From contig JAPPLF010000070.1 in assembly GCA_028874215.1 (NCBI GenBank), positions 1-57,909 on the forward strand: 57,909 nt of DNA, in the 5' to 3' direction. Shown one piece after another: positions 1-57,909 of the stretch. Numbering within the stretch: position 1 is the stretch's first letter; each line of letters begins with the position of its first letter. Under the pieces are notes generated by a model. The model searched no databases, had not been told where the DNA came from, and was given only the letters and a program-made list of their open reading frames with translations. A program made the translations under genes and the position numbers. Origin of the DNA: Acidobacteriota bacterium (GTDB taxonomy: Bacteria; Acidobacteriota; UBA6911; RPQK01; JAJDTT01).

Positions 1-1140
1 GCGCCGGTACGCCGCCTCCACCTTGTTCTTCACCACATGCGCCAGCGCCGCCTCCACCACCTCGCGCGGATGATCCGTCTCCTCCGCCGCCCAGTCCCGG
101 AAACTCGACCGGAACCCGTGCGGCACGGCTGCGATCTGGTTCCAGCGCAGCAGCTTGCGCAACCGACCGGAGCCGAGCGGCTTTCCGCCCTCCCGGGTGA
201 AGATCAACCGGGCGGCTCCATCCTCCAGCGTCCGCGCTTCCTCCAGAATCTCCTGGGCCCGGTGGGACAGCGGCACCCGGTGCTCCCGTTTGGTCTTCAT
301 GCGCGTTCCGGGAACCGTCCACATCCTTGCCGCCGGATCGATCTCCGGCCACTCGGCCCACCGCACCTCGCCCCACCTCGCCGCCGTGAGCACCAGAAAC
401 TCGAAGGCCAGCATGGACACGGGCGCCGAGTTCGAGGCCCACACCTTCCGGAGGGCCGCCCCCACCTCGCGATGCGGCAAGGCCGGCATGTGCCGCACCA
501 CGTCGTCCTGTGCTCCGAGGACCGACACGACGCGGTCGCAGGGGTTGTCGGTCCGGTATTCCATCGCCACGGCCCACTCCAGGACCGTGCGCATGCGCTG
601 GCGCACAAGCTGGGCCGTGTGCGACTTCACGTGCCAGATGGGGGCGAGGATCTCCAGGACGTCGCCGCTCGTCACCTCCGAGACCGGCATCCGGCCGATG
701 CGCCGAAAGGCGTAGCGCCGCAGGCTCGCCATCCAGTCGTGGGCGTGCCTTTGATTGCGCCATCCGGACCGCTTCTGCTCCACCACCCGCTCGGCGGCTT
801 CGGCGAAGGTGGGCATGTTGCGCGTGCGTCGTCTCTCCGTCAGGGGATCCCCACCCTCGCGGGCCAGCTTGCGGTTGGCCCGCGCCTTCTCGCGGGCTTC
901 GGCGAGCGAGACCAGAGAAACGCCACCGAGTCCGAAGTCGCGGCGGCGTCCGCGGATGACGAGGCGTTGGATCCAGCTTCGGGCTCCGTTAGGCTTGACG
1001 TAGAGGTACAGGCCGTTGCCGTCGCAGTGTTTGCCCGGCGGGGCGGAGCGCACGAAAGCGGCGGAGAGCGCCTTGTGGGGGTGGCGCCCCTTCGGCTTGG
1101 TTTTCCGGGACGAAGCAGGAGAATCAGTTACATCACCCAT
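1..1140 (-). CDS. P4-type tyrosine integrase, 3' end outside window
   Basis: Site-specific recombinase of the DUF4102/P4 integrase group, which normally inserts genomic islands at tRNA genes. Reading from an ATG at 1140 gives 380 codons without a stop, so the C-terminus lies beyond the left edge. Residues 21-70 form the Arm-binding domain (GLYLYVKPNG, RSWIQRL). The catalytic domain shows the active-site Arg255 in AARWGEVR, the H-x-x-R box at His341/Arg344 (HGFR), His368 in LAHVVKNK, and a probable nucleophile Tyr378 in EAAYRR. Only a short C-terminal tail should be missing. A long plus-strand frame covers the same DNA but is antisense to these motifs. No tRNA or att repeat was recognised next to the gene, so the integration site is unknown. 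Whether the rest of the window belongs to its island cannot be told. Confidence 0.93.
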   Translation of the reverse strand, partial: MGDVTDSPASSRKTKPKGRHPHKALSAAFVRSAPPGKHCDGNGLYLYVKPNGARSWIQRLVIRGRRRDFGLGGVSLVSLAEAREKARANRKLAREGGDPLTERRRTRNMPTFAEAAERVVEQKRSGWRNQRHAHDWMASLRRYAFRRIGRMPVSEVTSGDVLEILAPIWHVKSHTAQLVRQRMRTVLEWAVAMEYRTDNPCDRVVSVLGAQDDVVRHMPALPHREVGAALRKVWASNSAPVSMLAFEFLVLTAARWGEVRWAEWPEIDPAARMWTVPGTRMKTKREHRVPLSHRAQEILEEARTLEDGAARLIFTREGGKPLGSGRLRKLLRWNQIAAVPHGFRSSFRDWAAEETDHPREVVEAALAHVVKNKVEAAYRR

Positions 1141-1291
1141 TACACCATAATAAACGGGATGGAGCTGGATATCAAGGGACGTCAGAGGAGGACCAAACGG
1201 GGTGAGAACGGGTATAAACTAAACAAATACAATCACTTAATAGCTATTCCGGGATCTCATTGGATACCCCTGGATTCTATAGGGGTGTTCA

Positions 1292-1307
1292 GGGGACGGC
1301 AGTCCCC
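1292..1307. repeat. Short palindrome GGGGAC-4-GTCCCC
   Basis: Perfect 6-bp arms GGGGAC and GTCCCC around GGCA. It lies about 50 bp from a second palindrome with the same arms and resembles the window-wide palindrome family, although the loop differs. Confidence 0.55.
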
Positions 1308-1355
1308 TCTCTACAGTTCCCGGCCGCCGAATCGCACAACAACAAAACAGAACGA

Positions 1356-1373
1356 GGGGACAGGAAAGTCCCC
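1356..1373. repeat. Interspersed palindrome, GGAA-loop family
   Basis: GGGGAC-AGGAAA-GTCCCC followed by CCCTCC. On the minus strand this matches the family consensus of a GGAG-rich flank, a GC-rich arm, TTCC in the centre, and the complementary arm. Related copies occur near 13.96, 18.4, 20.6, 23.0 and 40.0 kb. Confidence 0.65.
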
Positions 1374-1511
1374 CCTCCAATTGACATCGACTTCCGGGCA
1401 CCCGATCATGAATCCAAACCGAACACACCGAAGTTCAATCGTTTTTCAGAGTTAGCGAGGACCGTGGACCGGCCGGCCGAGTCCCGGAACCGCCCCGCAT
1501 GAGGTGATGCC

Positions 1512-2750
1512 ATGACGTCCAGTGCAGAGTCGTCTTCTTCCAACAGATTCGGCGGGATGTGGGGCGATCCCACGTTGTGGTTCGTGCTGGTTTTGGTCTT
1601 CGCCTATGCTGGCGTCTACAACTTTCTTCCCATTACCTTCCCCGTTTTCAGGGAGTTCTTCTCGGCCAATCTGGAGCAGATGGGTCAGAGCCAATCCCTC
1701 TTCTTCATCAGCGGGATCGTATTCAGTCTTATCGGTGGATGGATCATCGGCAGCCTGGGGCTTCGGCGTGCTCTGGTCGGCTCACTGTTGGCCGTGGTGG
1801 CCGCCATGTGCGTTATCGGAAGCGCCGTCGGATTCCCAATGGTTCTGGTGGGAGCCTTCTGTTTCGGCTTGGCTATGTCGGCCCTGAACGTCGTCTTCAG
1901 TTCAATCATCAGTGCTCATTTCGGAGACAAGCGCCAGAGCGTGTTCTTCCTCGCCGGCTTGGCGGACGGAAGCGGGGCCGTGGTGGGGGCGGCCGCCCTC
2001 GGAGGGTGGTTCGCATATGCCGATCGGAGCGGAGGGAGTTGGAGGGTCGGATACTATATCGCCGCCGCCATCATCCTGGCGCTGGTCCTGTGGGCCTGGC
2101 GGCTACGCTCCGAGTCGGTGCGCCGGGGCGGCCCGTCAGACTCCCGGCTTCCGGCACTCTCGGTGATGGCGGCCGTGCTGACGACTCCCGCTTTCTATGC
2201 GGCGGGCTTTCTGGGGCTGTTCCACGGCTTGTCGCAGGGCGGGATGATCTCGTTCATCGGTCAGCTCTACCAGAGCCGATTTGAGATCGATGCGGCACAG
2301 GCCGCCTATTTCATCAGTCTGAACTCCGCCGGATTGTTCGGCGGACGTTTCATTCTGAGCTGGATCACCGCCCGCTGGAGGATTCCGGAGCTGGTGGTGC
2401 TCACCGTATGCGCGGGCGGGGCGACCCTGGCGTTCGCCGCGACCATCATCTCCCCCACTTACTTGTGGGGAGTAGCGATGTTCACCGTGTCCGGCATGTT
2501 CGTCTCCGGCAACGGTCCGTCGCTCAGCTCCTATATCGGCCTGCGTTTCTCCTCCCACCTGGCGATGGCCTACGCTCTGTTCAATGGTTTCAACGCCGTG
2601 GGGGCCGCCGTGAGTCCCTATCTGATCGGCACCATGGGTGATCGCTACGGCGTGGAGCTCAGCATCTGGCTGGGTCCGGTCTTCAGCCTGAGCCTTTCTG
2701 TGCTGGCCATCATCTGGTTCCTGCGCGAGAAGGCGCGAGCCGCCGCCTGA
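1512..2750 (+). CDS. MFS transporter
   Basis: A 412-residue major facilitator superfamily permease of the inner membrane. Two sets of about six hydrophobic segments (roughly residues 24-200 and 220-405) are separated by a short polar linker near 200-215. A degenerate motif A (GSLGLRRALVG) follows the second segment. The arrangement resembles monocarboxylate/oxalate-formate-type MFS carriers, but the substrate cannot be read from sequence. The start is supported by GAGGTGAT seven bases upstream. It converges with an acid-sugar dehydratase gene 34 bp away, so an organic or sugar-acid substrate is a reasonable inference. Confidence 0.88.
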   Translation: MTSSAESSSSNRFGGMWGDPTLWFVLVLVFAYAGVYNFLPITFPVFREFFSANLEQMGQSQSLFFISGIVFSLIGGWIIGSLGLRRALVGSLLAVVAAMCVIGSAVGFPMVLVGAFCFGLAMSALNVVFSSIISAHFGDKRQSVFFLAGLADGSGAVVGAAALGGWFAYADRSGGSWRVGYYIAAAIILALVLWAWRLRSESVRRGGPSDSRLPALSVMAAVLTTPAFYAAGFLGLFHGLSQGGMISFIGQLYQSRFEIDAAQAAYFISLNSAGLFGGRFILSWITARWRIPELVVLTVCAGGATLAFAATIISPTYLWGVAMFTVSGMFVSGNGPSLSSYIGLRFSSHLAMAYALFNGFNAVGAAVSPYLIGTMGDRYGVELSIWLGPVFSLSLSVLAIIWFLREKARAAA

Positions 2751-2784
2751 CGAGACCGCCGGGATCCGGCCGGCGTCCCCGAGT

Positions 2785-3909
2785 TCAGCGCCCCGATTCC
2801 GACACCAGGAACCGTTCGACAAACCGCTCATTGAGCGTGACTCCCAGGCCGGGGCCGTCCGGCACGGCGATACGGCCGTCGACCGCCTGTAGTTTCTCGT
2901 GCGTCAGTTCGTGCCGCAACGGCGAGTCCTCGACGCAATCCTCGAATATAAAGGCGCTATTGCTGGTGCTGATCCAGTGCAGGCAGGCCGCCACGCTGAT
3001 GGGTGTCTTGTAGCAGTGGTTGCAGACGCGGGCGCCCACCTCCTCCACGCGCTGCCGAATATAGGCGGCTTCGGTGAATCCGTTGCGCGCCAAGTCGACC
3101 TGGTAGACGTCCAGCGCATGCCGGTCGATCCAGGGACGAAAGGCGGCCCGGCCGCACTCCCCTTCTCCCGCCGCGATCAGCACCGGCGACCGGTCCCGAA
3201 GCCAGACGTATCCGTCGATGTCGTCCTGTTCCAGGGGCTCCTCCAGCCAGCCGATCCCGTAATCATTGAACGCCTCGGCCCGCCGTAGCGCGGTCCGTGC
3301 ATCCCACACGCAGCCGGCGTCGATCAGGAGGGTGTTCTCGTCACCGATCCCCTCCCGTCCGCCCCGGACCAGCTCGATGTCCTGAGCCTCGCTCTCTCCC
3401 ATAGGCTCCCAGCCGAACTTGATGGCCCTGTAGCCGGCTTCGCGCCAGCGCTGTGCGATCTCGCGGGTTTCGGATCCATCCCGACCGAACAGGATTGACG
3501 CATACGCCGGGATACCATCGTGATGACGCCCGCCCAGCAGACGCCAGACCGGCTGATTGAAGAGTTTTCCCTTGAGGTCCCAGAGAGCCAGATCGACCCC
3601 CGCCATGGCGGTGATGACGACCCCGCGCCGGCCGTAGTACATGGTGCGCCGGTACATCTTGGACCAGATCCGGTCCGTGTCCAGGGGGTCTTCGCCGATC
3701 AGGATCTCCCGCAGTCCGCAGGCGATGGTGTGGCTGTACGGAGCGTCGATGATCGACTTGACCACCTCGGGGCTGGCGTCCGCCTCCCCGATCCCTTCCA
3801 GGCCCTCGTCGGTGCGGATGCGGATGATCACCGTGTCCTGAGTGCCGGCCGTCTTGGCCTCGACGTCTTCGATCCGCAGAACCTGACAGATGACGTGAGT
3901 GATTTGCAT
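2785..3909 (-). CDS. Mandelate racemase/muconate lactonizing enzyme family protein (acid-sugar dehydratase-like)
   Basis: A 374-residue enolase-superfamily enzyme. The capping domain covers about residues 1-125 and the barrel 130-360. Visible catalytic features are Lys164 (AIKFGW), metal ligands Asp197 (LIDAG), Glu223 in WLEEP and Glu249 (AAGEGE), and His298 in the CNHCYK segment where the family carries its His base. Family knowledge suggests proton abstraction alpha to a carboxylate, most often dehydration of an aldonic or uronic acid; the exact substrate is not predictable. The start at 3909 is preceded by GGAGG at good spacing. An open frame extends far upstream but runs antisense through the antiporter gene and was rejected. 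The gene lies directly downstream of the antiporter gene. Confidence 0.9.
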   Translation of the reverse strand: MQITHVICQVLRIEDVEAKTAGTQDTVIIRIRTDEGLEGIGEADASPEVVKSIIDAPYSHTIACGLREILIGEDPLDTDRIWSKMYRRTMYYGRRGVVITAMAGVDLALWDLKGKLFNQPVWRLLGGRHHDGIPAYASILFGRDGSETREIAQRWREAGYRAIKFGWEPMGESEAQDIELVRGGREGIGDENTLLIDAGCVWDARTALRRAEAFNDYGIGWLEEPLEQDDIDGYVWLRDRSPVLIAAGEGECGRAAFRPWIDRHALDVYQVDLARNGFTEAAYIRQRVEEVGARVCNHCYKTPISVAACLHWISTSNSAFIFEDCVEDSPLRHELTHEKLQAVDGRIAVPDGPGLGVTLNERFVERFLVSESGR

Positions 3910-3944
3910 GGGATCATCCTCCGCATCATGGCGAAACGTTGCCG

Positions 3945-5912
3945 TTATTCCTGGAACAACTCGATGGCCCGGTCCAGGCTCTCCCGGTCGCCCACCAGCA
4001 CGACCGTATCGCCGGCCCGGTAACCGAACTCCGAGACACGTTGGTAGATGGGCTGACCCTCCCGAACCACGGCGATCTGCACGACGCCCGTGCGCCGCCT
4101 CAAATGCAACGACGTGGCGTTCATTCCGATGACCCTCGCTCCATCCCTGATCTCCATCAATTCCAGGGCATCGTGAATGCCGAGGTGCTTCAGTGAATCG
4201 AGCCGCAGATCCGGTTGCGCGGTACCGCGCAACAGCCCGTAATGTTCCGTGCGCACCGTCTCGGTTTCCTGCCAGATCCGGTTGATGGGAATCCGGTAGC
4301 TTTCGAGGGCCTTGGCGAACAGTTCGATGGAGGCCTCGAACTCCTCGACCACCACGTCCGTGGCCCCGAGCGTCATCAATTCGTCGATGGAGCGAGTGTA
4401 TCGCGTGCGCACCACGATCCGGGCCTCCGCATTCAGGTCGCGGGCGGCCGCGACGCCGCGACTCTCCTCGGCCGGAGAGGAGATGGCGAAGACGACGACC
4501 CGGGCGTGAAGTGCCCCGACATGCTTCAGGACAGCCGGCTGGGAACCATCCCCGAAAGCCGCCGGGATCCCGTCCCTGCGGGCGCGCCGGACGAGATCCG
4601 CGTCGTGTTCGACGACGATGCAAGTGATCCCCGCCGCACTGAGCACCCGTGCCAAATATCGTCCGGCGACGCCGTAGCCGACGATGATCGTGTGGTCGGA
4701 CATGGGGCCGGCCGAGGCGGCATCGGCGGGACCCCGCACCCCCGCGCCGGACAGCGTCATGCGTTCGGCGATGCGCCGGGCATACCGAATCAGGAACGGT
4801 GTGGCCATCATTGACACGACGGCCGCACTGAGGAACAACTGGTAGTCGCCCTCGCGAAAGAGTCCCAGGCGCAAACCCTCCGCGGCGAGCAGTATCGAGA
4901 ATTCGCCAAACTGTGCCAGGGTGAGGCCGCTGATCAGGGCCGTCGACAGCATCCCGCCCACCGCCAGCACCGATACCACCACCAGCCCGGCCTTGAGCGC
5001 AAACAGGACCGCCAGCAGGGGAAGGAGCACGCCAAGCTGCGTCATCACGGCGGAAATATCGAGCAGCATTCCGACCGAGATGAAGAATATTCCGCTGAAC
5101 ACGGCCCGAAAGGGGAGGACGTCCGACAGCGCCTGCAACCCGTATTCCGATTCCGAGATGACCAGGCCGGCGATGAAGGCGCCGATGGCGATGGAAAAAC
5201 CGGCCCAGGCAGTTACCACGGCGGTGCCGATACAGAAAAAAGCGACGCACAAGGTAAACAGGTCGCGGTCGCGAAACACGACGATGCGGTCCAGCGTCCG
5301 GCGGACGATGAACCGGCCTCCGACCAGCAGCGCGGTGATGATCGCGAGCCCGCGCAGGAACTCGACGCCCATTGCGGCCGTATCGGCGGTTCGCAGTCCT
5401 GTGAGCAGCGGCAGAACGAGAATGAGCGGCAATACGCACAGATCCTGGAAGAGCAGGATGGAGATCACGGAACGCCCGTGCGCCGTGTCCAGTTCGGCCC
5501 GGTCCGAGTAGATCTTGGTGACGATGGCGGTGGACGACAACGCGGCCAAGGCGCCGTAGAAGATCGCCTGGCCGGGTGGAATGCCGAAGGCGATGGCCGA
5601 GCCCGCCACTACAAGCAGCGTGCCGCCCACCTGCAATCCGCCGCCCATGAACACCGACCGCGCCCACTGGCGCACATGGGAGAGGGAAAGCTCGAGTCCC
5701 ACTTCGAAGAGCAGGAGGGCGACGCCGATCTCGGCCAGAAGCTCCACCTCGTGGGTGGCGCTGATCAGTCCGAATCCGCTGGGACCCACCAGGACTCCGG
5801 CCACCAGGAAACCCACCAGGGACGGAGCCGACAACCGGTGCGCCAGCGCCACGATGGGGATCGCAATGCCGACGAGCAGCGTCAGGTCGATCAGCAACCT
5901 TGTTTCGGACAC
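3945..5912 (-). CDS. CPA2-family monovalent cation:proton antiporter with TrkA domains
   Basis: A 655-residue KefB/YbaL-like antiporter in the inner membrane. About twelve membrane segments span residues 5-385, including the Na+/H+-exchanger signature region (LLLFEVGLELS, LSSTAIVTKI). A TrkA-N nucleotide-binding domain begins near residue 415 with the Rossmann glycine motif GYGVAGR, and a TrkA-C ligand domain occupies about 570-655. The likely role is K+ or Na+ export coupled to proton uptake, gated by NAD(H) or another ligand. The start is GTG at 5912 with a GAGAG element upstream. It is 35 bp from the enolase-family gene, so the two may be cotranscribed by position only. Confidence 0.93.
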   Translation of the reverse strand: MSETRLLIDLTLLVGIAIPIVALAHRLSAPSLVGFLVAGVLVGPSGFGLISATHEVELLAEIGVALLLFEVGLELSLSHVRQWARSVFMGGGLQVGGTLLVVAGSAIAFGIPPGQAIFYGALAALSSTAIVTKIYSDRAELDTAHGRSVISILLFQDLCVLPLILVLPLLTGLRTADTAAMGVEFLRGLAIITALLVGGRFIVRRTLDRIVVFRDRDLFTLCVAFFCIGTAVVTAWAGFSIAIGAFIAGLVISESEYGLQALSDVLPFRAVFSGIFFISVGMLLDISAVMTQLGVLLPLLAVLFALKAGLVVVSVLAVGGMLSTALISGLTLAQFGEFSILLAAEGLRLGLFREGDYQLFLSAAVVSMMATPFLIRYARRIAERMTLSGAGVRGPADAASAGPMSDHTIIVGYGVAGRYLARVLSAAGITCIVVEHDADLVRRARRDGIPAAFGDGSQPAVLKHVGALHARVVVFAISSPAEESRGVAAARDLNAEARIVVRTRYTRSIDELMTLGATDVVVEEFEASIELFAKALESYRIPINRIWQETETVRTEHYGLLRGTAQPDLRLDSLKHLGIHDALELMEIRDGARVIGMNATSLHLRRRTGVVQIAVVREGQPIYQRVSEFGYRAGDTVVLVGDRESLDRAIELFQE

Positions 5913-6189
5913 GGTTTATTCTCTCTCAGTCCCGCGAGCGTGACGAAAGCCGTAGCGGCACGCTGCTTCGCGTCTGAATATCGTCGAGCGCTCTCAGCGG
6001 GAGGATGGGATCACCCGATTCCCGCTGGCTATGTCCCGCCAACGAAAATAACACTTCTTCGCAGCAAACAGGACTCGTGCGATGGGGTAAACTGCGGATT
6101 CGAAGGACCACGCGAGGAAGCCCATGACCCTCGCCCCCAAAGGGGAATCCAAGCCCAGACGTCAGCGGCGAATATCTCTGGAGGTTGAA

Positions 6190-8871
6190 ATGACAGGAAG
6201 CCAGAAAACACTGGGGATCGGCCTGGCTCTGGCTTCGCTCGTGTGGCAGCAGGCAATCGCGCAGGAAATGCAAACGAGCAACCTGCTCGGCAGAATCCGG
6301 CTAAGGGTGGAAGCAGAGAATCCGCAGGGCGCGGACGGCGCGAAAACGATTCCCCTGACCCGGGTGAACCGACTTGCGGGAGGCCGGAAAATCGTTCTGG
6401 CCAGGTTGGAAAGTTATATTGACCAGAAAAAGGAAGATCGAAAAGACGCCTGGCTCGCGTTCTACGTCGTGTCTCCCACGATGGTGGAACTGGGCCACAA
6501 CGGCGTCTATGACAATGACGGATCGCCCATTCATCCTGAATGGCAAATTCCCGACAACGGCGACGCAAGGATCTTGGGACTGGTTTTCAGCCACAAGAAA
6601 TGGAGTGACGATCTTGCATCCAAAATCAGGAGTGCGCTCAACGACCCGGACTATGTGCATTTCATCACTCAACTTGCCAACTACGCCGATCTGAATGCGG
6701 AGCAGGATGTCATCAAGAAAGCGGCGGACTATTGGGAGGAGTCTCAAGACGACGAACCCCTGGTCGCTCTGTTGGACGAATTCGCCTCCCGGTACCGGTT
6801 TGACGCAAGCCGTCTCGACAAGGGAGATCCGGCCATATTGCAGTTGGACCAGTTGATGCGCGCCGTGACCCCGGCTTTGATGTCCAGCGACCCGCGTGAC
6901 CCGCAGTCAAGCAGTAATCTGCGAAGAGTGGCGCGTTCCGTCGGAAACATCGCCGGGTCCGCGGCGTCCGTTGGCGTGCCCTTCGCCGGGTTGATCAAGG
7001 GACTGACGACTCTAGCCACCAACATTTCGGTGCCGTTCAAGAAAATCTACGACATCGAGCCTGTCCTTCTCCGGAAAGAGGACCCCGACAACATCACACT
7101 GCACTCTCTGTCCGCTCCCAGCAAACCTCACGAAACTGTCTATCTCGGGGCAATGATCACCCGCGTGGAGAAACCCGACACGGTGGAGATTAAATCCAAT
7201 CAGCATCTGCCGATCGGCCAGGGCGCCTTGCTGCATCTCGAACGAAGCATTCCTCAACTGCACAGGGCTCGTGACTGGGAGCTCGTCAACGCCGATACGG
7301 AACAGACCTTCAAACAGATTTCGGTTTCACAGGCCTCGCTGGACACCCTGAAGCTGAACTGGGAAGAGATGTCGAACGTTGCGGAGCTTCCGAACGATGG
7401 ACGTTACGTCCTTGAAGCTGCCTGGGACTGGGACAACGAACCATTGAAGACGAACGAGTTTCGACTCCATTCCCCGGAACCAGGGGAAGCAAGAGTCCAC
7501 CCGACACCGGAGAATCCGCTGGTTGCGGGGAAGGGACCCGTCCCCGTTGAGTTGGAGGCCGACGATTTCCAGTTCGTCGACAAGCTGGAGCTTTTCAAGG
7601 CCCCTGAAAGGGGCTGGGAGAAGGCAACCGTCCCGCTGTTTTCCTGGAAACGTCCCCCCGGCTCATCCGCCCGGGAGTTGCGCTTGAAGGCAGACGGAGC
7701 ACCCCAATTTCGCTTGTCCAATAGAGATACGGACTCGGGAAAGCATCCAAAGTTGGCCTTCGATCTGGACACGGCTGAGCTTTCCCCAGGCTTTTACCAC
7801 CTTGGAATTTCGTCGTTCGGCAAGACAGCCACTGATGCCGATCTGACGATCTATCCACCTGACCCAGTGATCCGCAACGAGCAATCAAGGATAAACATCG
7901 GACCCGGAGAACCGGACACACTCACTCTGAAAGGCACCGGCCTGGAGTGGATCTGCGGAATCAGCAGTGAGAAGTTGACTTGGCAACTTCACGACGATCC
8001 AAAAACATGTGATCTGGAGAGTTGGCCGTCTGCCGGATACCAGTCCCGGAGGACCGTTATGGTCTCTTTGAATGAGGGCTCAGGATTTGAAGAGGGCGAG
8101 TGTCAGCCATTCCAACTGCAACTATTGAGCCGCACAGGCGACCGTAGTGTCGAGGGAGGATGCGTCGAAGTCGTTGGTCCGCGTCCGAGCATCGACGGTC
8201 ATCAACGAATACTCCCGGTTGGCGCCGATCCGGGGCTGAGAGAGGATGAGATCCCGGCGGGTATGCGTGCCGGCTTCAAGATCCAAGTAAAGAATCTCGG
8301 TTCCCCACCCTCCCTTGAGTTGGGGTGTGTCCCGGCCGGAAAGCCGTTTCAAGCAGCGTTGACCCTTGGCGACGGACAGCGGCAAGGGACGGCCTCATTG
8401 AACCTCACCGGTAACAACACCTTGTTTCTCTCCCTTGACCCGGGAGGCCTGTACGTCCCCGGCTGCTTTCTCACCGCGAGGTTGAAGGACCGGACCCGAG
8501 GATTGTCGAACAGCTATAGCCTGGGCAAAGTGATCCGGCTCCCCAGGATTGAGCGATTCGTCATGACTCGCAAGAGGCTGGATGATCTACAAGAGTGTCA
8601 GATGGAGAACGAAGACACCCAACTGTACGAGGGTATCCTCACGGGCGAGCATCTGTATCAGATTGTGAGAACCGGCTGGAACGAGACGGAAGGTTGCCCG
8701 GTCGCCGGCGCTCCCGCCCCCTCTCCAACCGGTTCTGAAGAGCAGAACCTCCGGATTCCCGTACCCTGGCCGCCCCCGGCACCGCATGCGCCACTGTTCA
8801 TCTGGCTCCATGGAGAGGAGACCGGGCGAGCTACAGGCGCGTGTGTCATTGACGAGTCCGGCTGCCCCTGA
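6190..8871 (+). CDS. Large secreted protein of unknown function
   Basis: I do not recognise this family. The chosen start gives 893 residues and a clear signal peptide (residues 2-21, cleavage after AIA-Q), with GGAGG six bases upstream. An earlier in-frame ATG at 6124 would bury the signal peptide. The mature protein is soluble-looking. An alpha/beta region covers about 40-240, a hydrophobic alanine/glycine-rich segment sits near 250-290 (SVGNIAGSAASVGVPFAG), then several beta-rich stretches follow. One stretch near 570-600 (PPDPVIRNEQ to DTLTLKGTGLEW) resembles an Ig/TIG-like fold. Eight or more cysteines cluster in the last 330 residues, consistent with periplasmic disulfides. The C-terminus is proline-rich. 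Third-position GC looks lower than in neighbouring genes, which may indicate a different history. Confidence 0.75.
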   Translation: MTGSQKTLGIGLALASLVWQQAIAQEMQTSNLLGRIRLRVEAENPQGADGAKTIPLTRVNRLAGGRKIVLARLESYIDQKKEDRKDAWLAFYVVSPTMVELGHNGVYDNDGSPIHPEWQIPDNGDARILGLVFSHKKWSDDLASKIRSALNDPDYVHFITQLANYADLNAEQDVIKKAADYWEESQDDEPLVALLDEFASRYRFDASRLDKGDPAILQLDQLMRAVTPALMSSDPRDPQSSSNLRRVARSVGNIAGSAASVGVPFAGLIKGLTTLATNISVPFKKIYDIEPVLLRKEDPDNITLHSLSAPSKPHETVYLGAMITRVEKPDTVEIKSNQHLPIGQGALLHLERSIPQLHRARDWELVNADTEQTFKQISVSQASLDTLKLNWEEMSNVAELPNDGRYVLEAAWDWDNEPLKTNEFRLHSPEPGEARVHPTPENPLVAGKGPVPVELEADDFQFVDKLELFKAPERGWEKATVPLFSWKRPPGSSARELRLKADGAPQFRLSNRDTDSGKHPKLAFDLDTAELSPGFYHLGISSFGKTATDADLTIYPPDPVIRNEQSRINIGPGEPDTLTLKGTGLEWICGISSEKLTWQLHDDPKTCDLESWPSAGYQSRRTVMVSLNEGSGFEEGECQPFQLQLLSRTGDRSVEGGCVEVVGPRPSIDGHQRILPVGADPGLREDEIPAGMRAGFKIQVKNLGSPPSLELGCVPAGKPFQAALTLGDGQRQGTASLNLTGNNTLFLSLDPGGLYVPGCFLTARLKDRTRGLSNSYSLGKVIRLPRIERFVMTRKRLDDLQECQMENEDTQLYEGILTGEHLYQIVRTGWNETEGCPVAGAPAPSPTGSEEQNLRIPVPWPPPAPHAPLFIWLHGEETGRATGACVIDESGCP

Positions 8872-8980
8872 CGAGGCCGATGGAGAGGGTGAGCGTCGCC
8901 GTGCCCGGTGTCCTCGACTCCGACTCGACGCGACTATTTTTTCGAACCCGAATTATCTGACCGAGCAAGGAGGTCGTCCC

Positions 8981-9874
8981 ATGTCCACCAGAGAACCTTG
9001 GCGATACGAGAAGCTGACGTGGCCGGAGATCAATCAGGCCGTAAAGGACAGGAAGGTCGTCGTCGTGCCGATCGGATCGATCGAACAGCACGGCCCCCAT
9101 CTGCCGCTGGATGTGGACGTGGTCTGTCCCCTCGGCGTGGCCCACCACGCGGCCCGCCTCATTCCCGACAGGGTGCTGGTGATGCCGCCCATTGTCCATG
9201 GCTACACGGCCCACGTGATGGACTTCCCCGGGACCATCAACATCCACTACGAGCACTTCATCCGCATGGTCATGGACGTGGGAAAGAGCCTCGCCTATCA
9301 CGGATTCAAGAAGATCATCCTGCTCAACGGACACGGCTCCAACTGGCCCAACCTGGATCTGGCCTCCCGGCGGATCAACCTGGAGACCGATGCGGAGTGC
9401 AGCGCCGTTTGCTGGTGGAGTCTGATCACCATCGACCAGGAGTTCTACAAGTCCTGGAGGGAGAGCAAGTTTCCCGGCGGCTGCTCTCACGCGGGGGAGT
9501 TGGAAACCTCGGCCTACATGTATCTCGACGAAGAGAACGTCCGGCACGACAAAATTGCCGATGGAGACATCGAATACAACAAGGCGGAGTCCGACTTCTT
9601 CTGGACCGATCTTCTCGCCGGCGGACCGGCGCCCGTGACCTCCTGGACGGCCAGCTATTCCGACACCGGCGTGCTGGGACATGCCACACTGGCGACCAGG
9701 GAGAAGGGCCGGCGGGCGGTGATGGAATCGGCCCGGCAACTGGTTCGCTGGATCGAAGAATTCGGGTCGACGCCGAAGCCGCCGCGAGGCGAGCACCACG
9801 ATCCCAAACCGACGATCACGATGCCTTGGAACCAACCCGAACCGCCGACCGGAAGCGGTGACGTTCACGGATGA
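8981..9874 (+). CDS. Creatininase family protein
   Basis: A 297-residue metal-dependent amidohydrolase of the creatininase/MftE-like family. The metal-binding signatures are GSIEQHGPHLPLDVD (about residues 28-42), NGHGSN (about 115-120) and the SHAGELETS box, where Glu and His bind divalent metal. The start at 8981 follows AAGGAGG; a longer frame beginning at 8786 overlaps the previous gene and lacks support. Members hydrolyse amides or small lactam rings, and the context suggests a role in sugar-derivative catabolism rather than creatinine use. The epimerase gene starts 128 bp downstream in the same direction. Confidence 0.9.
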   Translation: MSTREPWRYEKLTWPEINQAVKDRKVVVVPIGSIEQHGPHLPLDVDVVCPLGVAHHAARLIPDRVLVMPPIVHGYTAHVMDFPGTINIHYEHFIRMVMDVGKSLAYHGFKKIILLNGHGSNWPNLDLASRRINLETDAECSAVCWWSLITIDQEFYKSWRESKFPGGCSHAGELETSAYMYLDEENVRHDKIADGDIEYNKAESDFFWTDLLAGGPAPVTSWTASYSDTGVLGHATLATREKGRRAVMESARQLVRWIEEFGSTPKPPRGEHHDPKPTITMPWNQPEPPTGSGDVHG

Positions 9875-10002
9875 AACACCGTCACCGCAAGCCGGTTCGC
9901 GAGGCGGCACCGTTTGTCTTCCCGCCGGGGGACGTTTACGATGGACGCAATTCTCGCGAGATCCTCTGATCGCTCATCGTCCGCGTTGCGGAGACGCCCG
10001 AC

Positions 10003-10848
10003 ATGAAACGAATCGTCGTCACCGGCGCCAAGGGGGGCACGGGCAGAAGCATCGTCAAGATCCTGCAGGCGGGCGGCGACGAGGTCGTTCCCGTGGACCT
10101 TCTGCCGCCGGGACCCGCCGATTTTCCCTATGTGCAGTTCGACCTGGTCAAGGACTCGGGACTGAACGAAGTTGTCTCCGGGGCGGACGGATTGATTCAC
10201 ATGGGCAGCGTGCCGTGCGACGCCTTCTGGTCGCGCACCACGGTGTTCGAGAACGTGGTCAACGGCGGTTTCAACGTCCTCCAGGCCTGCGCCAACACCG
10301 GCGTCAAGCGCGTCGTGATCGCCTCCAGCATGGAAGTCTACGGGAGCATGACGACGGTGCGGAAGCTGCCGGTGACCGAATCGTCGCCGTTGCGGGCCGA
10401 CAACATCTACGCCAGCGGGAAGATCCTCCTGGAGCAGGTCGCTGCGGACTTCGCGCGCTGGCACGGCATGTCCATCGCCGCCTTTCGGCTGGGTCGGATC
10501 GTCTATGAGGACTCCTTCGAGGAGCGCTTCAAGGGACATCTGGAGACCCCGGCCCGGGGGACCGACGTGCTCTGGAACTACGTCGACGGCCGCGACGTCG
10601 CCACCGCATGCCGGCTCTGGCTGGAGTCCGACCTCCAGGGATTCCATCCCTTCAACGTGGCGGCGCCCGACATCTACCTGGAGACGCCGGTGCGAGACCT
10701 CATCGCCGAGTATCTCCCGGAGGTCAGCGAGGTCGACGATGTCGTAGCGGGCAACGTCTGCCCCTACATGAGCACAGCCGTACACGAAGCGCTGGGATGG
10801 ACCATCGCCTACGACTGGCGGCGCATTCGCGACGAAGCCGCGGCATGA
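10003..10848 (+). CDS. NAD-dependent epimerase/dehydratase family protein
   Basis: A 281-residue extended short-chain dehydrogenase. The N-terminal glycine motif TGAKGGTG binds NAD(P). The active site carries a Ser-Met-Glu-Val-Tyr segment and the YxxxK pair in IYASGK (near residue 130). Size and motif spacing resemble uronate dehydrogenases and sugar epimerases. Its stop overlaps the next start in an ATGA, so it is translationally coupled to the apionate-lactonase-like gene. This supports a shared sugar-acid pathway. The exact substrate is unassigned. Confidence 0.9.
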   Translation: MKRIVVTGAKGGTGRSIVKILQAGGDEVVPVDLLPPGPADFPYVQFDLVKDSGLNEVVSGADGLIHMGSVPCDAFWSRTTVFENVVNGGFNVLQACANTGVKRVVIASSMEVYGSMTTVRKLPVTESSPLRADNIYASGKILLEQVAADFARWHGMSIAAFRLGRIVYEDSFEERFKGHLETPARGTDVLWNYVDGRDVATACRLWLESDLQGFHPFNVAAPDIYLETPVRDLIAEYLPEVSEVDDVVAGNVCPYMSTAVHEALGWTIAYDWRRIRDEAAA

Positions 10849-12140
10849 AGCGTGAAGACGGAAGGTTCCTGAACGCCGGGCCGGTCCGGACCAAGTTTGC
10901 GGACGGCGAACTCCGGTATCTGCGCGTCAGCGGCCGGGAGGTTCTGCGGCGGGTCTATTTTGCCGTCCGCGATGCGCGCTGGGACACGGTGCCTCCCAAC
11001 TTCGAGGTCGCCGAGTTGGTGAGCGGCGCCGGGGAATTCACGGTCGAGCTCCGGGCGCGTTGCGTCAACGAGATCGCGGATGTCGCCTGGAACGGCCGGA
11101 TCGAGGGGCGGGCCGACGGGTCCATCGCCTTGGAGGTCGAGTGGGAACCGCGCGCCGAATTCGAGTATCCACGTATCGGGATTTGCGTGCTCTACGGCGC
11201 CGAGGCCCTCGCCGGTCGTGACTTCGAGTCGGTACACCCGGACGGCAAGCGGGACCACCAATCGTTTCCCCGCTTCATCTCGCCGTACCAGTTCGCCAAG
11301 GGCTTCACCTCCCTCCAGGTCACGACTCGGGAGCAGGTGGGCTTGACCGTTGCGGTCCCGGGCGCCCAGATGGACATGGAGGATCAACGAAACTACGGGG
11401 ACAGCTCATACAAGGCCTTCGTCGAAGGCGCCGCCCTTCGCCGCCAGCGACTCGATATAGCGGTCGACACGTCGGCAACGCAGGTCTTGAAAGAAGCTCC
11501 GCCGACGCCACCCATCGTCATCGGTGGTCCCGCCGGGGTGCGGCTGCCCCGCCTGACCCGAACGTCCAGGACCAGCGCCGAACACGAGTACACGCACTAC
11601 AACCGCAACCGCGCCGACTATGCCGACGCCAGCAGGATCGAAATCCCGTTCAATCCGGCGGTCCATCTCGACGACGACGACACGCTCATGGAGAACATCC
11701 CCGCCATCCTCGACCAGGCGGCGACGATCCGGTCATTCGCCCCAAATGCCGCCTTGCATGCGGGCCCCGTGCTGTTCGACCCGCCCTATCCGCGCTCCCG
11801 GCGCGACCCGCGCAACGGGACCGCGTTCGCGACCGCGTGGCTGGGCCGGTTCGTGAAGTTCGCCGCCCACGCCGGCATCGTGGAAGCGGCCATCGCCCTG
11901 GCGGACGGCCCCTGGACGGCGCTCCATGAGGAATTGTCTTCACTGGCCGGACGCCGGCTGCTCGAAGCCGGAGCCGATCCGCATGCCGGTGTGGACGTGC
12001 TGGCGGTGGACGGTCACGGCGCCTGGGTCATCAACAACCGGGCGGCAACGCGCCAGGTGACGGTCAGACAGCGCCACGGCGAACAGGAACTGGTCCTGGC
12101 GCCCTATGAAGTGGTTCCGCTTTCTTCGACAGGCGGCTGA
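10845..12140 (+). CDS. D-apionate lactonase-like protein, barrel apparently shortened
   Basis: A 431-residue protein. Residues 1-190 resemble the N-terminal beta-rich domain of D-apionate lactonases (ApnL), including REVLRRVYFAVRD, PRIGICVL and MEDQRNYGDSSYKAF. From about residue 250 it matches the second half of the ApnL barrel (EYTHYNRNR, EIPFNPAVHLDDDDTLMENI, a GPVLFDP strand). From memory of the family, the first half of the barrel should lie between these blocks. Here only some 40-60 residues (proline-rich GVRLPRLTRTSRTS) link them. That would be an in-frame internal deletion, so activity is uncertain. The start ATG overlaps the upstream stop. Assignment rests on recalled family sequence, not on a search. 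Confidence 0.65.
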   Translation: MKREDGRFLNAGPVRTKFADGELRYLRVSGREVLRRVYFAVRDARWDTVPPNFEVAELVSGAGEFTVELRARCVNEIADVAWNGRIEGRADGSIALEVEWEPRAEFEYPRIGICVLYGAEALAGRDFESVHPDGKRDHQSFPRFISPYQFAKGFTSLQVTTREQVGLTVAVPGAQMDMEDQRNYGDSSYKAFVEGAALRRQRLDIAVDTSATQVLKEAPPTPPIVIGGPAGVRLPRLTRTSRTSAEHEYTHYNRNRADYADASRIEIPFNPAVHLDDDDTLMENIPAILDQAATIRSFAPNAALHAGPVLFDPPYPRSRRDPRNGTAFATAWLGRFVKFAAHAGIVEAAIALADGPWTALHEELSSLAGRRLLEAGADPHAGVDVLAVDGHGAWVINNRAATRQVTVRQRHGEQELVLAPYEVVPLSSTGG

Positions 12141-12190
12141 CTCAACCGCCCGCAACGAGGGTCCCGGCGGCGACCGCCGGCGGGCAGGCC

Positions 12191-12952
12191 TTACTCCGGA
12201 TCTTCGTCGCGCGGAACCGGTCGTCTGGCGATCGGGGGAGACATGGGACTGGCCAACGGGACCGCACGGGATCTGGACCAAAGCGATGCCGGCCTTCCTC
12301 CCCGAAATCCTCCGGGGGACCGCGCTATCTTCAGATTCTTGAACGCGGGGTTCTCGCGAATCTTGCGTTGGAAATTCCCCGGATCGAGGCGGGTGCCCCA
12401 GATCGTCTCGTAGACCCTGCGGAGTTCGCTGATGGTGAACCGGGGCCGGCAGAACTTCGTGGCGAGCGCCGTGTACTCCAGTTTGGAGCGCAACCGCTCC
12501 ACGGCGTCCGCGAGGATCCGGTCGTGGTCGAAGGCCAGGCGGATGCCCCCGCGCTCGATCTTCGCCAGAGGCACCAAGTCCGAGTAGGCGGCGTCACCCC
12601 CTCCCCGCGGCTGCCGGAGTTCGGCGCACGCGGCCCAATACGCCACCGTGATCACCCGCATGCGCGGATCGCGGCCAGGCGCTCCATAACTCCCGAGTTG
12701 CTCCAGGTAGGACCCACCGACGGAAACGTTCGTCTCCTCTCTTAGTTCCCGGAAGGCGGCGGTCATCAGATCCTCATCCGGCAGCACGAAGCCCCCCGGA
12801 AGCGCCCAGGCCCCCAGGAACGGTTCCTGGCCCCGTTGGACCAGCAATACGTGGAGTTCGCCGTCCCGGATCGTGAACACCACCACATCCACGCTGACGG
12901 CCACGCGGGGGAAGCCGTCGGGATCGTACGGAGGGGAGTTGCCCGGCCGCAT
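12191..12952 (-). CDS. NrtR-type Nudix transcriptional regulator
   Basis: A 253-residue protein with an N-terminal Nudix domain (about 14-150) and a C-terminal winged-helix domain of the NrtR type (about 155-220; FTISELRRVYETIWG). Family members repress NAD metabolism or sugar genes and respond to ADP-ribose. The Nudix box is intact here: GGFVLPDED followed by FRELREETNV keeps the REUXEE core, so ADP-ribose hydrolysis in addition to binding is possible. The last 30 residues are low-complexity and basic. It is divergent to an ARPP-1 gene, with a perfect palindrome in the shared promoter region that is the obvious operator. Confidence 0.88.
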   Translation of the reverse strand: MRPGNSPPYDPDGFPRVAVSVDVVVFTIRDGELHVLLVQRGQEPFLGAWALPGGFVLPDEDLMTAAFRELREETNVSVGGSYLEQLGSYGAPGRDPRMRVITVAYWAACAELRQPRGGGDAAYSDLVPLAKIERGGIRLAFDHDRILADAVERLRSKLEYTALATKFCRPRFTISELRRVYETIWGTRLDPGNFQRKIRENPAFKNLKIARSPGGFRGGRPASLWSRSRAVPLASPMSPPIARRPVPRDEDPE

Positions 12953-12976
12953 TTCGAAAAAGATTGTATCCAGTTC

Positions 12977-13012
12977 TTGACAAATCTACAATATCTGATA
13001 TTGTATTTGTCA
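12977..13012 (+). promoter_or_regulatory. Promoter with overlapping NrtR-like operator
   Basis: TTGACA at 12977-12982 and TATTGT at 12999-13004 are separated by 16 bp, a good sigma-70-type promoter for the ARPP-1 gene. A perfect 19-bp palindrome, TACAATATC-T-GATATTGTA (12987-13005), covers the spacer and -10 box. A second inverted pair lies outside it: TGACAAAT at 12978-12985 and ATTTGTCA at 13005-13012. Position between an NrtR-family gene and its divergent neighbour makes this the likely operator controlling both. Confidence 0.75.
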
Positions 13013-13051
13013 CAATTACAATTTGGACCGGATCTCGAGGAGAGCACCATT

Positions 13052-13957
13052 ATGATTCCAAACCTTTCCACCGCCGCGATCGGCGCACCCATCACCCGGC
13101 TCGGCGTTTCGTTCTTCCCCATCTATCTGCTGGAGAATGAATTGCCGGAGATCAGAACGGGACCCTCCTCGGAACTGGTCGTCCGGGAGCTGGACGACGC
13201 GGCGGTGGGATCGTTGTTGGCAGTCAACCCGACCGACACGCCGGTCCTGATCGTGGAGGGAGGGCACTTCCTGGGAGGCAAACAGAACCGTGCCGTCAAC
13301 ATCACCGCGCTGGTGCCCCCCAGGACCGAGCTGCCGGTCCCGGTGTCATGCCTGGAGGAGGGGCGGTGGGGACGCCGCCGGTCCTACCAACGCGATGTCC
13401 ACCACGCTTCGCCGCGAGTCCGCAGAAGGAGTCAGGAGGGCGTTCACTCGTCCATGGAGCAGGGCCGATCTCGCCGCGGAGATCAAGGCGCGGTCTGGAA
13501 CGAGGTCCATCGCGAGATGCGATTTCACCGAGCGCCCTCTGCCACGGCGGCCGCCTCCGAAAGCAACCGGCGGGTCTATCGCCGCGACCCGAGCCGCGCT
13601 GAGGCCGCCCAAGAGTTGGCGGATCTTGGGCCGCTTCCTGGTCAATGCGGGATCGCCGTCTCCCATGGCCATTGGGTGACGGCCGTCGAACTCTTCGGTT
13701 CTCGGCCTCTACTGGCGGAGCACTGGGGAGCCCTTATCCGTTCGCACCTGCTGGAACTTCCCCCCGAACCCCGATCCCCGTCGGTCGAACGAGCGCTGTG
13801 GGTGGTCCGGCGTTTCAGCGCCATGGAATCGCAGGATGCCCCCGGCGTCGGGCTGGGAACGGAGCTGCGCGTCCGCGACGAGAAAAGAATCGGCCAAGCG
13901 TTGACGCTCGACGGAAGGTTGGTCCACGGCAGCTTCTGGATGAGGAACGGCCGGTAG
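13052..13957 (+). CDS. ARPP-1 domain-containing protein
   Basis: A 301-residue cytoplasmic protein matching the ARPP-1 family (ADP-ribosylglycohydrolase and rhodanese-phosphatase associated). Recognised blocks are VLIVEGGHFLGGKQNR, LVPPRTELPVPVSCLEEGRW, RRDQGAVWNEV-like GDQGAVWNEV, GPLPGQCGIAVSHGHWVTA, and ELFGSRPLLAEHWGALIRSHLLE. The family is predicted, not shown, to act in ADP-ribose/NAD-linked processing. Start ATG follows GAGGAGAG and a strong promoter. Divergent pairing with an ADP-ribose-responsive NrtR-type regulator fits that prediction. The stop codon coincides with the edge of an interspersed palindrome (GTAGGAG flank). Confidence 0.8.
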   Translation: MIPNLSTAAIGAPITRLGVSFFPIYLLENELPEIRTGPSSELVVRELDDAAVGSLLAVNPTDTPVLIVEGGHFLGGKQNRAVNITALVPPRTELPVPVSCLEEGRWGRRRSYQRDVHHASPRVRRRSQEGVHSSMEQGRSRRGDQGAVWNEVHREMRFHRAPSATAAASESNRRVYRRDPSRAEAAQELADLGPLPGQCGIAVSHGHWVTAVELFGSRPLLAEHWGALIRSHLLELPPEPRSPSVERALWVVRRFSAMESQDAPGVGLGTELRVRDEKRIGQALTLDGRLVHGSFWMRNGR

Positions 13958-13961
13958 GAGT

Positions 13962-13979
13962 GGGGACATTCCTGTCCCC
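13962..13979. repeat. Interspersed palindrome, TTCC-centre family
   Basis: GGGGACA-TTCC-TGTCCCC, perfect 7-bp arms, preceded by the GTAGGAG flank that overlaps the ARPP-1 stop. It is a reference copy of the family, and could act as a hairpin at the 3' end of that transcript. Confidence 0.8.
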
Positions 13980-14017
13980 CACTTTCCCAAAACGAGGAAG
14001 AAACTGAAGGAGGAAAT

Positions 14018-14665
14018 ATGAACCACGCAATCGTAACGCTTGACGAGACCGGGTCCATGAGCGGTCAGGAACAGAGGGTCGTGACGTCTCTGAACGAGTA
14101 CGTGAACCAACTGCCCAAGAAGACTCTACTCACAGTGTTCAAGTTCGACAGCGAACGCTGGACCGAGTTTTTCCACGGATCGGTCGAGAAGTGGAAGCCA
14201 ATGAAAGAGAAGGACTACCGCCCTGGAGCGATGACGCCCTTGTACGACGCCATCGGCAAGTCGATCGCCCACGCCGAGTCTGTCGCTTCCAACGGCGACA
14301 GGGTCATGGTCATGATTGACACGGACGGCTACGAGAACGCTTCGCGTGAGTACACACACGAAAGCTGCCTTGCCCTGGTCTCCCGGAAAAAGAAGGCCGG
14401 GTGGGAATTCTTGTTCATGTCGGCCGGTGTTGACCAAAAACAGGCGGACACCCTTGGAGTGGCCGGCAGATCGCTTGGAATGCGGGTCAACTCCGCCTCG
14501 TACGCCAAGCGCTCCTTGAACTACTCCAGGGCCTCGGTTCAGACGAGAACCTACTTTCGCCAGCCGGATCAGGACAGGCCCAAGAAAGAGAAGAAGGTAG
14601 GGGAGGACTCTCCCTTCTTCTCGACGTCTGAGACCAGGACCGCTCAGCAAGGGAGTCCGGGATAA
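14018..14665 (+). CDS. VWA domain-containing protein
   Basis: A 215-residue von Willebrand factor A protein without signal peptide or membrane segment. The MIDAS metal site is visible as D-E-T-G-S-M-S (residues 8-14), the Thr in GAMTPLYDA (about 69) and the Asp pair in MIDTDGYEN (about 97-99). Compact cytoplasmic VWA proteins of this type are often found in phages and mobile DNA. The tail from about 180 is charged and disordered (RPKKEKK). A strong AAGGAGG site precedes the ATG. Its role and binding partner are unknown. Confidence 0.85.
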   Translation: MNHAIVTLDETGSMSGQEQRVVTSLNEYVNQLPKKTLLTVFKFDSERWTEFFHGSVEKWKPMKEKDYRPGAMTPLYDAIGKSIAHAESVASNGDRVMVMIDTDGYENASREYTHESCLALVSRKKKAGWEFLFMSAGVDQKQADTLGVAGRSLGMRVNSASYAKRSLNYSRASVQTRTYFRQPDQDRPKKEKKVGEDSPFFSTSETRTAQQGSPG

Positions 14666-14822
14666 AACCACGTCGATGGCTTGCAGGGGTCGAATCCCCC
14701 TGGAAAAAGGGGAAGGTCCGAATCGGATCCGCTTCGAGCGGTCCTCAGGAGTATCGTAGAATCACGACTTGAGTTCCGGGGCATCGTTCTATTGACCTTC
14801 CAGAACACGGGGGGCCGAACTT

Positions 14823-15806
14823 ATGGAATACGTGAACTTCGGCAAGGCCGGCATCAAGGTCAGCCGATTGGCCTTGGGCCTGGGATTCCGGGGCCAGGCG
14901 GACGAGGCAGAGGCGCAACGGAACATCGAACACGCCATCGACCAGGGCATCAATCTGATCGATTGCGCAAATGTCTACGGCCCCTTGGACCGGCGCGAGA
15001 GCGCGGGCCGTTCAGAGGTCATCCTGGGCAAAGCGCTCAAGGGAAAACGGGACGCCGTCGTCATCACCTCGAAGGTGGCCTCTTCCACCGGCGATGGACC
15101 GAACGACCGGGGACTGTCCCGGGTCCACATCATCCGTGAGGTCGAGCGTTCCCTGACCCGTCTGAACACGGACTATATCGACGTTTATCTGGCACACGTC
15201 TTCGATGAATCCACTCCTCTCGAGGAAACGGTTCGGGCCTTCGACGACTTGGTGCGTTCCGGCAAGGTGCGCTACGCAGGCTGCTGCAACTTCACCGCCT
15301 GGCAGGTCTGCAAGGCCTTGTGGATTGCCGAGCGAATCAGCGCGGCGCCCTTCATTTGCGTCCAGAATCCGTACCACCTGCTGAACCGGGATCTGGAGCG
15401 GGAGATGTTCGGACTGGTCAGGGACCAGGGGTTGGGCGTCATGGTCTACAGTCCGCTGGCCATCGGCCTCCTCAGCGGAATTTATTCGCCGGACCGTCCT
15501 CCTCCTTCCGAGTCCCTCTGGGCGACGGCGGGGTACCGGGAAAGGTTTTCCGCGGTCATGCAGGGACCTTCCGGCGAGGTCGTTTCGACCGTCATCGAAC
15601 TCGCGAAAGAACTGGGCAGGACGCCGGCGCAACTGGCCATCGCCTGGGTGCTGTCACACTCCGAAGTGACCGTGACCATCACCGGCGGAGACACGATCGA
15701 CCATCTGGACGACAGCCTGGGTTCGGTCGGCTGGACGCTGGACGACTCGGTGCGGCAGAAGCTGGACGTCGTGTCGGCACCGGATGCGAATTGCTGGCTC
15801 GGCTAA
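14823..15806 (+). CDS. Aldo/keto reductase
   Basis: A 327-residue NAD(P)H-dependent oxidoreductase of the AKR barrel superfamily. The catalytic tetrad is Asp47 and Tyr52 (IDCANVYG), Lys84 (ITSKV) and His125 (VYLAHVFD). C-terminal cofactor residues lie in the VTVTITGG region. It probably reduces a sugar or other small carbonyl compound. The nearest same-strand gene upstream is the VWA gene 157 bp away. The gene stands alone, and the IS21 remnant begins 70 bp downstream. Confidence 0.92.
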   Translation: MEYVNFGKAGIKVSRLALGLGFRGQADEAEAQRNIEHAIDQGINLIDCANVYGPLDRRESAGRSEVILGKALKGKRDAVVITSKVASSTGDGPNDRGLSRVHIIREVERSLTRLNTDYIDVYLAHVFDESTPLEETVRAFDDLVRSGKVRYAGCCNFTAWQVCKALWIAERISAAPFICVQNPYHLLNRDLEREMFGLVRDQGLGVMVYSPLAIGLLSGIYSPDRPPPSESLWATAGYRERFSAVMQGPSGEVVSTVIELAKELGRTPAQLAIAWVLSHSEVTVTITGGDTIDHLDDSLGSVGWTLDDSVRQKLDVVSAPDANCWLG

Positions 15807-15876
15807 GCCATCAGAAAGATGGTCTTCAGACCTGTCCCATCTCGGCGGGCCCTGAAATCGTAGACGACATATCGAA

Positions 15877-16023
15877 TCATCGAATAATGACCTCAACACG
15901 TTGTTCAACAGGCCTGCGAATCGTCACCCGGTGATGTCCCGTTTCCCGTTGAATCTGGCGGATACTCTTGCCGTAGACTCGGTGGGCCGTTCTGATAAGC
16001 TCGTACTGATCCATCCCAATCAA
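15877..16023 (-). pseudogene. istA: IS21-family IstA transposase, N-terminal fragment
   Basis: Minus-strand translation gives about 48 residues starting MIGMDQYELIRTAHRVYGKS (TTG start at 16023 after GGAGG) and continuing RQIQRETGHHRVTIRR before a stop at 15877. This is the helix-turn-helix N-terminus of IstA. The remaining transposase (integrase core) and IstB are absent, so it is a relic. The adjacent terminal repeats at 16088-16136 belong to the same element. Confidence 0.78.
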
Positions 16024-16087
16024 CTTCCGACCTCCGTTCTGGCTGTTTGTTGTTCACCAAAAGCCTAGAACCAAGGTCTGATTGGGG

Positions 16088-16136
16088 TGGGTCACTATTA
16101 CTTGATCACCGCCATCCTCAGTGGGTCACTTTTACG
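16088..16136. mobile_element. IS21-type terminal repeats
   Basis: Two direct repeats, TGGGTCACTATTAC at 16088-16101 and TGGGTCACTTTTAC at 16122-16135, lie upstream of the IstA relic. Multiple short repeats at each end are typical of IS21 elements. Together with the fragment they mark one end of a deleted insertion; the other end is not seen. Confidence 0.65.
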
Positions 16137-16390
16137 TTAGCGATATCATCAGACTGAAATCCCAGTGACAACCATAGGATAACTCGTTGCATTCGTGGGT
16201 ATTAAGTGGATTGTTCGGGGGTGAATGCACAAAATCCGGGGCAAAAATCCGCATCAACAAGAATCTCACCCTATACCTTCGATGGTAAGTTGGCAGAATT
16301 GACGAGCGCAAAGCACCAACCGCCAGGATGGCGACCTGGAGACATCATCTTGTATTCACCGCGTATTACGTTTATCGTAATAGAGTTGGC
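16137..16390. other. Region upstream of higBA
   Basis: AT-richer than its surroundings. A 62-codon plus-strand frame (16206-16394) has no recognisable domain and I do not support it. The toxin-antitoxin promoter should lie here. Confidence 0.4.
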
Positions 16391-16675
16391 ATGATTCGCT
16401 CCTTCGCCAACAAACGCACCGCAAACGTCTTCAACGGCGTGAGAGAGCGATCTCTCCCAGCCGTACTTGTAAAACGGGCGGCGAGCAAATTGGATCGGAT
16501 CAACTATGCAGCACGCGTCAGTGACCTCCGGGTGCCTCCGGGAAACCGGCTTGAGCGGCTACGGGGCGATCGTGATGGACAATTCAGTATTCGCGTCTCG
16601 CGCGGATGGCGGATCTGTTTTGTCTGGAAGGATGGAGACGCATATGAGGTGCAATTGACCCACCACTACGATTGA
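16391..16675 (+). CDS. higB: HigB-type toxin (RelE superfamily)
   Basis: A 94-residue ribosome-dependent mRNA interferase of the HigB family. It shows the family pattern: N-terminal IRSFANKRT, a central RLERLRGDRDGQFSIRVSRGWRICFVW core carrying the basic catalytic residues, and a C-terminal VQLTHHYD. The toxin precedes its antitoxin by 16 bp, the standard hig order. It lies just beyond an IS21 relic, fitting the mobile nature of such modules. Confidence 0.93.
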   Translation: MIRSFANKRTANVFNGVRERSLPAVLVKRAASKLDRINYAARVSDLRVPPGNRLERLRGDRDGQFSIRVSRGWRICFVWKDGDAYEVQLTHHYD

Positions 16676-16691
16676 GGAAGGGAGCAAGAGA

Positions 16692-17009
16692 ATGGTTCAT
16701 GTACCAACGAACCGTATCGCCACGCATCCCGGTGCCCTGCTGGTTGAGCAGATCAGGGAGATGGGGCTGAGCGTCAACGGCGTCGCCCAGGACATCGGCC
16801 TTCCCGCAACGCGTCTTCATGAGATCGTTCACGAGCGGCGCGGCGTGACCGCGGAGACGGCCATCGCGCTGGGAGCGTACTTCGGACAGACCCCCGAGTT
16901 CTGGATGAATGCACAGGCGGCATATGAATTGTCGAAGGAAATGGTCGAGAACGGCGAGGAGATCCGCTCACGGATCCGCCGTTATGCCGAAACCCGCGCA
17001 ACTCTTTGA
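16692..17009 (+). CDS. higA: HigA-type antitoxin
   Basis: A 105-residue XRE-family antitoxin. It opens with HPGALLVEQIREMGLSVNGVAQ, has the helix-turn-helix ATRLHEIVHERRGVTAETAIAL at about 37-58 and the family signature FGQTPEFWMNAQAAYEL. It should neutralise HigB and repress the operon. GAAGGGAG precedes the ATG. Confidence 0.93.
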   Translation: MVHVPTNRIATHPGALLVEQIREMGLSVNGVAQDIGLPATRLHEIVHERRGVTAETAIALGAYFGQTPEFWMNAQAAYELSKEMVENGEEIRSRIRRYAETRATL

Positions 17010-17102
17010 ATCGGACCCGTGTTCGGCCGGAAGCCAGATCGCATGGAGCTGGATTCTTTCCCGGATTCGTCGTCCCGGCCTATGTTTGGTTGGCTGGAAT
17101 AT

Positions 17103-18281
17103 CTAAACCAAGGGCGAAGACCCGTCCTTGAGGACGAAGGGGTTAACACCCAATGGCCGATGGGGACGGTTCTTGATCATCTCCATGTCCAGTTCCACTC
17201 CCAGACCAGGACGTTTTCCGAGTTCGTCCAGGTCGACGTAGCCTCGGACGATGGGGACCGCGACCTTCTGGACATCCTCGAACCACGGACGCAGCCGGCA
17301 GTGCTCCAGCAGGGTGAAGTTGGGCATGGCGGCGGCGGCGTGGGCGGCGGCGGCGAGGGCCACCGGTCCATAGGGATTGTGGGGAGCGATCAGGATCCCG
17401 TAGACCTCCGCGTAGTGGGCGATTTTCATGAGCTCGCTGATCCCGCCCGTGTGGCAGATGTCCGCCTGGCAGACGTCGATGGCCTGGCTCTCGAACCACT
17501 CCCGGAACGCCCATCGCGTGAAGAGCCGTTCGCCGACGGCGATCTTCACGTCGGGATAGGCGCGTTTCAACTGGAGAGTGGGATTGACGGTGTCCTGGTT
17601 GGTCGGTTCCTCGACGAAGTAGATGTCGACTTCCCTCAGACCCTCGATCAGGCGGGCCGCCGCGGTCGGTGAATAGACGCCGGCGGCGTCACACATGAGC
17701 GCCACGTCCGGTCCCACGGCATCCCTCATGCGACGATAGTCGTCGACGGCTCTGTTGACCTGCTCGATTTCATCGAACGGCTGGGTCAATGCGCCAAAAC
17801 CGGATTTGAAGGCGTCGAAGCCTTCTTCTTCGACGGCTTGGAGGATGTCTTCCTCCAATGAGGCTTCGCCCTCGGCAAAGACGTCGCGCACCCGGGCGTA
17901 GAGACGGACCCGGTCCCGCACTCGGCCTCCCAGGAGTTCGAATACGGGCAGGCCGGCTGCTTTGCCCTTGAGATCCCACAGGGCCTGATCGATCCCGCTC
18001 ATGGCGCTGGTGTGAACGACGCCCATCCGCCACCAGAAATGGCGGAAACCCAGGGTCCAGATGCGTCCGATTTCCAGGGGGTTCATTCCCAGGAGGCGAG
18101 GTTTGAGCTCCGTCTCGATCTGGGCCTTGACCGCAAGCTCGGTGTACTCGGTGGTTGCCTCGCCGATGCCGGTGAGGCCCTCGTCAGTGCGAATCTCGAC
18201 GAAGATCCAGTTCCGGCGTGGAGTGTGTCCGTCCGGATCGGGGATTTCCATCACGTGCGCAATGATGTCCGTGATCTTCAT
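17103..18281 (-). CDS. Galactonate/mannonate dehydratase-like enolase superfamily enzyme
   Basis: A 392-residue mandelate-racemase-type enzyme. N-terminal cap: MKITDIIAHVMEIPDPDG, TDEGLTGIGEAT. Barrel features: a Lys in FKSGFG, metal ligands Asp in MCDAAG, Glu in FVEEPTNQD, Glu in VGERLF, and the HNPYGPV loop seen in galactonate- and related acid-sugar dehydratases. The start at 18281 has AAGGA upstream; an upstream 24-codon extension looks unnatural. It lies 72 bp downstream of the first paralogous glycosidase-like gene and ends the probable operon. Dehydration of an aldonic or uronic acid released by the operon is the natural inference. Confidence 0.9.
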   Translation of the reverse strand: MKITDIIAHVMEIPDPDGHTPRRNWIFVEIRTDEGLTGIGEATTEYTELAVKAQIETELKPRLLGMNPLEIGRIWTLGFRHFWWRMGVVHTSAMSGIDQALWDLKGKAAGLPVFELLGGRVRDRVRLYARVRDVFAEGEASLEEDILQAVEEEGFDAFKSGFGALTQPFDEIEQVNRAVDDYRRMRDAVGPDVALMCDAAGVYSPTAAARLIEGLREVDIYFVEEPTNQDTVNPTLQLKRAYPDVKIAVGERLFTRWAFREWFESQAIDVCQADICHTGGISELMKIAHYAEVYGILIAPHNPYGPVALAAAAHAAAAMPNFTLLEHCRLRPWFEDVQKVAVPIVRGYVDLDELGKRPGLGVELDMEMIKNRPHRPLGVNPFVLKDGSSPLV

Positions 18282-18353
18282 TTGGAGTTTTCCTTGGCAG
18301 AATGGTGGGACCTCATGCCGGTCCTCGCAGGGACTTGGGGGGAGAGAGTGCAA

Positions 18354-20606
18354 TCATTCGCTTCTGCTGTGTAGCACGGGAGTTTGGAGTGTCGGCGACA
18401 AGAATGTCGCCGCTCCCAGGTCGGTGCTCTTCTCCAGCAACGACCGGTAGCCATATTCGTTGACGATGGCGATGACACCCAGATCCGTGCGGTTACGGGC
18501 GACCCGGGCGTAGGACTCCAGCGCCGCTTTCAAGGATCGAAGAGCTTGCCGCACATGGTTCAGTGCCTCTTCGGTCTGGCCCGACGACTCGGCCGCCGCG
18601 GCCAGGCGAACCGCTTCCACGGCATTGACATAATCGACTGCGAACTCCAATCTTCCGATCCAGAAAGCCGGCAGGGAGCGTCCGGCGCCCTTGGACTGAT
18701 CATGGGCTCGCCGCGAGGCCTCCAAGGCTCTCCGGTAGTGATCCCGCACCTGGGCCAGATACTCCGGTATCGGGCCAGGGCTTCTCCAATGCTTCATCAT
18801 CAGTTGGGGAACCGGGAACCCGAATCCGTAGTCGCTCTGCTCGAAGGCTGTGGTCGCCGCTTCGACCTCGCGGAACGCTTCCAGCAGGGCCTCGCCGCAG
18901 GCCCGGCCGCAGACTCCCTGGAGGAAGTCGGCGGCGACGGCGTCGGGCGTGGCCTCGGCGTCCCAACCGGCCCGCGACAGGTACGCCAGGACCCAGTCAT
19001 GGTCGGCGGGGAATCGCTCGCGGGCGGAGAATCCGGCCCAGCCCTTCCGGAGTTCCTTGACCAGCTCGTGGACGGCCGAAATCGTGATCTGGGGCATCAC
19101 TCCCACGTTGTCGTCGTCCAAAGTGAGATGCAGGACGCCCGCGACATCGGCCGTTGGAAAGGTGCCGAAGATTTCCCGGCGTTTCAGGACATGAGTCTGG
19201 AAGTTGTCCGGCATCAGGCCGACTTCGGTTCCGGGATCAAGAATCTTCCCCAGCAGGGGCCACAACTCCTCCGCCATTCCCCAGAACATGATTCGCTTGT
19301 GGGCGCCCGAAGAGGCTTGGAGCGGGCCCAGGCTCTCCAGCAGGTGGTCGTAGAAGACGAGACTGGCCAAGTCGCCCTTGACCTCGTCCAAGGACTTTTT
19401 CCAACCCTCCGGCCCCCGAAACCACTTGCGGTTGCGCCCCGCCTCCAGGGCGTCAGCGAGGGAGAAGACGTCGCTCAGTCCGTATTTGGCGTCCAGCACC
19501 TTCCAGGCGTCCTCGTAGACCTCCGTCCACTGCCGCCATTCGGGAATGCTGATGGTGATCAGGTCCGTCTCCGGATAGGTCTCGATGATCGTCTTCAGCA
19601 CGGCGGTGCACAGATCGCGGTAGCTGGGGTCGTCCACCGGAGTGGAGGCTCCCGGCACGACCATCAGTTGACCCAGTTGCCGGACCTTCTGGGCATCCTT
19701 CAGCAGGGGGGCGAATTCCGGGGGAAACTGCGTAATGTCCGCGTAGCTGTTGGTTTCCAGTCCCCGCCGGTGGGCGTGCTCGATGAGGTTGTGGATCTGC
19801 CGCTCGCCGGCGGCGACCAGTTCTTCGTAGGTCCCCTCCTCGGGCAGGTCCGGGTTCCAGAACTTCTTGGAGTCCCCGAATAGTTCCCGGCCCACCATAT
19901 CCGGCGTGATGGGGTAGCTGTAGTCGTACCAGAGCCAGGCGGACCGGCGCTCGATCCCCTTGGACTCCCAGTGCAGATAGGGCTGATACCCGAAGGGGTA
20001 GATGTTGACCCGGCTGAACTTCATCTTGGCCAACTGATCGAGGAGCACCCGGAAATCGGCGATCCCCCAGGCTTCCCCGCTGCAGGCGAAATCCTGAATC
20101 GTGGGGTGGGCGCGAATACGGAAGACCGGCTCCATCAGCAGGTTCAGATCCGGTAGCTGGAACTCTTCCTTCCGCTCCGGCAGCACGTCCCGGTCGGTGA
20201 GATAGCGCACCCCCCAGCGCTCCACCAGCTCGTAGACGGCCCACAAGGTGGCTCGCGGGCTGCCGCCTCCCACGACCAGCGCCGGCGTTCCTTCCCAGCG
20301 GGTCGTTTTCAGCACCAGACCCTGGTCCGTGATCTCCCCGAAACCATCTTCCCCCAGCGAATTCAGGACCGCCGCGTTGGTGCCGGGACTGCCAATGAGA
20401 AAGACCGCTTCCGCGTTGGCGGTGCCCTGCCGAACCGGATGGGTCCGGATTCCGTAGAGCTTTGCCAGGTAGTCGCAGAGTTCCTGAGCCGCGAACCGTT
20501 CCAGCTCCGGCGCCGCGCCGCCGACGACCACGTCCACTTGGGGTGGAGCCGTCGAACAACCCCAGCATGCCGACAGTACGACGAAAGCCCAATTCTTGAA
20601 TCTCAT
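18354..20606 (-). CDS. GH67N-like/TIM-barrel glycosidase-like lipoprotein, paralog A
   Basis: A 750-residue lipoprotein with lipobox LSAC (Cys14). Residues 24-140 resemble the alpha-glucuronidase (GH67) N-terminal domain (APELERFAAQELCDYL, ATLWAVYELVERWGVRYL). From 155 a barrel-like region follows (RAHPTIQDF, DQLAKMKFSRVNIY, LHWESKGIERR, PITPDMVG). All five paralogs share a Pro-Glu pair before QW at the end of a strand (here Glu356, IPEWRQW), a candidate catalytic acid. Later blocks are RERFPADHDW and WIGRLEFA. Catalytic activity is inferred. The tail from about residue 730 (AATFLSPT onward) is encoded by an interspersed palindrome and replaces the C-terminus seen in the other paralogs. Fourth paralog in the operon order D, C, B, A. 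Confidence 0.82.
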   Translation of the reverse strand: MRFKNWAFVVLSACWGCSTAPPQVDVVVGGAAPELERFAAQELCDYLAKLYGIRTHPVRQGTANAEAVFLIGSPGTNAAVLNSLGEDGFGEITDQGLVLKTTRWEGTPALVVGGGSPRATLWAVYELVERWGVRYLTDRDVLPERKEEFQLPDLNLLMEPVFRIRAHPTIQDFACSGEAWGIADFRVLLDQLAKMKFSRVNIYPFGYQPYLHWESKGIERRSAWLWYDYSYPITPDMVGRELFGDSKKFWNPDLPEEGTYEELVAAGERQIHNLIEHAHRRGLETNSYADITQFPPEFAPLLKDAQKVRQLGQLMVVPGASTPVDDPSYRDLCTAVLKTIIETYPETDLITISIPEWRQWTEVYEDAWKVLDAKYGLSDVFSLADALEAGRNRKWFRGPEGWKKSLDEVKGDLASLVFYDHLLESLGPLQASSGAHKRIMFWGMAEELWPLLGKILDPGTEVGLMPDNFQTHVLKRREIFGTFPTADVAGVLHLTLDDDNVGVMPQITISAVHELVKELRKGWAGFSARERFPADHDWVLAYLSRAGWDAEATPDAVAADFLQGVCGRACGEALLEAFREVEAATTAFEQSDYGFGFPVPQLMMKHWRSPGPIPEYLAQVRDHYRRALEASRRAHDQSKGAGRSLPAFWIGRLEFAVDYVNAVEAVRLAAAAESSGQTEEALNHVRQALRSLKAALESYARVARNRTDLGVIAIVNEYGYRSLLEKSTDLGAATFLSPTLQTPVLHSRSE
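18393..18412. repeat. Interspersed palindrome inside the 3' end of paralog A
   Basis: CGGCGACA-AGAA-TGTCGCCG, perfect 8-bp arms, with a CTCC flank. It encodes part of the terminal 20 residues of paralog A. Confidence 0.8.
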
Positions 20607-20639
20607 GGCTTATACCCTCGTCAAACCGTCACCGGAGTT

Positions 20640-20658
20640 CGGCGGTTGGAAACCGCCG
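20640..20658. repeat. Interspersed palindrome between paralogs B and A
   Basis: CGGCGGTT-GGA-AACCGCCG, perfect 8-bp arms, in the 76-bp gap between two operon genes. Arm sequence differs from other copies but complementarity is kept. Confidence 0.75.
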
Positions 20659-20682
20659 TTCCCACCGCAGCTCCTGCCGCCA

Positions 20683-22914
20683 CTATTGCCCGTCCTGGAC
20701 CAGACGGGTCAGTTCGGCGATCTTGGCCTTCAACGGCCGGTAGGCGAATTCGCCCAGCATGGCGATGGCGCCCCGGTCGGTCTGGCTGCTGGCGACAGAC
20801 GCGTAGGCTTCCAATCCCCGGCGCAGGCTTTCCAGGCCCTCCCGGGCGTGCTTCAGGGATCTCGAATAGTCGTTGACCATTTCCGCCGCACCCGCCTGAT
20901 GGACGTTTCGGACCGTGTCCGTAAACCCGACCGCGAATTCGAGACGGCCCTGCCAGAAACCCAGGTAGGACCTTCCCGGCGGCGGCGATTTCGATTGGGC
21001 TCGACGCACGGCGCTCAGAGCCCGTTCATAGCCGCTCCGGACCGCCTCAAGGTATGTGGGCAACGGCCCCGGCCGCCAATACTTCATCAGCGTTCCGGGC
21101 CGTTCCTTGGAGAAGTTGCGGTTGGCGTCGGCCAGAAGGGTGGTCACCCACTCGATCTCCTGCAACGCGTCCAGCATCTCTTCCGCGCATCCTGGTCCGC
21201 AGACGGCGGCAAGCTGGTCGCGGGCCACCTCCTCCGGGGTGACGTCCTCATGCCACGCCGCGCGGGACAGGTAGGCGAGCGGCCAATCGTGATCGAAGGG
21301 AAACCGCTCGCGGACCGTGAAACCGGCCCAACGGTTGCGCTTCAGGACCTGGACGATCCGGGAAAGCCACTTGGGCGTCAGTTGGGGCACCATGCCGAGG
21401 TTGTCGTCATCGATGGTCAGGTCCAGAACCCCCGGGTTCTGCGCCGGAAGTTCATTCAGGACCTCGATCCGCCGCAGGAGGCGGACCGGCTGATTGGAGG
21501 GCATGACTCCGATTTCCCACCCGGCGGGAAGAATGCGGTCCACTAAGGGAAACAACTCCTCGGACACACCCCAGTACATGAACTTCATGTCCGGCCGCCG
21601 CGTGGTTTCCAGCACCCGGGAATCCTTCAAAAGGCGTTCGTAGAAGTAGAGGCTGGCAATGTCCCCCTTGATCTCGTTCATCACCCGCTCCCGGGGGACC
21701 TCGGAGCCCCGGCGCCGCGCCGCCGCCGCGAAGATCTGCTCCAACGAACGGACCCGGCTGATCCCGTGCCTGGCGTCCAGCGCCTTCCAGGCGCGTTCGT
21801 ACTCGCCGGTCCACTGCCGCACCTCCGGCATCCAGACCGTGACGTAGTCGGCCTCCGGGTAGGTATCGATGGTGGCCTTGAGCGTGGTCAGGGCCAGCTC
21901 CGCCAGTTGCGGATCATCCAGCGGCGTTTCGGCCCCGGGGACGATGGTCAGGCCGCTCCGGATGCCGCTCCTTTCGGCGCCTTTGAGCAGCGGCGCGAAC
22001 TCGGGGGTGAAGTCGGTGGTGGGAGCCGAGACCGCCACCTCCATCCCGCGGCTCTTGGCGTGTAGCACCAGCGATCGTCCCAACTTCAGGCCGGCCTCGA
22101 TGAAGCGGTCATAGTCCGCGTTGAGGGGGAGGTCGGGATTCCAGAATTCGGTGGCGTCTCCGAACAGTTCCCTGCCCGGCATGTCAGGAGTGATGGGGTA
22201 GCGGTAGTCGTACCAGAGCCACGCCGATTTTCGCTTGATCCCCTTCAGCTCGTAGTGCAGGTAGGGTTGCCAACCGTAGGGGTAGACGTTGATGCGGGAG
22301 AACTTCAGTTTGGCCAGTTGATCGATCAGGCGGAAAAAGTCCGCGGCCGCCCAGGACTCGCCGCTGGAGGCGAAATCCTGAATCGTGGGGTGGGCCCGCA
22401 CTCGCAGGATCGGCTCCATGACCACATCCAATTCAGGGAGGTCCAATTCTTTCTTTTCCGGAAGGACGTCACCCCGGACCAGATAGCGGACTCCCCAGCG
22501 TTCGGCCAGTTCGTACACGGCCCAGAGGGTGGCGCGGGGGCTTCCTCCTCCGACGATCAGCGCCTGGCGGTCCCCGGAGGTCACACTTCGCAGCACGATT
22601 CCCTGGTCGCTCAATTCGGGAAATCCAGACTTGTTGATTGCTGTATTGGTCGCCGGACTGCCCACCAGAAAGGTGATGTGGGAGGCATCGGTCCACTGCG
22701 TGACCGGCTGGGTTTTCAGATCGAAGAGCTTTTCCAGGTAGCCGCACAGTTCACGGGCCGCGAACTGTTCGAGTTGGGGGGCGGAACGGCCGATGACGAC
22801 GGACACGGACGCAGGGGATTGAACCGATGCCCAGGCCGAAACGCTTCCGAGCCAGGACACACCGAGCGCCAGCAGAAGACAGAACGCCAGGGCAGATCTT
22901 ATTTGCGTCCCCAC
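20683..22914 (-). CDS. GH67N-like/TIM-barrel glycosidase-like secreted protein, paralog B
   Basis: A 743-residue protein from a GTG at 22914, giving a normal signal peptide (residues 6-29, cleavage near AWA) and a length matching its paralogs. An in-frame ATG at 23049 would add 45 residues encoded largely by a palindrome and overlap the previous gene, so I reject it. No lipobox Cys is evident, so this copy is probably periplasmic or secreted, unlike A, C and D. Shared blocks: APQLEQFAARELCGYLEKLF, LWAVYELAERWGVRYL, DQLAKLKFSRINVY, MPEVRQW, RERFPFDHDW, WQGRLEFA. It shares the LEKLF variant with paralog E, which suggests a subgroup. Substrate unknown; uronic-acid glycans are inferred from the GH67-like domain. 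Confidence 0.8.
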   Translation of the reverse strand: MGTQIRSALAFCLLLALGVSWLGSVSAWASVQSPASVSVVIGRSAPQLEQFAARELCGYLEKLFDLKTQPVTQWTDASHITFLVGSPATNTAINKSGFPELSDQGIVLRSVTSGDRQALIVGGGSPRATLWAVYELAERWGVRYLVRGDVLPEKKELDLPELDVVMEPILRVRAHPTIQDFASSGESWAAADFFRLIDQLAKLKFSRINVYPYGWQPYLHYELKGIKRKSAWLWYDYRYPITPDMPGRELFGDATEFWNPDLPLNADYDRFIEAGLKLGRSLVLHAKSRGMEVAVSAPTTDFTPEFAPLLKGAERSGIRSGLTIVPGAETPLDDPQLAELALTTLKATIDTYPEADYVTVWMPEVRQWTGEYERAWKALDARHGISRVRSLEQIFAAAARRRGSEVPRERVMNEIKGDIASLYFYERLLKDSRVLETTRRPDMKFMYWGVSEELFPLVDRILPAGWEIGVMPSNQPVRLLRRIEVLNELPAQNPGVLDLTIDDDNLGMVPQLTPKWLSRIVQVLKRNRWAGFTVRERFPFDHDWPLAYLSRAAWHEDVTPEEVARDQLAAVCGPGCAEEMLDALQEIEWVTTLLADANRNFSKERPGTLMKYWRPGPLPTYLEAVRSGYERALSAVRRAQSKSPPPGRSYLGFWQGRLEFAVGFTDTVRNVHQAGAAEMVNDYSRSLKHAREGLESLRRGLEAYASVASSQTDRGAIAMLGEFAYRPLKAKIAELTRLVQDGQ

Positions 22915-23003
22915 CGGCCCTGGGCCAGCGAATTTCGCGCAGTACGAATGGGAGCGGGGGAGCCGGTACTCTCCAGCCGTCGATTCCGAGGCGGCGATGA
23001 AGA

Positions 23004-23023
23004 GGGGGACAGGAATGTCCCCC
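23004..23023. repeat. Interspersed palindrome between propeller gene and paralog B
   Basis: GGGGGACA-GGAA-TGTCCCCC, perfect 8-bp arms, followed by CTCCTAC. Reverse complement gives the GTAGGAG-flanked form found at 13.96 kb. Confidence 0.82.
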
Positions 23024-23026
23024 CTC

Positions 23027-24625
23027 CTACGGAAGAAAATCGATTCCATAGAGCCGAGCCTGATGAATGTAGAAGCGCAGTTGGGCGTCTCCCACGGGAC
23101 AGCGGTCGCCTCCCTTCCACCGGATCGCGCCGGCGCGGTGGTCGCCGCGGACGGGTTGGCAGTCGGAGCGGCTGAACCCGGCGACGGGCTTCCCCCCGGA
23201 AACCAGCTCGGCCTCCAGCTTCCCTTCTCCCACAGTGACGGCGTTGACCACCACCCGGTGTTTGTGTGGGACGGCGGTGCGGGTCAACAGGTCGCCCGTG
23301 GAGTAGCCGCCGGCGGCGGTGACCGCGGCCCAAAGCCGTCCCACCTCCCAGGAGGCGCGCCCGATGCCGCCGGTGAACCAGAGCAGGCCGGCAACCGGAC
23401 TACGGGTGTCATTCCCCAGGGCGAGGGGCTGCCAGTAGTGGGGCCATTCGGGCAGCTCGGCCTGCCGCATCCTCTCGGCGGGTTCGGTGCTCATGTAGTC
23501 GTTGTGCAGGCCCTCGCAACCGCAGTAGTAGACGTAGATCCTTCCTCCATGGTGCACCATGGGATGCATGGGCCAGGTCATCCCGCCGCCGAAGTCTCCC
23601 AGGGCGCGCAGCGGCACGCACGCCCTCCGGTCGGGACGCCACCAGGACTTCCCGTCCCGGGAGGCGGCGAACTGGAAATCCACCGTCTGGTTCCAGGTGT
23701 GATAGACCGTGGCGATTCCGACGAATCCGTTCCGTTGTTGCAGGGGCGAGAGTTCCATGAACTGAGTGTCGTTGGGATCCTGCCAGTCCGGAATCAGGGC
23801 CAGTTCGGCCGCGGACCAGTCGGAACCGGTCCGGCCGGTGCGGCGCATGATGACCCGGCACACGCCGACGGCCACGTCGTAGGGTGACAACCCTCCCGGA
23901 AGGGCCGGAATGGCGCTCTTGTGGTAGGCCGCATAGGACCCGTCCGCCAGTTGTGTGACCCACCCTCCGTCCGCGGTGGGGAACCCAGCCGATTCCCACG
24001 GCTCCCAGTGTTTGCCGTCGGCGGACCGGTAACGATAGAGACCGGGACTGAACGCGCCCTCCCCCTTCTGGTGCGCTTCCTGGCCGGCGGGGACCGGGAA
24101 GCCCTTCACCACGCGGTAGGGGCAGTACCAACCCGGGAGCCGCAGGATGAACATCTCGTACCTTCGATCGGGCGGCGCTTCGGGATGGACGATCACGGAA
24201 GCGTTGTGGGCCGGTCCTCCCGACTTGAGGTCGATCAGGATGTTGGTCCGCTGTTGGCCCTGGTAGGAGCAGATATCCAGTTCGGGCTTGACCCAGTTCA
24301 CCCCGTCAGTTGATTCGGCATAAGCAAGGCGCCGCTCGGCCGAGGCGTTGTAGGGATGCTTCGGGACCGCCACGTACCAGGCCTTCCAGAGCCCGTCCGT
24401 GGGATCGACCATCACGGTTCCGTGGCTCATGGCGCAGGCGTTTTCCCAGGGCAATTCGGGCTCGATGAGGGGATTGGCAGGCTCTTCCTCCGCCAGTTCC
24501 ACCCGCCAGGCGATGTTGTGCTTCTCGACGAAGTCCTCGCCCATCAGGAAGGAGAACTGTTCGTCTGCGTTTGGAACGTACGGCAAGAGAGGTTCGATTC
24601 CGTGGGTCACAGCTTCCTCCTCCAT
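23027..24625 (-). CDS. GH32/GH43-like beta-propeller protein, function unknown
   Basis: A 532-residue protein without signal peptide. Repeated strand motifs suggest a five-bladed propeller like GH32/43 enzymes: HGTVMVDPTDGLWKAWY, YAESTDGVNWVKP, FSPGLYRYRSADGKHWEPWE, QFAASRDGKSWWRP. The SxDGxxW turn recurs at least three times. Final residues 430-532 look like a separate beta-sandwich module. Such proteins are common in glycan clusters of Acidobacteriota and Planctomycetota. I cannot identify catalytic carboxylates with confidence. An alternative GTG start at 24610 has better spacing from GGAGGA. It lies between the SGNH hydrolase and paralog B in the same operon. Confidence 0.7.
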   Translation of the reverse strand: MEEEAVTHGIEPLLPYVPNADEQFSFLMGEDFVEKHNIAWRVELAEEEPANPLIEPELPWENACAMSHGTVMVDPTDGLWKAWYVAVPKHPYNASAERRLAYAESTDGVNWVKPELDICSYQGQQRTNILIDLKSGGPAHNASVIVHPEAPPDRRYEMFILRLPGWYCPYRVVKGFPVPAGQEAHQKGEGAFSPGLYRYRSADGKHWEPWESAGFPTADGGWVTQLADGSYAAYHKSAIPALPGGLSPYDVAVGVCRVIMRRTGRTGSDWSAAELALIPDWQDPNDTQFMELSPLQQRNGFVGIATVYHTWNQTVDFQFAASRDGKSWWRPDRRACVPLRALGDFGGGMTWPMHPMVHHGGRIYVYYCGCEGLHNDYMSTEPAERMRQAELPEWPHYWQPLALGNDTRSPVAGLLWFTGGIGRASWEVGRLWAAVTAAGGYSTGDLLTRTAVPHKHRVVVNAVTVGEGKLEAELVSGGKPVAGFSRSDCQPVRGDHRAGAIRWKGGDRCPVGDAQLRFYIHQARLYGIDFLP

Positions 24626-24691
24626 CCTGGTCTCATGGGGACAGTCCCGATCCCGGTCTAGCCGCGGCGATGCCGGCCGCGTCCGTCGGCC

Positions 24692-25510
24692 CTAATTCGC
24701 CTTTCTCTTTTCGAAGAACTCCTCCTGGATCTGCTTCTCACGCGCCGGGCGCCACCGCTTCATGGACTTCCGCTGCTGGAAGGCCTTCCCGGAAAGGGCG
24801 CTGCAGTTCTGAGCCAGCACCTCGAAGATCCGGTTGGCGATGATCCGGTGCCCCAGGTTGTTCGGATGGACCCCGTCGGTGTCGATCATCCAGGGCGCCT
24901 GCCCCTCGGCCGCAAAGACGTCCGCCAGCAGTACGTCGCATTCGGCGGCCAACTGCTTCATGGCGCTGTTGTAGCCCTTGAGAACGGCGACGTCGGCCTG
25001 ATCGTAGGGGGCGTGCCCGTCGAAGTCGGTCAGAAAGTAGGCATTGACCAACACCACCACGGCTCCTGTCTGCTTCTTGATTTCCAGGACAATGTGGCGA
25101 AGGTCTTCCAGAAACTGCGCCAGGGGCGTCCCTCCCCGGGCGTCGTTGAAGCCGTACGAGACCAGCACCAGATCGGGATCGTACGCAATGACATGCTCCT
25201 GGTAACGCTCCAGGGCGCTGGGGTGTTCCGACGTCTGATAGGTAGGGCTGCGCGGGGAGATCAGGTTGGCTCCGATGCCGTTGTTCACCATCCGAACCGG
25301 TTCCACCTGAGTCTCGTTGATCAGATCGGCCAACAAGCTCACCCAGGAAAATTGGGGAGTCGTCGCCGTCCCGCCGGCGGTAGTGCTTTCGCCCAATGCC
25401 ACCGCCACCCGAAACGGCTGATTCCGGTGGTCCCTCTTCTTCCCCATTGCCGACACCGCTGCCAATCCCACAACCAAAACCAAGGTGAACAATCGAAATG
25501 GAAAATTCAT
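24692..25510 (-). CDS. Secreted SGNH/GDSL hydrolase
   Basis: A 272-residue esterase-type hydrolase. The ATG at 25510 gives a signal peptide (residues 5-22); the longer frame from 25546 overlaps a palindrome. SGNH blocks are visible: block I as GES (residues 40-42, Glu replacing the usual Asp), the block II Gly in NNGIGANL, the block III Asn in SYGFND, and block V DGVHPN with catalytic Asp and His. The family removes acyl groups such as acetate from polysaccharides. That fits a glycan cluster in which acetylated uronic-acid polymers are a sensible target. The C-terminal 40 residues are basic. Confidence 0.85.
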   Translation of the reverse strand: MNFPFRLFTLVLVVGLAAVSAMGKKRDHRNQPFRVAVALGESTTAGGTATTPQFSWVSLLADLINETQVEPVRMVNNGIGANLISPRSPTYQTSEHPSALERYQEHVIAYDPDLVLVSYGFNDARGGTPLAQFLEDLRHIVLEIKKQTGAVVVLVNAYFLTDFDGHAPYDQADVAVLKGYNSAMKQLAAECDVLLADVFAAEGQAPWMIDTDGVHPNNLGHRIIANRIFEVLAQNCSALSGKAFQQRKSMKRWRPAREKQIQEEFFEKRKAN

Positions 25511-25535
25511 ACGTTGGCTGCCTTGAGTTACAGAA

Positions 25536-25554
25536 GGCACCCACAAGGGGTGCC
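25536..25554. repeat. Interspersed palindrome, GGCACCC subfamily
   Basis: GGCACCC-ACAAG-GGGTGCC, followed by CCCTAC, lying between paralog C and the SGNH gene. The same form, slightly altered, lies in the CRTAC1 gene at 35.5 kb. Confidence 0.75.
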
Positions 25555-25555
25555 C

Positions 25556-27790
25556 CTACCGTAGTTCCTCCGTCTTCTTCAACAAGGGGCGGTAGCCGTA
25601 CTCGTTCAGCACGGCGATGGAGCCCAGGTCGGTCCGGTTGCGGGCGACTCGAGCATAGGATTCCGTGGCTTGGCGGAGGGATTCCAACCCGTTGCGGGCA
25701 TGGTTGAGCGCCTCTTCGCGGTGTCCGGCCTCTTCGGACCGGGCTCCCCGGTACAGTGCTTCCACCGTGTTGGCGTATCCCAGGGCGAACTCCAGCCGTC
25801 CCACCCAGAAATCGGCATACCAGCGGCCCCGCGGTTCCGATTTGTCCCGGGCGCGCCGGGCGGCCTCCAGAGCCTCCCCGTAGTCCCGCTGCACGGTCGC
25901 CAGATAGGCCGGCACCTCCTGCGGCTTCCAGAACTTCATCATCATCCCCTTGACGTAGAAGGCGAACGGGATGACCAGAAGCCGCGTCGGTCCGATCTTG
26001 GCGTCCGACTCCGGGCTGGTGGCCAGGGTGAGGGTGGCCGATTCCAGCAGGTCAAAGGCCTTCAGCAGGTCCTCCGCCGCCGCTTCCCCGCATACGGTCC
26101 CGACCAGGTCGCGGGCCACGTCCTTTGGATTCGCCTGCTCGTCCCAGGCGGCTCGGGCCAGATAGGCCAGAACGGCGTCGTGATCCCCCGGAAAGCGCTC
26201 GCGTGCGATGAACCCCGTCCAGCCGTGGCGGCGCAGCTCCTGCAGCACCTGGTGCAGGACCGCCGGCCGCAGTTGCGGCACCAACCCAACGACGTCGTCG
26301 TCCAGGGTCACGTGCATGTGGGCCGAGACCTTCTCGGTGTTCAGAGTCCCAAGGACTTCGGCGCGGGGCAGGAAATTCTCGGGTTGGTTCTCCGGGTGGA
26401 TCCCGACCTCGGAACCCGCCGGCAGGATGCGGTCCAGGATGGGAAACAGCTCTTCGGCAGGTTCGTTGAAGATGATCCCGATATCGGGCCTGAGACTGTC
26501 CTTCAGGACCTTCGGGTCGTTTAACAGGCGGTCGTAGAAATACAGCGAGGTGAGGTCGGCCTTGAACTGGGCCACTCCCAACTCACCCGGCCAGCGCCCG
26601 GATCCCTTGCGGTTCCCGGCCGCCTCCACCAGATCGGGGAGGGAACGCACCTGGCCGACTCCGTATTTGGCATCCAGCAGTTTCCAGGCCCGTTCATACT
26701 CCCCGAGCCATTGTTTCTCTTCCGGCATCCCCATCCGGATGTGGTCCGCTTCCGGATAGGTGTTGACCGTGGCCCGCAGGATGGCGCTGGAAAGATCGAA
26801 CACCACGGGATCGTCCACGGGGGTGTTGAAGCCCGGCCGAACGGTCAGTTGGAAGCTTCGCTCGGCTCCTTTCAGCAGAGGCGCGAACGCGGGTGGAAAG
26901 TCGTTCGTGGGCGCATCGACGTCGCACTCCATTCCCCGGCGGTGGGCGTACTCGATGAGGTTGTGAACCAGCCGCTCCCCGGCGGCCATCATCTCCTCAT
27001 AGCGGCCTCCCAGGGGCAGGTCCGGATTCCAGAACTCGTCGGCATCTTCGAACAGCTCCCGTCCGATCATGTCCGGCGTGATGGGGAAGTGCTGGTCGTA
27101 CCAGAGGGAGGCCGTATCCCGCTTGATGCCCTTGTGCTCCCAGTGGAGCAGGGGCTGGTACATGTAGCCCGAGATCTGCAGACGGTTGAACTTGAGCTTG
27201 GCCAACTGGTCGATCAGGACCCGAAAGTCGGCCATGCCCCACGACTCGCCGCTGGGGGCGAAGTCCTGGACACTGGGATGTCCGCGGATGCGAAAGACCG
27301 GTTCCATGACCACGTCCAGATCCGGGAGCTGGAACGCGTCGGTTCGCTCCGGCAGAACGTCCCGGTCGGTGAAATATCGCACGCCCCAGCGTTCCACCAG
27401 CTCGTAGACGGCCCACAGGGTCGCGGGCGGGCTCCCTCCGGCCAGGATCAGCGCCGGCCATCCTTCCAGATCCGTCCGGCGCAGCACGATCCCCTGATCG
27501 CTCACGTCCGGAAAGGACTGCTCCCCCATCGCCCGTTTCGCCGTTGCATTGGTCTGCGGACCACCGATCAGAAAAACCGCATCCGCGGTGCCGGACGGAT
27601 GGCGCGCCGGATAGGCCCGAATCCCATACAGCTTGGCCAGGTAGTCGCACAATTCCCGGGCCGCGAAGCGCTCCAGTTCCGGCGCGGCGCTCCCCACGAC
27701 CACCTCCACTTGGGGAACCTGCGTGCAGGCCGAACCAGCCGGCAGCAAGGCGAGCAACGCCAGATAGATCCAAATTCTCTCAAGTCTCAT
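25556..27790 (-). CDS. GH67N-like/TIM-barrel glycosidase-like lipoprotein, paralog C
   Basis: A 744-residue protein from ATG 27790, which overlaps the stop of paralog D in an ATGA, so the two are translationally coupled. A hydrophobic leader ends at Cys22 (AGSAC), a plausible but not ideal lipobox. Shared blocks: APELERFAARELCDYLAKLY, LWAVYELVERWGVRYF, RGHPSVQDF, DQLAKLKFNRL, LHWEHKGIKR, PITPDMIG, FAPLLKGAE. In the candidate active-site strand, PEEKQW keeps the Glu but changes the neighbouring residues. It also has an extra insert near residue 600 (SPESDAKIGPTRLLVIPFAF) that the others lack, so specificity may differ. The frame extends antisense upstream to 28207 but that is not coding. Confidence 0.82.
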   Translation of the reverse strand: MRLERIWIYLALLALLPAGSACTQVPQVEVVVGSAAPELERFAARELCDYLAKLYGIRAYPARHPSGTADAVFLIGGPQTNATAKRAMGEQSFPDVSDQGIVLRRTDLEGWPALILAGGSPPATLWAVYELVERWGVRYFTDRDVLPERTDAFQLPDLDVVMEPVFRIRGHPSVQDFAPSGESWGMADFRVLIDQLAKLKFNRLQISGYMYQPLLHWEHKGIKRDTASLWYDQHFPITPDMIGRELFEDADEFWNPDLPLGGRYEEMMAAGERLVHNLIEYAHRRGMECDVDAPTNDFPPAFAPLLKGAERSFQLTVRPGFNTPVDDPVVFDLSSAILRATVNTYPEADHIRMGMPEEKQWLGEYERAWKLLDAKYGVGQVRSLPDLVEAAGNRKGSGRWPGELGVAQFKADLTSLYFYDRLLNDPKVLKDSLRPDIGIIFNEPAEELFPILDRILPAGSEVGIHPENQPENFLPRAEVLGTLNTEKVSAHMHVTLDDDVVGLVPQLRPAVLHQVLQELRRHGWTGFIARERFPGDHDAVLAYLARAAWDEQANPKDVARDLVGTVCGEAAAEDLLKAFDLLESATLTLATSPESDAKIGPTRLLVIPFAFYVKGMMMKFWKPQEVPAYLATVQRDYGEALEAARRARDKSEPRGRWYADFWVGRLEFALGYANTVEALYRGARSEEAGHREEALNHARNGLESLRQATESYARVARNRTDLGSIAVLNEYGYRPLLKKTEELR

Positions 27791-30066
27791 GGCGGCGGCT
27801 CCCTTCCCTCGTTCGATCCGGCAGGTAGCGACTGCTTCAATTCGGCCATCTTGGTCTTCAGGGCGCGACGGCCGTATTCGTTCACCACGGCGATGGCGCC
27901 CAGGTCGGTGGGGGTGCGAGCCACTCGGGCGTATGACAGCGTGGCTTGGCGTAGCGTCTCGAATGCCTTCCGTGCCTGCGCGAGGGCGTCGGCAATCCGC
28001 CCGTCGGCCTCTGCAGTGGCCGCGTGGTGCAACGTCTCGACCGCTTCCACGTAGCCGGCGCCAAACTCGAGGCGCCCCACCCAGAAGTCCGGATACCACC
28101 GGCCCGCCGGCGTCGCTTCGGCCCGCGCCCGCCGTGCCGTCTCCAAGGCGCTCTCGTACTCGCGCCGCGCCTTGCCCATGTAGTCGGGAGCGGGACCCGG
28201 CTTCCAATACTTCATCATCATGCGCGGCACCGGGAACGCCATCGCGGAACGGGAGGGAGCGAGGACCATGGTCAGCGTCGCTGCCTCCACCTGGTGAAAC
28301 GCCTCGAGCAGACTCTCCCCGCAGGAAGTCCCGCAGACCGCGGCCAGAAGATCGCGGCCCACGGCGTCCGGTGTGGCCTCTGCGTCCCAGGCCGCCCGAG
28401 CCATGTAGGCCAACGGCCAGTCGTGATCTCCGGGGAAGCGTTCCCGCGCGATGAATCCCGCCCAGGTGCTGCGCCTCATCACGGGAAAAATCTTGTGCAG
28501 CGTGTTGGGGGTCAGTTGCGGCACCAACCCCAGGACGTCGTCGTCGATGGTCATGTGCAGGATCCCGGGAGCCTGCTGCGAAGCCAGGGCCGTAAGGACC
28601 TGCGGACGGCTCAGCAACAACACCGGATTGTTCTCCGGGTGGGCCGAGATCTGCCAGCCGCCGGGAAGAATGCGGTCGAGGATGGGGTACAGCTCCTCGG
28701 CCGGCTCCCCGTAGACGAATGGAATTTCGGGCCGGAGCGTTCCCGCCAGCACACTCGGGTCGCGCAGCAGGCGGTCGTAGAAGTAGAGGGCCGCGATGTC
28801 CCCCTTCACCATGTTCACCGCCCGCTCCACTCCCCGGTTCCAGCCCTTCCGGTTCGCGGCTGCGGCCAGCAGGTCCGGTAGGGAGACGACCTGGCCGACG
28901 CCGTACTTCTCGTCCAGCGCCTTCCAGGCCCGCTCGTATTCATCCGTCCACTGGCGAAACTCCGGCATCCAGACGGTCAGGTAGTCCACCTCGGGATAGG
29001 TGTCGACGGCGTGCCGCAGGACCGCAATCGCCAATTCGTAGAGCTGTGGGTCATCCAACGACGTGGTGGCCCCGGGAACCACCGTCAGCCCGGTGAGGAT
29101 GGAGCTCTTCTCCGCCCCGTCAAGCAAGGGGGCGAACTCCGGCGTGAAGTCGGTGGTGGGCACCGAGAGATCGCAGTCCATGCCCCGGCGGTGCGCGTGT
29201 TCGATCAGGCTGTGGACCTGACGCTCGCCGGCGGCCATGGTCTCCTCGTAGCTGCCTCCCAGGGGCAGGTCCGGATTCCAGAATTCCTCCGCGTCCTCGA
29301 ACAGCTCCCGTCCCCACATGTCCGGAGTGATGGGATAGCGGTAGCCGTACCAGAGGGAGGCCGAACGCCGTTGGATTCCCTTGTGCTCCCAGTGCAGCCA
29401 GGGCTGCCAGCCATAGGCGTAGATGTTCATGCGCGTGAACTTCATCTTCGCCAACTGGTCGATCAGGATGTGAAAGTCGGCCACTCCCCACGCCTCGCCG
29501 CTGGCGGCAAAGTCCTGGAAGGTCGGATGCCCGCGAATGCGAAAGACCGGCTCCATAACCTCGTCCAGTTCGGGAAGCACGAAGTCCTCCTTCCCCTCGG
29601 GAAGGACGTCGCGGTCGATCAGGTAACGCACTCCCCAGCGCTCCGCCAGTTCGTAGACCGCCCACAGCGTCGCCTTCGGGCTGCCGCCCCCCAAGATCAG
29701 GGCAGGCCGCCCGTCCAGCTCCGACCGCCGCAACACGATCCCCTGGTCGGTCACCTCCGGAAAGGGCTGTCCAGCGGTTGCCCTTTTCACCGTCGCATTG
29801 GTCTGGGGATTGCCGATCAGGAACAAGACTTGGTCGGTGGACGACGCGTGCCGTTCCGGATAAGCCTGAATTCCGTAGAGCTTGGACAGGTAGTCACACA
29901 GCTCCCGGGCCGCGAAACGCTCCAGTTCCGGCGCCGCGCTGCCTATCACGACGCCCACGCTAGGCAGTTCCCCGGCCAGCCTGCACGCCGGACTGGAGCA
30001 GAGGAGGAGCAGGGTCAATCCCAATGCCGCTGGGAACGGATACCTCCAACGGCGGCGAGACTCCAT
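27787..30066 (-). CDS. GH67N-like/TIM-barrel glycosidase-like lipoprotein, paralog D
   Basis: A 759-residue protein from ATG 30066 (AGAGG upstream), the first gene of the probable seven-gene operon. A basic N-terminus and leucine-rich stretch end in a possible lipobox (SPAC, about residue 27). Shared blocks: APELERFAARELCDYLSKLY, LWAVYELAERWGVRYL, RGHPTFQDF, DQLAKMKFTRMNIY, LHWEHKGIQRR, MPEFRQWTDEYERAW, RERFPGDHDWPLAYMARAAW, FWVGRLEFGAG. Close similarity to paralog C in the lipoprotein leader and in GAERS-type blocks suggests a recent duplication. The longer frame to 30183 places coding sequence upstream of the signal peptide and was rejected. Confidence 0.82.
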   Translation of the reverse strand: MESRRRWRYPFPAALGLTLLLLCSSPACRLAGELPSVGVVIGSAAPELERFAARELCDYLSKLYGIQAYPERHASSTDQVLFLIGNPQTNATVKRATAGQPFPEVTDQGIVLRRSELDGRPALILGGGSPKATLWAVYELAERWGVRYLIDRDVLPEGKEDFVLPELDEVMEPVFRIRGHPTFQDFAASGEAWGVADFHILIDQLAKMKFTRMNIYAYGWQPWLHWEHKGIQRRSASLWYGYRYPITPDMWGRELFEDAEEFWNPDLPLGGSYEETMAAGERQVHSLIEHAHRRGMDCDLSVPTTDFTPEFAPLLDGAEKSSILTGLTVVPGATTSLDDPQLYELAIAVLRHAVDTYPEVDYLTVWMPEFRQWTDEYERAWKALDEKYGVGQVVSLPDLLAAAANRKGWNRGVERAVNMVKGDIAALYFYDRLLRDPSVLAGTLRPEIPFVYGEPAEELYPILDRILPGGWQISAHPENNPVLLLSRPQVLTALASQQAPGILHMTIDDDVLGLVPQLTPNTLHKIFPVMRRSTWAGFIARERFPGDHDWPLAYMARAAWDAEATPDAVGRDLLAAVCGTSCGESLLEAFHQVEAATLTMVLAPSRSAMAFPVPRMMMKYWKPGPAPDYMGKARREYESALETARRARAEATPAGRWYPDFWVGRLEFGAGYVEAVETLHHAATAEADGRIADALAQARKAFETLRQATLSYARVARTPTDLGAIAVVNEYGRRALKTKMAELKQSLPAGSNEGREPPP

Positions 30067-30405
30067 GACAGGCGACCTCTTTCGGCGGGACCTCCGAACA
30101 GAAAAATATGGACGGAGGAGGCGGGCGCGATTCTCAGATTGAACTACGCTGTCCGCGCGTTTTGCTTGAGGAAATTGTCCCAATGGGATTCACCAGTGTC
30201 AAGCGGGGTCGGGGATAGAGGCAAGAGGAAAGAGAGAGGAGGTTGGGTGGAGTGCTCACGCGCCGCCGCTTTTGGCGGCGGCCTGGCCAACTTGACTGGG
30301 TGGCGCCTGAGGTTTAATGTGGATTGCAAGATCGACAATCCTTTTTAGTGGTTTTTCCATGCGGTTCAGCCCTCTTGGCCCCTCGATGCTCAAGTAAAGG
30401 CAGGG
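30067..30405. other. Divergent intergenic region
   Basis: It separates the glycosidase-like operon (minus) from the GWxTD gene (plus) and must carry both promoters. A GC hairpin (CGCCGCC at 30261-30267, GGCGGCG at 30274-30280, six-base loop) and a terminator-like hairpin at 30321-30346 are visible. No gene is supported. Confidence 0.55.
30321..30346 (+). terminator. Terminator-like hairpin in the GWxTD leader
   Basis: GGATTG (30321-30326) pairs with CAATCC (30336-30341) and is followed by five T residues on the plus strand. No plus-strand gene ends here; it lies 60 bp before the GWxTD start, so it would act, if at all, in that gene's leader. Confidence 0.35.
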
Positions 30406-31974
30406 GTGCGGGATATGTTTTTGTTGTACTGTTTCCTTCTCATTCTTTGCGGAATCCCACCCGGATTTGGTCAGAATGATGGCTCCAGGGCCAAAAACGA
30501 AGAGTCTGTGGACTATTTCGAGAAGTGGCTCCGGGAAGACGCGATTTATATCATTACGGACGAAGAACGAGCCGTGTACGAGAGGCTGGTGGCGGAGGAG
30601 GAGAAGGAGCGGTTTATTGAACAGTTCTGGTCGAGGCGCGATCCGGATCCCAGAACCTCCGAAAACGAGTTTAAGACAGAGCATTATCGAAGAATCGCAT
30701 ACGCTAATGAACGTTTCAGCAGCGGCTACCCGGGTTGGAAGAGTGACCGGGGAAAGATTTATATCCTCCATGGGCCGCCGGCGGAGATCGAATCCCATTC
30801 TTCGGGTGAGAACTATCACCGGCCCATGACCGAGGGAGGCGGGTCCACCGCCGTCTACCCGTTCGAGATCTGGCGATACCGGCACATCGAAGGACTCGGC
30901 AACGACATCATCCTGGAGTTCGTCGACTCGACACTGTCCGGCCAATATCGATTGGCTGTGAACCCCGACGAAAAGGATGCACTCTTGTACTCGCCGGCTC
31001 GGGGGCCGACCCGATGGCAGGAGCTGGGGAGAAACTATCGCCTCATGTATTCGATGCGAGGCGATCCCTTCTACCGGTACAAGACCTACGCGTTCGTTCA
31101 GGGCGCCAAGGAGATCAAGTACGACGACCTCAAGAGGATTGTTGGGGTCAACGTCGAGTTCGAGGATCTGCCTTTTCAACTGCGCGAGGACTATTTCTCC
31201 CTCAACGCCGACGAGATTCTGGTTCCGGTCACCTTGCAGGTGGACAACCGTCAACTGACGTTCAAGCTGGAGAATGGGCGTCACGTCGCCCGGGTGGCCG
31301 TGTATGGGGTCGTGACCAGCCTCAGCAACCGGGTCGTCGCCGAGTTTGACCAAGACCTGATCACCTCATTCACTCCGCAGCAGCTGCAAATCGGCTTCCT
31401 GGGGACCTCCAGCTTCCAGAAAATCCTGCTTCTCCAGCGGAAACAGAGATACAAGCTGGACTTCGTGGTCAAGGATCTGAACGAGGGCAGGGTGGGAGTC
31501 CAACGCAAGGCGATCATTCCGGTGCCCTACAAGGCCGAGCGGCTGGCGGCCAGCTCGCTCCTCCTTTCGCCGGGCATTCAGGTTCTGGATGGCGTCCCCA
31601 ATCGGGAGGAGATGTTCGTCATCGGCGACGTCAAGGTCCTGCCCAACCTGCGCAAGACCTTCGATCCCCGGCAGTCGTTGTGCCTCTATTTCCAGATCTA
31701 CAACGCGGATATCGACCAGGAGACAATGAAGCCTCATCTGAGCGTGGCCTACCAGCTCCTGCAAAATGGCGAAGTCCTGAAGGTAAGGCCCGATCCCGAG
31801 GGACAGTCGATCCAGTATTCCTCCGATCAGAGGGTGGTCTTCATACAGTCCCTGAGTCTCGCCGGCCTGGAAACCGGAGACTATCGAATCGGGGTGGAGG
31901 TGGAGGACCGCTTGTCGGGAAACCATCTGCAACTGGCCGAGGACTTCACGGTCCGGCCCTTTCGAGCCGACTGA
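30406..31974 (+). CDS. GWxTD domain-containing protein
   Basis: A 522-residue exported protein. The leader is hydrophobic (residues 4-22, cleavage near GFGQ). The GWxTD domain spans about 35-130 (WLREDAIYIITDEER, EQFWSRRDPDP, GKIYILHGPP). The rest is beta-rich. This family is typical of Acidobacteriota and a few related phyla and has no established function. A GTG at 30406 follows AAAGG; an ATG three codons later is an equal alternative. It precedes a TPR protein by about 45 bp, and this pairing suggests a joint envelope role. Confidence 0.88.
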   Translation: MRDMFLLYCFLLILCGIPPGFGQNDGSRAKNEESVDYFEKWLREDAIYIITDEERAVYERLVAEEEKERFIEQFWSRRDPDPRTSENEFKTEHYRRIAYANERFSSGYPGWKSDRGKIYILHGPPAEIESHSSGENYHRPMTEGGGSTAVYPFEIWRYRHIEGLGNDIILEFVDSTLSGQYRLAVNPDEKDALLYSPARGPTRWQELGRNYRLMYSMRGDPFYRYKTYAFVQGAKEIKYDDLKRIVGVNVEFEDLPFQLREDYFSLNADEILVPVTLQVDNRQLTFKLENGRHVARVAVYGVVTSLSNRVVAEFDQDLITSFTPQQLQIGFLGTSSFQKILLLQRKQRYKLDFVVKDLNEGRVGVQRKAIIPVPYKAERLAASSLLLSPGIQVLDGVPNREEMFVIGDVKVLPNLRKTFDPRQSLCLYFQIYNADIDQETMKPHLSVAYQLLQNGEVLKVRPDPEGQSIQYSSDQRVVFIQSLSLAGLETGDYRIGVEVEDRLSGNHLQLAEDFTVRPFRAD

Positions 31975-32019
31975 CCGCCCGGCGGAATTCGTCTTTCCCC
32001 TTTCGTGCGCAGGTTTCAA

Positions 32020-33108
32020 ATGGCGTCGAGCATGTCGAGACGCGGAATGGAACGGCCCGGCACGGCCGCGTTGGCGGCGTTGGTCTTGATGCTCGCGTCA
32101 ACCCCCGGCCTGCTGCCGGCATCCCCGGCCCCTTCCATCCTCCCAAGCGGGAAGACGGCCGCGTCCCAGGCCACGGAGGCTGCAGGCGGTCCGTTCGAGG
32201 AAGCCGAACGGCTGTTTCGCGAGCGGAACTTCCCCGCCGCGGAGCCGCTCTTCCGCCGGATCCCCAACACGAGTTCCCATTACCCGAAAGCGCAACTTCG
32301 GCTGGGGACGATCTACTACGCGGCAGGCCAGCCCGATTTGGCCGAGGTATTCCTCCGCACCCACCTCCGGCTTCGGCAATCTCCCGAAGGCCACACCCTG
32401 TTGGCGGGCGTCCTGCTCAATCAGGGGAAATTCGACCCGGCCATCGAATCGGCCCGGAAGGCCATCGCCCTGGACAAGGGTTACGCAAGAGCCCACACGG
32501 CGTTGGGCATGATCTACGCCACGATGGAGGATTTTCCCAAGGCCCTGGCCGCCTTCCGGAGCGCTCTGGGGCTGGACGACAGGGACGCCAATACGTGGTT
32601 TCTGCTGGGGCGCTCCTATTTCCTCTCCCATCAGCCGGCAATGGCCCGCGAGGCGCTGGAGAACGCTCTGCAGCTCAATCCGCAGGTGGTCGAGATCTAT
32701 TCACAGTTGGCGCAGACCCTGGCCCGGTTGGGAGAATCCGTCCGGGCCGAGGAGGTCTTCGCGCAGGGAGTCGAGAAAAACCGCCTCCGGACGCCCCCGG
32801 ACAAGGGGATTCATATCGCTTACGGGCTGTTCCTCGCCGGGTTGGACCGGGGGGAGGAGAGTTGCCAGCAGTTCAGAGCGGTGACCCGGTTCTCCCCTCA
32901 GGACCCGGAAGCGCACTACGAACTCGCCAAGGTGCTCTTCCAGATGAAACGCTTTGCAGAAGCGGCGCGCGCAGCGGATCGTGCAGTGACTCTGGACCGC
33001 TCCGACTATCGGATCCACTACCTGATGGCCCGAATCTACACGGCCCTGGGCGATGCGGGCAAAGCTGAGGAACATGCCCGAAACGCCGTCTACGTGGAGC
33101 AGAAGTAA
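32020..33108 (+). CDS. Exported TPR-repeat protein
   Basis: A 362-residue protein with an N-terminal leader (about residues 12-35, LAALVLMLASTPGLLPASPAP). About eight tetratricopeptide repeats then follow, with the W/L-G-Y-A-F-A-P spacing visible in PKAQLRLGTIYYAAGQPDLAEVF, ARAHTALGMIYATMEDFPKAL, ANTWFLLGRSYFLSHQPAMA and DPEAHYELAKVLFQMKRFAEA. TPR arrays mediate protein contacts. The start codon could be GTG 32005, ATG 32020 or ATG 32032; 32020 has AGG at suitable distance. It is cotranscribed with the GWxTD gene. Confidence 0.82.
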   Translation: MASSMSRRGMERPGTAALAALVLMLASTPGLLPASPAPSILPSGKTAASQATEAAGGPFEEAERLFRERNFPAAEPLFRRIPNTSSHYPKAQLRLGTIYYAAGQPDLAEVFLRTHLRLRQSPEGHTLLAGVLLNQGKFDPAIESARKAIALDKGYARAHTALGMIYATMEDFPKALAAFRSALGLDDRDANTWFLLGRSYFLSHQPAMAREALENALQLNPQVVEIYSQLAQTLARLGESVRAEEVFAQGVEKNRLRTPPDKGIHIAYGLFLAGLDRGEESCQQFRAVTRFSPQDPEAHYELAKVLFQMKRFAEAARAADRAVTLDRSDYRIHYLMARIYTALGDAGKAEEHARNAVYVEQK

Positions 33109-33190
33109 GGGGTCGAGCCCGGTACGCCGGTAGTTCGGGCAACGGAAAAACCGGCAGGAGAATTGACCTTGCCGAGTCGAAATGGGCAAA

Positions 33191-33448
33191 TCACGGCGTG
33201 GACCGCTTCCCGATCCACTCGCGAAGCGCCTCGTTGATTCGTGTCTGCCAACCGCGCCCACCCGCTCTGAAGTGGTCGATCACATCCTGGGACAACCGGA
33301 TCGTGGTGGACACTTTCGGTCTGGCAACCGGTGGACGGCCGCGACGAACGGGCGCCTTGGCAAACTTCTCCGGCCACCCGTCCCTGGACAGATCCGGCGC
33401 AGTGTCCGGATCAAAATCTCGAGGTATAGAGCCTTCGTTCGCGTTCAT
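33191..33448 (-). CDS. brnA: BrnA-type antitoxin
   Basis: An 85-residue antitoxin with a ribbon-helix-helix domain in the C-terminal half (RGRPPVARPKVSTTIRLSQDVIDHFRAGG, then GWQTRINEALREWI, the BrnA signature). It overlaps the 3' end of the BrnT frame by 38 bp, the normal brnTA arrangement. It should bind BrnT and the operon operator. Confidence 0.9.
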   Translation of the reverse strand: MNANEGSIPRDFDPDTAPDLSRDGWPEKFAKAPVRRGRPPVARPKVSTTIRLSQDVIDHFRAGGRGWQTRINEALREWIGKRSTP

Positions 33449-33683
33449 TGGCCTTCCTCATGCTGATGATCCGACGCGCTTTGCTACGAGGTGTCCAGAC
33501 AAGGACCACCATCGTTGCGTCGAGATAGCCGACAGTGATGAAACGGTTCTCGCCATAGTCTCGCCGGTCGTCCACTACGGTAAGCGTGTCGCCGGTGAAC
33601 ACGTCGCCGGCGCGAGCCATGTCCAGCCCGCGGGCCTCAAGTGTAGCCTCCCGCTTGGCCGCGTCGAATTCGATCCACGCGAT
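33411..33683 (-). CDS. brnT: BrnT-type toxin, start codon unclear
   Basis: The frame reads WIEFDAAKREATLEARGLDM, then DVFTGDTLTVVDDRRDYGENRF, ITVGYLDATMVVLVWTPRSK and ARRIISMRKANERERRLY, covering the whole BrnT ribonuclease family pattern in about 90 residues. However, the frame has a stop at 33684-33686 and no ATG, GTG or TTG before the conserved IEFD block. The first codon after the stop is ATC. An internal ATG at 33620 would give only 69 residues and lose the first strand and helix. Either translation starts at a rare codon or the start has been lost, leaving an inactive toxin beside an intact antitoxin. Confidence 0.72.
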   Translation of the reverse strand: MAWIEFDAAKREATLEARGLDMARAGDVFTGDTLTVVDDRRDYGENRFITVGYLDATMVVLVWTPRSKARRIISMRKANERERRLYTSRF

Positions 33684-33705
33684 TTATTGTTACTACGATA
33701 AATCG
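33680..33705. promoter_or_regulatory. Inverted repeat at the brnTA start, probable operator
   Basis: CGATTTAT (33680-33687) and ATAAATCG (33698-33705) form perfect 8-bp arms with a 10-bp spacer, immediately at the start of the BrnT frame. BrnA-type proteins autorepress, so this is the likely binding site. The right-hand part of the 33621-33791 interval otherwise shows nothing. Confidence 0.55.
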
Positions 33706-33791
33706 AGTGCGTCAAGAATTCGTACTAGCCTGGCAGCCGCGAGCCAGTCATGCACTTGGGGACTCGGTTCGAAATGGGGACGGTAGGAACA

Positions 33792-35558
33792 CTAATTTGC
33801 AGGCCCGGGCTCCTCGACCCGGAGCACCTGATCGGCATGAACGCCGGTCAATACCTGACGGACTCCACTGGGCCATCGGATTTCAAGCCGTTTGACGGAG
33901 GCGTCCGGTCCCAGGCCGAAGTGGACGCGGCGGTCGCTGGAACCGCCGTAGCCGACGCTGGTGGTCACGTGGTTGTGTTGAACCCCGCCGGCCGACTCCA
34001 GGACCAGCTTGGCGCCGATCCCGTCCCGATTGCTTTGGGTCCCCACCAACTCCACCAGCAGCCAGTGTTGGCTTTCCGGGGACACATTTCGAAAGATTCT
34101 CGCCGGTTCGTCGAAGCGGGTCGCCACGATGTCGACCCGGCCGTCGTTGTCCAGGTCTCCGAAGGCGCAGCCGCGGTGGGCGCCAGCCGTCTGGAAGCCG
34201 GCTCCGGCGCCGCCCGAATGGTCCACGAAGCGGCCGCCCCGGTTGGCGAAGACGGCGTTTCGCTGCCGGTAGGGGTAGTTGGTAATGATGTGGTCGATGT
34301 CCTCGATGTAGGAGTTCGCCGAAAAAAGGTCCTTCCAACCGTCGTTGTTCAGGTCGTAGATCCCGTTGCTCCATCCGCTCATGGTGATGCTGAGCCGGGC
34401 CAGCTCGCTGCGGCGGGTGAAGTCGTCGAAGATCCCGCCTCCCTCGTTGTGGTAGTAGGGGAAGGTCTCGTTGGTCAACGCGGTGATGAAGAGATCGGGC
34501 CGGCCGTCGTTGTCGATGTCCCGGAAATCCACGCCCATGCAGGAGAGCATCCTGCCGTCGCCGTTGTAGGCGACGCCCGCGGGAATGCCACGCTCGGTAA
34601 ACGCGCCCTTCCCGTCGTTTTGAAACAGCAGGCTCCGCGCCTTGTCGTTGGCCACGAAGACGTCCAGGTCTCCGTCGTCGTCGTAATCGGCGAACGCCAC
34701 TCCCATTCCCTTCCCCACGTGCCGGCCGATCCCGGACTTCGCCGACACGTCGGTGAAGGTGCCGTTACCGTTGTTCCGGTAAAGAAAGTTCGGCAGAGGT
34801 TCGAAGTAGGAGGGATGGCAGTAGATGCGCACCTTGGTGTGCTCCCAGCCGCAGAAGGGGTCTTTGTCGAAATCCCAGACCACGTAGTTGGCCACGAAGA
34901 GGTCCAGCCAGCCGTCGTTGTCGTAGTCGAACCAGCCGGCCGCGACCGCCCAGGTCTTGCCGAAACGGGGATGAATTCCCGCGACGCCCGCCTTGTCCGT
35001 CACGTCGGAAAAGGTCCCGTCGCCGTTGTTGCGGTACAACTGGTTCCGATTGACCCCCGCCACGTAGAGATCCTGCCAACCGTCGTTGTCGTAGTCGGCG
35101 GCCCCCGCCGCCATCGTATAGCCCTTTCCCTGGACGCCGGCCGCCATTGTCACGTCGCGGAAGGTCCCGTTCCCCTGGTTTCGATAGAGGCGGTTGAAGT
35201 ACTTGGGGCCCGTCTTTTCGAGCGCCGGTATCTCGGCGCCGTTGACCAGATAGATGTCCAGGTACCCGTCGTTGTCGTAGTCGAAGAGTGCGACGCCCGC
35301 GATCATGGGCTCGATCTGGTACTTGCGGGGGGTGGCGGAGTTCCGCAGAACGAAGTCGACGCCTGAGGCGGGGCCCAGTTCTTCGAACACGACCGGCGCA
35401 ACGCTTTGTCCCGCAGCTTGGCCACCGGCTACCCAGGACTGTGACAACGTGCTCCCGAGCACCGGCAACAACAGCGAAAGGGATATCCGAGGCAGTGGAC
35501 CGAAGAGGGCACCCACAAGGGGCGCCCCTACCGGATTCGATCTCGAGATTCGAATCAT
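33792..35558 (-). CDS. CRTAC1 family FG-GAP/ASPIC-UnbV protein
   Basis: A 588-residue secreted beta-propeller protein. At least eight VCBS/FG-GAP calcium-binding repeats with the DYDNDGxxDLY/F pattern cover about residues 85-480 (FDYDNDGYLDIYLVNG, ADYDNDGWQDLYVAG, FDYDNDGWLDLFVAN, ADYDDDGDLDVFVAND). The ASPIC/UnbV domain forms the C-terminus (LLVELVGTQSNRDGIGAKL, RLEIRWPSG). The family is abundant in Acidobacteriota; its function is not established. ATG 35558 overlaps the stop of the upstream oxidoreductase as ATGA, which fixes the start. Residues 10-17 (VGAPLVGA) before the signal core are encoded by an interspersed palindrome. Confidence 0.92.
   Translation of the reverse strand: MIRISRSNPVGAPLVGALFGPLPRISLSLLLPVLGSTLSQSWVAGGQAAGQSVAPVVFEELGPASGVDFVLRNSATPRKYQIEPMIAGVALFDYDNDGYLDIYLVNGAEIPALEKTGPKYFNRLYRNQGNGTFRDVTMAAGVQGKGYTMAAGAADYDNDGWQDLYVAGVNRNQLYRNNGDGTFSDVTDKAGVAGIHPRFGKTWAVAAGWFDYDNDGWLDLFVANYVVWDFDKDPFCGWEHTKVRIYCHPSYFEPLPNFLYRNNGNGTFTDVSAKSGIGRHVGKGMGVAFADYDDDGDLDVFVANDKARSLLFQNDGKGAFTERGIPAGVAYNGDGRMLSCMGVDFRDIDNDGRPDLFITALTNETFPYYHNEGGGIFDDFTRRSELARLSITMSGWSNGIYDLNNDGWKDLFSANSYIEDIDHIITNYPYRQRNAVFANRGGRFVDHSGGAGAGFQTAGAHRGCAFGDLDNDGRVDIVATRFDEPARIFRNVSPESQHWLLVELVGTQSNRDGIGAKLVLESAGGVQHNHVTTSVGYGGSSDRRVHFGLGPDASVKRLEIRWPSGVRQVLTGVHADQVLRVEEPGPAN
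35507..35528. repeat. Interspersed palindrome, GGCACCC subfamily, inside CRTAC1 signal peptide
   Basis: GGGCACCC-ACAA-GGGGCGCCCC, with one mismatch, followed by CTACC. It is nearly the same as the copy at 25.54 kb. Here it is translated, coding for the n-region of the signal peptide. Confidence 0.72.
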
Positions 35559-36598
35559 TCCAGACCCGGGTAGAGTGGGAGCTGAACCCACTCTCCCTCC
35601 ATGCTCTTGGACCGGTTTGCGGCTTCGATCAGCTCCACGCAGCGGAGCCCTTCCCGCCAGGTCAGACAGGGGTCGGTCCCGTCGGTGATCCAGCGGACGA
35701 ACTCTCGTGTCTCCTTCCGCAAGGCCTCCTCGGCGCCGACGGGGTTGCCGCCCGGCTCCTCGAACCGCTCATGGTGCTCGTCGGATTCCGTCAGCAACTG
35801 CCAGTAGAGGTCGATGTGCTGAAACGACGTGACCAGCCGCATTCCCCCCCGGCTGCAGACGACGTCGGCGCCGTAGACCTGCCGGTACCGGGTCAGGGGA
35901 TAAGACAGGGACACCCCCAGGAAGCCGGTCGCTCCCGACGCGAAGCGGAGCAGGACGTGGATCGAGTCGGAGAAGTCATAGCGGGAGTCTATCCCAGGCC
36001 CGCAGACGGCGCTCACCGCCGCCACGTCGCCGCACATGGCGCGCATCCAGTCGAGTTCGTGGACCCCCGAGCAGGCCAGGACTCCTCCGCTCTCGGCCTG
36101 CCGGGTCCACCAGCCCTGAAAGCCGTCTTGACGCGCGTCGAAGTAACCGATGGTGGACATGGCATGGACCGGTCCCAAGAGTTCCCGAAGCTGGATCATC
36201 CGGGCCCAGGGAGGACGCAGCCGGCGCTTTTGCCCCACCATCAGGCGAACTCCGGCGTTTCGGCAGGCGCGCACCATCTCCCAGCAATCCGGCACGGTGG
36301 GAGCCATGGCCTTCTCACAGAACACGTGCTTGCCGCATCCGGCCGCGGCCACCGCCATGGGCCGGTGGAGGTGGTTCGGCCCCGTCAGGGCCACCGCATC
36401 GATCTCGGCCTCCTCCAGCAGGCGCCGGTAGTCTTCGTACTGGGGAACGTCGCGGCCCGTCATTTCCAGAAACCGGGCCCTGGCTTCCGGATTGGGATCG
36501 CAGATGGCCGTCACCTTCGCCACCTCGTTGATGTACTGGGCCAGAAAGGGCGAGAAGTTGCCCGTGCCGAGCATGCCGAAACGAACTCGTTGGCTCAT
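35555..36598 (-). CDS. Gfo/Idh/MocA family oxidoreductase
   Basis: A 347-residue cytoplasmic NAD(P)-dependent oxidoreductase. The N-terminal Rossmann domain has GMLGTGNFSPF (about 8-18) and the catalytic-Lys segment FCEKAMAPT (near 95). The C-terminal alpha/beta domain carries SGGVLACSGVHELDWM, including the Asp/His region used by the family. It probably oxidises a sugar or cyclitol derivative. The start at 36598 has GGGAG eight bases upstream; a GTG nine bases earlier is less well placed. It is translationally coupled to the CRTAC1 gene. Confidence 0.9.
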   Translation of the reverse strand: MSQRVRFGMLGTGNFSPFLAQYINEVAKVTAICDPNPEARARFLEMTGRDVPQYEDYRRLLEEAEIDAVALTGPNHLHRPMAVAAAGCGKHVFCEKAMAPTVPDCWEMVRACRNAGVRLMVGQKRRLRPPWARMIQLRELLGPVHAMSTIGYFDARQDGFQGWWTRQAESGGVLACSGVHELDWMRAMCGDVAAVSAVCGPGIDSRYDFSDSIHVLLRFASGATGFLGVSLSYPLTRYRQVYGADVVCSRGGMRLVTSFQHIDLYWQLLTESDEHHERFEEPGGNPVGAEEALRKETREFVRWITDGTDPCLTWREGLRCVELIEAANRSKSMEGEWVQLPLYPGLE

Positions 36599-36685
36599 TG
36601 GAGACACTCCCGTGGTTCAGAGTCGGAAGGGATCGTCAGGAAGGGTCGAAGCAGTCCCGCCACGTTTCTTCAGAGGTATCGTCGC

Positions 36686-37624
36686 CTACCCCGCGCCGGA
36701 TTGGAAGTCGCTCCGGATACGGTCGAGGGCATCCTGCGGCGTTCCTCGCATGACGTAGAGCCGGCCCTTGATGCGGCGTTCCTCACCGGGCGTGGTGAGA
36801 GGACCGAAGTAGGGATCGGCATGGAAGCACTTGTTCCCGACGGGGTCGCCGTAGATGCTGTAGGCCCGCTCAAACGCCAGAGCCGCGACGTGTTGCCGGT
36901 CCGAAGACTCGACGATCACGAGGGGCGCTTCGGCGGTGGTGAAACTCACGGGAAGCATTTCGTGTCCCACGGGCACGAACCCGCCGGCGCCTTGAACGTT
37001 GAACAGTTCAATCTTGGGACCGCCGCTCAACTCGTTGAAGGCGCGCAGCCGGCCCTCGCCGAAAAGGTAGGTTCGCTTCCGGTCCGAGTCCGCGAAACGG
37101 CTCTCCAGTCCGACCACGCAGAAATGCCAGTCCACCTTCCCCATGGGACGGTCGAGGCCGTTCTGAATCCCCAGACGGATGTCCAGGTAGTCGCTCCGAG
37201 CCGAGAGGTCGAGCCAGAAACGGCCGTGTCCGGGAACCGGACAGTCCGCCGAGAGTTCCTCGTCACCGCTCGTTTGTCGCCACTCGAAAGGAATGTGGCG
37301 ATACCCTTTTCCCCTGCCCTCCGGCTGGTAGGGCGGGAAATGATCGTCATAAAGGTACGCCTGCTCGTAGCCCACGATCTCGGACGTCCGGAGGATCAGG
37401 CGCTCCTCCGGGCTCATCCAGGGAGCCCGCAATGCCGCACACAGGCGCCAGTCATGCCGCGCGCCCCGGTTGCGGAATTCGGCATAGGGGCCTTCCCACT
37501 GATAGGGCCGGAGGGTCAGTCCCGGCTCCCCCGCGGCTCCATGTCCGAGGGCGGTGGCCGGATCCAGGAAGTTCACCAGGGCTCCTCCGGCAACATATCG
37601 CATGAAATCTCGTCGTCTGACCAT
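36686..37624 (-). CDS. Tat-exported protein of unknown function
   Basis: A 312-residue protein whose N-terminus RRRDFMRYVAGGALVNF is a twin-arginine signal (RR at 3-5, hydrophobic h-region). The mature part is beta-rich with many aromatic residues (YEQAYLYDDHFPPYQPEGRG, DYLDIRLGIQNGLDRPMGKVDWHF) and may be a carbohydrate-related sandwich; no catalytic motif is evident. GGGGGA precedes the ATG. It lies 47 bp after paralog E and 87 bp before the oxidoreductase gene, so it belongs to the receptor-to-CRTAC1 operon. Export in folded form suggests a bound cofactor or fast folding. Confidence 0.78.
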   Translation of the reverse strand: MVRRRDFMRYVAGGALVNFLDPATALGHGAAGEPGLTLRPYQWEGPYAEFRNRGARHDWRLCAALRAPWMSPEERLILRTSEIVGYEQAYLYDDHFPPYQPEGRGKGYRHIPFEWRQTSGDEELSADCPVPGHGRFWLDLSARSDYLDIRLGIQNGLDRPMGKVDWHFCVVGLESRFADSDRKRTYLFGEGRLRAFNELSGGPKIELFNVQGAGGFVPVGHEMLPVSFTTAEAPLVIVESSDRQHVAALAFERAYSIYGDPVGNKCFHADPYFGPLTTPGEERRIKGRLYVMRGTPQDALDRIRSDFQSGAG

Positions 37625-37671
37625 GGGTCCCCCAGTTTTGAAGTCAGCCGGCGTCGCAGGAAGGATATCGG

Positions 37672-39981
37672 TCAGTAGCCCCAGGTCTTCACCGACCAGC
37701 GCCTTTGAAACAGTTGCCGGTACGACTGGTTGACCAAGGCAATGGCCGCCAGGTCCGTCCGGTTGCGCACGATCGGGACATAGGCTTCCAGGCCCTTGCG
37801 CAGAACGGCCATGGCCTGGTCGGCTTCCCGGACGGCGCCGGTGCGGTCGCCGGAACGGAATGCGGCGGCAGACCGTTGCACCGCCTGCACCGCCGCCACG
37901 TACTGCCGGGCGAACTCCAGGCGGCCGGCCCAGTAGTCCACATACCATCGGCCTTCGGGCGTCGACTTGTCGCGGGCCTTCCTTGCCGACTTCAGAGCCC
38001 GCGAATAGCCCTCATGGGCCTCGTCAACATAGGACGGAGTCGCCCGGTCCTTCAGGTACCAGTATTTCATCAACATGCCGCCCGGCGAAAAGGACGTCGA
38101 CGGCGGCCAGTCCGCCGGGAACGCGAAGGCCGACCTGGCCAGAGCGATGGTCACCGCCTCCACTTCATGGTAGGCCGACAGCATGTCCTCGACGCACCCC
38201 TCGCCGCAGATCGCCTTCAATTGATCCCGCGCCACCGCGTCGGGAGTGATCTCCGGATCCCAGGACGCGCGCGCCAGGTAGGCGAGGGGCCAGTCATGGT
38301 CTCCGGGGAAGCGCTCCCGCGCGATGACTCCCTTCCAACCGTGCCGGTGCATCACCTGGATGATCTCGTACAGGGAGTTGGTGGTGAGCTGGGGCATGAC
38401 TCCGATGTTGTCGTCGTCCAGGGTCAGGTTCATGATGCCCAGGACTTGAGAAGGCAGATCCTTGAGGATCTCGATCCGCCTCAAGAGGTGGACCGGCTGA
38501 TTGGAGGGCATGCTCTCCAGAGTCCAGTCCGCCGGCCAGATCCGGTCCAGGATGGGGTAGAGCTCTTCCGAGACTCCGAAACAGTTCACCCGGATCCGGG
38601 AGCGGGAGGTTCCCTTCAAGACCTCGGGGTCGCGCAGGAGGCGGTCGAAGAAGTAGAGATTGGCGATGTCCCCCTTGAGTTCGTTGAGCGCCCGCTCGGG
38701 GCTCCCTTCCGATCCCTTGCGATGCTTCACGGCGGAGGTGATCCGGTCCAGGGAGAGTTCCTCGCCGACACCGTATTTCTCGTCGAGGGCCTCCCAAGCC
38801 CGCTCGTACTCTCCGATCCACTGCCGGAACTCCGGCATGAAGACGGTGACCACGTCGGTCTTGGGATAACTGTTCAGCGTCGCACGCAGAACGGCGGAGG
38901 AGAGGCCGAAGAACTCGGGGTCGTCCAGAGGCGTCTCCTGTCCCGGAACCACCGACATGCCACTCAGTTGAGCGCTCTGCTCGGCGCCGTCAAGCAGCGG
39001 CGCGAACTCCGGCGGGAAGTCGATCACCGGAGCGGCGTAGGCGGTCTCCATGCCCCGTTTGTGGATATGGTCCATCAGGTTCCGAACCAGTTGCTGCCCC
39101 GCCTCGATCATTTCGGGATAGGAGGAGGTGAGGGGAAGATCGCGATGCCAGAACTGGGAAACGTCTCCGAAAAGGGACCGCCCGATGGTGTCCGGAGTGA
39201 TGGGATAGTGGTAGCCGTACCAGAGATGAGCCGAGCGGCGCTCGATTCCCTTGTGCTCCCAGTGCAGGTAGGGCTGCCACCCGAAGGCGTAGACGTTGAT
39301 CCGGGTGAACTTCATCTTGGCCAACTGATCGATCAGCGGCCGGAAGTCGGAGATGCCCCAGCTCTCCATGCTGGCCACCAGATCCTGAATCGTGGGATGG
39401 GCGCGCACCCGGAAAACCGGCTCCATGACCGCGTCGAGTTGCGGAAGCTGGAACGTCCTCTTGGGAGGCAGGACGTCGCGGTCGATCAGGTAGCGGACGC
39501 CCCAACGCTCGGCCAGTTCGTAGACGGCCCACAAAGTGGCGCGGGGACTTCCACCTCCGATTACCAGCGCCGGCCGGCCTTCGAGGTCGATGGTCCGCAG
39601 CACCAGCCCTTGATCGGTCAGCTCGGGAAAAACGCCGCCGGAGAGCGCCTCGGCGAGAATGGGGTTGGTCCCGGGCGATCCCACCAGCAGAACCGCTTCG
39701 GCGGAGGCGGGCGCTTCGGTGGCCGGCCGGACACGAACGTCGAACAGCTTCTCGAGGTAGCCGCAAAGCTCGCTGGCCGCGAATTGCTCCAGCTCGGGAG
39801 CCGAAGGGCCGACCACGACACTCACGGGCGAGGTCGGGGCGTGGGTACAATTCGGCAGGAACCCGGCCAGCGGGAGCAGGAGCAGGAGGATCCGGATCCG
39901 GCGCGGGAGTGGCGGCTTTCCTGCCGCCGAACTGGAGCGGCGGTTTCCTAACCGCCGGACTCCCGAGCAGCAAGCGGCCAC
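37672..39981 (-). CDS. GH67N-like/TIM-barrel glycosidase-like lipoprotein, paralog E
   Basis: Same family as the four paralogs at 18-30 kb. Shared blocks: APELEQFAASELCGYLEKLF, LWAVYELAERWGVRYLIDRD, RAHPTIQDL, DQLAKMKFTRINVYAFGWQPY, MPEFRQWIGEYERAW, RERFPGDHDWPLAYLARASW. The leader is a basic stretch and LLLLLPLAGFLPNC, a probable lipobox. The start is unresolved. No ATG, GTG or TTG lies between the leader and GTG 39981, and the intervening 140 bp is built from palindromes. The listed start gives 769 residues. The frame continues upstream to 40941 only as antisense to the TonB receptor. It follows that receptor gene, unlike its paralogs. Confidence 0.8.
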   Translation of the reverse strand: MAACCSGVRRLGNRRSSSAAGKPPLPRRIRILLLLLPLAGFLPNCTHAPTSPVSVVVGPSAPELEQFAASELCGYLEKLFDVRVRPATEAPASAEAVLLVGSPGTNPILAEALSGGVFPELTDQGLVLRTIDLEGRPALVIGGGSPRATLWAVYELAERWGVRYLIDRDVLPPKRTFQLPQLDAVMEPVFRVRAHPTIQDLVASMESWGISDFRPLIDQLAKMKFTRINVYAFGWQPYLHWEHKGIERRSAHLWYGYHYPITPDTIGRSLFGDVSQFWHRDLPLTSSYPEMIEAGQQLVRNLMDHIHKRGMETAYAAPVIDFPPEFAPLLDGAEQSAQLSGMSVVPGQETPLDDPEFFGLSSAVLRATLNSYPKTDVVTVFMPEFRQWIGEYERAWEALDEKYGVGEELSLDRITSAVKHRKGSEGSPERALNELKGDIANLYFFDRLLRDPEVLKGTSRSRIRVNCFGVSEELYPILDRIWPADWTLESMPSNQPVHLLRRIEILKDLPSQVLGIMNLTLDDDNIGVMPQLTTNSLYEIIQVMHRHGWKGVIARERFPGDHDWPLAYLARASWDPEITPDAVARDQLKAICGEGCVEDMLSAYHEVEAVTIALARSAFAFPADWPPSTSFSPGGMLMKYWYLKDRATPSYVDEAHEGYSRALKSARKARDKSTPEGRWYVDYWAGRLEFARQYVAAVQAVQRSAAAFRSGDRTGAVREADQAMAVLRKGLEAYVPIVRNRTDLAAIALVNQSYRQLFQRRWSVKTWGY

Positions 39982-40091
39982 GGCGGAAAGAGCGACTGGA
40001 AGTCGCCCCTCCTTGTTTCTCAGAAGCTCCCTCACCGGCTCCCGCCCGCCGAAATCCGGTAGTGCATGGAGAAATGGACGATTGGAAATCG
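39911..40091. repeat. Cluster of four interspersed palindromes
   Basis: Four family members within 180 bp, between the TonB receptor gene and paralog E. They are GGCGGC-TTTCCT-GCCGCC (39911-39928), GGCGGTT-TCCT-AACCGCC (39939-39956), GCGACT-GGA-AGTCGC (39992-40006) and CGATT-GGA-AATCG (40079-40091). The last two share the CCCCTCC flank. Arms differ, while the GGA/TTCC centre is kept. Confidence 0.8.
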
Positions 40092-40103
40092 CCCCTCCTT
40101 TTC

Positions 40104-43100
40104 CTAGAAGATGAACCTCATGTCCATCACGACCTTGCGCTGACCCAGGGAATCGTGCCACATCCCGCGGGCGTTCCCCGATCCCCGGATCTGGCCGGCG
40201 GTGGGGCTGTTCACGGTGGTGTTGGGGTTGCCGTAAACGGGGTGATTGAGGACGTTGACGATGTTGGCTCCGAGTTGGATCCGGGCGCCCTCGCGGAGGA
40301 AGTTGAGCTCGAACTCCTTGTACGGGTTCAGATTGAAGATCCAGGCGCCGGGCCCGACGATGGAGTTGATCTGCGCATTCCCGAGGCTTCCGGCGCTGGG
40401 CACGGCATAGCACCGCGTATTGAACCATTGACCACGGACGTCCTTGGGACCCCCGTTCGGGTCGTCGCACGTCTGGTTGGGACGCCCGCCGAACCTTCCG
40501 TAGTTGGCAAAGTCGACTCCGCTCCAGTTCGGCGTCAGCCCGATTCCCGACCGCCAGGAGAAGGCGCCCGTGAAGGTCCAGTTTCCGACGATGGCATTCA
40601 TCACCGGGTTCAGGTCGGCAAAGAACCGCTTCCCGCGGCCGAACGGCATCTCGGCGATGAAGTTCCAGAGGATGTCGTGGCTGGGCCAGGGTGTCGCCAT
40701 CGCCACCCGGTCGCGGTCCAGGTCGAAGGGATACTCGGGCCAGGTGATCCCCTGATCGCTGGCCCAGATGGGCGCGTTCAGGCCACCGGACCACTGCTTG
40801 GTCAACGAGAGCTGTGAGTGCAGGCCGTTGACCCAGGGATGCGTCAGCCGGAACTCGATCCCGTTGTAGATGCTGTCTCCTCCGTTCTCGACGAAGTTCA
40901 CGCTGGAGAGGTTGGGCCAGGGCAACCGGTCCCGGCTCCAAGGAGTGCCGCTGGCCATGATGGCGTTCAGATTCCGGCCCCAGAGCAGATCGTTGCTCCT
41001 CACTCCCCGATACGTCAGTTGCACGCCCCAGTTGGTGGCGACTTCGCGCTCGTAGGTCACGTTCCAGTTGTGCGTCCAGGCTTCGTGATAGTCCTTGGCG
41101 AACCCGAACGCGCTGCTGACAGTGATGACGTCCGAGGCCGTGGGAAATGCGTGCGGCCAGGAGTACAAGGCGCCCGTGGCGCTGCCGGAACGGACTTCAT
41201 TGGTGAAGCTCTCGGAGACCACGAAGGGACCGAACGCCTGGAGCGGCAGGAAGCGGGAAGCGCCGTTGTAGATCCCCCAACCTCCGCGGAGCACCGAACT
41301 GGGAGTGATTCGATAGGCGAATCCGACGCGAGGCTGCCAATTGTTGGAGCCTTCGATCAGCTTGCTCGGGAACCCGGCCTCACTGGCCAATATGACCGGG
41401 AAGGTGTGCGTCGGCCAGGAGGGATGGATCCGCTCCCGGGCGAACTCGTCCCGCACCACGATGGAGAGCGACTCCGGATCGAAGTTGTAGAACATTCCGT
41501 TCTTGTCGTAGGGAACCGTATAGCGGCTCCAGCGCAGCCCATAGGAAAGGTTCAACTTGTCGGTGACGTTCCAATCGTCCTGGATGAACGCACCCCACTC
41601 CCATTTCCGCCGGGCGATGACGGAACGGGGCTGATACCGGGTCGAGGAACTCGGCAATCCCAGCAGAAAGTCCGCGAACGCGTCTCCGCACACGGCTGGG
41701 GCCGCACAGGTCATAGGGTCGCTGGCCACTTGGGCTCCGGTGAATATGTTGCTGAAATTGAAGGCGCCGAAGTAGTTCCCCCGCGCCGGCCCGTCTTCCA
41801 GAAGTTTGACCGCCGACATTCCGATCTTGATATTGTGCCGGCCCTCGGTCACCGAGAGGTCGTTGAAGAACGAATAACGCGAATCGTAAGTGGCGCTCTC
41901 GTTGTCGAAATAGGTTCGAAGCCAGCCGCCGATATTGATATGGGGCATTCCCGAAAGGTCGGGAACCGCAACCCCCTGCAGACCCCACCGGTTGACGAAC
42001 TCCGGACCCTGCGCGCTCTCGGCGTCCCCCTCCCAGTCCTTCAACTGCCGGTGGATGTAGACGAAACGGGTCACGCCCAGTCGCATCTGGTTGATCACGC
42101 CCGGACTGAAGACATGGTTGTGAGTCACCCCCGACTGCCAGTTGAAGACGTTGTCCTGCAAGGTGGTGTGCAAGGCGTTGCTGGTCCCGGTGCTGGGGTG
42201 GTGACGATCCGTGTTGCTGAGGACTTTGTGGCGCACCGCGTGAAAGGAGAAGCTGTCATTGCCGCCGACGTTGAAATCGGTCTTGATGTTGTGGTCGTTG
42301 TCCTGACGGTACCGGCCGGCCAATTGCTGGACGTTGTTGGTATAGCTCTCCGGAGCGCCGAGGTAATTGACCGAACTCCCCATGAAGTCGTTCATGATCG
42401 CCTGGGCGACGGGGCTGATGCGGCCGGCGGGAATGACGTTTCCGGGAAACTGCTCGCCGGTGGCGGGATCGATGATCTTGGATGGATAAAGGGAGAAGTC
42501 TCCACCCTGCATGCGCAGGCTGGGGAAGGATTGTGGCCGGGAGTTGGACAGATTCGAGAATGAATTCGGCCGAGCCCAGGAGTAGAAGAAGAACACCCGG
42601 TCCTTGAGAATCGGACCACCGACATTGAAGAACTGCCGCTTGGCGGTGACACAGGGCGCCCGGCTGGCTCGGGCCGGGGAGAATGGGCTTCTCAGCGCGT
42701 TCAGGCAGGGATTGACCCCCGCCATCCAATACTCGGCATGATATTCGTTGGTCCCGCTCTTCAGAGTGGCGTTCAGCGTCACCGGCCGAGCGTATTCCGC
42801 GGGCGCATTGCTCAGTACCACGCTGACTTCCTCGATGATGTTGTTGGAGACCGAGGAGCTGATGAAGTTGTACTGCATGCCCTCGACGTTGTACTGGTTC
42901 ATGTCCGCGCGGTTGCCGACGAACCCGTAAACGCCGCCCGCAGCCGAACCTGCCGCCCAGATCATCTGTTCTCCCAGTAGAGCGCCTCGCGTCATGCTGG
43001 CGATGGGCTTGTCGCGGACCTGGGAGGGCAGAGCCGTCGAGATCGTGGCGTTGCTGGTCTGGAGGACCGGAACCTCATCGGTGACGATCACCGAGTCGGT

Positions 43101-43472
43101 GACGTCCCCGACATCCAGAACGATTTCCACGCGTCTCAGCAGTCCCGGGGAGACGACGATGCCGGTCTGTACGGAGCGCTTGAATCCGGTCAGTTCCGCC
43201 TCCACGGTGTAGGTGCCGGGCTGAATGCCGGCGAGGCGGTAGACGCCCAGGTCGTCAGTGACCGCCGACCGCTGGGCCCGGTTGCTCTCGTTGGTGGCAA
43301 TGACGGTCACGCCCGGGATCACGCCTCCCGTGGCGTCCGTCACCACTCCGGTGACGTCGCTGTTCATGGTCTGGGCCGCCACCGTTGACGGCAGCAGCAG
43401 ACCGAACAGGACCGCCGCTACGACGATTGGAGAGATCGGACCGATGCCTGAAACCTGTTTCCGAATTCGCAT
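40104..43472 (-). CDS. TonB-dependent receptor with carboxypeptidase-regulatory-like domain
   Basis: A 1122-residue outer-membrane protein of the Oar-like type common in Acidobacteriota. Signal peptide 1-34 (cleavage near VAAQ), CarboxypepD_reg domain about 38-120 (GVVTDATGGVIPGVTVIATN), plug about 130-240 and a large beta-barrel ending in an aromatic terminal residue (MRFIF), the usual outer-membrane signal. It should import large ligands such as oligosaccharides with TonB energy. GGGGG precedes the ATG at 43472. It heads the operon containing paralog E, the Tat protein, the oxidoreductase and CRTAC1, so glycan uptake is the probable job. Confidence 0.93.
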   Translation of the reverse strand: MRIRKQVSGIGPISPIVVAAVLFGLLLPSTVAAQTMNSDVTGVVTDATGGVIPGVTVIATNESNRAQRSAVTDDLGVYRLAGIQPGTYTVEAELTGFKRSVQTGIVVSPGLLRRVEIVLDVGDVTDSVIVTDEVPVLQTSNATISTALPSQVRDKPIASMTRGALLGEQMIWAAGSAAGGVYGFVGNRADMNQYNVEGMQYNFISSSVSNNIIEEVSVVLSNAPAEYARPVTLNATLKSGTNEYHAEYWMAGVNPCLNALRSPFSPARASRAPCVTAKRQFFNVGGPILKDRVFFFYSWARPNSFSNLSNSRPQSFPSLRMQGGDFSLYPSKIIDPATGEQFPGNVIPAGRISPVAQAIMNDFMGSSVNYLGAPESYTNNVQQLAGRYRQDNDHNIKTDFNVGGNDSFSFHAVRHKVLSNTDRHHPSTGTSNALHTTLQDNVFNWQSGVTHNHVFSPGVINQMRLGVTRFVYIHRQLKDWEGDAESAQGPEFVNRWGLQGVAVPDLSGMPHINIGGWLRTYFDNESATYDSRYSFFNDLSVTEGRHNIKIGMSAVKLLEDGPARGNYFGAFNFSNIFTGAQVASDPMTCAAPAVCGDAFADFLLGLPSSSTRYQPRSVIARRKWEWGAFIQDDWNVTDKLNLSYGLRWSRYTVPYDKNGMFYNFDPESLSIVVRDEFARERIHPSWPTHTFPVILASEAGFPSKLIEGSNNWQPRVGFAYRITPSSVLRGGWGIYNGASRFLPLQAFGPFVVSESFTNEVRSGSATGALYSWPHAFPTASDVITVSSAFGFAKDYHEAWTHNWNVTYEREVATNWGVQLTYRGVRSNDLLWGRNLNAIMASGTPWSRDRLPWPNLSSVNFVENGGDSIYNGIEFRLTHPWVNGLHSQLSLTKQWSGGLNAPIWASDQGITWPEYPFDLDRDRVAMATPWPSHDILWNFIAEMPFGRGKRFFADLNPVMNAIVGNWTFTGAFSWRSGIGLTPNWSGVDFANYGRFGGRPNQTCDDPNGGPKDVRGQWFNTRCYAVPSAGSLGNAQINSIVGPGAWIFNLNPYKEFELNFLREGARIQLGANIVNVLNHPVYGNPNTTVNSPTAGQIRGSGNARGMWHDSLGQRKVVMDMRFIF

Positions 43473-43902
43473 GTCAACCCCCCTGCAGTTGGAAGAATTA
43501 CGGAACCATCCACGAGGATGAAACGACCTGGGCCTGCGTCATATTTACCGGAGCGAGATGACGGCGGATGAGAGTTGCACGACTCCCGGAGGGTTCTCCG
43601 GTTCCAGGTGTTCCGTTTCTGCGTGAGGCTTGCCGAGGGATGATCAGAATGCGGAGTGGACTGGGATGAGCATTGACCAACAACCGAGCCAATGGCGGCA
43701 AGATGGACCCCCTACTAACGGTTCAGGGCGGCGTGCTCCACGGGTCCCCGTCGTCATCTTTCGGACAATTGAATGGCAGGCGACCCGATGGGACTTGTTG
43801 AAGACAGGCTACACCGGACAATTCCTCAATGGCAAGCAACGGAAGATCTTTTTTGGAGAGGTGCGTAGACCGGCTTCAATTCTCCAGAAGAATTCGGCGC
43901 CG
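43473..43902. other. Intergenic region upstream of TonB receptor
   Basis: Holds the receptor promoter and the end of the penicillin acylase transcript. Small frames here have no recognisable domain, and I see no repeat of the palindrome family. Confidence 0.45.
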
Positions 43903-46380
43903 CTACTGGCCGGGAGCGGCCACCCCGGGACGAAGGACCAGGCGGTGGGCCTCCTGGATCGCCTCGCGGTTCAACGGGATCGGATGGTAGCGTCCCGTCA
44001 GCCAGAGTTTCGACAGGTCGCCGTAGTGGGGCGAGGCCGGAATTCCCGACTGACCGCCGGGAATCACCGTCAACAACCGGTCCGGCTCCGAGAAGTCGGT
44101 GATCTGACGAACGGAAGCGCCGGACACGACCCGGAAATCATCCGAGCGGTAGCCCATCTTTTTTACGGTGCCTTTGGCGCCGGAAACCGGGAATGGACCC
44201 AGGCTGAAGTACCATCCAAAGATCCGGGAGGCCAAGCCCAGGGGATGGACCATGGTCAGGGTGTGAACGTCTCCCCAGATCCAGTTCCTGGGATCGGGAC
44301 CCCACCGGGTAGAGACGCGGGTTACGGCCTTCCGAAAGGCGGCTTGAAGTATCTCGGGCAGCTCCTCGACGCGCGGCGTGCCGATCCGGTCGATCCAGTG
44401 TCCTGCTCCCCGCTTCAACACCGTTCGAACCATGGTGTCGGGGAGATTTCCGCGGGAACGGTACGCCCCGATCAGGTCTTCCCCCAACTCGTCCTGGAAG
44501 ATCTCCTCGAACAATTGCCGGTGGAAGGTGGCGAACAACGTGGGCGCGGCTTGGCCGGCGTCCATCACGTAGTCCCAGCCGCGCAATACCTCGAGGGCTT
44601 CTCGCACCGGGTCGCCGGCTGGGGGAGGTGGATCGAAGGCCTCCAACACCAGGGGAGTCAGCTCGCGGGCCGCCGGTAGAAGAGAATCGCTCTGCAAGTG
44701 TTTCATGTCTTCCACCGAAAGCCTGTCCTGAGACGTCAGAACCTCGCCGATTCGGCTGATCCGGTCCACCGGCTCCCACCAGGCGGAGATATAGAAGGGG
44801 CTGGGCGGCTCCACCGTGGGGTTGTTGGCCGAGGCCAACCAACCCTGCGGCGGGTCGAAACTGACCGGATTCTCCTCGAAGGGATGAAACCCGTTCCACT
44901 CCTCGCTGCCGTCCCATCCCACGCGGAACCGGGTCCCGTCCTTTCGGCCGTCCAGACGGGGAAAGGCGCCGACGGTCTGCATGCCGATGTGTCCCTCCCG
45001 ATCTGCGTAGACCACGTTTTGGGCCGCAGTGCCGAACCAGGACATGGACCTGCGGAACTCATCCCAGTTCCGCGCCCGGTTCAGGAGCCACAAACCCTCC
45101 ATCTCGTTGGCGTGTTTCGCCGCATGCAGGGTCCAGCGGAAGGAGACCGGCTTCTGAATCTCAGGCAGCAGGTGATTCACCAAAGGTCCGTGGGGCGTGG
45201 ACAGCACCTCCAGCGACCGGGTTTCTCCACCCTTCACCCGGACCGTCTCCACCCTTTTTTTCAAATCCACCCACTGGCCGCGATACATGACCTGGCCGGG
45301 ACGATCGTCGTCCATCCGCTCCACGAAGAAATCGGCCGCGTCCTGCATCACGTTGGTCAGGCCCCAGGCGATGTTCCGGTTTCGTCCGACCACCACGAAA
45401 GGCAGGCCGGGAAGGGTGACTCCGGCTGCCTCAAATCCAGGAGCGCGGAGATGCGCTTGATACCAGATGGGCGGCATGGGGAAGCCCAGGTGGGGATCGT
45501 TGGCCAGGATGGCGTGCCCCGTGACGCTGCGCCGGGGAGAAACAACCCAACTGTTGCTGCCTCCCGTTCCGCTGAGCGACGGAAGGAACCTCCCTGGCAA
45601 GGGAATGCTTGCGGAGGCCGGGATCAGCTTTCCCAGACGATCCAGGATCACGGCCGATTCCATTGCCGGCGGCGGCGATGCCGGGGACGCCGTCCCGTCC
45701 GGCGGATGCACCGGCGGCGATCCTCCCTGACGAAATGGGAAGAGCTCCAGCGCCCGCTCCTCCCCCATGCGCGCCACCAATTGCTCGAAGTAACGGTCCA
45801 TCTCCCATGACAGGTTCAACTGCCACGTCATAAGCCCGATCACTCCCACGAAGTCGTCCGGTTCGGCCGGCTCGAACTCATGGTTCAACAGGGTGAACTC
45901 CAGAGGCAGAGATCCGTCCAAGTCGGCGACGGCGGTGTTGATGCCGAGGGCGTAGGCCCGTGCCGCCGAGCGAACCGGTGCGCCGGCCCGCTCCAACATG
46001 CGGCGGGTAGGACCGTGCAGGTCGATGGTCCGAAAGAGGAGATCCAGGTTCAGCCCAGGTTCACCCACCAGTTCCGCCAGACGTCCCTGGCTGACGTGCC
46101 GGGTCAGTTCCAACTGGAAGAGGCGGTCCTGGGCATGGACATAGCCCAATGCGAAATAGGCGTCCGTATCACTGCCGGCGAAAATGTGGGGGACGCCCCA
46201 CCGGTCGCGTACGATTTCAACCGGCTGTTGCAGGCCCGCTACAAAGCGGACTCCGTCGAGTTGGGGCAATGCCCGGCGCGCCAGATGGTGGAAGGTCAGG
46301 AACGACCCGAGCGCCACGGCCACCAGGGCCCACGCCGCGTATCGGAGTCCTTTTCTCAAACCCTGCCCGGAGGCTGCCAC
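43903..46380 (-). CDS. Penicillin acylase family protein
   Basis: An 825-residue Ntn-hydrolase. A membrane or signal segment (residues 11-33) directs it to the periplasm. The alpha-chain region contains EIVRDRWGVPHIFAGSDTDAYFALGYVHAQDRLFQLE. The autoprocessing nucleophile is Ser275 in GGSNSWVVS, which becomes the N-terminus of the beta chain, with the NDPHL segment following. The family cleaves amides such as N-acyl-homoserine lactones or beta-lactam side chains; substrate not predictable. The start is GTG at 46380, 19 bp after the NIPSNAP stop, so the two are probably cotranscribed. Confidence 0.93.
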   Translation of the reverse strand: MAASGQGLRKGLRYAAWALVAVALGSFLTFHHLARRALPQLDGVRFVAGLQQPVEIVRDRWGVPHIFAGSDTDAYFALGYVHAQDRLFQLELTRHVSQGRLAELVGEPGLNLDLLFRTIDLHGPTRRMLERAGAPVRSAARAYALGINTAVADLDGSLPLEFTLLNHEFEPAEPDDFVGVIGLMTWQLNLSWEMDRYFEQLVARMGEERALELFPFRQGGSPPVHPPDGTASPASPPPAMESAVILDRLGKLIPASASIPLPGRFLPSLSGTGGSNSWVVSPRRSVTGHAILANDPHLGFPMPPIWYQAHLRAPGFEAAGVTLPGLPFVVVGRNRNIAWGLTNVMQDAADFFVERMDDDRPGQVMYRGQWVDLKKRVETVRVKGGETRSLEVLSTPHGPLVNHLLPEIQKPVSFRWTLHAAKHANEMEGLWLLNRARNWDEFRRSMSWFGTAAQNVVYADREGHIGMQTVGAFPRLDGRKDGTRFRVGWDGSEEWNGFHPFEENPVSFDPPQGWLASANNPTVEPPSPFYISAWWEPVDRISRIGEVLTSQDRLSVEDMKHLQSDSLLPAARELTPLVLEAFDPPPPAGDPVREALEVLRGWDYVMDAGQAAPTLFATFHRQLFEEIFQDELGEDLIGAYRSRGNLPDTMVRTVLKRGAGHWIDRIGTPRVEELPEILQAAFRKAVTRVSTRWGPDPRNWIWGDVHTLTMVHPLGLASRIFGWYFSLGPFPVSGAKGTVKKMGYRSDDFRVVSGASVRQITDFSEPDRLLTVIPGGQSGIPASPHYGDLSKLWLTGRYHPIPLNREAIQEAHRLVLRPGVAAPGQ

Positions 46381-46398
46381 AGCCCGTTCGATCGGTGG

Positions 46399-47232
46399 TC
46401 AGATCTGCGAATAGGAAGTCGGAATCAGAAACCAGTTCGTGATCTTGGAGACCGTGTCCTTGTAGCGCTCCATGGCCTTCATCCTGACCCAATCGGGATG
46501 AGCCAGGAAGGCTTCCCAGCTCTTCTTGTGCGTCTCCCGGTCCGTGCTCGACAGGATGTAGGTCAGATTCGGCACGTCATGGCCCACTAGGACTTCTCCG
46601 AAGAAAACCGGACCGAGACCCGCTTCCCGCATGATCTGGGTCTCCCCCTCGTCGAACATCTGCACTTTCCGATAGGCCGCGTTCTCGTGATGGCTCTCGT
46701 AGGTCCGAAGCTCGAAGATCCGCGCGTCCCCGGTGGACGACTGCTCCGGCAGCTCCATGACCGGGATGCTGTCGAAGGCCTTCATCAGCTTGCTCTCGAT
46801 TCGCCCGTAGGCCGGGTCGTCGATGGAGGCGGAAAAGTATTCGGACGCCGCCGTCTGGTAGTCCGCGTCCTGATCCAGGACGTCGCTCAGCCGAGTCATA
46901 TGATCCAGGGTCGGATAGGGGATCAGGATGAAAATGGAGAAGTCGTCTCCCGCTTCCTGCAATGTGAAGACTCCGACTCGATCGATGCCCGTCCGGTTCA
47001 ACGCGGGAAGCAGCGCGGTCTCCAGGTAGCGGCTGACGACTTCCTGCTTTTCGAGGCTGTCGATGCGGTAGACGCGAAGTTCGTAGTACTCGTGCATGAC
47101 CTCTCCCGCTGTTTCGCTCGCCGGCGCCTCGGAAGCCTCATTTTGGACCGCCGGGTTGCAGCTCACCGCCAGAAACATTGCCAGGCACAACCAAACGAGA
47201 TTCTGTGGCTGGAAATATTTGGAAATCATCAT
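46399..47232 (-). CDS. NIPSNAP family lipoprotein
   Basis: A 277-residue protein with a lipoprotein leader (MMISKYFQPQ then LAMFLAVSC). Two NIPSNAP-type ferredoxin-like alpha/beta modules follow: ELRVYRIDSLEKQEVVSRYLETALLPAL (about 48-150) and FELRTYESHHENAAYRKVQMF with VLVGHDVPNLTYIL (about 165-265). Function of bacterial NIPSNAP proteins is uncertain. GGAGGAG lies eight bases upstream of ATG 47232; the open frame to 47382 adds no leader and was rejected. Divergent to the large cytochrome fusion gene. Confidence 0.88.
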   Translation of the reverse strand: MMISKYFQPQNLVWLCLAMFLAVSCNPAVQNEASEAPASETAGEVMHEYYELRVYRIDSLEKQEVVSRYLETALLPALNRTGIDRVGVFTLQEAGDDFSIFILIPYPTLDHMTRLSDVLDQDADYQTAASEYFSASIDDPAYGRIESKLMKAFDSIPVMELPEQSSTGDARIFELRTYESHHENAAYRKVQMFDEGETQIMREAGLGPVFFGEVLVGHDVPNLTYILSSTDRETHKKSWEAFLAHPDWVRMKAMERYKDTVSKITNWFLIPTSYSQI

Positions 47233-47411
47233 CTTGGCTCTCCTCCGGTTGTCCAGGTCTCTCGAAACCCGGCTCGGCCGGACCAAAGTAGTAACCGGCC
47301 GAGCCGGTGTCAATCGGAGCGGGTCCTCGGTTGACAGTCTGTTCGGGTGTGACAATAGTTCTCTCCGACACCAAAATGGCACACTCGGACAAACCTGAAG
47401 GGGGTTGGCGA

Positions 47412-50400
47412 ATGAAGTTCAGAAGTCGCCCGTCCGGCTTGGGACAGGGTCTTTCAAGACTCGCAGCAGCGTTCCTGTTCTCGCTTTTCCTGTGCTCCAT
47501 TCCAATTCGCGCGTCGCAGGACGAAGAGGGATTCGTTTCTCTTTTCAACGGCCGGGATCTGACCGGCTGGATCGGCGACCCCCGACTCTGGAAGGTGCAA
47601 AACGGAGTGATCGTCGGTTCCACGGAGGAGAACCCGATCGAGCGCAACAGTTTTCTCTCCACCACCCGGAGCTTCACCGATTTCACATTGCGGGTTTCGG
47701 TGAAGTTGATCCGGGGAAACAGTGGGATCCAGTTCCGGAGCGAGCAGCACCCCGACTACGTGGTCAAGGGGTATCAGGCCGACATCGCCGAAGAAAAATA
47801 CTTCGGCATGCTCTACGAAGAGGGCAAGCGCGGCATCATGGACTACTGGAAGAAGCTGAGTCCCGAGGAGAAGGCGGCGATCAATTCACGCGCCGACCTG
47901 ACGGGATGGAACCGCTACGAGATCATCGCCGAGGGACGCCGGATCCGGTTCATTCTCAACGGCCACCAGGTTTGCGACCTGACCGATCCCAAGGGGTCGA
48001 GGTCGGGGATCATCGCCCTCCAACTCCACACCGGGCAGCCCATGCGGGTCCTGTACAAGGACATCCGGATCAAGGCGGCCAGGACGACCGGCCAGATACG
48101 GCGCGGCAAGGAACGATTCCGGGTTGCCGCCGGCTTCCAGGTGGAGCAGGTGGCCACCGACGAATTGCTGGGCTCACTGGTCAATATGGCCTTCGACCAC
48201 TTGGGCAGGCCGGTCGTGGCCCGTGAGCACGGTGGAATTCACATCCTGCTGGATGAGGACGGGGACGGCCGGTTCGAACGGGTCCGGGACTTCTCGAACC
48301 GGGTGCAAAAGGCGCACGGGATGCACTACCTGGGCGCCGGAGACCTGCTGGTGCAGGCCAACGGGCCCGACGGACCGGGCCTCTACCGGCTGGTCGACGA
48401 CGATGGCGACGACCAGGCCGATTCCACCACCCTGATCGCCGGCAGCCGCGGCCGGATCGGAGAGCACGGGCCGCACGCCATCCTGACCGGCATGGACGGC
48501 GACCTGTACCTGCTCTACGGCAACTACGCCTACCCCGACGCGACCGTCGACCCGGGCTCTCCCTCCCGGGGGCTCCGGGAGGATCATCTTCTGGAGCGCT
48601 ACGTGGATCCCCGGGGACACGCCAACTCGATCCGGGTGCCCGCCGGTACCATCCACCGGCTGGATCTCGCCGGCAATCGGGTCACTCAGTACAGCGCCGG
48701 TTTCCGGAACGCCTTCGACTTCGCTCTGAATCCACAGGGAGAGATCTTTACCTTCGATTCGGACATGGAGTGGGACTTCGGGCTTCCCTGGTACCGGCCC
48801 ATCCGGGTCCTTCACGCGGTTCCCGGAGGGGACTACGGCTGGCGAACGGGATCCAGCAAGTTCCCCGACTACTACCCCGATTCCCTCCCCGCCGTCGAAA
48901 GTCTGGGACGCGGCTCACCCGTGGGAATCGCCTTCTACCAGCACCGGTCCTACCCTCCCAGATATCACGGAGCCCTCTTTCTGGGGGACTGGTCCCGGGG
49001 GCGCATCCGGGTGAGCTTTCCGGAGCAGACCGGGGCGACGTACGCCGCCTCCGGCGAGGACTTCGTCACAGGGGAGCCGTTGAATGTGACCGACCTGGAC
49101 GTCGGCCCCGACGGGCTCCTCTATTTCTCGGCGGGCGGCCGATCCACCAGCGGCGGGCTCTACAGGGTCCTCCATGGCGACGCGGCGCCCGCGTCCTCCG
49201 TCGGCACCGGCTCCGGCGCCCGCAAGGCCCTGACCCAGCCCATGCACCGGTCCGCTTGGGGAAAGCTGGCGCTGACCCGGGTCAAGTCCGAATTGGGGAC
49301 CCGTTGGGAAGGCGATCTGATCCGAGTCGCTCGCGACCGGGCCTCTCCTTCCGAACAGCGAGTCCGCGCCCTGGAGCTGCTTCAGACCATGGGACCGGCG
49401 CCCGTCCCGGAGCTGCTGGACCAGCTCTCCAGGGATGAGGATCGGGAGGTCCGCGCGGCCGCGGTCCTCCTGCTGGGGACCCACCCCCTGAAATCGGTCT
49501 CACCCAGCCTGCATGAGCGTTTGGGCGACTCCGACCCCCTGGTGGCGAGGCGGGCCGCGGAATCCCTCCTGCGGGCCGGATTGAACTCCGACTCTCCTCT
49601 TCCGGATCCTGAAGCGCTGGCCCGGAGCCTGTACCGCCTCATGGATCATTCCGGCCGGTTCGTCCGCCACGCCGCGAGGCTGACACTGGAGCGGATGGAC
49701 CCACTTCTCTGGACCTCACGGGTTCTGGCCGACACCGTACGGGAGCGGCCTCACGGGGCACTGGAGGGCCTTCTGGCCTTGATCCGGGTTGGAATCCCGG
49801 GTCCGGACTGGAACGCCATTCAGGAAAAACTCCTGGAATACAGCCGCGAACCCATGACCGAGGAGATCCGACTGGCCTACCTGCGAATCTGCCAGTTGGC
49901 CTTGCTGCGCGACCCGGCGCCGGCAACAGCGGGACGCAAGAAATTCGCTTCCCAACTCGGCTCCCGGTTGCTGGACCTGTATCCCACGGAAAGCTCTCTG
50001 GTGAATCGGGAGTTGGAAACGCTCCTGGGGCACCTGCAGACGCCGGGCGCCATTGAGGCGCTGCTTCGGGATCTGAAGCCGGAAAAGTCCCAGCCGGACC
50101 AGATCCATACCGTTTACGCTCTTCGATCCATCAAGCAGGGTTGGAACCGGGCTCAGCGGAACACCCTGGTCGAGTGGTTCGACCGGGGATGGCGGATGCC
50201 GGGTGCGGCCAGCATGCACGGCTACATCGCCCGTCTTTGGGAAGACGTTCTGGACCTGCTTCCGGCGGAGGAGCGGGACCAGGCCGAGGCGCGGGAGGCC
50301 GAGCTGGCGCGGAAGCGGGCGGAGCGGGTTCTGGAGCTCATCAGCGGCGAGCCTCCACCGGAGCGATCGCGGCTCACCCAGATGAGTTTCGAGGAATTGA

Positions 50401-50807
50401 GCCTCTACCTGGAATTCGATCCCGGGGCCTACGAGAGAGGGAGCGCGGAACGGGGGCGGGCCGTATTCCACCGGGCCAAGTGTTCCAATTGCCACGTGTT
50501 CGGCAGCGAGGGCCGGGGCGGCGGACCCGATCTGTCGACGGCGGTCAAGCGCTTTCGCCGTTCCGAGATCCTGGAGGCCATCATGTTTCCCTCCAAGGTC
50601 ATCTCCGACCAGTACACGGCGCTCATCGTCGAGGCCAAGGGACGCGAGCCGTTCACCGGAATGCTGGCGGATGAGACAGAAGAGGTGTTGACCCTCATCG
50701 ACGCCACCGGAGAGAGAATCGAGATTCCCAAGGACCTCGTCACCGATCGGCGAACCTCCCGGATCTCCATCATGCCCGAAGACCTGCTGGAGGCCATGAC
50801 AACGTAG
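47412..50807 (+). CDS. DUF1080 / beta-propeller / HEAT / cytochrome c fusion protein
   Basis: A 1131-residue secreted multidomain protein. Signal peptide 1-34; DUF1080 (3-keto-disaccharide hydrolase) domain about 38-220 with GFVSLFNGRDLTGW and NSGIQFRS; a PVC-type glucose-dehydrogenase-like propeller about 225-610 with RVAAGFQVEQVATDE, GRPVVAREHGGIHIL and DEDGDGRFERV; HEAT-like helical repeats about 630-960; and a C-terminal cytochrome c-like domain with one heme site CSNCH (Cys1024, Cys1027, His1028) and a C-terminal beta region. The combination suggests oxidation of a sugar in the propeller with electron transfer to the heme and cleavage of 3-keto-glycosides by DUF1080. AAGGGGG precedes the ATG. 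Confidence 0.9.
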   Translation: MKFRSRPSGLGQGLSRLAAAFLFSLFLCSIPIRASQDEEGFVSLFNGRDLTGWIGDPRLWKVQNGVIVGSTEENPIERNSFLSTTRSFTDFTLRVSVKLIRGNSGIQFRSEQHPDYVVKGYQADIAEEKYFGMLYEEGKRGIMDYWKKLSPEEKAAINSRADLTGWNRYEIIAEGRRIRFILNGHQVCDLTDPKGSRSGIIALQLHTGQPMRVLYKDIRIKAARTTGQIRRGKERFRVAAGFQVEQVATDELLGSLVNMAFDHLGRPVVAREHGGIHILLDEDGDGRFERVRDFSNRVQKAHGMHYLGAGDLLVQANGPDGPGLYRLVDDDGDDQADSTTLIAGSRGRIGEHGPHAILTGMDGDLYLLYGNYAYPDATVDPGSPSRGLREDHLLERYVDPRGHANSIRVPAGTIHRLDLAGNRVTQYSAGFRNAFDFALNPQGEIFTFDSDMEWDFGLPWYRPIRVLHAVPGGDYGWRTGSSKFPDYYPDSLPAVESLGRGSPVGIAFYQHRSYPPRYHGALFLGDWSRGRIRVSFPEQTGATYAASGEDFVTGEPLNVTDLDVGPDGLLYFSAGGRSTSGGLYRVLHGDAAPASSVGTGSGARKALTQPMHRSAWGKLALTRVKSELGTRWEGDLIRVARDRASPSEQRVRALELLQTMGPAPVPELLDQLSRDEDREVRAAAVLLLGTHPLKSVSPSLHERLGDSDPLVARRAAESLLRAGLNSDSPLPDPEALARSLYRLMDHSGRFVRHAARLTLERMDPLLWTSRVLADTVRERPHGALEGLLALIRVGIPGPDWNAIQEKLLEYSREPMTEEIRLAYLRICQLALLRDPAPATAGRKKFASQLGSRLLDLYPTESSLVNRELETLLGHLQTPGAIEALLRDLKPEKSQPDQIHTVYALRSIKQGWNRAQRNTLVEWFDRGWRMPGAASMHGYIARLWEDVLDLLPAEERDQAEAREAELARKRAERVLELISGEPPPERSRLTQMSFEELSLYLEFDPGAYERGSAERGRAVFHRAKCSNCHVFGSEGRGGGPDLSTAVKRFRRSEILEAIMFPSKVISDQYTALIVEAKGREPFTGMLADETEEVLTLIDATGERIEIPKDLVTDRRTSRISIMPEDLLEAMTT

Positions 50808-50879
50808 AACCTGGTGGACCTGTTCCTGTTTCTGGAGCGGGGCTCGGGATTCTGACCGGGACTTGAAGCGCGGCTCCGG

Positions 50880-51668
50880 TCAGACGTCGGGATTCGGCAC
50901 CCAGATCAATTCGGGAACGCGGACGACACGGGTCCTCCACCGCGACCCGTCCAGTTCCAGGATCCGGGCGCCGGGGGGAGCAGGATCGAAGACCGGGATC
51001 TCTCCCTGGGGCAGGAATTGGAAAGCCGTGGAGGGGGCGGACAGAACCTCCACCTCACCCAATCGACCCCGGAACTCGTGGTGGACATGCCCGCAAAGGA
51101 CCAGTTGAACCTGAGGCGCCGCCCCCACGACCGAGCGGAGTTGCCCGGCATCCTCCAAGCCGATCCGGTCCAACCAGGGGCACCCGACCGGAACCGGAGG
51201 GTGATGGATGAAAAGGATCGTAGGAACTCCGGAGTCCGCCTCCAGTTCCTTCCTCAACCAATCCAACTGGCGGCGGCCCACCCGTCCGGAGACGGAACCG
51301 GGCAGCCGGGAATCCAGCCCCACAAGCTTCCAGCCCGGCAGGTCCAGGCAGAAGCCGAAGGAGTCCCCGGCGGAACCGGCCATTTCGGGGAACACCTCCC
51401 GCATGAACGCCCGGCAGTCGTGATTCCCGGGGATCATCCGCCAAGGCGTGCTTCGTTCCTCCAACGTTCGCCTCAGGAGCCGGTAGGTTTCCCGCTGCTC
51501 ATCGTGCGCCAGATCCCCGGTCAGGATTACCCAGTCAAAGCCGGAGGCCTCGCCATCCAAATGGCGAAGGACCTGGCGAAAGGATCGCCAGGTGGGGACA
51601 TCCCGATGCTGTGAGTCGGGGTCGGACAGGAGGTGAGGATCGCTCAATTGCAGAATGCGAATGGTCAT
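50880..51668 (-). CDS. Metallophosphoesterase (CpdA-like)
   Basis: A 262-residue calcineurin-type phosphodiesterase. Metal-binding motifs in order: QLSDPHLL (Asp10, His12), LTGDLAHD, PGNHDCR, IHHPP and CGHVHHE. It resembles 3',5'-cyclic-AMP phosphodiesterases of the CpdA group, but substrate is uncertain. ATG 51668 begins directly at the first strand; the 34-codon upstream extension runs into divergent DNA and was dropped. Confidence 0.9.
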   Translation of the reverse strand: MTIRILQLSDPHLLSDPDSQHRDVPTWRSFRQVLRHLDGEASGFDWVILTGDLAHDEQRETYRLLRRTLEERSTPWRMIPGNHDCRAFMREVFPEMAGSAGDSFGFCLDLPGWKLVGLDSRLPGSVSGRVGRRQLDWLRKELEADSGVPTILFIHHPPVPVGCPWLDRIGLEDAGQLRSVVGAAPQVQLVLCGHVHHEFRGRLGEVEVLSAPSTAFQFLPQGEIPVFDPAPPGARILELDGSRWRTRVVRVPELIWVPNPDV

Positions 51669-51814
51669 GGTCGGTGCGCAGTGGGGAGGCCTAGGCGACA
51701 AGTGTATAGTGTTCTGCCTCGAACGGGTCGATTCATTGTGAAACGACGATTTCTCAACGCCCCGTCGCACCGGCGGGCGACCCGGCTTCGTCCCGGGCTC
51801 GGTACAACGTCCTG

Positions 51815-52795
51815 ATGGCTTTCCATTGGCGGACCTGTTTCCTTATTCTCACCAGCCTGTTGGTCTCCACACAGGGTTTTGGAACTGCCGATACTCCATC
51901 TTGTGCGGATCACTCCATCGCCGCAAGCGCAGTCCGAACCCCGAATGACGTGGAGGCATTCGTCCAGTGCGCCTACGAGCTGGTCCAGGACAGAGGCTTT
52001 GAAGAAGCCTACGAGGCCTTCCACAATGACGAGCGCTGGCGTTCGGGTCCAGTCTACATCGGGGTTACGGAACTCACTCCCGTGAGCGACGCGGTTCGAT
52101 CGTTCGTCTTCCCGCCGGATCCATCGATCGAAGGGGACCCGTCTCATTGGGGCCGGTTGATCGATGCCTTCGGCAATGATCTCTTCCGGGAATCGTATCG
52201 TGTGGCCAGTGAATTCGGCGAAGGCTGGATCTACTATTCCTACTTGAATCCGGTTTCCGGCAACGATGAGCCGAAAGCCACCTACATCAAGGCGATCGAT
52301 TGGAATGGCGTGCCCTCGACGATCGGAGCCGGGATCTACCAACGCGATCTCCCCGGCACCTGCCAACGGGAAGAGGTGAACGCCATGGGCCTCACCCTCG
52401 ATCCTTCGGACGAAAAGTTGCGGGAATTCGTCCGTTGTGCGGCCATGCAGCTCGAATCGATGGGGTACTTCGCCTCCGTCCCGCTGTCGGCCGATCCGAG
52501 TTGGAGGCACGACTCGATCTACGTTTTCGGGCTGGACCAGAACGGGAATACCCTCTTCAGCGGTGAACCATACCACCGGGGCGCTTGGACACCGGGGGGA
52601 AGCGGTTCGGAGTTGACCTCGATTCCGGACCGGGATTTCTTGAGCGTTGCCGATGCCTTCGGTGAATCCTTCCTCTATTTCCGGACCCGCAATCCTGCCA
52701 CCGGATCCCAGCAGCGGAAGGTGGTCTTCGTCAAGCGCGTGGTCAGCTACGGGCTGCCGATCCTGATCGGTTCCGGCTACTACTTGGACGAGTAG
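51815..52795 (+). CDS. Periplasmic tandem Cache-domain protein
   Basis: A 326-residue protein with an N-terminal signal (residues 6-24). Two similar halves follow (about 42-180 and 205-325), each with VEAFVQCAYELVQDRGFEEAYEAF-type helix, an RWRSGPVYIGV or WRHDSIYVFGL strand and a closing KATYIKAIDWNGVPSTIGAGIY or KVVFVKRVVSYGLPILIGSGYY strand. These are Cache_2-like ligand-binding domains, normally the outer part of sensor kinases or chemoreceptors. Here no membrane anchor or signalling domain follows, so it is a free periplasmic sensor or binding protein. Paired cysteines occur near both domain starts. Confidence 0.75.
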   Translation: MAFHWRTCFLILTSLLVSTQGFGTADTPSCADHSIAASAVRTPNDVEAFVQCAYELVQDRGFEEAYEAFHNDERWRSGPVYIGVTELTPVSDAVRSFVFPPDPSIEGDPSHWGRLIDAFGNDLFRESYRVASEFGEGWIYYSYLNPVSGNDEPKATYIKAIDWNGVPSTIGAGIYQRDLPGTCQREEVNAMGLTLDPSDEKLREFVRCAAMQLESMGYFASVPLSADPSWRHDSIYVFGLDQNGNTLFSGEPYHRGAWTPGGSGSELTSIPDRDFLSVADAFGESFLYFRTRNPATGSQQRKVVFVKRVVSYGLPILIGSGYYLDE

Positions 52796-53020
52796 GACCA
52801 AACCTGGAATCCTGCCGCAATATCCGTCGCCTCCCTACGATTGCCGGCGCCATGACAACGGCTCTCGGGCCCCTTGAAACGGTCCCGCCCGGCGGCCTCG
52901 CATGGTTGTTCCACCCCCCGGGTTGCTATATCCTGCGCCCTTGTTGGATTCGGGACTCGCATGAGTTTGTTCGAACCGGCACCGTCACCGATCAAGTCAT
53001 AACCACAGGGAGACAGCAGC

Positions 53021-54040
53021 ATGAAAGCGGCCATTCTGTACGGCGCCAGGGACCTTCGAGTAGAGGAGCGGGACCTCGACAGCGACGCTCTCGGGCCGAA
53101 CCAACTCTACGTGGAGACTCTGGTTTCGGCCCTCTCCACGGGCACCGATCTGGGCAACTACCTGGGAGACTCCAACTATGTTCCCGACGCGCCCGACTAC
53201 CCGCGCCAAGTGGGTTACTCCAACGTCGGAGTCGTTCGCAAGGTGGGATCGGCAGTCACCCAATTCCGTCCGGGCCAGAGAATCTTCTCGCGCCACTACC
53301 ACCAGTCCGCCTTCATCGCCGGCGATGACGAGGTGCTGACTCCGATTCCGGACGGGGTCCCCGACGACGAGGCGTCGCTGGCCTATCTCACCCATCTGGG
53401 CCTGGCCGGAATCCGGCAGGCGAAGTACGAGACGGGAGAAAACGTCGCTGTGGTGGGCCTGGGTATCATCGGACTGTGCACCGTGGGACTCGCCCGGGCC
53501 ATGGGGGCCAAGGTAGTGGCCATCTCCAACTCCCCCAAACGGTCGGCGGCCGCCCTGAAGATGGGCGCCCACGCCGCCGTCGAGTACCGGGACCCGAGTC
53601 TCGGCGACTGTCTCGCCCGTGTCTTCGGCGAGGAGGGGACGGACCTGGTCATCCTCACCGCGAATCCCTGGCCGGCATACCGGCTCTCGGTGGACATCGC
53701 CCGCACCGGCGGCCGGATCAGCATCCTGGGCTTTCCCGGAAGGTTCGACGAACCTCCCGACTTCAATCCGCTGGACCCCAGGTGGTTCTACGCCAAGCAG
53801 CTCACGCTCCTGGGCTCCGGCTCTGCTCCTTCAACCGATGCGCCGGCCTCGGACCTCCGCTTCAACATTCGGAGGAATCTCCAGTACATCATGACCCTCC
53901 TGGCCAACAGGGACATGCGATTCGATTCCCTGATCACCCACCGCTTCCCGCCCGAACGCATGAAGGAAGCGTACGAACTGGCCCGGGAGCACTCCAAGGA
54001 TCTCATCGCCGCCGTGTTCGACTGGGCTCAGGAAGACTAG
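53021..54040 (+). CDS. Medium-chain alcohol dehydrogenase-like protein, zinc ligands missing
   Basis: A 339-residue MDR-superfamily oxidoreductase. The N-terminal GroES-like domain reads VSALSTGTDLGNYLG where zinc enzymes have C-x-G-T-D, so the catalytic Cys is replaced. No structural four-Cys lobe is present either. The Rossmann motif VVGLGIIGLCTVGLA is intact (about 147-161). It is thus a zinc-independent MDR, perhaps a sugar-alcohol or acid dehydrogenase. The stop is six bases before the sodium symporter start, so they form an operon and probably act on the same solute. Confidence 0.85.
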   Translation: MKAAILYGARDLRVEERDLDSDALGPNQLYVETLVSALSTGTDLGNYLGDSNYVPDAPDYPRQVGYSNVGVVRKVGSAVTQFRPGQRIFSRHYHQSAFIAGDDEVLTPIPDGVPDDEASLAYLTHLGLAGIRQAKYETGENVAVVGLGIIGLCTVGLARAMGAKVVAISNSPKRSAAALKMGAHAAVEYRDPSLGDCLARVFGEEGTDLVILTANPWPAYRLSVDIARTGGRISILGFPGRFDEPPDFNPLDPRWFYAKQLTLLGSGSAPSTDAPASDLRFNIRRNLQYIMTLLANRDMRFDSLITHRFPPERMKEAYELAREHSKDLIAAVFDWAQED

Positions 54041-54046
54041 CCCGTC

Positions 54047-55597
54047 ATGAGCGGGAACTGGATCGACCTCGGCATCGTGGCGCTCTACGCCCTGGGGGCC
54101 CTGGGTTACGGACTCTGGGTGTCGCGCCGCGTCCGCACCTCCCTGGACTACACCGTCGCCGGCAGGCAACTGGGGATGTTCGCCCTGGTTGGCACGCTGG
54201 TGATGACCGAGTTCAATCCCTCCACCATGATCTGGTTCGGGAGCATCAGCTACACGGCCGGGCCCCGGGCCGCCTGGCTCTGCCTGATCTTCATCACCGG
54301 ACTCGGCAGCTACGGCCTGCTGGTGGCGCGCCGCTGGCAGAGGCTCCAGGCGGTGAGCATCGCCGAGATGTTCGAGGCCCGGTACTCCTTGGGACTGCGT
54401 CGAGCCGTCAGCCTGGTCACCACCCTGATCCTGACCCTCTTCTCCTCAGGCTACCTCATCGCCACCAGCAAGACGTTTTCCTCGGCGCTGGGACTTGCAC
54501 CCTCGGGCGCCCTGGTCCCGGGTTGGATCACGGCGGACCGGACCCTGGTCTGGACCGCCCTGGTGATCAGCACCGTTGTCCTCATCTTCACCTGGGCCGG
54601 CGGCCTGATTGCGGTGGCCTTCACCGACACGGCGTCGCTGGTGGTCACGGTCGTCGTACTGCCGCTTCTGGCCATTAGCGCCCTGCAGTTCGCCGCGCCG
54701 GAACCGCTGTTCCATTCCTACCAGGCCGTGGATCCCGACCCCATTTTACCCCTCCATTTCATCGTCACCCTGAACGTGGTCATCCTCCTCTGTTACCCCC
54801 TGGCGCCCTGGTACGGGCAGCGGATGTTCGCCGCCCGTAGCGAGAAGACCGCCTTCGCCGCTGTGGCCATCGCCACCCTGGCCACCACTCTCCTCTATGC
54901 CTGCGGACAGGTGGCCACGCTCATCTATCACAGCCACCATTCCGGCCTGCAGGATCCGGACCAGGCCGTGGGCGGGGCCATGAACCTTTTCCTGGGCCCC
55001 GGGATCCGTGGACTGATGCTGGCCATGCTCTTCGCCGTCTGCCAGACCACCATGTCCAGCATCTGGAACACCACTTCGGCCATGGTGGTGCAGGATTTCT
55101 ACAAAGGGTGGCTCCGGCCCGACGCCTCCGATGCGGACCAGTTGAGGGTGGGCCGCAAGGTCACGCTGCTCCTGGGCCTGATCACCCTCCTGTTGTGCAC
55201 GACGCTTCTGGGCAAGTTGCTGGTGGTCATCAATCTCTTCGGGAACACCCTCTTCGCGGCCATGTTCTTCCCTTGCGTCTTCGGATTTCTCTGGTGGAAG
55301 GCGAGCCGGCGGGCCGCGAGCGTCTGCCTCGCGCTGGGTTGGACGTTGGGCCTGGCCGTCGCGATCTACGCCAACGTTCTGGCCGACCCGGTTGTTCCCT
55401 TCCCCGTCTGGGCCCGTTGGATCTACGTCTACCTGATGCCGGGAATCTGCCTTGTGGGGGTTCTGGTCAGCCATCTGGATCGTCCTTCGCAAGAGGAGAT
55501 CCGGCGGCGAGTGACCTTCTTCCGGCGCGTCGGCGCCCCGTGGGTCGGAGCCAGGGACTTCACGTCTCAAGCCCAACCTCCCGACTCGACACCCTGA
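54047..55597 (+). CDS. Sodium:solute symporter (SSS family)
   Basis: A 516-residue inner-membrane transporter with about 13 hydrophobic segments. Family features include an N-terminal segment followed by SRRVRTSLDYTVAGRQLG, an early core helix TEFNPSTMIWFGSISYTAG, and the repeat around QTTMSSIWNTTSAMVVQDFY. It should import a sugar, sugar acid or similar solute with Na+. Immediately downstream of an MDR dehydrogenase gene. The C-terminus (VTFFRRVGAPWVGARDF) is cytoplasmic and basic. Confidence 0.92.
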   Translation: MSGNWIDLGIVALYALGALGYGLWVSRRVRTSLDYTVAGRQLGMFALVGTLVMTEFNPSTMIWFGSISYTAGPRAAWLCLIFITGLGSYGLLVARRWQRLQAVSIAEMFEARYSLGLRRAVSLVTTLILTLFSSGYLIATSKTFSSALGLAPSGALVPGWITADRTLVWTALVISTVVLIFTWAGGLIAVAFTDTASLVVTVVVLPLLAISALQFAAPEPLFHSYQAVDPDPILPLHFIVTLNVVILLCYPLAPWYGQRMFAARSEKTAFAAVAIATLATTLLYACGQVATLIYHSHHSGLQDPDQAVGGAMNLFLGPGIRGLMLAMLFAVCQTTMSSIWNTTSAMVVQDFYKGWLRPDASDADQLRVGRKVTLLLGLITLLLCTTLLGKLLVVINLFGNTLFAAMFFPCVFGFLWWKASRRAASVCLALGWTLGLAVAIYANVLADPVVPFPVWARWIYVYLMPGICLVGVLVSHLDRPSQEEIRRRVTFFRRVGAPWVGARDFTSQAQPPDSTP

Positions 55598-55611
55598 TCC
55601 GGCCGCTTATC

Positions 55612-55688
55612 GGGAAAGGGACAGTGCCAATTTGGGGAAAGGGACAGTGCCTATCGGGAAAGGGACAGTGCCGAATTTGCCGAATTTG
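55612..55688. repeat. Three tandem copies of GGGAAAGGGACAGTGCC, then a 9-bp direct repeat
   Basis: Copies at 55612-55628, 55635-55651 and 55656-55672 are identical over 17 bp with 4-6 bp linkers. CCGAATTTG is repeated back-to-back at 55671-55679 and 55680-55688. It begins 15 bp after the symporter stop. Such repeats are not coding. Confidence 0.85.
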
Positions 55689-55820
55689 CTCTAGTTGCGC
55701 GGAAGGCCACACTGAAGCTGCGAGGAGTCCGTTCTGGGTCAGATTCCTGGTGTCAAGGATGATCTCGCGTCTCGACCACTACCCGATCACGCACCGACCC
55801 TGCTTCAGGCCGCAACGAAG

Positions 55821-55856
55821 TGTCCGATTCCGGGACAAAGTGTCCGGTTTCGGACA
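55821..55856. promoter_or_regulatory. Two tandem TGTCC/GGACA palindromes
   Basis: TGTCC-7-GGACA (55821-55837) and TGTCCG-GTTT-CGGACA (55841-55856) have centres about 20 bp apart, two helical turns. Paired sites of this form are what I would expect for a dimeric enhancer-binding activator. No matching -24/-12 promoter or regulator gene was identified nearby. Confidence 0.5.
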
Positions 55857-56869
55857 GTTGGCCCACTCTTGGCGCCGGTCGTCCAGCGCCGATGGATCCT
55901 CGGGCAGCTCCGACTCGCGACGCACAATCCGGAAGGGGAGGATCCGGAAGGGATCAGACTCGAGAACCTCGTTTCGGGGATGGATCTCTTGAGTAATTCC
56001 AGTGATCCTCGACGTGCGGTGCCCCCGCGGGACGGTCGACGGCCAACGGTCAGTCGAGTTTACGCGACGACGGCGTTCGAGCGCTGCTCCCGCAGGGTCT
56101 ACGGAAGAATTCTCGTAAGTATCTGATATTAATATAGTTAGGATCTATTCTCCCGAGCGGTTTACCTCATTGCAACCCACCTTCTAAACGGGATTCCATT
56201 CGACCCTATTGGAGGTCCGTGGACTCCAGGGACGAGTTTCTCGCCTCGACTTCCAGGTTTCAAGAGCCTGCGCGCTCCGGGAATTGGGGGCGGACATTCG
56301 GAGCCGACCGGGTCCGTTGGGCCAGGACTTCCGAAACGGGCCGACGTCTCACTCCGGGCTGGAAGCCCGAGGAGACCGCGCGAGGGTCCCATTCTCATGG
56401 GACGCGCGACGAACAGGAGCGCCAGGTTCACTGGCGGCAAGGTGAGCCGCCCGGGGTTCTGGCGCCACTGGGGGGTCTGGGGGGATCGGTTCCCCCGGTC
56501 CGTCCTCTGTTCCGGCTGGCCGGAGAAACCGCGCCCTGCGCTTCGGCCTCCGCCTCGTCGCACGCCGCCACGGCGTCGAGCTGGCTCTCGACGGCCGGAC
56601 CACCACCACCCGCGCCGACCGCCTTGTCGGCCAGGCCCTGGACCGGGGGCTGGGCCTGGAGCGGACCCCGACGCGGACCTCCACCTGCCGTTCCGAGTTC
56701 AGACCTTCCGGGGTTCGGGCCAGGTCCTCGTCCAAGAGGACGCCGCAAATCCACCTGCACCTGCGGATCCCATTGGCACGTGTCGCCTGTGGTCATGCCT
56801 GGATCACGCACCACGTGTGGGGAACGGACGCCTGGCAGAGCCCTGACAGGTCTTCCGGATTCTTCTCCG
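55857..56869. other. Gene-poor accessory DNA
   Basis: No confident gene. A plus-strand frame near 56500-56680 has strongly biased GC3 and reads RALRFGLRLVARRHGVELAL, but lacks a start, is bounded by an upstream stop, and matches no family I know. It may be a gene fragment. An AT-rich stretch lies at 56110-56150. Confidence 0.4.
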
Positions 56870-57150
56870 GGGGCTTCCCGCAGGGATATTTTGGAAGGGA
56901 GCGACCCCCCCAGGGGGTGTGGCGCAGATGTAAATTGCGCCACACCCCCGCGCCCGCACCGGGCAGGAAAAAGGGGGGGTCGCTCCCTTCCGCCTCCGAT
57001 TTCCCCGTGCGGGCACGGCGGAGCCGAAAACATGGCCGTAACAGCATGAGCGACAAAGAGATCGGGGAAATCGCGTGTGTAAGTTGGCAGACTCCCATGA
57101 TGTAAGTTGCCCCCGTTGTCTCCCTTACACTCCCGGATCGACACGGTGGG
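56870..57150. repeat. Structured element, copy 1
   Basis: An outer 15-bp stem GGGAGCGACCCCCCC (56897-56911) pairs perfectly with 56973-56987. Inside are a perfect 13-bp hairpin (56913-56925 with 56937-56949) and a 5-bp hairpin (56952-56956 with 56960-56964). A conserved flank follows (about 56988-57045). Then TGTAAGTTG occurs at 57078 and 57101, and its inverse CTTACA at 57124. Copy 2 begins 626 bp downstream with the same layout. It could be a non-coding RNA, a recombination site or a mobile-element end. Confidence 0.7.
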
Positions 57151-57494
57151 GCGCTCTGTACCCGTCAAAATGAGCTCCCCGGCAAGCGTGTCGCCCGCCA
57201 CGAGAGCGTCGCGAATGTCGTCGTCGATCTCCACGCCAGCGTCGCGATCTTCCGCCCCTGGTCGCCACTCGATGGCCGGTCTCAGCGAGGCCCTGACGCT
57301 GCCATAGCCGTCGAATCGGCCCGCGTCCCTTTCAGCACACTCCGCATTTCTGGAAGAAGATTGCCTGTTCGATCCGCCAGATCACTCCGTCCAGCCATCG
57401 GGGCCGTCCACAGACGCTGGTACGAGCACTGGCACGCGGCGGCTTGCCCACCGCGCCGTTCCGTGCCGCAGCGCCACGCGCTCAGGCGATCCAG
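57151..57494. other. Spacer between structured elements
   Basis: Not homologous between copies. A minus-strand frame (about 57140-57330) reads VEIDDDIRDALVAGDTLAGE with coding-like third positions but has no clear start and no family match. Left unassigned. Confidence 0.35.
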
Positions 57495-57775
57495 ACGCCT
57501 TCCCGGCAGGGATCATTGGGACGGGAGCGACCCCCCGAGGCGATGGCACGGAGAGTGCGGATCAGCCTGCCCCGCTTTGCCGATCCGGGAGGCAAAAAAG
57601 GGGGGTCGCTCCCGTCCACCTCCGCTTTCCCCGAGCGGCACCGCCGAGCCGCGAGGCGAGCCGTAACCCGAATGGGGACAGCAAGTTAGAGGAACGTCGC
57701 CGTGCACATCGAAGAGCCTTCATGGTGCACATGCCCCCCGTTGTCTCAGGTGCACTCCCCGAGCGGCACGGAACC
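57495..57775. repeat. Structured element, copy 2
   Basis: The outer stem GGGAGCGACCCCCC (57523-57536) pairs perfectly with 57600-57613. The interior differs from copy 1 and has hairpins GCAC/GTGC (57546-57558) and GGATC/GATCC (57559-57586). The A-rich run before the 3' arm and the downstream CCTCCG-TTTCCCCG flank are conserved. Word boxes TGCACAT lie at 57703 and 57726 with the inverse GTGCA at 57750, at the same spacing as in copy 1. Confidence 0.7.
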
Positions 57776-57909
57776 CCACTTTCCGGCGATCCAGTTCGAG
57801 CTCCCGGACGCCAGCTCGAACGCCAGATCCCGAGGCCTGCCGGAAGGACCACCACGGCGGATCAACGGAGCCGGCCGGCCACCCGTTCCGGACTCTCGCC
57901 AGCCAGATA

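Follow-up and report, generated by a model that had tools for sequence, protein, structure and literature searches.

The window, a stretch of 57,909 nucleotides that forms contig 70 of a 113-contig, 5.7-Mb genome, carries two members of a large family of hairpin-bearing sites found beside conjugation genes. The family is larger than the preliminary description of this DNA, which dealt with these two copies, had noted. The sites probably represent start signals for cell-to-cell DNA movement that have been kept by many small passenger elements. On the best reading of our comparisons they would function like an oriT with subtype-specific accessory sites, and we assign a probability of roughly 55% to each copy being an oriT-like region from a family of integrative conjugative elements.

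Both window copies showed the outer stem and boxes reported in the preliminary description, spaced 625-626 bp apart. The hairpin region of copy 1 (class A; 56873-56998, + strand; covariance-model match of 143.8 bits) comprises a core, CTTCCCGCAGGGAT, the outer stem, an inner hairpin that bears the word, a small GC hairpin and an A-run. Its outer stem is a perfect 19 bp (100%), with a 5' arm at 56893-56911 and a 3' arm at 56973-56991 (both +), and its inner hairpin (56913-56949, +) has perfect 14-bp arms. A second potential stem, read from the sequence, spans 56997-57073 (+) and pairs CGATTTCCCCG at 56997-57007 with CGGGGAAATCG at 57063-57073. Box 1 is TGTAAGTTG at 57078-57086 (+), box 2 is the same word at 57101-57109 (+), 23 bp after box 1, and box 3 is the inverse CTTACA at 57124-57129 (-). 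The hairpin region of copy 2 (class C; 57498-57624, +; 100.8 bits) has an equally perfect outer stem of 18 bp (100%; 5' arm 57519-57536 and 3' arm 57600-57617, both +), followed by TGCACAT at 57703-57709 (box 1, +), TGCACAT at 57726-57732 (box 2, +, 23 bp after box 1) and the inverse GTGCAC at 57750-57755 (box 3, -). Fold z-scores against dinucleotide shuffles were -9.1 for copy 1 and -5.2 for copy 2. The preliminary description had placed the word at three positions, and all three stand; it had missed a fourth word, in the inner hairpin. In copy 1 this fourth word, identified from the sequence and by a family-wide test, is TGTAAATTG in the hairpin loop (56929-56937, +), and in copy 2 it is a degenerate TGCGGAT (57556-57562, +) at the place where other class C copies have TGCACAT.

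Each site repeats its word three to five times: twice in boxes of direct orientation, once in an inverted box, and once or twice in the hairpin. The distance from box 1 to box 2 was 23 bp, start to start, in nearly every class. A blind triplet search placed the best box-box-inverse triplet 88-91 nt beyond the stem in the window's genus; in a second genus this offset was 123-125 nt. The words include TGTAAGT, TGTGAAT, TGCACAT, TGGAACA, TGTCCGG, CTTGAAAA, CTGAAAAA, TGCCACA, TGGAAGA, CGGCACA and CGAAAA. Among the 41 copies with boxes in the window's genus, 36 had all three boxes in a single word class, and the hairpin word belonged to the box class in 34 of the 41 vs 12.3 by permutation (p <= 5e-5, the floor of the test). 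Because these copies are related, we ran a further test in which a single locus represented each word class. Across 12 unrelated word classes the best 7-mer match of a site's own hairpin was 6.33 vs 5.35 permuted (sd 0.19, p = 5e-5), and the match was strand specific, with the other strand reaching only 4.75. The further copies that we tabulated showed the words changing in concert rather than independently, in keeping with the preliminary description. Recombinants do occur, such as a class C hairpin with class A boxes at L019+489, and the hairpin and box words disagree at several loci, including L177, L186, L201 and L204, which counts against the oriT reading.

A covariance-model search of the genome and its relatives, the route proposed in the preliminary description for finding more copies, was productive. 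The window's genome contained about 32 complete hairpins (E < 1e-10), together with contig-end pieces; its assembly breaks at these copies. Three species of the same genus gave 19, 7 and 5 matches, some of which are one hairpin counted on the other strand too, and 14 other genomes of the order gave zero matches. Weaker matches across 396 genomes of the phylum came mostly from one other genus. Records recovered via the integrase showed the same design in MAGs of Acidobacteriota, Gemmatimonadota and Gammaproteobacteria, and their names suggest that these MAGs include sponge- and coral-type symbionts. The stems showed compensatory changes between copies. In one gammaproteobacterial MAG copy (L207:2672-2850, -) the inner word hairpin is deleted and the class A boxes are kept. 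We also observed a second, hairpin-bearing repeat, about 160 bp long (CAGTCCGTGGTGAAAGTCCCGCGAGC...GCCACGGGCTG; L098:2786-2943 and L111:836-992), which is present in dozens of copies per genome throughout the genus; at L065 a 3.5-kb insertion splits one copy of it, with AACGCAGTC on either side.

The gene context of the intact copies is that of a conjugation module. In G000:C96 (L083) and in the second genus (L236-L245), the site is flanked on one side by the gene for a protein that we call X and on the other by a coupling-protein gene. L204 and L212 likewise contain both genes. The coupling protein is TraG/VirD4-like, with TraG-D_C and TrwB domains, and a Trb-type module (VirB4, TrbB, TrbI, TrbL, CagX-type genes and ArdC) surrounds the intact sites. 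Box 1 starts at a fixed distance before the X stop codon, 86 bp in the second genus and 80 bp in the window's genus, and C-terminal remnants of X adjoin the boxes at 12 solitary-copy loci. On the opposite side, a coupling-protein gene, its fragment or a small zinc-ribbon gene often begins just past GCGGGAAGG. The zinc-ribbon gene family (MTPVTGKMGRMSAPDIHEERLETLR...CPDCGYRSFQRDCPRCGE) was seen to begin just outside many copies (L018:6044 onwards, L073, L081, L023 and others). Pfam recognised no relaxase, among the families listed (25 of 29), in the 54 ICE-region ORFs scanned, which counts against the oriT reading, though X or an unusual relaxase may fill that role. An earlier suggestion, that the two copies are the ends of IS21-like elements, does not fit this context, in which the associated genes are X, the coupling protein and an integrase and there is no istA/istB. 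A cassette site of the integron type, also suggested there, found no evidence in its favour. Directly beyond the conjugation module of G000:C96, at about 8,000-18,000 of L257 (G000:C96:10001-28000), lie CRISPR-Cas genes (Cas1, Csc2, Cas6 and Cas3-like) accompanied by an apparent repeat array.

Most copies, including both in the window, fall outside intact conjugation modules. No recognisable X or coupling-protein gene stands alongside the window copies, which counts against the oriT reading. A recombinase near the copies, which the preliminary description had thought worth looking for, is present: the final codons of an Arm-domain tyrosine integrase gene (YLAGESPERVAGRLR and the stop codon), recognised in the sequence and by alignment to L018 and L017, occupy 57862-57909 (-), where the contig end truncates the gene. 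The contig start likewise truncates an integrase gene of this family at 1-1218 (-), which matches the L009 integrase with E 7e-148. The right ends in L018 and in the window abut intergenic GGGGAC...GTCCCC palindromes. Beside one right end, the host site differs among relatives. Integrase-only units of about 1.75 kb were observed at L018:4285-6038, at L067:1-1751 and in L064 from 5858. Possible cargo near solitary copies includes a cytosine methyltransferase, an N6/N4 methyltransferase and an AAA (AbiEii-like) ATPase (L009:8595-9827, L013:1525-3039 and L015:1445-2791).

Protein X is about 300 aa long and gave no match in sequence searches of Pfam, NCBIfam and PDB. A profile of X compared with PDB gave no significant sequence match, hence no homology to TcpK was detected, and a scan of viral_contigs with X gave no relatives. 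The AF2 model, built from three sequences, predicts an N-terminal winged helix with low confidence (pLDDT 60). The folds most similar to it belong to MarR-type regulators, with no E value below 0.001. The predicted recognition-helix segment is the most variable window of X among eight relatives, with an entropy of 1.49 vs 0.62. L237 and L239 have near-identical helices, and CGGCACA is common to box 2 and the hairpin of both. The X proteins of L240 and L244 differ by 59% in the helix vs 12% elsewhere, and their words differ. In one genus, a partial Mantel test of word distance against helix distance gave p = 0.06 with hand-chosen words and p = 0.16 with boxes only, and over 11 loci p was 0.04; other X segments correlated with word distance equally well. 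Because the Mantel test was weak, we do not claim covariation between helix and word. The X genes of L278 (G000:C82) and L033 (G000:C86) have an identical recognition helix, with a stem within 700 bp of one only. The core proposal of the preliminary description, recognition of the word by pairing or by a dedicated protein, is well supported, and X, a predicted winged-helix protein, is the likely reader.

In the oriT reading, the processing core would be formed by the conserved part of each site (CCTTCCCGC-AGGGAT together with the GGGAGCGACC stem), and the word, in boxes and hairpin copies alike, would be the binding site of X. Words are particular to subfamilies, so the choice of elements to be picked up would lie with X. 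Copies outside intact modules may be mobilizable passengers or relics that retain the site, and an element whose X matches could move them in trans. The observations bear on this reading in several ways. A conjugation module with an adjoining coupling-protein gene is found at the intact copies, while the window copies are solitary. Inverted repeats and repeats of the accessory-protein type are both present. The site also occurs on elements that lack conjugation genes, as in the pWBG749 type: about 32 sites in the window's genome compare with a single intact coupling-protein gene and four intact copies of the X gene, and the other coupling-protein matches there are short pieces or come from translating the hairpin itself. 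Retention of a site whose surrounding genes vanish is expected of an oriT used in trans. A more ambitious version, which we regard as doubtful, is a conjugation family spanning several phyla that would require its address word both in duplex boxes and in a structured hairpin, with a rapidly evolving winged-helix protein as the reader; it would have no recognisable relaxase, X or the neighbouring tyrosine integrase would nick the DNA, and dozens of small elements would share the address.

Some copies are surely relics. That the solitary copies as a whole are dead remains of decayed elements with no present function is possible but not favoured, and it would be compatible with the oriT reading of the intact copies. 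Many solitary copies carry truncated pieces of X or of the coupling protein and stop codons, and the hairpin/box recombinants point the same way. However, the stem, boxes and spacing are intact in most copies even though the flanking genes are gone, and a 1754-bp unit of hairpin, boxes and integrase recurs between genomes of sister species with 86-93% identity.

The strongest rival to the oriT reading is that the site is an operator or leader. X would then regulate transcription of the coupling-protein/trb operon by binding the boxes, and the hairpin would be a terminator, an attenuator or an mRNA-stabilising leader transcribed from the - strand of the window. The layout suits this proposal: X reads toward the site, and the site immediately precedes the start of the coupling-protein gene, the expected place for an operator or leader, with the gene starting 5-40 nt past the Shine-Dalgarno-like GCGGGAAGG. 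The MarR-type folds nearest to X and the very stable RNA fold agree with it as well. However, it leaves unexplained both the roughly 32 copies kept with the operon gone and the position of the word within a long structured stem, and we consider it unlikely.

Still less probable is that the sites are the attachment-site arm region of a P4-type tyrosine integrase, with the words as arm-type sites for the Arm domain and CCTTCCCGC as the core. This was our initial working idea, and it was dropped once the site was found beside X and the coupling-protein gene. The 3' end of the integrase gene does come after the boxes in L009, L017, L018, L067 and L028, the recurrent 1754-bp unit combines the same parts, and two integrase-only right ends also terminate in GCGGGAAGG. 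The inverted core GCGGGAAGG can be read either as the terminal inverted repeats of an integrase element or as the ribosome-binding region of an outward gene. Against the arm-site model, it is X and not the integrase that adjoins the boxes in intact modules of the second genus, where the integrase, if seen, lies about 1 kb off; clade-2 right ends carry neither the inverted core nor the same word change; and one integrase clade occurs with two box classes. The words were not always beside an integrase and at both ends, as attP would have it. The arm-site model accounts for the integrase-adjacent copies, but not for the intact modules.

A structured RNA in which a guide-like word pairs with the inverted box is highly improbable, for although the stems are perfect with compensatory changes and the loop word is complementary to box 3, Rfam searches gave no match, the near-constant 23-bp box spacing suits duplex DNA binding, and the boxes themselves do not fold (z 0.43). 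The guide RNA of the preliminary description is not supported.

If the oriT reading is true, a transfer code is common to sponge and coral symbionts from several phyla, in which short words set which mobile elements a conjugative element can carry. Several passenger elements adjoin restriction-modification or other defence-like genes. The family offers a natural panel of at least 12 words and many X variants, with which recognition specificity and oriT mimicry could be tested directly in organisms other than staphylococci. Passenger elements that have no other transfer gene can be sought with the covariance model.

Among the matches listed in literature searches, none directly described a conjugative family of this type. 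Attachment regions of P4-type integrases resemble the sites in having short direct and inverted words that adjoin an Arm-domain integrase gene; unlike those regions, the intact-module words sit between X and the coupling-protein gene. Relaxase-less integrative mobilizable elements (MGIs) similarly combine an integrase, a helper-like oriT and cargo such as restriction-modification genes (PMC5704250). Unlike MGIs (PMC5704250), the present family numbers about 32 sites within a single genome, its units can be as small as 1.75 kb, and dependence on a helper is our proposal.

In pCW3 of Clostridium perfringens, TcpK is a winged-helix protein that binds 9-nt tandem repeats in oriT (PMC6137059), and here too a predicted winged-helix protein is encoded beside an oriT-like site with a repeated word. 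The boxes of pCW3 are 3 nt apart, whereas those described here are 23 bp apart, start to start, with an added inverted box. In TcpK the wing does the reading of DNA (PMC6137059), but in X it is the helix that varies. A further point of resemblance is that pCW3 is a system with an unusual relaxase, TcpM (PMC6137059), as may be the case here.

A close parallel is the staphylococcal pWBG749 family, which has oriT subtypes, each with its own specificity factor, and oriT mimics on passengers (PMC4652767, PMC8136818). As with pWBG749 and SmpO in Staphylococcus aureus, we observed related oriT-like subtypes with distinct repeats and recombination between variants (PMC4652767, PMC8136818). A small DNA-binding specificity factor per conjugative element, the role that X presumably plays here, and many oriT-only passengers are further shared features. 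The pWBG749/SmpO factor is described as ribbon-helix-helix and acts on plasmids, whereas X is a predicted winged-helix protein of about 300 aa on chromosomal elements. Unlike the pWBG749/SmpO system, the present family, whose transfer we infer, carries its word in a hairpin as well, uses at least a dozen words and occurs in other phyla.
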